Source of the DNA: a virus
Length of the DNA stretch: 33,839 nucleotides
Direction: 5' to 3' (one strand)
Virus record (IMG/VR): IMGVR_UViG_3300030328_000862
Span: 1-33,839 of that record
The translations under genes were made by a program, and so were the position numbers. Under the pieces are notes generated by a model. It did no database searches and had not been told where the DNA came from. It was given only the letters and a program-made list of their open reading frames with translations. This document shows positions 1-33,839 of the stretch, one piece after another. Every line of letters starts with the position of its first letter. Position 1 is the first letter of the stretch.

Positions 1-22
1 TAGTCCAACATTTGGGAGTTAA
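1..22 (+). CDS. Probable 3' end of the LamG fibre gene that starts at 33114
   Basis: If the window ends are joined by collapsing the shared 7-mer TAGTCCA, the frame open at the right end continues as Pro-Thr-Phe-Gly-Ser and stops at TAA 20-22. This gives the ending LDSPTFGS. An LDSPT string is typical, in my memory, of marine-phage fibre proteins just after a LamG domain. Without collapsing, the frame stops at once on TAG at base 1. The join is an inference; the stop at 20-22 is seen. Confidence 0.5.
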
Positions 23-28
23 ATAAAT

Positions 29-1711
29 ATGGCAAGTAGTGGAAATTTTCCTTTATGGTCACCTTTAATAAAAGGTGCAGTAAATTTAAGTCAAGGTAAT
101 ACTAGATTTGATGGTTCTACAAGCAATAGAGGTGCTATGACAAGTTTTGCTATACCTACTGGAACAAAGTTTTATATAGAATGTTTAGTAGAACAAGCAA
201 CTAATTATAATATTGTATTTGGTATTGCAAATCCAGAATTTGATGTAGGTAGTTATGATGAAACAGATGCTAGTATGAATGGAATATTATTTCGTGGTAA
301 TAATGCTAGTTCTTGGGATACTTGTTCTTTAACAAATGGAAGTAGAGGAAGTTTTGGTTCTGATGTTGGGCAAACAGCAGGTAGAGTTTTAGCTATGACT
401 GTTAACAGAGTAGATAATGAAATAAAAATGTATTTAGATAATAGTCTACAACATACTATATCTATATCTGCTACAGAGGTATATCATATTGTATGTAGTT
501 TTACTGGTGGGAGTGCTTCAGCAGTACATATGAATATAAATTGTGGACACGATTCTACAGGAGCTAGTGATTTTAGTGCAGGAGGTAATGCAGATGCTAA
601 TGGTTTTGGTGATTTTCAACACTCTCCACCATCAGGATTTTTAGCAGCTTGTTCAGCCAACCTTCCAATTAGCGAAGACATAGACCCTGCACAAACTGAT
701 GATGATTACCCTAGCAAACAATTTGGTGTAGTTCTTTATACTGGTAATGGTAGTAGTAATGCTATAAGTGGATTAGGTTTTCAACCAGATTTAGTTTGGG
801 GTAAATGTAGGAGTCATTCTCAAGCAAGTATATTAATAGATAGTTCACGAGGACAAGGTTTATTATTTAGTAGTTTAGGTAATGCAGAACAAACAAGTAA
901 TGGACCATTTATGACAAGCTATGATAGTGATGGATTTACTTTAGCAAGTAGTGGTTCTAATCCTAATGATAGTGGTAGAACTTATGTTGCTTGGTGTTGG
1001 AGAGCTAATGGAGCATCAACTAGCAGTAATAGTAATGGCTCAATAACTTCTACAGTACAAGCAAATACTAAAGGTGGGTTTAGCATTATAACTTACACAG
1101 GAACAGGAAGTAATGCAACTATAGGACATGGACTATCAGCTAAACCAGATTTATTTATGGTCAAAGACAGAGCCAGAGCAGAAAGTTGGAATGTGTACCA
1201 CTCATCAATGGGGGCTACTAAATATATAGTATTAGATACCCATGCAGTAGCCTATGCAAATTCTAATCGTTGGAATGATACAGAACCTACTACAACTACA
1301 ATAAGTTTAGGAACTAATGATAATACAAATGGTAGTTCAACTTATGTTTGTTATGCGTGGCATAATGTGTCTGGTATGCAACACTTTGGAAGCTACGAAG
1401 GAAATGGTGATGCTGATGGCACATTTGTATACACAGGTTTTAGACCACGCATGGTATTTTTGAAAAGTATAGATGGTGGTGCAGAGTGGACAGTATTTGA
1501 TACAGCTAGAGAAACTCATAATCAAATGGAAGATATATTACAATGGGATTTAGAAAATGCTGAAACACAGTTAGCAAATGATAAAATAGATTTTTTATCA
1601 AATGGGTTTAAACTGCGTGGTGCAGGTGGTGGAAGAACTAACCAAAATGGTCATACTTATATCTACGGTGCTTGGGGCTCGGTGCCATTTAAATATAACA
1701 ATACTTTTTAG
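29..1711 (+). CDS. Tail fibre/spike protein with SPRY-like and repeated adhesin-type domains
   Basis: 560 residues. The first ~190 residues look like a SPRY/concanavalin-type beta sandwich, with a fibre-like phrase (FPLWSPLIKG) near the start. From about residue 230 there are three related units, each with a phrase of the type GFQPDLVWGK, LSAKPDLFMVKD or GFRPRMVFLKS, followed by Trp/Ser-rich strands. This is the repeated domain common in marine phage fibres (DUF7483-like, from memory). No enzymatic motif is visible, so a receptor-binding virion role is inferred. The start at 29 follows GGGAG at 14-18. It lies directly after the LamG fibre gene if the genome is circular, so LamG and SPRY/adhesin parts, which can occur in one polypeptide, are here separate proteins. 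The stop is 14 bases before the next gene. Confidence 0.8.
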   Translation: MASSGNFPLWSPLIKGAVNLSQGNTRFDGSTSNRGAMTSFAIPTGTKFYIECLVEQATNYNIVFGIANPEFDVGSYDETDASMNGILFRGNNASSWDTCSLTNGSRGSFGSDVGQTAGRVLAMTVNRVDNEIKMYLDNSLQHTISISATEVYHIVCSFTGGSASAVHMNINCGHDSTGASDFSAGGNADANGFGDFQHSPPSGFLAACSANLPISEDIDPAQTDDDYPSKQFGVVLYTGNGSSNAISGLGFQPDLVWGKCRSHSQASILIDSSRGQGLLFSSLGNAEQTSNGPFMTSYDSDGFTLASSGSNPNDSGRTYVAWCWRANGASTSSNSNGSITSTVQANTKGGFSIITYTGTGSNATIGHGLSAKPDLFMVKDRARAESWNVYHSSMGATKYIVLDTHAVAYANSNRWNDTEPTTTTISLGTNDNTNGSSTYVCYAWHNVSGMQHFGSYEGNGDADGTFVYTGFRPRMVFLKSIDGGAEWTVFDTARETHNQMEDILQWDLENAETQLANDKIDFLSNGFKLRGAGGGRTNQNGHTYIYGAWGSVPFKYNNTF

Positions 1712-1724
1712 GAGGTGAAATAAT

Positions 1725-2360
1725 ATGTGGGCTTATGTAAAATCAAACAAAATAGAGGAGATTATAAAATTTCCTAAAACAATGGTAATAGATAATATTA
1801 CACATTCAAGGCGAATATTTACATCTTGGTCTTGGACTGAATTAAATAACATAGGTATTTATACAGTAGAAGATGGCACTAAAGGTGATGATAATTTTGA
1901 ATATACTTCACAACCTACTTATACTTATAGTGCTTCTGGTAAAAAAGTAACTACTGCGTACACTATTACAAACAAAGCATTAGATGATGTAGAAGCTAAA
2001 GATGAAGATGGTAAAAACATACTAGATGAAAAAGGTAATAAAACTTATACCTATGGTTTAAAAACACAAGCTAAAGAAAAAGCAAAACAACAAGCAAATG
2101 GTCTTATAAATCGTTTTAATTGGCTTGTGGAGAGGTCTATCTATGATAGCAGTAAATCTATACCTAGTGCAGTTAAAACTTATGTGGCAGCCATTAGAAC
2201 CGATTGTGCTAATATAGAAAAAGCAATAGATGATGCTGGTGATATGGCAGCATTTAAAAAACTATATGAATGGGAATACAATAGTGATGGTAGTGTTAAA
2301 ACTGTAGCACCTATTCAAAACTGGAGTGATGATTATGATGTTAAAACGTATATTAGATAG
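1725..2360 (+). CDS. Tail-associated protein, DUF4376-like C-terminal region
   Basis: 211 residues, started by ATG 1725 behind a strong GGAGGTG site. The N-terminus is a compact beta-type region rich in aromatic residues; the middle (about 80-105) is charged and linker-like. From about residue 105 to 185 a helical part (KTQAKEKAKQQANGLINRF, later AIRTDCANIEKAIDDAG) resembles the helical domain of tail-fibre assembly proteins (DUF4376 type). Position right behind a fibre gene supports a tail or fibre-chaperone role. The family call is from memory and tentative. Its last codons overlap the start of a tiny basic gene at 2335. Confidence 0.6.
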   Translation: MWAYVKSNKIEEIIKFPKTMVIDNITHSRRIFTSWSWTELNNIGIYTVEDGTKGDDNFEYTSQPTYTYSASGKKVTTAYTITNKALDDVEAKDEDGKNILDEKGNKTYTYGLKTQAKEKAKQQANGLINRFNWLVERSIYDSSKSIPSAVKTYVAAIRTDCANIEKAIDDAGDMAAFKKLYEWEYNSDGSVKTVAPIQNWSDDYDVKTYIR

Positions 2361-2418
2361 AATAAAAGGTTTATTTAAGAAAAAGAGCAAAAGAGGTAGA
2401 CCTAGAAAGGATAAATAA
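2335..2418 (+). CDS. 27-residue basic peptide with AT-hook-like RGRPRK motif
   Basis: Two adjacent ATGs (2335 and 2338) follow GGAG at 2323-2326. The peptide is an amphipathic, Lys/Arg-rich helix (LKRILDRIKGLFKKK) followed by KRGRPRKDK. RGRP is the core of the minor-groove AT-hook. The frame overlaps the end of the 1725 gene and its TAA shares bases with the next ATG (TAATG at 2416-2420), a junction used repeatedly in this genome. Function is unknown; the tight packing, SD and motif argue that it is translated. Confidence 0.5.
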   Translation: MMLKRILDRIKGLFKKKSKRGRPRKDK

Positions 2419-2669
2419 TGGCAACAAACCCAGAAGCAAAACAAGCATCTGTAAGAGGAGTTACTTCTACTACAGGTACATTTAACGAAGATTGGTTAGC
2501 TTTATTTAATGCCAGAAGTATTGGTGCAGGAACTTACAATGAAAGATTACTTGGTTATATAAATAATAAACTTGGTACATCTCATACAGATTTAAATAAA
2601 GCATTACAAGCATTAGCTGTAGACCAAGATGATGCAAATTATTCAAGCATGGGAACATTTACACCATGA
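2418..2669 (+). CDS. Small virion/tail-associated protein, paralogue A
   Basis: 83 residues. It shares with the next gene the pattern GTFNEDWLALF...GTYNERLLGYIN and a terminal SSMGTF. The two products are therefore tandem paralogues. No enzymatic motif, signal or membrane segment is visible. Genes of this type sit next to tail-fibre genes in related marine phages (memory), so a virion-accessory role is possible but unproven. It starts at the TAATG junction with the 27-codon gene and overlaps the next start by four bases. Confidence 0.6.
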   Translation: MATNPEAKQASVRGVTSTTGTFNEDWLALFNARSIGAGTYNERLLGYINNKLGTSHTDLNKALQALAVDQDDANYSSMGTFTP

Positions 2670-2971
2670 GCCAACAATCATTAAGACAGAAAAGTTGCAG
2701 AGATGCTTCAGATACAAATGGTACATACAATGAAGATTGGATGAAAACTTTTGAAGAAGCAGGTATCACCACAGGTACATTTTCTGAAAGAATGTTACAA
2801 TATACAAGAGAACAAGGTTCTGCTTGGGATAATGCACAATGGGATGTATCTAGTTGGGGTCAAGGTGCTTTTGTAAATGTAAATCAATCTATGGCACAGT
2901 TAGGTAAACAAAATGGCACAACCGTTCCTGGTTCGCTATGGAGCAGTCTAGGAACATTTAGTGCAGATTAG
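2666..2971 (+). CDS. Small virion/tail-associated protein, paralogue B
   Basis: 101 residues. GTYNEDWMKTFEEAGITTGTF aligns with the core of the preceding product, and the end SSLGTFSAD aligns with SSMGTFTP. A Trp-rich insert of about 20 residues (near 54-75) is unique to this copy. The ATGA overlap with the upstream gene indicates coupled translation. Function is unknown; the neighbours are fibre and lysis genes. Confidence 0.6.
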   Translation: MSQQSLRQKSCRDASDTNGTYNEDWMKTFEEAGITTGTFSERMLQYTREQGSAWDNAQWDVSSWGQGAFVNVNQSMAQLGKQNGTTVPGSLWSSLGTFSAD

Positions 2972-2979
2972 GAGATATT

Positions 2980-3375
2980 ATGGCTATAACCGCATTAATA
3001 GGACCAGCGACCAAACTTATTGGCAAGTTTGTTAGAGATAAAGATAAACAAGCTCAATTAGCACACGATTTATCAACAATGGCAGAAAAACACGCACAAG
3101 AGTTAGCATTGGCTCAAATTAAACTTAATACAGAAGAAGCTAAAGGTAATTGGTTTCAATCCTCGTGGAGACCTCTTATTGGATGGATAGCTGGGTTTTC
3201 TTTAGGTATAAATTATCTTATATCTCCAATATGTGCAGGTTTTGGTATTAACATACCACAAGCTGATATGAGTGTTATGATGCCTTTATTATTAGGTATG
3301 TTGGGTATTGGTGGTTTGCGTAGCCTAGATAAGATAAAAAAAGTAGATACTAAATTTAATGGGGTTAAAAAATAA
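2980..3375 (+). CDS. Holin, GTA/3TM holin-like
   Basis: 131 residues. A charged amphipathic N-terminal half (about 15-58) is followed by hydrophobic segments at about 65-88 (after the WRPLIGW phrase) and 97-113, and a basic tail. The NWFQSSWRPLIGWIAGF phrase is typical of the holin family named after gene-transfer-agent release (PF11351). The product should form inner-membrane lesions that release the endolysin encoded 160 bases downstream. It has a GGAG site 2971-2974 and ends in a TAATG junction with the zinc-ribbon gene. The family is recognised by eye, not by a search. Confidence 0.8.
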   Translation: MAITALIGPATKLIGKFVRDKDKQAQLAHDLSTMAEKHAQELALAQIKLNTEEAKGNWFQSSWRPLIGWIAGFSLGINYLISPICAGFGINIPQADMSVMMPLLLGMLGIGGLRSLDKIKKVDTKFNGVKK

Positions 3376-3536
3376 TGCCAGAGTTTTTATGTTTTTATTG
3401 CGGAACTAAATTAACTCATAGCGGTTCTGCTGATTGGGATTCAGAGGACTATGATGTTGTAGATTATTATAGTTGTCCTAATTGTAAAGCATTTATAGAA
3501 GGTTACAGACCTAAAACAAAAGAAGATAAGGATTAA
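3375..3536 (+). CDS. 53-residue zinc-ribbon protein
   Basis: ATG at 3375 overlaps the TAA of the holin gene. The product has two Cys pairs, CFYC at 6-9 and CPNC at 34-37, separated by an acidic linker (DWDSEDYDVVD). This is a classical four-cysteine zinc ribbon. The stop at 3534-3536 is two bases before the endolysin start. The function is unknown; its place inside the lysis cassette may simply reflect gene packing. Confidence 0.65.
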   Translation: MPEFLCFYCGTKLTHSGSADWDSEDYDVVDYYSCPNCKAFIEGYRPKTKEDKD

Positions 3537-3538
3537 AT

Positions 3539-3967
3539 ATGAACAGAGAAAAATTATTGGATATGATAACCCTACATGAGGGTTTAGAGTTAAAGCCATA
3601 CAAATGTACCTCTGATAAATTAACCATAGGTATAGGGCGAAATATAGAGGATTTAGGAATAACTGAAGATGAAGCAAGGTATTTATTACAAAATGATTTG
3701 GATAGAATACTCAAAGAAGTAGAGCATTGGGCATTTTTAGAAAAATTAGATGAAGTAAGACAAGCTGTAATTTTAGATATGGTATTTAATATGGGTGTTA
3801 GTACATTTAATGCTAATACATGGGTAAAAACATTTGCTGCAATACAAGATGAAGATTGGGAAAAAGCTGCAAATGAAATGTTAGATTCTAAATGGGCAAA
3901 ACAAGTAGGGCAAAGAGCTATACGATTATCACAAATGATGAGAAAAGGCGAGTGGTATGAATCTTGA
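3539..3967 (+). CDS. Endolysin, T4-type lysozyme (GH24)
   Basis: 142 residues, close to the usual length of phage T4-like lysozymes. The active-site pattern E-8aa-C-5aa-T is visible: Glu14 in HEGL, Cys23 in YKCT and Thr29 in LTIGIGRN. Later helices (FNMGVSTF near 82-89, then a Trp-rich C-terminal lobe) fit the fold. It should hydrolyse the MurNAc-GlcNAc bond of peptidoglycan once the holin opens the membrane. I see no signal-anchor helix at the N-terminus, so holin-dependent release is expected. It overlaps the next gene by 11 bases. Confidence 0.9.
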   Translation: MNREKLLDMITLHEGLELKPYKCTSDKLTIGIGRNIEDLGITEDEARYLLQNDLDRILKEVEHWAFLEKLDEVRQAVILDMVFNMGVSTFNANTWVKTFAAIQDEDWEKAANEMLDSKWAKQVGQRAIRLSQMMRKGEWYES

Positions 3968-4205
3968 CCCTATGATGATGTGGAACATTATTATAACTGT
4001 GGTTTTAGGACCATTTGCGTGGGCATTTTCTAAAATGTTTAATGAAGTAAAAAGACTACAAATACTTCTAAACAAAACAAGAGAAGATTTAGCAAAAGAT
4101 TATGCCACAAAATCCGAGCTTCACAATGAAACTAAAGAAATCAAGGAGTTAGTATTAAGGATAGAAAACAAACTTGATAGGTTCATTGAGAAGCAAAATG
4201 GTTGA
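3957..4205 (+). CDS. Membrane-anchored coiled-coil protein next to the lysis genes
   Basis: 82 residues. One hydrophobic segment (about 8-27, IIITVVLGPFAWAFSKMF) is followed by a charged heptad-like region to the end, predicted as a coiled coil. This layout fits an inner-membrane protein with a helical stalk, such as an i-spanin or a holin accessory. No lipoprotein partner with a lipobox was found, so a spanin call is only a possibility. It overlaps endolysin at its start and the next gene at its end. Confidence 0.6.
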   Translation: MNLDPMMMWNIIITVVLGPFAWAFSKMFNEVKRLQILLNKTREDLAKDYATKSELHNETKEIKELVLRIENKLDRFIEKQNG

Positions 4206-4821
4206 ACCAGTAACTGCCGTATTAACTGGCATAGCATTAGTAAAAAAATCAGTAGATTTTATCAAAACAAATATAGCTACAGCACAAGATGTTGGTGATT
4301 TAATTAGTCATGTAGATAAAGCATTGAATGGTCAGCAAGAAGTTATCAAAGCTAGAGATAAAGCTAATGTAGACCATTTTGCAACTGAAAATGTGGCTAA
4401 AGAAATTATAGATGCTAAATTAGCACAAGAACAATTATATGAAATGAAACAATTAATTGACCATAGGTTTGGTCATGGCACTTGGGCATTTATATTAGAA
4501 GAAAGAAAAAGAAGAATAGACAAACATAAACAAGCAGTAAAAGAAGCAAAAGCCAAGAAGTTAAAAAAACAACAAGAAATGTATGATATGGTAAGAATGG
4601 TTATGATAGGGTTATCAGTAATATTATTTGTTGCAGTAGCTATAGGTATCACTATAAAATTTGTATTAGCACATCCTATAGAGGGAGATGACAAATCCTG
4701 CAAATTATATGAACCTAAATATTATTTAATTTGTATTAATGAAGGCAGGGGTTATGCAGATACACAACTATATTTAGACTATAAATTAATGTTAGAAAAT
4801 TGGATAATAGAAAAAGATTGA
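4198..4821 (+). CDS. Membrane protein of unknown function, last gene of the rightward block
   Basis: ATG 4198 (MVEPVTAV) is preferred over an upstream in-frame TTG because it gives the common 8-base overlap with the previous gene. 207 residues. The N-terminus is mildly hydrophobic (AVLTGIALVKK), then a long helical, charged region (about 40-130), a Lys-rich stretch and one clear transmembrane helix at about 135-157, with a short C-terminal domain holding two cysteines. I recall similar proteins in other marine podoviruses but no function. It ends about 120 bases before the convergent SET gene. Confidence 0.65.
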   Translation: MVEPVTAVLTGIALVKKSVDFIKTNIATAQDVGDLISHVDKALNGQQEVIKARDKANVDHFATENVAKEIIDAKLAQEQLYEMKQLIDHRFGHGTWAFILEERKRRIDKHKQAVKEAKAKKLKKQQEMYDMVRMVMIGLSVILFVAVAIGITIKFVLAHPIEGDDKSCKLYEPKYYLICINEGRGYADTQLYLDYKLMLENWIIEKD

Positions 4822-4851
4822 TTCTTTAAAAAATATTAATACAATAACAAA

Positions 4852-4946
4852 ACGAACTAGGGTTTATTAAACAAAAACAAGTGTTAATAATATGGGGATA
4901 TGTTACTATACGTTGTGTTTTATTTTTTATGTTCCTCCTAGTTCGT
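4852..4946. terminator. Long inverted repeat between convergent operons, probable bidirectional terminator
   Basis: ACGAACTAGG at 4852-4861 is the perfect reverse complement of CCTAGTTCGT at 4937-4946. The enclosed 75 bases hold A-rich (4869-4880) and T-rich (4915-4929) tracts that can extend the pairing imperfectly. The element lies where the rightward late block and the leftward block meet, and the right arm includes the SET stop codon. A two-way terminator is the simplest reading. There is no classic short GC stem with a U-run. Confidence 0.45.
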
Positions 4947-5237
4947 AATTTTATATAATGTATATTCTACAGTAATTTCTTCATTAGCTTTAATATTCTT
5001 GATGGTATGTAACGATAAGCAATCTTTTTTATAAGGAATTTTAATACAATTAGGATTATTAGAATGGTTAATAAACCCACCCAAAGGTGTCCTACTATAG
5101 TTATCAGAAAATCTATTATCATAAATATGTGTTACACCTAAATTAAAATCTATGGGAATATCTCTAACTGCAAAAACTCCTTGCCCATGTATTACTGAAT
5201 CTTTAATAGTTAAAAATGGATGTAATGGATTATACAT
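4938..5237 (-). CDS. Compact SET-domain protein, putative lysine methyltransferase
   Basis: 99 residues, close to the minimal SET fold of viral enzymes such as vSET (~119). Three hallmark motifs occur in order: HGQGVFA at 18-24 (the cofactor-binding GxG strand), GFINHSNNPNC at 54-64 (the RFxNHSCxPN pseudoknot motif) and NEEITVEY at 85-92 (the GEELTxDY motif with the terminal Tyr). It should transfer a methyl group from SAM to a protein lysine; the target is unknown and could be a host or virion protein. No pre- or post-SET zinc cysteines are present. It is the last gene of the leftward operon and starts at a TAATG junction with the DUF1376-like gene. Confidence 0.8.
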   Translation of the reverse strand: MYNPLHPFLTIKDSVIHGQGVFAVRDIPIDFNLGVTHIYDNRFSDNYSRTPLGGFINHSNNPNCIKIPYKKDCLSLHTIKNIKANEEITVEYTLYKITN

Positions 5238-5686
5238 TACTCATAGCCATCATTTAACATCTTTCTGGCTCTATCTATAGCACTTACAGATGAAAACTTA
5301 TCTATCTTTTTATTTACATACACCTTTGGTTTATTATATACTTTAGGTTTATAAGTTTGAGGTTTATTCCATCTTTTTTGTACCTTTTGTCTTGCCATTT
5401 CACTTCTTTGTTCAATTTGCTTTTTAACTTCTAATACTTTCTTTTGACTATACTTATCTCCTTTATCTAACAGCATAGGTTCTATATTCTGCATAATCTT
5501 CTTTGCTTTAAATTCTGTAACTCCTAATATACTGGCAATATGTCTTTTATAAATGCTACAATCGTCTTGGAGATACATTGTAGATATTAATGTTATATAT
5601 GCTCCCTTTTCCTCTAAAGTTAATACAGAGCAATCTGTAAGCCATTGTAAAGGATAGAATGGAAATACAAATAATTTATCTTTCAT
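5237..5686 (-). CDS. DUF1376-like replication-associated protein
   Basis: 149 residues. The N-terminal phrase FPFYPLQWLTDCSVLTLEEK followed by GAYITLISTMYLQD matches the DUF1376 pattern (FPFYPxDWLxD...Ls.eE.GAY..LL...w). Winged-helix-like residues follow, then a Lys/Arg-rich tail (about 95-130). Such proteins sit next to phage replication genes and are often annotated as primosomal or replication-initiator-like, without direct biochemical proof. It overlaps the upstream HTH gene by four bases (ATGA) and ends at the SET gene start. Confidence 0.65.
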   Translation of the reverse strand: MKDKLFVFPFYPLQWLTDCSVLTLEEKGAYITLISTMYLQDDCSIYKRHIASILGVTEFKAKKIMQNIEPMLLDKGDKYSQKKVLEVKKQIEQRSEMARQKVQKRWNKPQTYKPKVYNKPKVYVNKKIDKFSSVSAIDRARKMLNDGYE

Positions 5687-5868
5687 AGATTCTCCATTAT
5701 TTTATTCCAAGAGTAGTTATATTTACCCTTGATTTTTTTTAATAAATTTATACTTGCTTTTCTATCTCCTGATAAAAGCATACTTGTATAGGATTTTGAT
5801 ATACCTAACTCTTTAGACACTTGTGTTAAGTTAATTTTGTTTTCTTTCATTATGTTTTCTATAATCAT
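5683..5868 (-). CDS. Small Cro/CI-type helix-turn-helix protein
   Basis: 61 residues. The helix-turn-helix is clear: LTQVSKELGISKSYTSMLLS at about 14-33, followed by helices typical of XRE-family DNA-binding domains. Nothing follows the domain, so it is a Cro-like single-domain regulator. The start at 5868 has AGGA six bases upstream; an internal ATG at 5850 is the alternative. It is the only obvious single-domain repressor candidate in the window and could act at the operators of the divergent region, which is inference. Confidence 0.7.
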   Translation of the reverse strand: MIIENIMKENKINLTQVSKELGISKSYTSMLLSGDRKASINLLKKIKGKYNYSWNKIMENL

Positions 5869-6035
5869 TTTTTTCCTTTCTTTATTAATTTTTCATAACA
5901 TTCTTCGCAGTAAAATTTAAATTTATGATAATGAGCTGCGACATTATCACAAAAACTACACAACTTATGGTGTATCAATCGTTTCCAATGGTTACTTGTA
6001 CCATCTTTTTGTATAGCTTTTTTAGACTTTGGCAT
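5865..6035 (-). CDS. 56-residue zinc-binding protein
   Basis: The frame starts at ATG 6035 and ends with a TGA overlapping the next ATG (ATGA). The product is basic and has CSFC at 26-29 and CEEC at 43-46, with several His residues between (HYHKFKFYC), resembling a short treble-clef or zinc-ribbon knuckle of HNH-type proteins, but the HNH catalytic residues are not evident. Function unknown. Confidence 0.6.
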   Translation of the reverse strand: MPKSKKAIQKDGTSNHWKRLIHHKLCSFCDNVAAHYHKFKFYCEECYEKLIKKGKK

Positions 6036-6195
6036 TTTTTTCTCTTATTTCTTTTGCTCTAACATAATCATCTTGTTCTTCTGGTGTACGCAAAGTAAAA
6101 CCATCTCTTAATAAATTAAATAATTTTGATTCTACTTCATACTTGCTTGGTCTAGTTTTAAACTCCATTTTATAATTTATAATGTATTTACTCAT
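6022..6195 (-). CDS. 57-residue hypothetical protein
   Basis: ATG 6195 follows an AGGAG site. The product is a charged, helical small protein (MSKYIINYKMEFKTRPSKYE at the start) without recognisable motifs. It overlaps the zinc-protein gene downstream by 14 bases, and its ATG overlaps the stop of a 22-codon micro-ORF (TAATG). Function unknown. Confidence 0.55.
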   Translation of the reverse strand: MSKYIINYKMEFKTRPSKYEVESKLFNLLRDGFTLRTPEEQDDYVRAKEIREKNAKV

Positions 6196-6263
6196 TATAA
6201 TACTCCTGCGTTCTGTAAACCTATAAAGGTATAAATTATCGTATACAATAATATAAATTCCAT
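6195..6263 (-). CDS. 22-residue hydrophobic micro-ORF between primase-helicase and the 57-codon gene
   Basis: ATG at 6263 is fused to the primase-helicase stop (TAATG) and its own TAA at 6195-6197 is fused to the next ATG, so the frame fills the gap between two genes exactly. The peptide is almost wholly hydrophobic (MEFILLYTIIYTFIGL, then QNAGVL) and would span a membrane once. AAGGA lies 9 bases upstream. It may be a real membrane microprotein or only a translational bridge. Confidence 0.4.
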   Translation of the reverse strand: MEFILLYTIIYTFIGLQNAGVL

Positions 6264-7765
6264 TATTCTAAATCCTTTCTTTCTTGCCAATCGTGTTTCT
6301 TTTCTTCTTCTATCACTCTTTCAAAACATCCTGTATCTAAATTCATTTGTATATCTAATATTCTAGGATATCCTAACTCCTCATAACGAGTTTTGCAAAT
6401 AGTTAACAAACTATCCGTACATCTTGAGCCATCTTCATTCTCAAATTTAGGTCGCCATAAGCTAAATATATGGTCTGGTTTATTAAACCAATGAGCAGAA
6501 CCTGCAATTTGATAGGCAGTTGGTGCAGAGTTACCCATCTTCATATCTGGCTTTGCAGGATGTGCTAGTACCATAATATGTATATCTAATATTTTAGCTA
6601 AATTAGTAAGATGGTCTAAACACTTGCCTATCCACGCAGTTTCTGATAGTTTACCAAACTCTGGTGTTTCTAGTTTATTCCAAGGGTCTAATACAAATGC
6701 ACCCATACCAAATCGTGCCTTCATATCGGATATTTTATCACACATCCAGTCAAAATTAGGACAGTTATTAGGATGATTAAGAAATACAAAATGTTTCCGT
6801 ATAAATTCATCTGCTTGGTGTTTTTCTTCATCTGATTGCTCCCATTCTAATTTTTTATGATAAAATGTTCTTATATTTCTTTGCACATAAGGTTTTACTC
6901 TAGTTTCTCCAGAGTACATCCCTATGTTTATTTTGTATTCTTTAGCTATCTGTGTCCATAATTGTATAGCAAAAGAAGTTTTACCATGACCAGGAAAGCC
7001 TGTCATAACACTTACCATACCTTGACCTAACATAACATCTTCATTCCACCCAAACATGGGATTGTATAGTTTTATCTTGGGTGGTTGTGGGATATCATCT
7101 AAAGAATAAATACCTTCTAATGGATAATCACATAACCCTTCATTAATTGTCCATTTTATTTCATCTTTACCCCATTTTAGTAAGGCTTCATTAACATCCT
7201 TAATACCATCAGTCCAATCAAAATACTTACATTTACCATGCCCTAATATAGAAGCTAAATCCTGTCGTAATGCCAGTCCTGGTTCATCATTATCAGTCAA
7301 TAATACAAAACAATTAGCTTGGTCTAAACCTTGGTCTAGTGCATCTAATACATATTGATACTTCCTAGATGCTTCTGGTTGCTCCGTAGGTGATGCTACA
7401 GCACCTGTTGGCACACTTAATATACAATCTATACCATAACCAGCTTCATACAATGCCAGAGCATCCATTTCGCCTTCTACAACATAGATAGTATTGTTTT
7501 TTAAGTTCTTTGAGTTTAAAACATTGTCAAGATTATAAAATCTTTGTTCTCCACCTTTTTCTTGTTTAAATATCTTTTCAGAAATAGCTCTAGCTTTATA
7601 ATTTACTCTTTTTCCGTCTAAATTATAGTAACCAAATACGATACTTTCTAAACTTCTATTACCATATTGGGCTATTCCTCCCTCGACCTTTAAATCTTCT
7701 AGTGTTTTCGGACTGATTCCCCTCTTTGCTGCGAACTGAATCACTTTTTCTGTAGGTTTTTTCAT
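6263..7765 (-). CDS. TOPRIM primase-DnaB-family helicase (T7 gp4B-like)
   Basis: 500 residues from ATG 7765, chosen because AGGAGGAG stands six bases upstream; a GTG eight codons earlier lacks this. The TOPRIM metal sites are visible as EGEMDA (about 97-102) and DNDEPG (about 158-163). The helicase part has Walker A GFPGHGKT (256-263), Walker B-type FVLDPWN (about 357-363) and a VLAHPAK histidine motif (about 399-405), the DnaB/RecA-like ring-helicase set. The protein should unwind DNA and make primers at the fork. The zinc-binding domain that normally starts such proteins is absent here and is encoded by the overlapping upstream frame (7659-7934), so on its own this form resembles the short T7 gp4B. 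Confidence 0.92.
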   Translation of the reverse strand: MKKPTEKVIQFAAKRGISPKTLEDLKVEGGIAQYGNRSLESIVFGYYNLDGKRVNYKARAISEKIFKQEKGGEQRFYNLDNVLNSKNLKNNTIYVVEGEMDALALYEAGYGIDCILSVPTGAVASPTEQPEASRKYQYVLDALDQGLDQANCFVLLTDNDEPGLALRQDLASILGHGKCKYFDWTDGIKDVNEALLKWGKDEIKWTINEGLCDYPLEGIYSLDDIPQPPKIKLYNPMFGWNEDVMLGQGMVSVMTGFPGHGKTSFAIQLWTQIAKEYKINIGMYSGETRVKPYVQRNIRTFYHKKLEWEQSDEEKHQADEFIRKHFVFLNHPNNCPNFDWMCDKISDMKARFGMGAFVLDPWNKLETPEFGKLSETAWIGKCLDHLTNLAKILDIHIMVLAHPAKPDMKMGNSAPTAYQIAGSAHWFNKPDHIFSLWRPKFENEDGSRCTDSLLTICKTRYEELGYPRILDIQMNLDTGCFERVIEEEKKHDWQERKDLE

Positions 7766-7934
7766 AAAATTCTCCTCCTGAAATTCCACAATGGTGGCAA
7801 TAATACACCACCCCTTCTGTTTTAATCGTTACACTTAAACATCTATCGTGTTTATTCTTTCTAGTATGGCTACATTCTGGACATAAATACTTTCCAGAGT
7901 GTTTTCTACTTAATAACCATTCTCTAGTTATCAT
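7659..7934 (-). CDS. Separate primase zinc-binding domain (gp4A N-terminus-like)
   Basis: 91 residues. CPEC at 18-21 and CHHC at 46-49 form the four-Cys zinc ribbon of T7-type primases, which recognises the template trinucleotide. After GISGGEFYEK (about 50-59) the sequence is low-complexity and looks like out-of-frame reading of the primase-helicase gene, which overlaps by about 107 bases in the +1 frame. A six-A run lies at the crossing point. Either the zinc domain works in trans, or a +1 shift at the A-run (or an indel in the DNA reading) joins the two. The start ATG overlaps the stop of the methyltransferase gene. Confidence 0.75.
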   Translation of the reverse strand: MITREWLLSRKHSGKYLCPECSHTRKNKHDRCLSVTIKTEGVVYYCHHCGISGGEFYEKTYRKSDSVRSKEGNQSENTRRFKGRGRNSPIW

Positions 7935-7936
7935 TT
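7919..7936. repeat. Left copy of 18-bp direct repeat flanking the SPPY methyltransferase gene
   Basis: ATTCTCTAGTTATCATTT is identical to 8895-8912. On the minus strand it spans the NDN-stop end of the methyltransferase gene and the MITRE start of the zinc-domain gene. The repeat period is 976 bases and encloses just the methyltransferase gene. Confidence 0.85.
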
Positions 7937-8886
7937 ACTATCTCCATAAATAATGAATTATCTGCTTTTAATCTATTATTAATAATATCTACATAACTTT
8001 TATTTAATTCTATTAAGGTCGCATTTCTTCCTAATCTATCAGCAACTAAAGCTGTTGTGCCAGAACCACCAAAAGGGTCTAATACATGACCACCTTCAGG
8101 ACAACCTGCTAAAATACAAGGCTCAATTAAATCTGGTGGATAGGTAGCAAAGTGAGCTTCTTTGTATGGTTTAGTAGTAACAGTCCACACACTTCTTTTA
8201 TTTACTTTTTCATAAATTTTTTGCTGTGCTTCTAGCAATCCTTGTTTAGTTTCAGAAAACCTTTGGTCAACACCTTTTTGTGGTTTTACATTTCCACCTA
8301 TTCTGTCTGTGCCTTTTTCTTTAATAACTTCATTATCAAAATAATAATTTTTAGATTTACTTAATAAAAATATATATTCGTGAGACTTGGTACATCTATC
8401 TTTAACACTCTCTGGCATAGGATTAGGTTTATTCCATATTATATCTTGTCGTAAATACCACCCATCTTCTTGTAAAGCAAAAGCTACTCTAAAAGGTATG
8501 CCTATTAAATCCTTCGGTTTAATTATATTACTTCTATATGCTTTTCTATCTTTGTATCTATCTGCGTTTTTTGTGTGCAAATGTTGTTTGTCTTTATTCT
8601 TATCTTTTTTTAACCATTTGTTTATATATGTACCATTACTTGCATAACTATCTCCTAAATTTAACCACACAGTACCATCATCTCGTAACACTCTTCTAAC
8701 CTCACGAAATACTTGTACCATATTAACGACATACTCTTGTGGTGTTTCTTCTAAACCTAATTGGTCATCTTCTCCATAATCTCTTAAACCCCAATAAGGT
8801 GGTGAAGTAACGCAAGTATGAAAGGTTTTATCTGCAATAGTTTTTAATTTATTTATGCAATTACCTTGTAATATTTTTATTGCCAT
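7924..8886 (-). CDS. DNA methyltransferase, SPPY-type (beta class, N4-cytosine or N6-adenine)
   Basis: 320 residues. The catalytic motif TSPPYW (27-32) precedes the SAM-binding motif DPFGGSGT (270-277), the order of beta-class amino-methyltransferases. SPPY is more common in N4-cytosine enzymes, though N6-adenine enzymes with this motif exist. The central 110-220 region should hold target recognition. No endonuclease partner is adjacent, so protection of phage DNA against host restriction or regulation is likely. The gene is flanked by an 18-bp perfect direct repeat and shares its last codons (NDN-stop) with the dcm gene, which suggests acquisition as a cassette. Confidence 0.92.
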   Translation of the reverse strand: MAIKILQGNCINKLKTIADKTFHTCVTSPPYWGLRDYGEDDQLGLEETPQEYVVNMVQVFREVRRVLRDDGTVWLNLGDSYASNGTYINKWLKKDKNKDKQHLHTKNADRYKDRKAYRSNIIKPKDLIGIPFRVAFALQEDGWYLRQDIIWNKPNPMPESVKDRCTKSHEYIFLLSKSKNYYFDNEVIKEKGTDRIGGNVKPQKGVDQRFSETKQGLLEAQQKIYEKVNKRSVWTVTTKPYKEAHFATYPPDLIEPCILAGCPEGGHVLDPFGGSGTTALVADRLGRNATLIELNKSYVDIINNRLKADNSLFMEIVNDN

Positions 8887-8894
8887 AATTAATT

Positions 8895-8912
8895 ATTCTC
8901 TAGTTATCATTT
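8895..8912. repeat. Right copy of 18-bp direct repeat flanking the SPPY methyltransferase gene
   Basis: Identical to 7919-7936. On the minus strand it spans the NDN-stop end of dcm and then a vestigial start, ATG ATA ACT AGA GAA TAA, which repeats the first five codons (MITRE) of the zinc-domain gene and then stops. This fits dcm having once joined the zinc-domain gene directly. Confidence 0.85.
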
Positions 8913-9997
8913 TCTGCTTCCATAATTGCTAATCCTATCTGTCTAGCTATCTGTGGCACTATAGAATTACCTAAAGCCTTTATTCTCTTGGCTCTATCTC
9001 TGTCCACCCCATAGGATACCCCAGGAGGAACTCCACAAATTCTGGATTCAGTCTGCCACCAGGTTTCTCTTTCTGTGCTAGTGCTGTTATGCACTTTGAT
9101 GCTTGAGTGTTTCCTTGCATCCTCGCCTTGTGTTCCGAAGCCGAAGGTGTCGGCAGCATTTGTTTCATAGCTATCTTTTGCCCTAGACTTGGATTTCTTC
9201 CCTTTTGTACTGATGGAGGAACTGTCGTTACTGAATCCTTGTAATCTCTTGCTCTTGGAGTTGGATACATTTCTTGTACTACTCCCCTCAGATTCCCCTT
9301 TGCTATATCGTGAGGTATTCCTTGTTTGTTTTTCTTCATGTGTGGTGGGTTCTTGTCTGATACTTTTGGACTTGGATACATTACTGCGTCTCTCAGTTTT
9401 ACTCCCCATCTTTCCCCCTTCTTGTTCTCTCGGTAAAAATGTCCATTCTTCATTTTTACATCTTTCACTACCCCTCCCTCTATGTCTGATGCTCTTGGAC
9501 TTGGATATGTTATTGGCAAGAATCCATACTCTGTTTCTGTGATGCCAAGCACCGATACCTGAAGCTGGAATAATGAAACATTGGACTTTGAAACCTTCAC
9601 CTTCCAAGTCATTTTGCACCTGTCGGAGTACCATGCCTTCTTCAATGTTAATAATGCCTTGCACATTTTCCCCAATAACCCATCTCGGTTTGACTTGCTT
9701 AATAACATCAAACATTTCATTCCAGAGCCATCTATCATCTGTTCTGCCTTTTTGTAATCCTGCTTGACTGAAGGCTTGACAAGGGAATCCTCCAGTAACG
9801 ACATCTGCTTGTATTTTTGTGTCATATAAACTCCTTACATCATCATATATTTTTAAATGAGACCAATGCTTCTGTAAAACCTTTTTGCAAAACTCATCTT
9901 TTTCACAGAAGGCAACAGTCTCAAAATACCCTGTGGATTCTAGCCCTAAACTAAAACCACCTATTCCTGAGAATAAATCAAGAACTTTTAATGGCAT
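8900..9997 (-). CDS. dcm: C5-cytosine DNA methyltransferase
   Basis: 365 residues. Motif I DLFSGIGGFSLGL (7-19), motif IV GGFPCQAFS (69-77, catalytic Cys73), motif VI GENV (109-112), motif VIII HRNRVWILAN (153-162) and motif X KALGNSIVPQ (340-349) are all present, so the enzyme should methylate cytosine C5 using SAM. Between motif VIII and X the target-recognition region is unusually rich in Ser, Lys and Arg with repeats of the type NVSKSKSIR, VSNSKSKRLQG and ADTFGFGTQG. That stretch is also read in the +1 frame by a second gene (8980-9825) and is visibly richer in G+C than its neighbours. It overlaps the upstream HTH gene by 20 bases. Confidence 0.92.
   Translation of the reverse strand: MPLKVLDLFSGIGGFSLGLESTGYFETVAFCEKDEFCKKVLQKHWSHLKIYDDVRSLYDTKIQADVVTGGFPCQAFSQAGLQKGRTDDRWLWNEMFDVIKQVKPRWVIGENVQGIINIEEGMVLRQVQNDLEGEGFKVQCFIIPASGIGAWHHRNRVWILANNISKSKSIRHRGRGSERCKNEEWTFLPREQEGGKMGSKTERRSNVSKSKSIRQEPTTHEEKQTRNTSRYSKGESEGSSTRNVSNSKSKRLQGFSNDSSSISTKGKKSKSRAKDSYETNAADTFGFGTQGEDARKHSSIKVHNSTSTERETWWQTESRICGVPPGVSYGVDRDRAKRIKALGNSIVPQIARQIGLAIMEAENDN
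8980..9825 (-). CDS. Overprinted gene inside dcm, phage PTPxAxD / LNPEFVEFLLGYP family
   Basis: 281 codons open in the +1 frame relative to dcm, same strand. ATG 9825 has AAGGAG five bases upstream, formed by dcm codons. The product carries a KMTWKVKVSKSNVSLFQLQ segment (about 73-91), then repeats YPSPRASD, YPSPKVSD, YPTPRARD and LPTPSASE, and near the end GGRLNPEFVEFLLGYPMGW. I recognise these as recurrent in phage proteins annotated as methyltransferase-like; LNPEFVEFLLGYP resembles the pre-motif-X segment of C5 methyltransferases. It has no motif I or catalytic PC, so it is not itself an enzyme of that type. A target-specificity or accessory role for Dcm is possible. That both frames carry familiar motifs, plus the SD, argues for real dual coding. 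Confidence 0.6.
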   Translation of the reverse strand: MTQKYKQMSLLEDSLVKPSVKQDYKKAEQMIDGSGMKCLMLLSKSNRDGLLGKMCKALLTLKKAWYSDRCKMTWKVKVSKSNVSLFQLQVSVLGITETEYGFLPITYPSPRASDIEGGVVKDVKMKNGHFYRENKKGERWGVKLRDAVMYPSPKVSDKNPPHMKKNKQGIPHDIAKGNLRGVVQEMYPTPRARDYKDSVTTVPPSVQKGRNPSLGQKIAMKQMLPTPSASEHKARMQGNTQASKCITALAQKEKPGGRLNPEFVEFLLGYPMGWTEIEPRE

Positions 9998-10232
9998 CTT
10001 CTAAATCCATCTGTTTACCATCACCTTTGTAATGATATTCTGCAAAATGATTCTTTTTTACTCCATTATTTTTCATTTTAGTTTCTATATTATGTCCTTC
10101 TTCTCTTAATGTAAAAATAATTGCTCCTAAACGAAATGAACCATATAGATTCAAGGCTTCAAGAGGATTAATTTTTTTATTTTCTTGTAGATGTGCTAAT
10201 ACTTTATCTTTTTGTGTCAGTTTCTTTGTCAT
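9978..10232 (-). CDS. Helix-turn-helix protein, HTH_39-like
   Basis: 84 residues. The pattern QKDKVLAHLQENKKINPLEA, then LYGSFRLGAIIFTLREEGHNI and a wing-like end, matches the small winged-helix family found in phages beside nuclease and recombination genes (HTH_39, PF14090, from memory). It may bind DNA as a regulator or a replication accessory. It overlaps the resolvase gene upstream by 29 bases and dcm downstream by 20, so it is translated as part of a packed operon. Confidence 0.7.
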   Translation of the reverse strand: MTKKLTQKDKVLAHLQENKKINPLEALNLYGSFRLGAIIFTLREEGHNIETKMKNNGVKKNHFAEYHYKGDGKQMDLEDAIKSS

Positions 10233-10593
10233 TTAGTTGCTCCTTTAAATTATCAACTTCATTTTTTAATTCATAAATCTCTAAACATAACTCTTTAAAC
10301 ATAGACCATTCCATATATACCTTACTGGTTGACCTATCTGCTTGTATTACTAGAAAGTCAGCTTGACCTTTTTGCCTATCTCCAGTTCTATAACCATTTT
10401 TATGTTTCTTTGCTTCAAAAATGTATTTTTTACCTGTTGGAGAAGTAGCACTACAATCGTGAGGGAAGTCTCTGAATATACCACTACCTGGTTGCTTCCT
10501 AGCTTCCCATTTACAATCTTTTTTAAGGTCATCTACTATTTCTTTTTCTAGTTTAGAGCCTTTTGCTTTTGCAGATTTTGCAGTAATAGGCAT
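10204..10593 (-). CDS. Holliday-junction-resolvase-like nuclease (PD-(D/E)XK, Hjc type)
   Basis: 129 residues. KGSKLEKEIVDDLKKD near 11-26 supplies the N-terminal Glu, RKQPGSGIFRDFPHD (about 33-47) the G-S-G and Asp, and YIFEAKKHK (about 57-65) the E-x-K signature. This order is that of archaeal Hjc-like resolvases and related phage endonucleases. The C-terminal 40 residues form a charged helix. It would cleave branched recombination or replication DNA before packaging. It starts at a TGATG junction with the ssDNA-binding-like gene. Confidence 0.75.
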   Translation of the reverse strand: MPITAKSAKAKGSKLEKEIVDDLKKDCKWEARKQPGSGIFRDFPHDCSATSPTGKKYIFEAKKHKNGYRTGDRQKGQADFLVIQADRSTSKVYMEWSMFKELCLEIYELKNEVDNLKEQLNDKETDTKR

Positions 10594-11096
10594 CAGAAAC
10601 TATCGCTGCTTTCTGATAGTCTTTTATGCGTTGCTATTAATCCTGCTTTGTAGTTATCTAGGATAAACTTTAACTTTTGGTCGGCAGTCATAGTGCTATC
10701 TCTGTTGCAACAGCTTTGTAGTACGATTAAAAAGTCTTTCATTGTCATACTGCTAGTTGGTGCTTGTGGTTGTATCTGTGCATAACCATTACTAGATACT
10801 ACTTTACTATCTGGAAATGCTTTTTTTATTTCTTGTGGTACTTCATTATGTCCAGTTGGTGCAGTTACAGGTTCAAAACTTTTAATATACAAGTTACCGA
10901 ATCTATCTGGATTGCCAATCGTAATAGAAATCTTGTCATTTTCTTGTACTGAACCAATACCTATATTAGGACTAGCTAAATACTTTGTGCCATCTTCAGA
11001 AAAAACCTGGTAATTCTTTGTACCAGACCAACCTTTTTCTGGATTTGCAGCTTTGGGAGCTGCCATTGATTTTACAGTTATATCTAATGTCTGCAT
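10593..11096 (-). CDS. Probable single-stranded DNA-binding protein
   Basis: 167 residues. The first ~75 residues are beta-rich (KNYQVFSEDGTKYLASP, NDKISITIGN, LYIKSFEPV) and fit one OB-fold. A Pro/Gln/Ser linker (about 78-120) and a helical segment follow, ending in a Ser/Asp tail (SESSDSF) with a terminal Phe, like the acidic aromatic tail of T7 gp2.5 and other SSBs. The neighbours are exonuclease, resolvase and primase-helicase genes. No sequence motif is decisive, so the call rests on layout and context. AGGAG lies six bases before ATG 11096. Confidence 0.55.
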   Translation of the reverse strand: MQTLDITVKSMAAPKAANPEKGWSGTKNYQVFSEDGTKYLASPNIGIGSVQENDKISITIGNPDRFGNLYIKSFEPVTAPTGHNEVPQEIKKAFPDSKVVSSNGYAQIQPQAPTSSMTMKDFLIVLQSCCNRDSTMTADQKLKFILDNYKAGLIATHKRLSESSDSF

Positions 11097-11200
11097 TATA
11101 TTCTCCTATTAGGTGGAGGGAAGTAGCTGGAGCAACATTCTACATTGCGTAGAAAAAATGTTACTACTAACCCTCCATATTTATTTATAAGTTGCTCCAT
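11096..11200 (-). CDS. 34-residue micro-ORF filling the gap between exonuclease and SSB-like genes
   Basis: ATG 11200 is fused to the exonuclease stop and TAA 11096-11098 is fused to the next ATG (TAATG at both ends). The peptide begins MEQLINKYGGLVVTFFLRNV and has a Cys-Cys pair and a Pro-rich end. The SD is weak (A/G-rich only). The exact fit and reading-frame length equal that of other micro-ORFs here, but translation is unproven. Confidence 0.4.
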   Translation of the reverse strand: MEQLINKYGGLVVTFFLRNVECCSSYFPPPNRRI

Positions 11201-11985
11201 TATTTTTTCTTTTCATTTAGAAAAGAATGTATCTGCAAATAGTTTTTCCATATTTGCAAATCTTTTACATAGCTATCTGTGTCATAAAGATATTCTTTTA
11301 TCTCTTTTGTATCTTTATCTATTGCTACGATTAATCTGTTAAATGGTTCTCTGCCTAATTCATTACATAATGCATACATATACCCACATAATTGTATTCG
11401 CCATAATTTAGTAACACTTTTTTTTGTAACAGTTTTCCAATCAACTAAACATTCACCATATTTTGTATGGTCAATATAGGCATCAAACTTTCCTGCGAAT
11501 GGCAAAATAGAATTATCATAAACTAAATATTCTACTGCGTGTACTTTCTTAACATTTGCATTAAGATATTCATATAAAGGATATTGCATCAATCGTATTT
11601 GATTATCTCTTTCGTCATGTCCTTTATGATAACCAGTTTCTGCCATATTACCTCTTAAATAACTTTCAATAAAATTATGAATGACAGTTCCTAATTCAGC
11701 AGCTGATTTCCATTTATTTTCTGCCATCTTTTTTATGTCAAATAACTTTTCTTGTAAATCAGTAAGGTCATTTACTCTTAATAAATTAGTATTGGGTAAT
11801 TCTTCTACTAATGTTTCTAAAAAGTTTTTACGACCTGCCATAGCACCTATACCAAATCCATCATCTCCCTTAATAATTTTTGATACACTACTAGGATTTA
11901 TTTTAGTGCCATTGTCATTTACATAATACCTATGATTACCTTCACTAAATTTTATTTCTATATTTTTAAATTTTCTACTTTCCAT
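11200..11985 (-). CDS. PD-(D/E)XK exonuclease, RecB/Cas4-like
   Basis: 261 residues. The nuclease motifs are in order: GTVIHNFIESYL (His103), VEYLVYD (Glu152), GKFDAYID (Asp168), LVDWKT (Asp182, Lys184) and QLCGYMYAL (Gln198, Tyr202). This is the RecB/Cas4/AddB nuclease family. With the neighbouring ssDNA-binding-like protein and resolvase it should serve recombination, end processing or host DNA breakdown. A CRISPR role is not suggested, because no array or other Cas gene is present. Length is typical for phage members. Confidence 0.85.
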   Translation of the reverse strand: MESRKFKNIEIKFSEGNHRYYVNDNGTKINPSSVSKIIKGDDGFGIGAMAGRKNFLETLVEELPNTNLLRVNDLTDLQEKLFDIKKMAENKWKSAAELGTVIHNFIESYLRGNMAETGYHKGHDERDNQIRLMQYPLYEYLNANVKKVHAVEYLVYDNSILPFAGKFDAYIDHTKYGECLVDWKTVTKKSVTKLWRIQLCGYMYALCNELGREPFNRLIVAIDKDTKEIKEYLYDTDSYVKDLQIWKNYLQIHSFLNEKKK

Positions 11986-12130
11986 CTTTTTTTCTCCTAA
12001 AGTAATCCAAAGTAAGCAAAGGAATTAATTTTGTTTTTTTCTTATCTGCTTTTACACTAATAGCTCTTGATAGCATATTAACTTTACCTTCTTTTTTTGT
12101 TTCAAACTTTATTATTTTTTTTTTGGTCAT
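11975..12130 (-). CDS. 51-residue basic hypothetical protein
   Basis: ATG 12130 follows AAGGAG by seven bases; TAG is at 11975-11977. The product is very Lys-rich (MTKKKIIKFETKKEGKVNML at the start, FRRKKDGK at the end). The second half resembles the short Lys-rich proteins that precede exonuclease genes in phages, but I recognise no family. A ten-A run in codons 3-6 makes the frame sensitive to slippage. It overlaps both neighbours. Confidence 0.55.
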   Translation of the reverse strand: MTKKKIIKFETKKEGKVNMLSRAISVKADKKKTKLIPLLTLDYFRRKKDGK

Positions 12131-12320
12131 CTAACATCTCCTTGTCATTATATTTGCCAAAGTCTGAAATAATCTTATCACATTCTTTTTTCTGCTCATC
12201 TATTTTTGATAACTGCTCCTCTATTTTATTTGTAAGTTTTCTTAACTCTATTGATATTTCTAAAAATTTTATTTCTTGGTCTTGCAAAAATAATTTTCTG
12301 TCAAATATTTCACTAATCAT
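12102..12320 (-). CDS. 72-residue coiled-coil hypothetical protein
   Basis: ATG 12320 is chosen because AGGAG stands eight bases upstream; the longer frame to 12365 would overlap a micro-ORF. The product is nearly all charged helix with heptad-like Leu/Ile spacing (LFLQDQEIKFLEISIELRK and onward), so a coiled coil is likely. The gene overlaps the next by 29 bases. Function unknown. Confidence 0.55.
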   Translation of the reverse strand: MISEIFDRKLFLQDQEIKFLEISIELRKLTNKIEEQLSKIDEQKKECDKIISDFGKYNDKEMLDDQKKNNKV

Positions 12321-12333
12321 TCTATTGCTCCTA

Positions 12334-12405
12334 TTAAATTGATAATAATATAAGGTATGCAGCAACTACTAAATTAGAAATAATTACTGCATATAAAATC
12401 GTCAT
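12334..12405 (-). CDS. 23-residue transmembrane micro-ORF
   Basis: ATG 12405 shares bases with the stop of the 72-codon gene (TAATG) and the frame ends 13 bases before the next start. The peptide is hydrophobic from end to end (MTILYAVIISNLVVAAYLIL plus three residues), a typical single membrane span. Its first bases AATGACGATTTTAT recur at 13266-13279. Small membrane peptides are plausible early phage products, but no SD beyond coupling is seen. Confidence 0.4.
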   Translation of the reverse strand: MTILYAVIISNLVVAAYLILLSI

Positions 12406-12623
12406 TAACAAAACTTGCTCCAGTATTCGTTAAAGTATTCTTCTGCTTCCTCCTGGAATCTTTCTTGAGATATATGACTAGGTCTTTTTATATCTCCGTC
12501 TTTTTCTAAAGCTGCAAACCTACCATAAAATTCTTGTATAGATTCAGATTCTTTTATAATGTCAATACAATCAGAAAAAAACTTATCTTCTTCTTGCATT
12601 ATTAATTTTTTAACTTCTGCCAT
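12405..12623 (-). CDS. 72-residue acidic hypothetical protein
   Basis: A helical, acidic product (EEDKFFSDCIDIIKESES, later RFQEEAEEYFNEYWSKFC). No known motif. It begins at a TAATG junction with the 92-codon gene and ends at one with the 23-codon micro-ORF. Small acidic early proteins of phages often inhibit host enzymes, but nothing here identifies a target. Confidence 0.6.
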   Translation of the reverse strand: MAEVKKLIMQEEDKFFSDCIDIIKESESIQEFYGRFAALEKDGDIKRPSHISQERFQEEAEEYFNEYWSKFC

Positions 12624-12901
12624 TATTTTTTTCCTTTTTTTAATTTTTTAATATATGGGTCTTTATCAATATCTTCTCTATGTTCTAAATGTGCCATAAT
12701 TGCTTGATTGATTAACAATTGGGCTTGTATAGGATTCGGTGCAGTATCATAAGTCAATTCAGTAATAGTATATAATGCACTATAAATAAAATTAGGTACA
12801 TTTACTTCATTCTGCACATCTTCCATAACATCTAATAATTTATCTCTAACAATATCTATTTGTTGTTGTGTCGATAATTCTTTTATTTTAGCTTTACTCA
12901 T
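12623..12901 (-). CDS. 92-residue hypothetical protein
   Basis: ATG 12901 follows GGGAG by seven bases. The product is helical with mixed charge, a central segment NVPNFIYSALYTITELTYD and a Lys-rich end. No recognised family. It is part of the leftward run of small early genes. Confidence 0.6.
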   Translation of the reverse strand: MSKAKIKELSTQQQIDIVRDKLLDVMEDVQNEVNVPNFIYSALYTITELTYDTAPNPIQAQLLINQAIMAHLEHREDIDKDPYIKKLKKGKK

Positions 12902-12912
12902 TTTTTTGCTCC

Positions 12913-13077
12913 CTATTTAATATTATTAAAAGTTTCAATAGCTTTACTAGGCGATAATATTTCTACTGTTTTAGTAATGCCATTAATTGTTGTTGTTAAC
13001 TCATACAAAAATAATTCATAATTAAATTGCAAAGTTGCTTGTCCGTCTGTTATTTTTTTTATGTCTTTTTTAAACAT
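12913..13077 (-). CDS. 54-residue hypothetical protein
   Basis: ATG 13077 follows GAGGAG by nine bases, with the SD placed in the last codons of the upstream gene. The product starts MFKKDIKKITDGQATLQFNY and appears beta-rich in the middle. No recognised motif. Stop TAG at 12913-12915. Confidence 0.5.
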   Translation of the reverse strand: MFKKDIKKITDGQATLQFNYELFLYELTTTINGITKTVEILSPSKAIETFNNIK

Positions 13078-13079
13078 AG

Positions 13080-13241
13080 CTATATCTCCTCTAATTTTTT
13101 TAATAAAGTATCTAAAGGAGAACCATTTAATTTTTCCATTTCTTTTTTATCTAATAATATATTTAATGGTAAAGCTTTATTTAAATGATGTTTTAAAACT
13201 TTAACTTCTTCTTTGCTTAATTCTATTTTTAATTTTGTCAT
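13080..13241 (-). CDS. 53-residue hypothetical protein
   Basis: ATG 13241 follows TGGAG by seven bases. Helical charged product (MTKLKIELSKEEVKVLKHHL at the start). No family recognised. It is the first gene downstream of a candidate promoter at 13287-13315 and its final codons (EEI-stop) form the SD of the next gene, two bases on. Confidence 0.5.
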   Translation of the reverse strand: MTKLKIELSKEEVKVLKHHLNKALPLNILLDKKEMEKLNGSPLDTLLKKLEEI

Positions 13242-13286
13242 AATCAGCTCCAATGATTAAGGTTAATAAAATCGTCATTATTGATA

Positions 13287-13315
13287 TTAATAAATCACTA
13301 TTAGTAAAATGTCAA
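13287..13315 (-). promoter_or_regulatory. Candidate sigma70-type promoter, leftward
   Basis: On the minus strand a perfect TTGACA (13310-13315) is followed after 17 bases by TATTAA (13287-13292, four of six to consensus). It would serve the genes at 13241 and below. The -35 box overlaps the stop codon of the upstream gene. Confidence 0.45.
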
Positions 13316-13506
13316 TAACTATTTGTGAAATATCTTTTTATTTTATCGTCATATTGTTTTATAAAATTATCGTCTTTATAATATTCTGTTTTACCATTCA
13401 TAAAATCTTTAACAAAATTTATAAATTGTTTCTTGCTCCAGTTTTTGAAGTCAAGTCTATAATTAAAACTTTCTTCAAAAATATTTACCAATTCTTTATA
13501 GGTCAT
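13312..13506 (-). CDS. 64-residue hypothetical protein
   Basis: ATG 13506 follows AAGGAG by seven bases. The product is aromatic and charged (MTYKELVNIFEESFNYRLDF at the start), and may be helical. No family recognised. It directly follows the 115-codon gene without a gap and its TGA forms part of the -35 box of the next promoter. Confidence 0.55.
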   Translation of the reverse strand: MTYKELVNIFEESFNYRLDFKNWSKKQFINFVKDFMNGKTEYYKDDNFIKQYDDKIKRYFTNSY

Positions 13507-13854
13507 TTATATAACTCCTTCTTTTCTTAATTTTTGTAAACCTTTTAATAATGGCAATTCAAAACTATCTATACATTCTCCATCATTAACATTATTTTTT
13601 GTAAATAAACATTTACTAGAATTATCTTTTATTAAAGTTAAATCGTGAGAAATATCTTCTATTTCTTTTTCATTAATTATAATTTTTTCAATAGGAGTTA
13701 TTCCTATTTCTATTTTTTCTTTATCTATTTGTAAAATAAAACAACCCCCACCACTATGATAAACTTCTAAATTATATTCTTTTACTATAGTAGGAATTGT
13801 TTTATTTATATGACTTATTAGGTCATCAAAATGTTGGTAATAATCTTTATTCAT
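13507..13854 (-). CDS. 115-residue hypothetical early protein
   Basis: ATG 13854 is preferred because AGGAG lies seven bases upstream; a longer frame to 13911 would run into hairpins and has no SD. The product is mixed alpha/beta with a GGGCFILQID strand near 37-46. No family is recognised. Its leader (TAATGACATC followed by an A-run and GGAGTAACA) is shared with the 15072 gene. An upstream hairpin element separates it from the 13968 gene. Confidence 0.6.
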   Translation of the reverse strand: MNKDYYQHFDDLISHINKTIPTIVKEYNLEVYHSGGGCFILQIDKEKIEIGITPIEKIIINEKEIEDISHDLTLIKDNSSKCLFTKNNVNDGECIDSFELPLLKGLQKLRKEGVI

Positions 13855-13890
13855 ATTGTTACTCCTGTTTTTGATGTCATTAAAATTAAA

Positions 13891-13955
13891 GCAAGTAATG
13901 ACTTCTTGCAAAGTATTCTATAATACTTTTTATAATGCCTTAAATTAATAAGGCA
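13891..13955. repeat. Stem-loop array A in the 13854-13968 gap
   Basis: Two perfect stems: AAAGTATT 13910-13917 with AATACTTT 13922-13929 (4-base loop), and TGCCTTA 13936-13942 with TAAGGCA 13949-13955 (6-base loop). A weaker third stem GCAAG 13891-13895 with CTTGC 13905-13909 abuts the first. No T-run follows on either strand. Arrays B and C have the same order of stems with other sequences. Confidence 0.75.
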
Positions 13956-13967
13956 CTACAAAAAATA

Positions 13968-14423
13968 TTAATGAGGTAGATTTAAAGATAAAAAGTATTC
14001 AAAAGTTTTATTTAATTTTTCTTTAGAATAATTTTTATATTTACTTTCAATAGATTTGCATTTTTCTGGATTTAAACAATCTAAATAATCTTTATGTGGT
14101 ACATTTTGATTACTTCTTTCGTGCATAATAAATTCTATTTTATTTTGTTTATCACAATTTTTTATTAAGTTTTTTACAGATTGTTTAACAAACTTTTTTA
14201 CTTCATTAAAATTATTACTTTGTAATATAGGCAATCCACAACCATAATTCTTTTCTAATATTACAGTATATCTGAATCCGTCTTGTATTTCTCTTTCTTT
14301 AATATTTTTATAATCTATAAATATTTGAAAATATCTATAACTAAATGAGCAACACGCATCATTACCATAAGTTACATCTTGCCATTGATTAGGAATTTTT
14401 AAATCTTTTGTTTCTTTATACAT
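13968..14423 (-). CDS. 151-residue hypothetical early protein
   Basis: ATG 14423 is chosen over an upstream frame start because it forms a TAATG junction and has GGGAGG eight bases upstream. The product contains GNDACCSFSYRYFQIFIDYK near 20-39 and many Asn/Lys residues. I recognise no domain. Its stop is followed within 13 bases by stem-loop array A. Confidence 0.55.
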   Translation of the reverse strand: MYKETKDLKIPNQWQDVTYGNDACCSFSYRYFQIFIDYKNIKEREIQDGFRYTVILEKNYGCGLPILQSNNFNEVKKFVKQSVKNLIKNCDKQNKIEFIMHERSNQNVPHKDYLDCLNPEKCKSIESKYKNYSKEKLNKTFEYFLSLNLPH

Positions 14424-14438
14424 TATTGACCTCCCTTT
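14421..14438. repeat. 18-bp gene-junction repeat, copy 1
   Basis: CATTATTGACCTCCCTTT is identical to 14753-14770. On the minus strand it encodes Lys-Gly-Gly-Gln-stop of one gene, and its GGGAGG is the SD for the ATG fused to that stop. Confidence 0.8.
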
Positions 14439-14755
14439 TCTACATAGTCCCAAACAATGCCTAAACAACCATAAAACTTTTTATCTTTTATAATTAAGGG
14501 ATTGTTTTTAGTGTCTTCTAATTCTTCTTTAAATTCTTTATCTCCGTCAGATAAATCTTCAATACTGTTAAAATAATCTTGTTGTATTTTATAATATTCT
14601 TTAAATGAATCTTCAGTAAGATAAGCATTAACCCACCCATTCCAAAACTCATTCTTTTTATCTACTATACAATCATATATCTTTGTGTCGTCTATGGTAA
14701 CTTTAGCATATTTCCATATAGTTTTTTTATCGTCTATTATTATATCTGTTATCAT
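14423..14755 (-). CDS. 110-residue hypothetical early protein
   Basis: Starts at the TAATG junction 14755. The product begins MITDIIIDDKKTIWKYAKVT, is acidic in the middle (EDLSDGDKEFKEELED) and ends in EKGGQ. The last codons and stop are identical, as DNA, to the end of the next upstream gene and provide the SD for the following gene. Function unknown. Confidence 0.6.
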   Translation of the reverse strand: MITDIIIDDKKTIWKYAKVTIDDTKIYDCIVDKKNEFWNGWVNAYLTEDSFKEYYKIQQDYFNSIEDLSDGDKEFKEELEDTKNNPLIIKDKKFYGCLGIVWDYVEKGGQ

Positions 14756-14770
14756 TATTGACCTCCCTTT
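14753..14770. repeat. 18-bp gene-junction repeat, copy 2
   Basis: Identical to 14421-14438, at the same place relative to the stop, SD and start of the neighbouring gene pair. The two copies are 332 bases apart and enclose one complete gene. Confidence 0.8.
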
Positions 14771-15072
14771 ATTAAAGTTATTTCAAAATTGTCATTTATA
14801 AAATAATTATGTATGCCATAAAAATCTTTAAATTCCATTTCAAATTTTTCTATTTCCCATTTATTTAATAATTCCATTAAATTATTAAAACCTTCTTTTT
14901 TATATTCTCCCTTGTATCCTTCTGCGTCTACATTATCAAATAAATTTGTGTCTTTATATTCATTGTATAAAGTTTCTTTAGTATGAATTTGTACTATTTC
15001 ATCTCCGTTCCACCTACATAAATAAATATTACATTTAGTTGATGGCATTGTTATTGATTCTTTTAATGTCAT
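14755..15072 (-). CDS. 105-residue hypothetical early protein
   Basis: ATG 15072 is preferred (GGAG ten bases upstream); an in-frame ATG at 15102 is possible but lies inside a tandem repeat and lacks an SD. The product contains CNIYLCRWNGDEIVQIHTK near 14-32 and ends IKGGQ. No known family. It is preceded by four 13-bp tandem repeats that probably have a regulatory role. Confidence 0.5.
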   Translation of the reverse strand: MTLKESITMPSTKCNIYLCRWNGDEIVQIHTKETLYNEYKDTNLFDNVDAEGYKGEYKKEGFNNLMELLNKWEIEKFEMEFKDFYGIHNYFINDNFEITLIKGGQ

Positions 15073-15095
15073 TTTTATGTTACTCCAGTTTTTTG

Positions 15096-15147
15096 ATGTC
15101 ATTATTTAATGTCATAATTTTATGTCATAAATTAATGTCATTTTTAT
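15096..15147. repeat. Four tandem 13-bp repeats with core ATGTCAT
   Basis: ATGTCAT occurs at 15096, 15109, 15122 and 15135, exactly 13 bases apart each time, followed by six A/T bases. A fifth core lies at 15066 at the start of the downstream gene. The period is not a codon multiple and the array lies in the leader between genes, so an iteron or operator array is a fair reading. Confidence 0.75.
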
Positions 15148-15156
15148 AAGCTAGTT

Positions 15157-15223
15157 TTACTTGATAGCTATAAAACAAGTAAGTATATGAATACTTAACA
15201 ATGCACTTTTTAACAAAGTGCAT
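15157..15223. repeat. Stem-loop array B in the 15072-15236 gap
   Basis: TAAGTAT 15180-15186 pairs with ATACTTA 15191-15197 (4-base loop), and ATGCACTTT 15201-15209 with AAAGTGCAT 15215-15223 (9 bp, 5-base loop). A further stem TTACTTG 15157-15163 with CAAGTAA 15176-15182 overlaps the first and would exclude it partly. It starts 12 bases from the stop of the 15236 gene. Confidence 0.75.
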
Positions 15224-15235
15224 CATAAAATATTC

Positions 15236-15442
15236 TTAATCTTGATTAACAAATTGACTTAATTCTATTGCTTTTTCTTTTATAGCTTTTTTAAATAACT
15301 TTCTAGCTTCTGTAAAACTATAATCATAATATCTAATTTTGAATAGTTCGTCAGTTATTGCTTCAATAGTTCCGTGCATAGTGAAAGAACCATCATAATG
15401 TTTTTCTACTCCACCATGTAAATAGTAATTTAATATTTTCAT
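15236..15442 (-). CDS. 68-residue hypothetical early protein
   Basis: ATG 15442 follows GGAG with the leader AAATGGAGCAATAACA, nearly the same as that of the 15824 gene. The product begins MKILNYYLHGGVEKHYDGSF, has a beta-like first half and a helical Lys-rich second half (FTEARKLFKKAIKEKAIEL). I recall short phage proteins of similar look but cannot name a family. Confidence 0.6.
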   Translation of the reverse strand: MKILNYYLHGGVEKHYDGSFTMHGTIEAITDELFKIRYYDYSFTEARKLFKKAIKEKAIELSQFVNQD

Positions 15443-15463
15443 TGTTATTGCTCCATTTAATTT

Positions 15464-15530
15464 GCTAGTAATCGACTAGCCGATAAGAATTAAAATAATT
15501 CTTAATAATGGGATTACTAAATAATCCCAT
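15464..15530. repeat. Stem-loop array C in the 15442-15540 gap
   Basis: TAAGAATT 15484-15491 pairs with AATTCTTA 15497-15504, and ATGGGATT 15508-15515 with AATCCCAT 15523-15530 (extendable by one A-T pair). A third stem GCTAGT 15464-15469 with ACTAGC 15475-15480 lies on the leftward side. The stem order and the ATG at the start of the second stem match arrays A and B. Confidence 0.75.
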
Positions 15531-15539
15531 AGTTAAAAA

Positions 15540-15824
15540 TTAATTTAAGTTAGTTAAAATATAGATTCCGTCTTTTATTTTCTTTTCAATTTCTTTTGTA
15601 GTTTCTTCTAAAAAGATATTCCTATATTTTGATGTAGTAGTTGAATAATTATAGTATTTACTATCAAGATAAATTTTACTTTCTTTATCACTATCAATAA
15701 AATTTTCTATTTTTACTATTATTGAATCATAACTCTGAAAAAATTTATTATTGTTATCATCATAAACAACAAATTGATTTTTAACCTTGTTACCATTTCT
15801 ATTATATAAATTTGATACTTTCAT
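15540..15824 (-). CDS. 94-residue conserved phage protein of unknown function
   Basis: ATG 15824 follows TGGAG. The product has the phrase FFQSYDSIIVKI at 28-39 and later YYNYSTTTSKYRNIFLEE at 57-74. Both phrases recur in small proteins of phages and Gram-positive mobile elements (FQSY..xIA... and Y..TTSK...FL), a family without known function as far as I recall. As the first gene of the leftward block it is probably expressed earliest, from the promoter at 15855-15882. Confidence 0.65.
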   Translation of the reverse strand: MKVSNLYNRNGNKVKNQFVVYDDNNNKFFQSYDSIIVKIENFIDSDKESKIYLDSKYYNYSTTTSKYRNIFLEETTKEIEKKIKDGIYILTNLN

Positions 15825-15854
15825 AATTGCTCCATTTAAATTAATAATACATTT

Positions 15855-15882
15855 AGTATATATATATTTTACTATATGTAAA
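15855..15882 (-). promoter_or_regulatory. Candidate promoter of the leftward early block
   Basis: On the minus strand TTTACA (15877-15882) and TATACT (15855-15860) are 16 bases apart, each five of six to consensus. An inverted repeat, ACATTTAGTA 15849-15858 with TACTATATGT 15870-15879 (nine of ten pairs), covers both boxes and could be an operator. The first gene starts 31 bases from the -10 box. Confidence 0.5.
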
Positions 15883-16037
15883 CATAATAATATAAAATAA
15901 ATGCTAATAATTATTAATAGTAAAATAGGGATTTAATAGACTAAATCAGCGACACTATAAAACAATACCTATAATAACTATATAACAAAGCATATAAGAA
16001 AAACTTAATACACTGTAACCAATTAATTAAATAATAT

Positions 16038-16052
16038 GTAATCTAATATTAT
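16038..16052. repeat. 15-bp direct repeat, copy 1
   Basis: GTAATCTAATATTAT recurs identically at 16066-16080, 28 bases on (start to start). Candidate iteron in the AT-rich region. Confidence 0.7.
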
Positions 16053-16065
16053 TAATAAAATGCTA

Positions 16066-16080
16066 GTAATCTAATATTAT
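16066..16080. repeat. 15-bp direct repeat, copy 2
   Basis: Identical to 16038-16052. Confidence 0.7.
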
Positions 16081-16181
16081 ACTTATACTACAGTATATAC
16101 TAATTATATACTCAATACATACTATATATTAACTATAAACTATTAACTATATTATATATATAAGGTTGCTATTGTTTTAAT

Positions 16182-16221
16182 AGGGTTTATGGCATTTTAA
16201 TAAATAAAGACGTTAAACCCT
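16182..16221. repeat. Inverted repeat AGGGTTTA / TAAACCCT
   Basis: AGGGTTTA 16182-16189 is the perfect reverse complement of TAAACCCT 16214-16221, with a 24-base AT-rich loop. It stands out in the AT-rich region by its GGG/CCC. It could be an origin stem or a leader hairpin. Confidence 0.5.
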
Positions 16222-16257
16222 CTATAAAAAAGAATAGGAGCAAGAAGCTGCAACTTT

Positions 16258-16272
16258 GTTCTCTTTATGTTC
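16258..16272 (+). promoter_or_regulatory. LexA-type box 1 (GTTC-N7-GTTC)
   Basis: GTTC TCTTTAT GTTC. This is the direct-repeat operator known for LexA of alphaproteobacteria. It lies 130 bases (start to start) upstream of the cluster of three further boxes. Confidence 0.6.
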
Positions 16273-16387
16273 TTACCAATACTTTAATAACGATATAATA
16301 AGCATAGAGTAACATTAAATATATATGATACAATCATAACCATTAAGTATTCTATAGCATTGTATAGCGATTATATAGGATATATTT

Positions 16388-16402
16388 GTTCTCTATCTGT
16401 TC
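16388..16402 (+). promoter_or_regulatory. LexA-type box 2 (GTTC-N7-GTTC)
   Basis: GTTC TCTATCT GTTC, just upstream of the candidate -35 element at 16406. Confidence 0.7.
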
Positions 16403-16405
16403 TAG

Positions 16406-16434
16406 TTACTGGTGTTCTCTATTTGTTCTATAAT
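16406..16434 (+). promoter_or_regulatory. Candidate operator-controlled rightward promoter
   Basis: A perfect TATAAT (16429-16434) lies 17 bases from a weak -35 (TTACTG, 16406-16411). Boxes 2, 3 and 4 cover the positions upstream, within the spacer and at the start site, so a bound repressor would block polymerase. The transcript would have a leader of about 220 bases before the small terminase gene. Confidence 0.5.
16414..16428 (+). promoter_or_regulatory. LexA-type box 3 (GTTC-N7-GTTC)
   Basis: GTTC TCTATTT GTTC, inside the spacer of the candidate promoter and directly adjoining its -10 box. Confidence 0.7.
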
Positions 16435-16440
16435 ATATTT

Positions 16441-16455
16441 GTTCTTGCTTTGTTC
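16441..16455 (+). promoter_or_regulatory. LexA-type box 4 (GTTC-N7-GTTC)
   Basis: GTTC TTGCTTT GTTC, at the expected transcription start of the candidate promoter. Boxes 2-4 are 26 and 27 bases apart. Confidence 0.7.
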
Positions 16456-16510
16456 CAGGATAGAAGGTTCATTACAAAAATTTATTTTTGAAATTTATTT
16501 TACAAATCGG

Positions 16511-16624
16511 ATGTGGGGTGGTACTGGTGCTAATCTAAAGGCATACATCAAACACATCCCAACTACCCATAATCGGTTCTACATAATAGTAAAAAACAAA
16601 AAAGGTTTTGACATAAGGGTTTAA
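16511..16624 (+). CDS. Doubtful 37-codon frame in the terminase leader
   Basis: Begins MWGGTGANLKAYIKHIPTTH and ends FDIRV. No SD precedes the ATG and the first 70 bases are unusually G+C-rich for this genome, which may instead reflect a structured RNA or packaging site. A stem GGATGTG 16509-16515 with CACATCC 16553-16559 can form. Listed because it is the only open frame in the stretch. Confidence 0.2.
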   Translation: MWGGTGANLKAYIKHIPTTHNRFYIIVKNKKGFDIRV

Positions 16625-16636
16625 ATTAATTATATG
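16608..16636 (+). promoter_or_regulatory. Candidate promoter of the rightward structural block
   Basis: TTGACA (16608-16613) is perfect; TATATG (16631-16636) follows after 17 bases with four of six matches. The start of the small terminase gene lies 26 bases further on, giving a short leader. It is downstream of the LexA-type boxes, so it may give operator-independent expression. Confidence 0.5.
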
Positions 16637-16661
16637 TGGGTATAACTGTATTGGAGTATTA

Positions 16662-17036
16662 ATGAAAGGCAGACCAAAGTTTGAACCCACAGAGGAGAAT
16701 AAGAAGCAGGTGGAATTAGCTGTTGGGTTTGGATTGAATCAGGACCAGATTGCAAAGTTAATGAATTGTGATGTTACTACCCTCAGGAAATATTTTAGGC
16801 ATGAGTTAGATGCTGGTAAGGAGAAGATGGTAATGTCTATTGGTAGCCAGTTGTATAAGAAGGCTATGAAGGGGGATACTATCTCGGCAATATTTTTAGC
16901 AAAGACGAAAGCTGGTTTTAGAGAAACTGTCGAGCATGAAGGACTACCGAATAATATTACAGTAAGTTTTAATTTAGATGATAAAAAAGAAATTGATGCA
17001 GAAGTTGTGCAGCACAAATTAACGCAGGGAGAATAA
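16662..17036 (+). CDS. terS: Terminase small subunit
   Basis: 124 residues. The N-terminal KGRPKFEPTEENKKQVELAV leads into a helix-turn-helix (LNQDQIAKLMNCDVTTLRKY, about 26-45) of the type that binds phage DNA in small terminase subunits. The middle helices (MSIGSQLYKKAMKGDTISAI) fit the oligomerisation part and the C-terminus is acidic. It should recognise phage DNA and load it on the large subunit encoded 355 bases downstream. GGAG lies six bases before the ATG. Confidence 0.8.
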   Translation: MKGRPKFEPTEENKKQVELAVGFGLNQDQIAKLMNCDVTTLRKYFRHELDAGKEKMVMSIGSQLYKKAMKGDTISAIFLAKTKAGFRETVEHEGLPNNITVSFNLDDKKEIDAEVVQHKLTQGE

Positions 17037-17037
17037 T

Positions 17038-17175
17038 ATGCCATACGGAAAAGGGACATACGGAAGTAGGGTGGGCAGACCTAAAAAAAATAATTACCAA
17101 ATTAAAAGAAATAAAAAAAAAGTACGAATAGTAATGGGTAATAAAAATAAAAAAACTAAAAAAGGAACTGCATAA
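17038..17175 (+). CDS. 45-residue basic protein, MPYGKGTYG family
   Basis: ATG 17038 is one base after the small terminase stop; TAA at 17173-17175. The product begins MPYGKGTYGSRVGRPKK and is Lys/Arg/Asn-rich throughout. I recall the MPYGKGTYG start in small proteins of many marine podoviruses. The GRPKK stretch resembles an AT-hook. Function unknown; DNA contact is plausible. Confidence 0.6.
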   Translation: MPYGKGTYGSRVGRPKKNNYQIKRNKKKVRIVMGNKNKKTKKGTA

Positions 17176-17345
17176 TGAAAGGGGTAAAACATTACAAAAG
17201 AGATGGTTCTTTATTTAAAGGCAACACTCATAAAATGCCAAATGGAGATTTACACTCTGGTAAAACTCATGGCAAGACAAGTGTTAAATTATTTCATTTT
17301 AGTGAACTTTCTAAAACTGCAAAAAATAAAGCTAAAAAAGTATGA
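17175..17345 (+). CDS. 56-residue conserved small phage protein
   Basis: Starts at a TAATG junction. The product begins MKGVKHYKRDGSLFKGNTHK, followed by MPNGDLHSGKTHGKTSVKLF and a Lys-rich end. The HKMPNG...SGKTH...LFHFSELS pattern is one I recall from other marine phages beside terminase genes. Function unknown. It ends 45 bases before the large terminase. Confidence 0.6.
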   Translation: MKGVKHYKRDGSLFKGNTHKMPNGDLHSGKTHGKTSVKLFHFSELSKTAKNKAKKV

Positions 17346-17390
17346 GTATAGCTCGATACTGGTCGTGTAAGAAATGGTAATCTGTTCCCT

Positions 17391-18725
17391 ATGCATATAA
17401 CCATTCCTTACACACCCAGACCACAACAAGCAGACTTACATAAAAATAATAAACGATTTAAAATTTGTGTATCACACAGAAGATGGGGTAAATCTGTGTA
17501 TGCAATTACAGAAATATTACGACACGCATTAGAAATAAAAACAGAAAGAAATGATGGTAGGTTTGCATACATAGCTCCATACTATCGACAAGCAAAAGCT
17601 GTGGCTTGGGATTATTTATTATATTATACAAAAGATATTCCTGGCACAAAAGTAAATCAATCTGAACTACGAGTAGATTTAATTAATGGTAGTCGTATAC
17701 GATTATATGGTGCAGGAGATGATGTTGATGCTCTAAGAGGAATTTTCTTAGATGGGGTAGTTTTAGATGAATATGCAGACATGTCTCCTAGAATGTGGAG
17801 TGAAGTGATACGACCTGCGTTAACAGATAGAAAAGGGTGGGCAATATTTATTGGAACACCAAAAGGTAGAAATCAATTTTGGCAATTATATGAAAATGCA
17901 AAAAGTGATAATGAATGGTATCGAGTTATATATCGTGCAAGTGAAACTGGTGTAGTAGACCCAGTAGAATTAGAAGCAGCAAAAAAACAAATGGGTGAAG
18001 ATGAATATATGCAAGAATTTGAGTGTTCATGGGCAGCTGCTATTAAAGGCTCATACTATGGTAATTTAATAATAGAAGCAGAACAAGAAGGACGAATTAC
18101 AAAAGTAGAAAGAGACCCTGCATTACCTGTTCATGTAGCTTGGGATTTAGGAATATCTGATAGTTGTGCTTTATGGTTTTTCCAAGTTACAATGGGTGAA
18201 ATAAGAATATTTGATTATTATGAAAGTGCAGGAGTGGGATTAGACCACTATGTAAAAGTAATGGATGAAATGCAAATAGAATACTGGGGTGATGATTATT
18301 TACCTCATGATGCTAAAGTAAGAGAGTTAGGAACAGGCAGAACCAGAGCAGAAACTTTAATCAATATGGGTAGACGACCACGCATAGTTCCAAACCATAA
18401 AGTTGATGATGGAATTAATGCTGTACGATTATTGTTGCAAAATTGTTATTTTGATGTTAAGAGATGTGAAAACGGATTAAATGCTTTGAGAAATTACCAA
18501 AGAGAATGGGATGATGTGAAAAGAGTATTCAAAAGAAACCCTTTACACAACTGGGCTTCACATGGTAGTGATAGTTTTAGGTACTTAGCTATGTCGTATA
18601 AAAATATAAAACCAAAAGAAAAAGAACCAGATATTATGAAAGAATTACTGCGTACTCCAACACTAGATGAAATGATGGATATACACGACAGAGAACAACT
18701 TAGAAAACCAGAAAAAAGGATATAA
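17391..18725 (+). CDS. terL: Terminase large subunit
   Basis: 444 residues, typical length. The Walker A-like SHRRWGKS is at 28-35, Walker B VVLDEY at 123-128, the coupling motif GTPKGRN at 155-161, and the nuclease Asp residues in WDLGISDS at 251-258. It is the packaging motor and cuts concatemeric DNA. Immediately upstream the SD is poor, but no better start exists. A GGAG-type site is lacking, so translation may rely on coupling to the preceding gene. The portal gene follows after one small gene. Confidence 0.93.
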   Translation: MHITIPYTPRPQQADLHKNNKRFKICVSHRRWGKSVYAITEILRHALEIKTERNDGRFAYIAPYYRQAKAVAWDYLLYYTKDIPGTKVNQSELRVDLINGSRIRLYGAGDDVDALRGIFLDGVVLDEYADMSPRMWSEVIRPALTDRKGWAIFIGTPKGRNQFWQLYENAKSDNEWYRVIYRASETGVVDPVELEAAKKQMGEDEYMQEFECSWAAAIKGSYYGNLIIEAEQEGRITKVERDPALPVHVAWDLGISDSCALWFFQVTMGEIRIFDYYESAGVGLDHYVKVMDEMQIEYWGDDYLPHDAKVRELGTGRTRAETLINMGRRPRIVPNHKVDDGINAVRLLLQNCYFDVKRCENGLNALRNYQREWDDVKRVFKRNPLHNWASHGSDSFRYLAMSYKNIKPKEKEPDIMKELLRTPTLDEMMDIHDREQLRKPEKRI

Positions 18726-18726
18726 T

Positions 18727-19119
18727 ATGCAAATAGACCCTAGAATGTATGACAGACCCATGACAGAAGAAGAAAAAAGATTAATGATGATTCAAGGTTT
18801 AAGGCAAAATCAAAACGCACCACAAGTAACAAATGCAGCAACAAGTATAGGTCCAGAAGATGCTAGGTCTTATTTTGTGCGTTCAAGTGAATCTGGAGAA
18901 ATGCCAGAAAGTTATAATATAGATAGTAGTAATTATTCCACTATGATACAACAAATTAGAGATAAAGAAGCAGCTGATATGGGTTTAAGTTATATGGAAT
19001 TAGATAAAATTTATGAAGAATATGGTTATGATACTTTAGAAGCTAAAGAAGCCATAAAAAGATTACAAGTAATTAAAGGTTTAAAAATGGATGACACTAT
19101 GTCTATTATGGGTAGATAA
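18727..19119 (+). CDS. Hypothetical protein between terminase and portal
   Basis: 130 residues, acidic and Met-rich, mostly helical or disordered (MTEEEKRLMMIQGLRQNQ near 12-29; later YMELDKIYEEYGYDTLEAKE). No catalytic motif. Its position suggests a head-assembly accessory. The stop overlaps the portal start (TAATG at 19117-19121). Confidence 0.6.
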   Translation: MQIDPRMYDRPMTEEEKRLMMIQGLRQNQNAPQVTNAATSIGPEDARSYFVRSSESGEMPESYNIDSSNYSTMIQQIRDKEAADMGLSYMELDKIYEEYGYDTLEAKEAIKRLQVIKGLKMDDTMSIMGR

Positions 19120-21077
19120 TGGCAGAAACTAGAAAAGAAATGGAAGTAGTGCAAGGTACTGCACAATACTGGCAAATGGAATTAGAAAGTGCCGACCAAA
19201 CTGAAAAGGATTGGAGAGAAAGAGGTAGAGCTGTTGTAGCACGATACAGGGATGAAAGAAGTGCAGATAGTTTTGGTGCAGGGTTATATAAGCAGTTTAA
19301 TATTCTATGGTCTAATACAGAAACTATGAAAGGTGCATTATTTGCTCGTATGCCAAAAGCAGATGTGCGTAGAAGATATAACGATAACAACCCTATAACA
19401 AGACAAGTAGCTATCGTACTAGAAAGAGCATTACAATACGGAAATGAGGTATATTCAGCAGATAAACCAATAAAAGCTGCATTAGAGGACTATTTACTAC
19501 CAGGCAGAGGGGTAGTTTGGGTAGTTTATGAGCCTATTTTTGTAAAAGAAACTATACAAGTAGAATCTTTAGATGAATTTGGCAATATGATAATGATTGA
19601 CCAAGAAGAAGAAAGAATTGCAGACCAAAGATGCTATTTTGAGTATATAAATTGGGAAGATTACAGAGAAAGTCCTGCAAAAAGACCAGAAGATGTATAT
19701 TGGAAAGCAAGAAGGCACTTACTTACAAGAGATGAATTAATAGAAAAAGGCTTTAAAAATGCATCCAATATACCCTTAAATTGGTCTCCTGAACCTACAG
19801 AAGGGTATAATGAAGAATATTCTGAAGTATTTTCTCGTGCAGAAGTATGGGAAATATGGGATAAATACAAAGAAAAACGATATTTTGTATCAAAAGGATA
19901 CAATGAAATATTAGCAGAAGATGATGACCCTTATGGATTAGAAAAATTTTTTCCTACTCCTGATTCATTAGTGGCAATCAGAACAAATGAAACAAGTGTT
20001 CCTATACCAGAGTTTACTTTGTATCAAGACCAAGCTGATGAATTAGATAGAATTACAACTAGAATTAGTAATTTAATAGAAGGATTAAAAAGAAGGGGTG
20101 TATATGATGCTTCTGTACCAGAATTATCACATTTAGCAGATGCAGGAGATAATGATTTTGTACCTTCAGAGAATTTTGCACAATTAGCAGCAAAAGGGGG
20201 ATTACAACAAGTATTTCAGCAAGAAGATATATCGCCTATTGCACAGGTTTTAGCTGGTTTATATCAACAAAGAAACCAAGTTTTAGACACAATATACCAA
20301 ATAACAGGCATATCAGATATTATTAGAGGTTCTACAAAAGCTAGTGAAACAGCTACAGCACAGCAATTAAAGGCACAATTTGGTAGTATGCGTATGCGTA
20401 AAAAACAATCTGAAATAGCTGAATATATTAGAGATTTATTTAGAATAAAAGCAGAAATTATAGCAGAACACTATGAACCAGAAACTTTAGCAGCTATGAC
20501 AGCTCTTACTATAAGCCCAGAAATGATGCAAATAATGCGTGATGATAAATTAAGAGGATATAGTATAGATATAGAAACAGATGCTACAATTTTTACAGAT
20601 GAAGAACAAGAAAAAAAGACTAGAATAGAATTTTTATCATCTTTTGGAGGATATTTACAACAAGCTATCGGTATAGCAAATCAATCACCTGCTTTAACAC
20701 CATTAGCATTTCAAGCACTACGATTTTTAATGGGTGCATGGAAAGTAGGCAGAACTTTTGAAGATGTGATAGATAGAACAGAAGCACAACTAACACAACA
20801 AGCTCAACAAGCATTACAAGCTGGTCCACAACCTTCAGAAGCTGAAAGAATTGCTGCACAGAAGATGCAAACAGAAATGGCTAAAGAGGAATTAAAACAA
20901 CAAGGTAAACTAGCAGACATACAGGCAAGGGAAAGAGCTTCTACTAATAAAGTATCTACAGAAGCACAATCAAGCCAAGCAAGGTCTGATGCAAAGAAAG
21001 AGTTAGCATTATTAGATAGTGATATGAAAATAGCTGAAGAAATGAATAAGGAAGCAAGAGATGAGTTACAGAGATAA
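19119..21077 (+). CDS. Portal protein (head-tail connector)
   Basis: 652 residues, in the range of podovirus portals. Hallmarks are an N-terminal acidic helical part, the region YKQFNILWSNTETMKGALFA (about 51-70), a long stem/wing (about 280-430, including GISDIIRGSTKASETATAQQ) and a Gln/Lys/Glu-rich C-terminal barrel-type tail (about 560-652). The SETATAQQLKAQFGSMRM phrase is typical of portals of this class. It forms the dodecameric ring at one capsid vertex where the terminase docks and the adaptor and tail later attach. The next gene overlaps its 3' end by 17 bases. Confidence 0.88.
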   Translation: MAETRKEMEVVQGTAQYWQMELESADQTEKDWRERGRAVVARYRDERSADSFGAGLYKQFNILWSNTETMKGALFARMPKADVRRRYNDNNPITRQVAIVLERALQYGNEVYSADKPIKAALEDYLLPGRGVVWVVYEPIFVKETIQVESLDEFGNMIMIDQEEERIADQRCYFEYINWEDYRESPAKRPEDVYWKARRHLLTRDELIEKGFKNASNIPLNWSPEPTEGYNEEYSEVFSRAEVWEIWDKYKEKRYFVSKGYNEILAEDDDPYGLEKFFPTPDSLVAIRTNETSVPIPEFTLYQDQADELDRITTRISNLIEGLKRRGVYDASVPELSHLADAGDNDFVPSENFAQLAAKGGLQQVFQQEDISPIAQVLAGLYQQRNQVLDTIYQITGISDIIRGSTKASETATAQQLKAQFGSMRMRKKQSEIAEYIRDLFRIKAEIIAEHYEPETLAAMTALTISPEMMQIMRDDKLRGYSIDIETDATIFTDEEQEKKTRIEFLSSFGGYLQQAIGIANQSPALTPLAFQALRFLMGAWKVGRTFEDVIDRTEAQLTQQAQQALQAGPQPSEAERIAAQKMQTEMAKEELKQQGKLADIQARERASTNKVSTEAQSSQARSDAKKELALLDSDMKIAEEMNKEARDELQR

Positions 21078-21324
21078 TTACGATAATATAAACTGGAAAA
21101 AATGCACTTTTAAACCAGTAAAAGTAACTAAAAGAACAAAATCACATCAAGTTATGGGTGATATACAAGAATTTGTGTCTCCAATCGATAAAACTGTTAT
21201 AGGCAGTCGTTCTCAAATAAGAGAACATGAAAGGAAACACAATGTTAGGCAATGTGGTAATGATTACACAAGTTCTACAAAACCTAAATTTTGGGATAAT
21301 ATGATTAACAATAAAAGAGGATAA
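21061..21324 (+). CDS. 87-residue conserved small head-region protein
   Basis: ATG 21061 lies inside the portal gene end. The core VSPIDKTVIGSRSQIREHER followed by KHNVRQCGNDY matches a short pattern I recall from many phages (SPIDG..I.SRS..REH...HG...GNE), always between portal and scaffold or capsid genes. Its function is unknown. It may be a zinc-free FmdB-like remnant, but no Cys pair supports that. Confidence 0.65.
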   Translation: MSYRDNYDNINWKKCTFKPVKVTKRTKSHQVMGDIQEFVSPIDKTVIGSRSQIREHERKHNVRQCGNDYTSSTKPKFWDNMINNKRG

Positions 21325-21325
21325 T

Positions 21326-22456
21326 ATGACACAAGAAAGCACTCCTACACAGGAATCAGCACCTGAAAAAGCACCAACATTAGAGGCAGTATTAGAAGGT
21401 GCTATTAACCAAACTATAGAAAAAGAACCTGAAACACCTAACACAGAAACACCAAAGGAAGAAGTGGAAAACACCACTATTCCTAATGCTCCCAAACAAG
21501 TGGAGAATACTAATTCCGAAGAATCTGATTCTGATTCATTAGACCAGGTAGCACCTGAAAATGAAGAAGAAACCCAAGATTCAAAAGAAGAACCTTCTGA
21601 TGATGCTGTAGTGGCTCATGTTGATGGAGAGGATTCGAAAGAAACACCTTTAGAAGCTCCAAAAAACTGGTCAGAAGAAGTAAGAAGCAAGTTCAAGGAT
21701 TTACCTCGTGATGCACAGGAGTATATGCTAAAGCGAGATAAAGAAATGACTGCTGATTACACTAGAAAGACGCAAGAAGTAGCCCAACAACGCAAAAGTT
21801 TTGAATCATTAGACAAAGTTATAGCTCCAATGAGACAGCAAATTGCAGCAAGTGGTGTAGGAGAAGCAGAATATATCTCCAGATTACTTAATGCAGATTT
21901 AGCCCTCAGAAATAACCCAAAAATGGCACTCAAGCAATTAGCACAAGGTTATGGTATTGACCTTTCATCAATCGAAGAAACTGTGGATTGGAATGATTCT
22001 GACCCACAAATTACCCAATTACAACAACAAAATCAAGCGATACTTGCAGAATTAAATCAGTTTAAAAAGCAAAATCTGCAATCTGCTAGACAGCAAACAG
22101 AAAATCAAATTTCTGCTTTTGCTGAATCTAAAGATGAAAAAGGTAATTTAAAATATCCTCATTTTGAACAAGTTAGAGTAAAAATGGGCAATTTAATAGA
22201 CGCAGGAGAAGCAAAAGGATTAGAAGATGCTTATGCTAAATCTATTAGATTAGATGATGATTTATACAAACAATCTTTAGATTCGCAAAGAAAAAGTGCA
22301 AAAGCCGAAGAAGATGCAAGAAGGAAAGCAGCAGTTGAAAAGGCTAAAAAAGTTAGACCTAGAACTGCAACTACTCCTCCTAGTGGTTCTGTTAAAAATA
22401 GCGATTTAGATTCTTTGCTTATGGAATCAATTAGTAGTGCAGGTATAACTAAATGA
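21326..22456 (+). CDS. Scaffolding protein
   Basis: 376 residues. The first ~115 residues are acidic, Glu/Pro/Thr/Ser-rich and disordered. The middle (about 115-160, WSEEVRSKFKDLPRDAQEYM) and the remaining helical, Gln-rich part are typical of T7/podovirus scaffolds. The C-terminus is basic (AKKVRPRTATTPPSGSVKNS), as needed to contact the capsid shell. The position between portal and major capsid genes fits. It should guide procapsid assembly and then leave. Confidence 0.85.
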   Translation: MTQESTPTQESAPEKAPTLEAVLEGAINQTIEKEPETPNTETPKEEVENTTIPNAPKQVENTNSEESDSDSLDQVAPENEEETQDSKEEPSDDAVVAHVDGEDSKETPLEAPKNWSEEVRSKFKDLPRDAQEYMLKRDKEMTADYTRKTQEVAQQRKSFESLDKVIAPMRQQIAASGVGEAEYISRLLNADLALRNNPKMALKQLAQGYGIDLSSIEETVDWNDSDPQITQLQQQNQAILAELNQFKKQNLQSARQQTENQISAFAESKDEKGNLKYPHFEQVRVKMGNLIDAGEAKGLEDAYAKSIRLDDDLYKQSLDSQRKSAKAEEDARRKAAVEKAKKVRPRTATTPPSGSVKNSDLDSLLMESISSAGITK

Positions 22457-22491
22457 GTTGTGGGTTCACAATAACTTAATGAGGTATAAAA

Positions 22492-23445
22492 ATGGCAAGT
22501 CCAAATAGTACATTTACCGAAATAGTTACAACTACTCTTGCAGGATATTCAAAAACTCTTGCAGATAACGTAACTAATGGTAATGCCTTACTTCGTCATA
22601 TTGATGAGAAAGGCAACAAACAAATCGCCACAGGTAGAACAATTGTGCAGGAATTAGAATACGCAACTAACTCAACTGCAAAATGGTATAGTGGCTACGA
22701 GGTTTTAGACACATCTACCAGTAATACATTCACAGCAGCTGAGTTTAATTATAAACAATTAGCTGGTAATGTGGTTATTTCTGGATTAGAACAGGTCGAA
22801 AACTCTGGTAAAGAAGCAATCTTTAACTTACTTAAATCAAGAGTAAGAAACCTAGAAAAAACTCTAAAAAATACTATGGCTACTGGCTTATATGCTGATG
22901 GCACAGGTACAGATGGAAAAGAACTAGGTGGATTACAGTTATTAGTTCCTGGTACTGTCGGAAACACAGTAGGTGGTATTAACTCTACTACTTACACATT
23001 CTGGAAGAACCAAGTGTATGATTTTAGTACCGAGAGTGTAACTCCTAGTGCTACAACTATACAAACAGCTATGAACACACTTTGGTTAAGCACAGTTAGA
23101 GGTGCAGACCATCCTGATGTTATCGTAGCAGCATCTAATTACTTTCAATTCTATTGGAGTTCTTTACAGACCAACCAAAGATTTACAAGTGATGATAATG
23201 CTAGTGCTGGATTTATGAACTTAATGTTTATGGATGCACCAGTCTATTATGATGACCAATGTCCAACAAGCAAAATGTATATGCTTAACTCGGACTATTT
23301 ATTCCTTCGACCAGCTCAAGGTAGAGAATTTTCTCCTTTGGGTGAGAAGGCTTCTGTTAACCAAGATGCTATGGTATTGCCTGTAGTATGGGCAGGTAAC
23401 ATGACCTGTTCAAACAGAGCAAGACAAGGCATTATACAAGCATAA
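22492..23445 (+). CDS. Major capsid protein
   Basis: 317 residues. The order N-arm, extended loop (YEVLDTSTSNTFTAAEFNYK near 66-85), long spine helix (GKEAIFNLLKSRVRNLEKTL) and C-terminal P/A-domain strands (DAPVYYDDQCPTSKMYMLNS) agrees with an HK97-type fold. The codon use and position after the scaffold gene support it. This protein builds the icosahedral shell. GAGG is placed upstream of the ATG. Distinct from gp10A of T7 in length, it resembles capsid proteins of smaller podoviruses. Confidence 0.88.
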   Translation: MASPNSTFTEIVTTTLAGYSKTLADNVTNGNALLRHIDEKGNKQIATGRTIVQELEYATNSTAKWYSGYEVLDTSTSNTFTAAEFNYKQLAGNVVISGLEQVENSGKEAIFNLLKSRVRNLEKTLKNTMATGLYADGTGTDGKELGGLQLLVPGTVGNTVGGINSTTYTFWKNQVYDFSTESVTPSATTIQTAMNTLWLSTVRGADHPDVIVAASNYFQFYWSSLQTNQRFTSDDNASAGFMNLMFMDAPVYYDDQCPTSKMYMLNSDYLFLRPAQGREFSPLGEKASVNQDAMVLPVVWAGNMTCSNRARQGIIQA

Positions 23446-23460
23446 TAAGGAGAAAAAATT

Positions 23461-23925
23461 ATGGCTTATATTACTGGAATGGACAAAACTGAAGTTAGTG
23501 ATACAGCTACATTTATGGTCGGTCAAAAAGGCATGGATGCAGCTGGAAACACCTTCAAGTATGTCCAATACGATACTGGTGCAGGAAGTGTTGCAGCAGT
23601 AAGTGGACAAGTTGCTTATTACTACGCACCTTCTGGTGCTTCTGCTGGTGCAGTAAATGTAGTAACAAGTGATTTATCTGATTCTAATGAGGTAGGTGCT
23701 GGTGTTTTACAATCTGCTCCAACAGACGGACAATATTGTTGGGTACAGATAGGTGGAACAGCAACTCTAACTATCGCATTAACAGCAGGTGCTGATGGAG
23801 ACCCATTGACACCTACAGGAGCTGGTGATGGTACATTAGATGTAACAGCAGCAGCAACTTCACCTGTGTGTGCATTTGCTATAGATGCTTCAGCTAAAAT
23901 AATTGCTTGTCAATTTGCTGGTTAG
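23461..23925 (+). CDS. Capsid decoration or head-fibre protein
   Basis: 154 residues, Ala/Gly/Thr/Val-rich and beta-type with few charges (for example AGSVAAVSGQVAYYYAPSGA near 41-60). Proteins of this composition directly downstream of the major capsid gene are usually capsid decoration proteins. No enzyme motif. AAGGAG is 9 bases before the ATG. A strong GC hairpin follows the stop. Confidence 0.7.
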   Translation: MAYITGMDKTEVSDTATFMVGQKGMDAAGNTFKYVQYDTGAGSVAAVSGQVAYYYAPSGASAGAVNVVTSDLSDSNEVGAGVLQSAPTDGQYCWVQIGGTATLTIALTAGADGDPLTPTGAGDGTLDVTAAATSPVCAFAIDASAKIIACQFAG

Positions 23926-23937
23926 AGCATTATAATC

Positions 23938-23958
23938 GTGGGGGTGTAATTCCCCCAC
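23938..23958 (+). terminator. GC-rich hairpin after the capsid genes
   Basis: GTGGGGG 23938-23944 pairs perfectly with CCCCCAC 23952-23958 around a 7-base loop. It is by far the most GC-rich stem in the window. It has no U-run, so it may weaken read-through, process or stabilise capsid mRNA rather than terminate fully. Confidence 0.55.
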
Positions 23959-23976
23959 ACTAACAGGAGGTTAATA

Positions 23977-24384
23977 ATGGCAGGAAACAAAAGAATAACA
24001 ATTTACAGAGATGCTACAAATTCCTTTGATTTAGTAGAAATTAAATTGATTGGCGACCCTAATACTGTAATTTACAAAATGAAAGATAAAGAAGAACAAA
24101 TCAAACAAGAGTTTCCTAATGAATACAATGCGTATTACAAAAACAAAAAACCTATTTCTAATGAAAAAAAGGAAACACCATTAACAAAATTAAAATCTTT
24201 AAATAAAGGCAAAAAAAAGTTTTTTGAAATGGAAGGAATTACATCTGTAGAACAATTAGCAGATTTATCTGATGGTGCTTGTCATGGATTAGGTAAAGAT
24301 GTATTAGATTGTAGAAAACAAGCTAGAAATTATTTAGCACAAGAACATGATATTAAACCTCAACAAATAGTAGGTAAAGAATGA
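23977..24384 (+). CDS. HhH-like protein downstream of the capsid genes
   Basis: 135 residues. The first half is beta-type with a Lys-rich linker. Residues ~85-120 (KKFFEMEGITSVEQLADLSD, then GLGKDVLDCRKQARNYL) have the pattern of helix-hairpin-helix domains. I recall equivalent proteins at this place in other marine podoviruses. It could bind DNA at the head-tail interface or act in head completion. AGGAGG lies upstream of the ATG; the stop overlaps the adaptor gene. Confidence 0.6.
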   Translation: MAGNKRITIYRDATNSFDLVEIKLIGDPNTVIYKMKDKEEQIKQEFPNEYNAYYKNKKPISNEKKETPLTKLKSLNKGKKKFFEMEGITSVEQLADLSDGACHGLGKDVLDCRKQARNYLAQEHDIKPQQIVGKE

Positions 24385-25088
24385 CATTATTAACTATATG
24401 CCAAGATGCAGCAAATGAGATAGGAGTTCCATCTCCATCTACTGTAGTAGGTAGTACTGATACTACAAACATACAGTTATTAGCAGCTGCTAACAGAGAA
24501 GGTAAAAATTTAGTAGCAGGGTATGATTGGCAAACATTAATTAAAGAAGAAGCTCATACCACATTAGCAGCAGAAAGTCAAGGAACTATGACTGCTATAG
24601 CTTCTGATTTTTTACGATTTAGTAATGATACAATGTGGAATAGAACTACAGATAGAAAATATTATGGACCACTAAATAATGCACAATGGCAAAGATTAAA
24701 AGCAAGTGTTAGTAGTGGGATAACTAATTATTTTAGAATTAGAGGTAATTCGCTATTATTTCACCCAGCTCCACCAGCAGGACAAAGTGTTTATTTTGAA
24801 TATGTAGGTAAAAACTGGGTTGACACTAATGGTGATGGTTCAGCTAATGCAACCAGTTATGCAGCAGATAGTAATACAACAGTATTAGATGAAGATTTAA
24901 TTACACTTGGTGTAATATGGAGATTTTTAAAACAAAAGGGTTTGCCTTATGATAATCAATTCCAAGAATACCGATTGAAGTTATCAGAAAAGCAATCCAA
25001 AGATGGTGCAAAGCAAATCATTCGTATGGCAGGACCAAACAGATTATATCTACCTGTTAACGAACCAGAAGGGAACTTTTCACTATAA
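24381..25088 (+). CDS. Head-tail adaptor (tail-tube A / SU10-adaptor-like)
   Basis: 235 residues. It begins MTLLTICQDAANEIGVPSPS, which is typical of the adaptor family that docks under the portal in T7- and SU10-like phages. The aromatic segment RKYYGPLNNAQWQRLKA (about 93-109), the RGNSLLFHPAPPAGQSVYFEY strand pair (about 121-141) and the C-terminal helix are further family features. It should form the ring between portal and nozzle. It starts inside the previous stop (ATGA). Confidence 0.8.
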   Translation: MTLLTICQDAANEIGVPSPSTVVGSTDTTNIQLLAAANREGKNLVAGYDWQTLIKEEAHTTLAAESQGTMTAIASDFLRFSNDTMWNRTTDRKYYGPLNNAQWQRLKASVSSGITNYFRIRGNSLLFHPAPPAGQSVYFEYVGKNWVDTNGDGSANATSYAADSNTTVLDEDLITLGVIWRFLKQKGLPYDNQFQEYRLKLSEKQSKDGAKQIIRMAGPNRLYLPVNEPEGNFSL

Positions 25089-25213
25089 TGCCTGTTAAAA
25101 AAGTAAAGGGTGGTTATAGATTTGGAACAAAAGGAAAAGTATATAAATCAAAAGGTAAGGCTAAAAAACAAGCTAGAGCTATATATGCTTCAGGGTATAA
25201 AGGTAAAAAGTAA
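25088..25213 (+). CDS. 41-residue basic protein, MPVKKVKGGYR family
   Basis: TAATG junctions join it to both neighbours. The product begins MPVKKVKGGYRFGTKGKVYK and ends ARAIYASGYKGKK. This short pattern (KGGYRWG..GKVYP...A..Q..AI.ASG) is recurrent between adaptor and tail-hub genes of podoviruses, in my memory. Function unknown; possibly a minor virion part. Confidence 0.7.
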   Translation: MPVKKVKGGYRFGTKGKVYKSKGKAKKQARAIYASGYKGKK

Positions 25214-26730
25214 TGGCAGTTTTTAGACCTACAGGAGAAAGTACATCTCAATCTGCACCTATTGGTGGATTAAACACAAGAGATGCTGTGGACTTAATGC
25301 CACAAACTGATGCTATTCGATTAGATAATTTCTTTCCTGGTTCTACAGATGTTAGTTTAAGAAAAGGTTTTACCAATCATGTTACAGGACTACCTAGTAC
25401 AGTACAAAGTTTAATATCTTACAGGTCTCCTAGTGCTAACAAACTTTTTGCTGCTAGTAACAATGCTATTTATGATGTAACAAGTTCTGGTAGTGTAGGA
25501 AGTGCTGTAGTAACCAGCTTATCTAATGTGCAATTTCAACATGTTAATTTTACAACATCAGGAGGTTCATTTCTATTTATAGTAAATGGTGCTGATGCTC
25601 CTAGACACTATAATGGTAGTGCATGGGCAACACCTACTTTAAATAGTATAACAGGCTCTACTATAAACAATGTAACAGTATTTAAAGAAAGATTATTTTT
25701 TATAGTAAATGATAGTTTAAGTTTTGCATACTTACCTATTAACTCTGTAGCAGGAACAGTATCTACCTTTGCATTAGGAAGTGTATTTAATTTTGGTGGT
25801 AAATTAGTAGCAGCTGGTAGCTTAACAAGAGATGGTGGTTCTGGCTCAGATGATTATATAGCATTTATAACATCAGAAGGTGAAGTAGCTGTGTATCAAG
25901 GAACAGACCCAAGTGATGCAACTAAATGGTCTTTAGTAGGTGTATTTAAAATAGCAAGACCTATAGGTAAAAGATGTATTGTAAATGTAGGACCAGAATT
26001 AATTGTTATTACAGAATCTGGTTTTGTACCTTTGACTAAAATGTATGCAGAAGATGAAACAAACTACGCAAAAGCTATATCAGATAAGATAAGTGGTAGT
26101 ATATTAACAGCAGTAACTAATTTTAAATCTACTTTTGGATGGGAAGCATTAATCTATCCTAAAGGACAATTTGCTTTATTTAATGTACCTAATGATGTAA
26201 GTGGTTCATTTGTGCAATTTGTAGTTAATTTAAATACTGGTGCATGGGGTAGATTTACAGGACAAGATGCCTACTGTTGGGGTTTATTAAATGGAGATTT
26301 ATATTTTGGTGGCAGTACCAAAGTATATAAAGCAGATAATGGATTGAGTGATGCAGGAGTACAAATACAAGGTAATGCAAAAACAGCATTTGTTTATTAT
26401 GGTGGTAGAGGAACATCTAAAAGATTTACAGCTATACGACCTATAGTATCATCAGATGCAGATTTGCCAGTTAGTATAGGATTTGATGTAGACTTTAATG
26501 ATGGTACTTCTACTTATACACCATCTAGTGCTACTACAACAGGAGCAGATTGGGACACAGCAACTTGGGATGTAGCAGAATGGGCAGGAACGATTGCTTC
26601 ACAATTAGTATGGAGAAGTGTTGCCGATATAGGTTGGAATGCAGCAATACGCATACAAACCAGTACACAAGCACAAAGTATTAAATGGCATAGTGTAGAT
26701 ATTTATTATGAAAAAGGAGTAGGATTATAA
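25213..26730 (+). CDS. Tail hub/nozzle protein, P22 gp10-like
   Basis: 505 residues. The opening FRPTGESTSQSAPIGGLNTR, followed by LMPQTDAIRLDNFFPGSTDV and RKGFTNH, matches the P22 gp10-type (tail tube B/nozzle) group. The remainder is a repeated beta-propeller-like series (SFLFIVNGADAPRHYNGSAW, VFKERLFFIVNDSLSFAYLP). It extends the tail tube below the adaptor. No lytic motif was seen. The stop is followed at once by the GNAT-like gene (TAATG). Confidence 0.82.
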   Translation: MAVFRPTGESTSQSAPIGGLNTRDAVDLMPQTDAIRLDNFFPGSTDVSLRKGFTNHVTGLPSTVQSLISYRSPSANKLFAASNNAIYDVTSSGSVGSAVVTSLSNVQFQHVNFTTSGGSFLFIVNGADAPRHYNGSAWATPTLNSITGSTINNVTVFKERLFFIVNDSLSFAYLPINSVAGTVSTFALGSVFNFGGKLVAAGSLTRDGGSGSDDYIAFITSEGEVAVYQGTDPSDATKWSLVGVFKIARPIGKRCIVNVGPELIVITESGFVPLTKMYAEDETNYAKAISDKISGSILTAVTNFKSTFGWEALIYPKGQFALFNVPNDVSGSFVQFVVNLNTGAWGRFTGQDAYCWGLLNGDLYFGGSTKVYKADNGLSDAGVQIQGNAKTAFVYYGGRGTSKRFTAIRPIVSSDADLPVSIGFDVDFNDGTSTYTPSSATTTGADWDTATWDVAEWAGTIASQLVWRSVADIGWNAAIRIQTSTQAQSIKWHSVDIYYEKGVGL

Positions 26731-27065
26731 TGTTTATTACAGATAAAATATGGAAACTACTAGAACCAGCTTGTGAGATGGGCGATAATGCAAGTAGAAA
26801 AGAATTAGAAGAAGGATTAAAAATAGGTATGTTTAAAATATTTAAAACTGATAATAGTGCTTTGATTACTGCAGACCATAGAGGTGTATTAAGAATTGGT
26901 GTTGCTGGTGGCAAATTAAAAGATATAGTAAAATTAGAAAAATATGTTATAAAATATGCAAAAGAAAAAAAATATAAATATGTTGACATTTTAGGAAGAA
27001 CAGGTTGGGAAAAAATGTTAAATGGGTATAAGAAAAAAGCAATACTACTTAGAAAGGAAATATAA
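26730..27065 (+). CDS. GNAT-fold-like small protein (T7 gp13 type)
   Basis: 111 residues. The sequence HRGVLRIGVAGGKLKDIVKL (50-69) with a following helix and KYVDILGRTGWEKMLNGYKK resembles a minimal acetyltransferase fold, as in T7 gp13 (internal virion protein A) and small phage GNAT-like proteins after the tail-tube gene. The acetyl-CoA loop (Q/RxxGxG/A) is not clearly present, so catalytic activity is doubtful. A role in virion assembly is inferred from place. Confidence 0.6.
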   Translation: MFITDKIWKLLEPACEMGDNASRKELEEGLKIGMFKIFKTDNSALITADHRGVLRIGVAGGKLKDIVKLEKYVIKYAKEKKYKYVDILGRTGWEKMLNGYKKKAILLRKEI

Positions 27066-28051
27066 TGTTTTTATTTAAATCTCCATCTCCACCCCCAGCA
27101 CCAGATTATGCTGGTGCAGCTAGAGAACAAGGAGCAGCAAATGTAGAAACTGCAAGGTTAGAAGGTAGAATGAATAGACCTGATGTTGTATCTCCTTACG
27201 ATATAACTAGAGTAACAGATTTAGGTGATGATAGATTTCTACAGACTTATTCTTTAACACCAGAATATGAAGCACAAAGAGTAAAACAAGTAGGAATATC
27301 AGATGCGTATTTAGATACTGCTGGTAGATTATTAAGTGGATTACCACAAGAAAGTTTTAGTTTAGCTAACTTACCTTCACAACCAGGTATGATAGATAGA
27401 AGTAATTTTGCTCAAGTACCTACAATGGAAGCATTAGGCGATTATGCAACTAGAGTGGAAACTGCATATTATAACAGAGCAGTAAGTAGATTACAACCTC
27501 AATTTCAACAACAAGGTATAGACCTTAGAACACAATTAATTAATTCTGGTATACCAGAAGGAACTACTGCATATAATAACGCATTTGCAGAGCTTAGAAT
27601 GGCTCAGAATGATACCTTACAAGGTCTAGCTGCTGAATCCATTAGAGAAGGACAAGCACTAGCTGATGCTCAATTAGGCAGAGCTACAGGGTTAAGAAGT
27701 TTTCAGATAAGTGATGCAGCTAGTCAAGTAGCAGAACAGGAAAGAAGGAGAGATAGACAACTTGCAGATTTATTATTACAAAGAGAAGTACCACTATCAG
27801 AGATAGCTACATTAACAGGACTACCATCTCCAACAACTAGAGGTGGACAAGTAGCAACAACTGGATTAGATGTACCAGCAACAAGTATTGCACCACCACC
27901 ATTATTTGCAGCTACACAACAACAAGGTCTTGATGCTAACAGAAGATATGGAACACAAATGCAAGGTTATGGTGCAGGTATGGCAGCATTAGGTAGTATA
28001 CTAGGTGGTGCAGCAAGTAATCCTAGTGCTTTTGGAGGTGGAAAAACATAA
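27065..28051 (+). CDS. Internal virion/DNA-injection protein 1
   Basis: 328 residues. It starts MFLFKSPSPPPAPDYAGAAR, has a long Gln/Ala/Arg-rich helical centre (about 130-230, for example RLQPQFQQQGIDLRTQL and YNNAFAELRMAQNDTLQGLA) and a Gly/Ala-rich C-terminus (YGAGMAALGSILGGAASNPS) able to insert in membranes. This build is common in podovirus injection proteins. No enzyme motif. It lies between the GNAT-like and second internal genes. Confidence 0.7.
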   Translation: MFLFKSPSPPPAPDYAGAAREQGAANVETARLEGRMNRPDVVSPYDITRVTDLGDDRFLQTYSLTPEYEAQRVKQVGISDAYLDTAGRLLSGLPQESFSLANLPSQPGMIDRSNFAQVPTMEALGDYATRVETAYYNRAVSRLQPQFQQQGIDLRTQLINSGIPEGTTAYNNAFAELRMAQNDTLQGLAAESIREGQALADAQLGRATGLRSFQISDAASQVAEQERRRDRQLADLLLQREVPLSEIATLTGLPSPTTRGGQVATTGLDVPATSIAPPPLFAATQQQGLDANRRYGTQMQGYGAGMAALGSILGGAASNPSAFGGGKT

Positions 28052-28054
28052 AAT

Positions 28055-29770
28055 ATGGCAGTAAGAAGAATATTTCCAAAAAGACAAGAAGACCCATTAA
28101 TACAACAATTATTAGAAAGGGCTAGACAAGAAGCAGCTCAATCTAGTGCTATAGGTTCTCCATCTATGTATACAGCAGCTGCTGGAGGAGGAGCAGGACC
28201 AACAAGTGCTGTATTATTAGCTCAAATACTAGGTGGTGTTAGGTCTGGTACAGCACAAAGACAAGCAAGGGAAATAGCAGACAGACAACAAAAATCATTA
28301 AGTACAGCTGCTGATTTAAGTAATTTAGGATATACAGATACATCACAAGGTAGAGTATTTGTAGATAATGAAGGTAGATTAATGCGAGTGGGAGATATTC
28401 CAGGACAAGAAAATAATATAGGTGATTTGACATCAGATGTATTAAAAAATGCTAAATATAAAATTAATGAAAACCAAATGGAACAAGTAAATAAGTTTAT
28501 AGAAGAATCACAAGGTCCTTTAAATGAGATAGCTAGAATAGCTAACCAAGAACAATCACCAGAGATTATAGGGCAAGAAGATGATATATCTATTATAGAA
28601 CCTGAAACTACGCAATCTTCTGTAGACCCTAATATTCCTAAAATACCTCCTATAGGATTAGTGCCTACAACAGTTACAGAAGGAGAAAAACCTTCAATGT
28701 TATCTAGGGTTTTAACTGGAGCAGGAGATACAACTAAAACTTATAGAACTTTAGGAGATTATATAACAGATGCTGGTTATGACCCTCTTGAATATGATTT
28801 ATTTCAAGACCAATTAAAACAAAAAACAAGCCCTAAATTTACACAAATAAAACTTGAAGGTAAATTATATGAGGTGCAATTAAATCCACAAGGACAAATT
28901 ATACCAGGTTCTGCAAGTGAAATTATTGATGCAGAACAAAAATATATAAAACCAGAAACTTACAAGGTAACACTTAAAGGTGGAGATACAGTAGAAGTAG
29001 ATGGCAGGACTAAAACAGGAGGTAAGTTAGAATTAAATATAGATGGAATTTATAAAGATGCTTCAATTCTTATTAAAAATAACAATATTGAATCTTTTGA
29101 AAGAAGTAAGCCTGAAGGAACTAAAATAGTAAGCACTACCAATATAAATCAAAAAGCTAAAAATGAGTTAATAGGAGAGAATATTGCACCACTTAGAACA
29201 CAACATTTTGAAGCAACTAGCAACGAAAATAAAAAGAAAGCATTACAAGCAATAAATCAAACCAGTCAATTATTAGATTTATTTTCAAGAACTAGTGAAC
29301 AAGGTGGTGCTTTAACAGGAACAGGAGCAGAATTTATAAATATGGTTAGAGGGTTGATAAAAACTTTAGGTGCTGAAGTAGATGAAAAAGCCTTAACTTC
29401 TATACAAAATATGGGTGCTATAACAAGGGAAAAAGTTATACCACTAGCTAAACAATTAGGTGTAAATCCTACAGATTTTGATTTTAAAAATTTAATAGAA
29501 ACAGCACCTAAAGCTGCAAATACACCAGCATCTAATATGTACTTAATAAGAGTTTTAGCTTATTATGCAAATCAACAAGCAGATAAAATAGCATATTTAC
29601 AAAGTTTAAATGTTCGAAATATAGATGGTAAACCTACTTTAACTTTTTCAACAGAAGAAGGTGCTATACAATACGCACAAGAAGTAGAAGCCTATTATAA
29701 TAAATTAAAAGAAGAAGATAAAATATTTTTTAAAAAATTAGCTGCAGACCCATTTGGCTTTAACCCATAA
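28055..29770 (+). CDS. Internal virion protein 2
   Basis: 571 residues, with an Ala/Gly-rich N-terminal part (SMYTAAAGGGAGPTSAVLLA near 36-55), a Pro/Thr linker and a large mixed region. The part from about 375 onward (SNENKKKALQAINQTSQLLD) is helical. There is no lysozyme or transglycosylase motif. By position it matches the internal virion genes of podoviruses. The start ATG is three bases after the previous stop. Confidence 0.65.
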   Translation: MAVRRIFPKRQEDPLIQQLLERARQEAAQSSAIGSPSMYTAAAGGGAGPTSAVLLAQILGGVRSGTAQRQAREIADRQQKSLSTAADLSNLGYTDTSQGRVFVDNEGRLMRVGDIPGQENNIGDLTSDVLKNAKYKINENQMEQVNKFIEESQGPLNEIARIANQEQSPEIIGQEDDISIIEPETTQSSVDPNIPKIPPIGLVPTTVTEGEKPSMLSRVLTGAGDTTKTYRTLGDYITDAGYDPLEYDLFQDQLKQKTSPKFTQIKLEGKLYEVQLNPQGQIIPGSASEIIDAEQKYIKPETYKVTLKGGDTVEVDGRTKTGGKLELNIDGIYKDASILIKNNNIESFERSKPEGTKIVSTTNINQKAKNELIGENIAPLRTQHFEATSNENKKKALQAINQTSQLLDLFSRTSEQGGALTGTGAEFINMVRGLIKTLGAEVDEKALTSIQNMGAITREKVIPLAKQLGVNPTDFDFKNLIETAPKAANTPASNMYLIRVLAYYANQQADKIAYLQSLNVRNIDGKPTLTFSTEEGAIQYAQEVEAYYNKLKEEDKIFFKKLAADPFGFNP

Positions 29771-29780
29771 TGAGAAAAAA

Positions 29781-32021
29781 ATGACATTAGATGAATTTTA
29801 TAAATTATATCCTACTTATAAAGATAATCCTAATTTTGTAAATAATCCTAATTTATTATTACAAAAAATAGAAGGTAAATTTGGTGTTCCTTTATCTGAT
29901 TTATCTAAAGAAGATTTACAAAAAGGGTTGTATCTTCCTAATGATGCAGTTTTAAATTTACAAGTAAATGTGCCTACATTGATGGGTACTTCAGGAGAAT
30001 TAGATTTAGGTAATATGGCAAGAACATTTTTACAAGGTATTACTTTTGGTTATGGTGATGAAATAGAAGCATCTTTAACTGGTACAGATTTAAGTGCAAT
30101 AAGAGAAGAAATAAATAATTATACTAAAGAAAATCCTAAATCAGCATTGGCACTAGAACTAGCAGGAAGTATAGCAGGAGGTGGTGGATTTGTAGGTATA
30201 GCAAAAGGACTAGGAGGTTTAGGTGTAAAAACTTTAATATCTAAATTTCCACAATCCTTACAAAGATTAAATAAATTTATAAAAACTAGACAAAGGAAAA
30301 ATCAAGAAGCTAGATGGTCTCCTACTGTAGAAACAGTAGCAGCGACTACAGCAGGTGGTGCAGTATATGCTTCAGGTAAACAAGATGATACAGAATCTAC
30401 ATTTAATGTTCCTTTAATTGATGCAGAAGTAGATAAAACTGTAGCAGGAGGTGCAGTAGCAGCAGCATTATCTTTACCAATGACTGTTATCACAAGATTA
30501 CCAGTTGCAGCATTAAGTTCAGCAGCAGATGCTTTTAGTTATTTTGCTAGAAAAAAATTACCATTATCAAATGAAGAAAAAATATTAAAACAATTTTTAG
30601 AAGAAAGTGCAGACCCAGAAAAAGAATTAAGGACTATAAGAGGGCAGTTAAAAGGATACAAAGATTCTCCTGTAACTTTACAAGATATAGGAAGTAGAAG
30701 TATGCAAAGTCTATCAAAAAATCTTATTAGAAGTGGAAGGGAAGCAACAAAAGATATTATATTAAACTTTACAGAAAAAAGAAGTAAACAAGCTACTAAT
30801 AGAGTAAAAAATCAAATACTTAATATTACAGGAAGAAAAGTAGACCCTAATAAATCATTAGAAGATATACAAAAAAATTTAAGTGATATATCAAGTAATC
30901 AATATAGTAAGATAATGGATAAACCAGTATTAATAACAGGCGAACTGGGCAGATTAATGAAATTTCCTAAAATTAAAGAAGGTATTGAAGAAGCTAAAGA
31001 AATAATTAGAAACAATGCAGATTTATCTTCAGAAGAACAAACATTATTAATAAAGAATTTAAATGATATTACCAAAGGCAATATTAAATTTTTAGATGTA
31101 AAAACTTTAGACCAAATAAAAAGAGGTTTAGATACTATAATAAAAAACGCAGAAGATGGATTTGGTAGATTAGATTTATCTAATCCAGCAATTAAAAATA
31201 TTGTAAAATTAAAAAGAAATTTTACTAATGCTATAGACAAGGCAGCAGAAAAAACCATAGGCAAAGATTATAAAATAGCTAGAGGTGCTTATGCTGATGG
31301 TTTACAAAAAATAGATGCTTTTAATTATGGAAGTAAATTTATTAAAGGTGGGGGTAATTATAGCAAACAAAAAGAATTTTATTCAGGCATAAATAGAATG
31401 TCTGAAGAAGAAAAATTCCATTTTATATTAGGAGTTCAAGCTGGTTTAGATGATATGGTTGCTAGTAGTTTAAACCCTAATGCAATAGTAAAAAGTTTAT
31501 TACAAAAACCATCTTTTAATAAAGCATTAGATATGATTTTTGCTAAAAAAAGACCAGATAAAATAAAAGGACAAATACAAAAAAGAAAGTTTAAACAATT
31601 TTTACAAGCTGAATCTGCAATATTAGAAACTAATAGAAGAAATTTAGGTGGTTCTGATACAGCAGCAAATTTATTAGCTGCTAAAAATCAAGGTATCATA
31701 GCTAGTGATTTAATAGACGGAGCATCTTATTTAGCTTTTGGTACTGGTCCCATAACACAAATTTTAGGAGCTAGTAAACTAGCAAAGGGGTTTGGACAGG
31801 GTTCATCTGTTTCACAAGAAACAGAAGAAGGTTTAGCTAGATTATTAACACAAACAGACAAATCTCAAATAGCTAGAACTTTAGATAAAATACAACCTAA
31901 TTACAGTAAAAGAATGTTAGGTGAGCTATTGCGTAGAGGTACTACTATTGGAAGTTCTGCTTATACAGCAGGTAATTTAATGCAAAATAGACTAGGACCT
32001 TATGATTTTAGAAATTTTTAA
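29781..32021 (+). CDS. Internal virion protein 3
   Basis: 746 residues from ATG 29781 (MTLDEFYKLYPTYKDNPN); an in-frame TTG at 29754 is an unlikely start because it overlaps the previous gene. A Gly/Ala-rich hydrophobic part at about 120-240 (ALALELAGSIAGGGGFVGIA; AVAAALSLPMTVITRLPVAA) could enter membranes. The remainder is long, Lys-rich and helical. Such proteins are ejected with the DNA in related podoviruses. I found no peptidoglycan hydrolase motif. Confidence 0.68.
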   Translation: MTLDEFYKLYPTYKDNPNFVNNPNLLLQKIEGKFGVPLSDLSKEDLQKGLYLPNDAVLNLQVNVPTLMGTSGELDLGNMARTFLQGITFGYGDEIEASLTGTDLSAIREEINNYTKENPKSALALELAGSIAGGGGFVGIAKGLGGLGVKTLISKFPQSLQRLNKFIKTRQRKNQEARWSPTVETVAATTAGGAVYASGKQDDTESTFNVPLIDAEVDKTVAGGAVAAALSLPMTVITRLPVAALSSAADAFSYFARKKLPLSNEEKILKQFLEESADPEKELRTIRGQLKGYKDSPVTLQDIGSRSMQSLSKNLIRSGREATKDIILNFTEKRSKQATNRVKNQILNITGRKVDPNKSLEDIQKNLSDISSNQYSKIMDKPVLITGELGRLMKFPKIKEGIEEAKEIIRNNADLSSEEQTLLIKNLNDITKGNIKFLDVKTLDQIKRGLDTIIKNAEDGFGRLDLSNPAIKNIVKLKRNFTNAIDKAAEKTIGKDYKIARGAYADGLQKIDAFNYGSKFIKGGGNYSKQKEFYSGINRMSEEEKFHFILGVQAGLDDMVASSLNPNAIVKSLLQKPSFNKALDMIFAKKRPDKIKGQIQKRKFKQFLQAESAILETNRRNLGGSDTAANLLAAKNQGIIASDLIDGASYLAFGTGPITQILGASKLAKGFGQGSSVSQETEEGLARLLTQTDKSQIARTLDKIQPNYSKRMLGELLRRGTTIGSSAYTAGNLMQNRLGPYDFRNF

Positions 32022-32050
32022 ATTGAATAAAATATTGATTTATAAACAAA

Positions 32051-32078
32051 TATAATATAAAAAGAACGAAAGGAGAAC
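32051..32078 (+). promoter_or_regulatory. Candidate -10 box with a fifth LexA-like site before the tail-fibre gene
   Basis: A perfect TATAAT is at 32051-32056 without a good -35. Right downstream lies GAAC GAAAGGA GAAC (32064-32078), the reverse of GTTC-N7-GTTC, which also holds the AGGAG ribosome site of the fibre gene. A single site of this kind may arise by chance in a genome of this size. Confidence 0.3.
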
Positions 32079-32082
32079 AATT

Positions 32083-33114
32083 ATGGGTTGGTCAGGAGGA
32101 ACATACACAAGGTCAGATGGAGTATTTACAGGTACATCTATTTGGCAAAGTAACAGAGATGCAGGAACAAAGATTGTTGCAGACAGACACGATACCCACG
32201 ACCAAGATTTAGCAACAGGTATTAATTCTTGTATAAATAAAGATGGCTCTAATGCTATGACAGGTGCTATGAATATGGGTAGCCAAAAGATTAGTTCTCT
32301 TGCAGATGGGGTAGCACATACAGATGGGGTAAATGCAGGACAAATACAAGATGGTGGATTAATATTCCAAGCATCTGATACAGGAAGTGCTAATACTTAT
32401 GCAATCGCTTTAACACCAGCAGTAACTGCCTATGTAGCAGGGCAAGTATTTCATTTTAAAGCAGCTAACGCATCTAGTGGTGCATCAACTTTAAATGTAA
32501 ATGCTTTAGGTGCTAAAAACATAAAAAAGAAAAATGACCAAGCTATTGCAGCTGGTGATATAGAACAAAATGCAATCGTATCTGTAATCTATGATGGTAC
32601 ATCCTTTCAAATGTTATCACAGTTAGGTACATCAGCTGGTTCTATGAGTTCTTGGACATTATCTGGCGATAGTGGTAGTAATCAAACAGTAGAGGATGGT
32701 AATACAGTAGATATTGCTGGAGGTACAGGTATAGATACAGTAGCTGGTTCTACTGATACAGTAACAGTATCTATAGATGCTACAGTACCACAATTAGCAA
32801 CTACTAACGCATTTACTGGTGTAAATAGAAATGCTTTGACAGTAGATAATGATGGTAGTTTTGATATGAACGCAAATAATAATTTTAAATGTACTCCTAG
32901 TGGTAACTTTGCCTTGACATTTACTAATTTTGCTGATGGACAGTCTGGATACATACTATTAATTAATAGTGGTGGGCATACTGTATCATTACACGCAAAC
33001 AGTAAAGCAGATGCAAACTTAGCAACTACAGTAACAAGTGCTGGTACATATTTAATATCGTATTTATCAGATGGTACAAATGCTTACTTAACTAACTCAG
33101 CTATATTTGCCTAA
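32083..33114 (+). CDS. Tail fibre protein with T7-type N-terminal attachment domain
   Basis: 343 residues. The N-terminus has YTRSDGVFTGTSIWQSNRDA and then DRHDTHDQDLATGINSCINK, the virion-anchoring pattern of T7 gp17-like fibres, followed by DGSNAMTGAMNMGSQKISSL, a repeat common in trimeric fibres. The rest is beta-rich and Thr/Ser/Gly-rich. It should anchor the fibre to the tail; the LamG and SPRY/adhesin proteins downstream may supply receptor binding. The TAA overlaps the next ATG. The leader has AGGAG seven bases upstream. Confidence 0.85.
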   Translation: MGWSGGTYTRSDGVFTGTSIWQSNRDAGTKIVADRHDTHDQDLATGINSCINKDGSNAMTGAMNMGSQKISSLADGVAHTDGVNAGQIQDGGLIFQASDTGSANTYAIALTPAVTAYVAGQVFHFKAANASSGASTLNVNALGAKNIKKKNDQAIAAGDIEQNAIVSVIYDGTSFQMLSQLGTSAGSMSSWTLSGDSGSNQTVEDGNTVDIAGGTGIDTVAGSTDTVTVSIDATVPQLATTNAFTGVNRNALTVDNDGSFDMNANNNFKCTPSGNFALTFTNFADGQSGYILLINSGGHTVSLHANSKADANLATTVTSAGTYLISYLSDGTNAYLTNSAIFA

Positions 33115-33839
33115 TGGGTATTCTCCAAAATGAAAATGCAATACCAGTTGCTAGTGCTGGAGGATTTTATGATTATCAAATAGAAAAAAGTTGTAGATTT
33201 TCATCTGATGATAATACTTATTTAACAGCAGATTTTGATGGCAACTCTGGACAAACTGCATATACTATGAGTTGTTGGTTTAAAAGGGCAAATCTAGCAG
33301 TAGGTAATTATCAACCTTTATTAGCAAATAGTGGGGGTTGGGCAAATAACTCATTTCAAACAGATAATACATTTAAAGTTATTAACCAAAAAACACAAAG
33401 TATTGATGGGGTTTTTAGAGATACTAGTGGTTGGTATAATATAATTGTTAATCAAACTGCTACACAAGATACAGTTAATATATGGGTTAATGGAGTATCT
33501 AAAACTGTAACTTCTAGTGGTAGTGGAAGTTTTTATACACCTATGACAAATTCTAGTAGTGCTAAAGTACGAATAGGTTATGATGGGAGTACTAGATATT
33601 TAGATGGATATTTAGCAGAGGTTATATTAGTAGATGGTTCTAATAAAATAAATACAGATTTTGGTGAGTTTAAAAATGGAGTTTGGAAACCTATTCAATA
33701 TTCAGGAAGTTTTGGAACAGATGGTTTTCATCTTAAATTTGAAAATGCAAGTGATTTAGGAAATGATAGTTCAGGAAATAATAATGATTTTACAACGAAT
33801 GGTTCACCAGGAACAGACCATCAAGTTCTTGATAGTCCA
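33114..33839 (+). CDS. LamG-domain tail-fibre protein, running off the window end
   Basis: 242 codons open to the last base, starting at TAATG 33112-33116. The product has FSSDDNTYLTADFDGNSGQT (29-48), AYTMSCWFKRAN and later YLDGYLAEVILVDG, the strands of a LamG/concanavalin-type jelly roll. It ends TDHQVLDSP at the window edge. If the ends join through TAGTCCA the protein finishes as LDSPTFGS at base 22, about 247 residues in all. A receptor-binding role in the virion is likely. Confidence 0.75.
   Translation, partial: MGILQNENAIPVASAGGFYDYQIEKSCRFSSDDNTYLTADFDGNSGQTAYTMSCWFKRANLAVGNYQPLLANSGGWANNSFQTDNTFKVINQKTQSIDGVFRDTSGWYNIIVNQTATQDTVNIWVNGVSKTVTSSGSGSFYTPMTNSSSAKVRIGYDGSTRYLDGYLAEVILVDGSNKINTDFGEFKNGVWKPIQYSGSFGTDGFHLKFENASDLGNDSSGNNNDFTTNGSPGTDHQVLDSP

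Follow-up and report, generated by a model that had tools for sequence, protein, structure and literature searches.

A phage dcm gene carries in its +1 frame a probable second, DNA-recognition subunit of a C5-cytosine methyltransferase

What is encoded by a phage dcm gene that stays open in two frames over most of its length? The window analysed here is a virus record of 33,839 bases, in which dcm (8900..9997, minus strand) encodes 365 aa. A second ORF of 281 aa, starting with ATG (8980..9825, minus strand), lies wholly within dcm at an offset of 172 nt, that is, in frame +1, and an AAGGAG is read in the sequence 5 nt ahead of the nested ATG (TGTAAGGAGTTTATATG). A preliminary description of this DNA had reported a same-strand, 281-codon ORF in the +1 frame of dcm, with an AAGGAG five bases before its ATG produced by dcm codons; coordinates, frame and site were all confirmed, and the product motifs quoted there were found in both frames. 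We propose that the locus encodes a two-subunit C5-cytosine methyltransferase, consisting of a catalytic alpha subunit and a nested beta subunit. From sequence comparison and structural modelling we put the probability of this reading at about 0.8. The features of the locus are as follows.

8900..9997, minus strand: dcm, proposed alpha subunit, a C5-cytosine methyltransferase with motifs I-VIII, linker and motif X (PF00145, TIGR00675, AlphaFold core)
8980..9825, minus strand: nested ORF in the +1 frame, proposed beta subunit with N-part, putative recognition modules and motif IX (phrog_1008, purifying selection)
9831..9836, minus strand: AAGGAG, the nested ORF's Shine-Dalgarno (SD) site, formed by dcm codons (sequence, SD excess in relatives)
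9521..9825, minus strand: beta N-part overlapping the alpha core, motifs IV-VIII (both frames constrained)
9758..9793, minus strand: alpha motif IV (GGFPCQAFSQAG) with the catalytic Cys (invariant columns in alignment A4)
9379..9507, minus strand: beta module 1, YPSPRASD... (pattern; module type recurs in other phages)
9268..9378, minus strand: beta module 2, YPSPKVSD... (pattern)
9157..9267, minus strand: beta module 3, YPTPRARDYKD... (pattern; module type found at several array positions)
9052..9156, minus strand: beta module 4, LPTPSASE... (pattern; module type recurs)
8983..9054, minus strand: motif-IX-like beta end, RLNPEFVEFLLGYPMGWTEIEPRE (matches actinophage RLSARFVEWMMGLPDGWVTD, which is in frame with motif X)
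9032..9517, minus strand: alpha linker, the Dcm-frame reading of the module DNA, predicted disordered (pLDDT, Dcm-frame dN/dS 0.81)
8933..8986, minus strand: alpha motif X (RIKALGNSIVPQIARQIG), nearly all of it past the beta stop (Dcm-frame dN/dS 0.13)

Directly downstream of dcm lies a gene for an N6/N4 DNA methyltransferase (7924-8886, minus strand; PF01555, E 9e-53), and the window phage thus has two methyltransferase genes in a row. Two candidates for PD-(D/E)XK-type nucleases are found near dcm on the minus strand; the one at 11200-11985 (E 8.7e-6) passes the Pfam cut-off and the one at 10204-10593 (E 0.0017) falls below it.

The Dcm frame matched PF00145 with an E value of 2.1e-49 and scored above the cut-off of TIGR00675. 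Motifs I, IV (PCQ), VI (ENV), VIII and X expected of a PF00145 C5-cytosine methyltransferase were all located in the alpha chain. The small domain with the target-recognition domain (TRD) and motif IX was not found there, and the motif-IX signature lies in the +1 frame. AlphaFold modelling of alpha from a 37-sequence alignment gave high confidence over most of residues 1-165 and for a helix at 335-363, the C-terminal helix that corresponds to motif X; residues 168-331 had a pLDDT below 50 and are predicted to be disordered. M.HaeIII and M.HhaI were the best PDB matches of the model, over about 165 residues only, an aligned length close to the size of their large domain. Because the fold match is limited to this length and residues 168-331 appear disordered, the small domain is predicted to be missing from alpha. 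Given also that motif IX is in the +1 frame, alpha would be a catalytic subunit rather than a complete monomer.

Selection in the two frames was estimated by a simplified OLGenie approach, which sorts the differences seen among relatives into synonymous and nonsynonymous ones for each frame, with bootstrapping over sequences. Members of a clade share ancestry, so that the pairs lack independence; a comparison of disjoint pairs agreed with the full one. Some loci of the window's clade (M) came in via the alternate frame, and the other two clades, a proteobacterial and a Bacteroides-type one, were retrieved via the Dcm frame only. Ahead of the overlap, the alternate frame was neutral in all three clades (NN/NS 0.98-1.09). 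Opposite the catalytic core both frames were constrained, the Dcm frame at 0.17-0.20 and the alternate frame at 0.43-0.55; for the window's clade, the values over 9521..9825 were 0.20 and 0.43 dN/dS, respectively. In the TRD, between motifs VIII and IX, the alternate frame was the more constrained one, with dN/dS of 0.17, 0.19 and 0.22 in the three clades. The Dcm frame was nearly neutral there in the window's clade (0.81 [0.68-0.99]), where changes fell mostly at Dcm codon position 1, which is position 3 of the alternate codon, yet it stays free of stops. At motif X the Dcm frame had a dN/dS of 0.13 and the alternate frame was neutral. After the overlap the alternate frame was neutral in two clades (1.13, 1.19), unlike in the Bacteroides-type clade, where NN/NS was 0.49 even downstream of the nested stop.

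Judged by these substitution patterns, the nested frame has clearly been preserved by evolution. Constraint on the alternate frame in all three clades is the outcome that a two-frame selection check had been expected to give if the recognition part of Dcm were dual-coding. That idea holds in so far as both frames are open; the two frames are unequal, the alternate one being more constrained in the TRD. With the alternate frame constrained and the Dcm frame near-neutral in this region, the recognition function most likely resides in the alternate product.

Of the alternatives, the one that survives best is that both frames carry a working TRD, alpha being a complete monomeric Dcm with its own recognition region, and beta adding to its specificity or changing it. 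The Dcm-frame TRD is indeed also constrained in the proteobacterial and Bacteroides-type clades (0.35 and 0.44), which suggests that the alpha linker is more than a spacer in these phages, and in the two-polypeptide enzyme M.EcoHK31I the predicted TRD lies in the large subunit (PMC3404938). We nevertheless consider a second working TRD unlikely, since in the window's clade the Dcm-frame reading is near-neutral at 0.81 and predicted to be disordered, and since motif IX is absent from the Dcm frame.

How the nested frame is reached bears on a different alternative. Most genes of the window's clade have the opening of the alternate frame at one fixed position, and its first start codon is usually preceded by an SD site. 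We compared the occurrence of SD sites, taken as matches of 6 or more bases, with a null in which the upstream Dcm codons were synonymously randomised; observed and randomised sequences alike were represented by their best start among the first 30 codons. SD sites at the internal start were 4-7 times commoner than synonymous-codon chance (38/51 against 9.4 expected, 41/68 against 6.0, and 25/63 against 5.3), the exception being the Bacteroides-type clade, in which no SD excess was seen at the internal start (1/35 against 0.5). Bacteroidota seldom use SD sites, so this exception fits if the phages of that clade infect Bacteroidota. The loss of SD and ATG among relatives, which the preliminary description had named as evidence against its reading, is thus not the pattern found.

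That description had also raised a +1 shift giving a Dcm with another specificity domain. A programmed +1 frameshift after motif VIII would append the modules and motif IX to the core, and the order of frames (core in 0, modules in +1) would indeed give a sensible chain of motifs I-VIII, TRD and IX, with an offset that is always +1. However, the alternate frame is already constrained upstream of motif VIII, SD-preceded starts are far above chance, which a shift alone leaves unexplained, and the shifted product would be without motif X, which remains in the Dcm frame. In the actinophages Rebeuca and Samy, moreover, the Dcm ORF stops after motif VIII and the homologue of beta is a separate gene. 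Taken with the constraint ahead of motif VIII, the SD excess speaks for initiation at the nested start itself and against frameshifting, which we regard as improbable.

A protein-profile search of the alternate product, as had been suggested for it, gave no match among Pfam and NCBIfam profiles and a match in PHROGs to phrog_1008 (E 4.7e-30; best stretch residues 3-129), to which the product can be assigned. This family contains nested relatives together with actinophage genes that are separate from, or partly overlap, the methyltransferase gene (Rebeuca gp79, Samy gp50, Mori gp5 and McKinley gp5). The actinophage homologues match phrog_1008, and their C-termini also match the C-terminal end of the methyltransferase profile phrog_116; the Samy C-terminus additionally matches that of phrog_363. 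The matched C-terminal end of these methyltransferase profiles is the site of motifs IX and X. The nested consensus GGQLNPxFVEWLMGFPxGWTEL resembles actinophage RLSARFVEWMMGLPDGWVTD, which continues in frame into LKALGNGVVPQQA, motif X. The end of the nested product is therefore a putative motif IX, an assignment that rests on homology and position, as no curated HMM matches there. A PDB profile search with the beta alignment gave no match, and the AlphaFold model of beta alone, with a mean pLDDT of 44.8, neither supports nor contradicts a two-subunit enzyme. One might suppose, from its being unrecognised by Pfam and NCBIfam, that beta is a genuine protein which has nothing to do with methylation, acting for instance in anti-restriction, and is overprinted on dcm by happenstance. 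Such a role is very improbable considering that every relative seen lies in or beside dcm, that beta shares a family with actinophage proteins bearing motifs IX-X, and that alpha is predicted to be without exactly the motif IX/small-domain part.

Three arrangements of these parts were observed. In PFR1 and its relatives the +1 frame holds modules only, motif IX being left to the Dcm frame; the window and most others have modules and motif IX in +1; in Rebeuca and Samy the modules, IX and X are together. Gordonia phage Gudmit (L092, 1284-2669) has one gene with recognition-type modules in either frame, +1 carrying the first of them and the Dcm frame the later ones plus motif IX. When 227 beta sequences were split at the PTP signature, 514 modules resulted, with a median length of 41 aa and mostly 1-4 per protein; these counts are approximate, as module borders were set by pattern. 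One module type can turn up at several array positions and in more than one clade of phages, and the arrays are thus modular and exchangeable. Since the modules sit between motifs VIII and IX, and by analogy with the multispecific enzymes of Bacillus phages, we infer that each would read a DNA target.

The length of the nested frame was compared with synonymous shuffles of dcm. Its open run of 284 codons from stop to stop was reached in none of 1000 shuffles, in which the longest run averaged 117 codons with a maximum of 223. Conversely, shuffling alternate-frame codons in ten relatives broke the Dcm frame at nearly every draw. Stops were counted from motif IV to 20 codons before motif X, in genes with both landmarks, using three viral sets retrieved via the Dcm frame to avoid selecting loci by the alternate frame. 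The +1 frame was stop-free in 18/18, 56/58 and 20/22 Dcm genes of these sets, 94/98 in total, and stops scattered through the alternate frame of intact dcm genes, another sign that had been held to speak against a nested gene, were accordingly not the rule; the +2 frame was never open in the same sets and averaged 12-18 stops. An ORF held open by Dcm amino-acid composition has in its favour that in the TRD the Dcm frame has an abundance of residues seldom giving +1 stops (hence a null mean as high as 117 codons), but with shuffles in both directions and the stop counts in relatives against it, along with frame-specific purifying selection in three clades and the SD excess, a chance ORF was rejected and has a negligible probability.

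For the two-subunit enzyme that we favour, the following scheme can be proposed. The Dcm frame would yield alpha, composed of the catalytic domain (motifs I-VIII) and C-terminal motif X; a linker, the sequence of which would hardly matter in the window's clade, would join the two. Beta would be translated from its own SD-ATG just upstream of dcm motif IV, and would consist of an N-part of ~100 residues, exchangeable recognition modules of ~40 aa, and motif IX. The array of the window's beta has four predicted modules with the signature [LY]P[TS]Pxxx[DE]. Alpha and beta would then assemble as a heterodimer, in which beta takes the place that the small (TRD) domain has in an ordinary C5-methyltransferase and its modules read the DNA. 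Comparative evidence supports the initial suggestion that the nested product is probably a partner subunit.

The closest precedent is M.EcoHK31I (YGGCCR), which has its small ORF nested in the large gene in an alternate frame, as the window does. In this enzyme, motifs I-VIII and X are in the large subunit and IX is in the small one (PMC3404938). The window shares this motif layout. The two differ in that the predicted TRD of M.EcoHK31I is in its large subunit, whereas selection places that of the window in the nested frame, and in that the window's enzyme is phage-encoded. Relative to the M.EcoHK31I plan, the new element would be the TRD in the nested frame, as indicated by selection. M.AquI (CYCGRG) is a split C5-methyltransferase with catalytic motifs I-VIII on one chain and motif IX plus part of the recognition region on the other (PMC3404938). 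The window likewise separates motifs I-VIII from the putative motif IX and recognition region, but motif X is in the small subunit of M.AquI and is kept in alpha, in the Dcm frame, in the window; actinophage relatives such as Rebeuca and Samy are nearer than the window to the M.AquI plan. Phages of the Bacillus SPbeta group have multispecific C5-methyltransferases. By description these resemble the window's system in having tandem, short, exchangeable modules in a phage C5-methyltransferase, and differ in being a single chain in a single frame. The PHROGs v4 name of phrog_1008, 'DNA methyltransferase', is silent on an overprinted, partial enzyme.

Homologues of the alternate product were detected by tblastn in 64 phage records, and in 91 when a Paenibacillus relative was the query. 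Hosts and names among them include Paenibacillus, Lacticaseibacillus, Bacteroides, Acinetobacter, Escherichia (N15 gene 58), Salmonella and Xanthomonas. Both CDS are annotated as methyltransferases in Paenibacillus phage Tadhana and Xanthomonas phage PhiXhv-28; N15, SEN4 and several others have a single CDS annotated at the locus. A paper on Paenibacillus phage genomes lists a pair of neighbouring 'DNA-cytosine methyltransferase' genes, and its passages retrieved on them are silent on overlap. A nested gene of this kind in phages was not found described in the open-licence papers searched, which is no proof of absence or novelty. A scan of 84,980 species genomes with a six-sequence alignment identified 439 loci encoding a beta relative. 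Among 80 of these that were fetched, from many bacterial phyla, the relative was in +1 to dcm in 80/80; having been picked by the alternate frame, these loci tell how constant the arrangement is and not how common. Complete E. coli genomes seldom contain close DNA relatives of the ESSI2 phage dcm (2/5426). The overprinted arrangement is apparently very widespread in phages and prophages, and the early surmise that many phages read one stretch of DNA in two ways to give the two protein families has been borne out by this comparison.

In a marine phage record (L002, KT997847.1, 2237-3073), the Dcm frame shifts within the N-terminus, by sequencing error or a real frameshift, and annotators consequently took the beta ORF as the methyltransferase. 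Motif IV of dcm in viral contig L316 reads GGSPC-FVAGTS...SFIAAGIVVHN-CQDLS, an intein-like insertion at the site of the catalytic cysteine; its intact relative L315 has GGSPCQDLS, and the dcm of L317 reads as that of L316.

A wider proposal, for and against which we see about equal odds, is that these loci form a widespread class of phage C5-methyltransferases with an overprinted specificity subunit, in which exchangeable modules of ~40 aa would each read a different site, specificity would change by swapping or adding cassettes open in two frames, and what is annotated as the TRD in many phage Dcm proteins would be the true one read out of frame. If so, a common phage enzyme would usually be annotated with just one of its two subunits. 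The supposed recognition-domain stretch would be mostly in the wrong frame, and prediction of specificity from such Dcm sequences would fail; cloning of the single gene could yield an inactive enzyme. The overlap would be unusually long (about 850 nt) and deeply conserved for the same strand, with the main constraint on one frame for part of its length and on the other for the rest. In such a system one could test directly how dual-coding cassettes evolve and whether phages diversify methylation through module shuffling.
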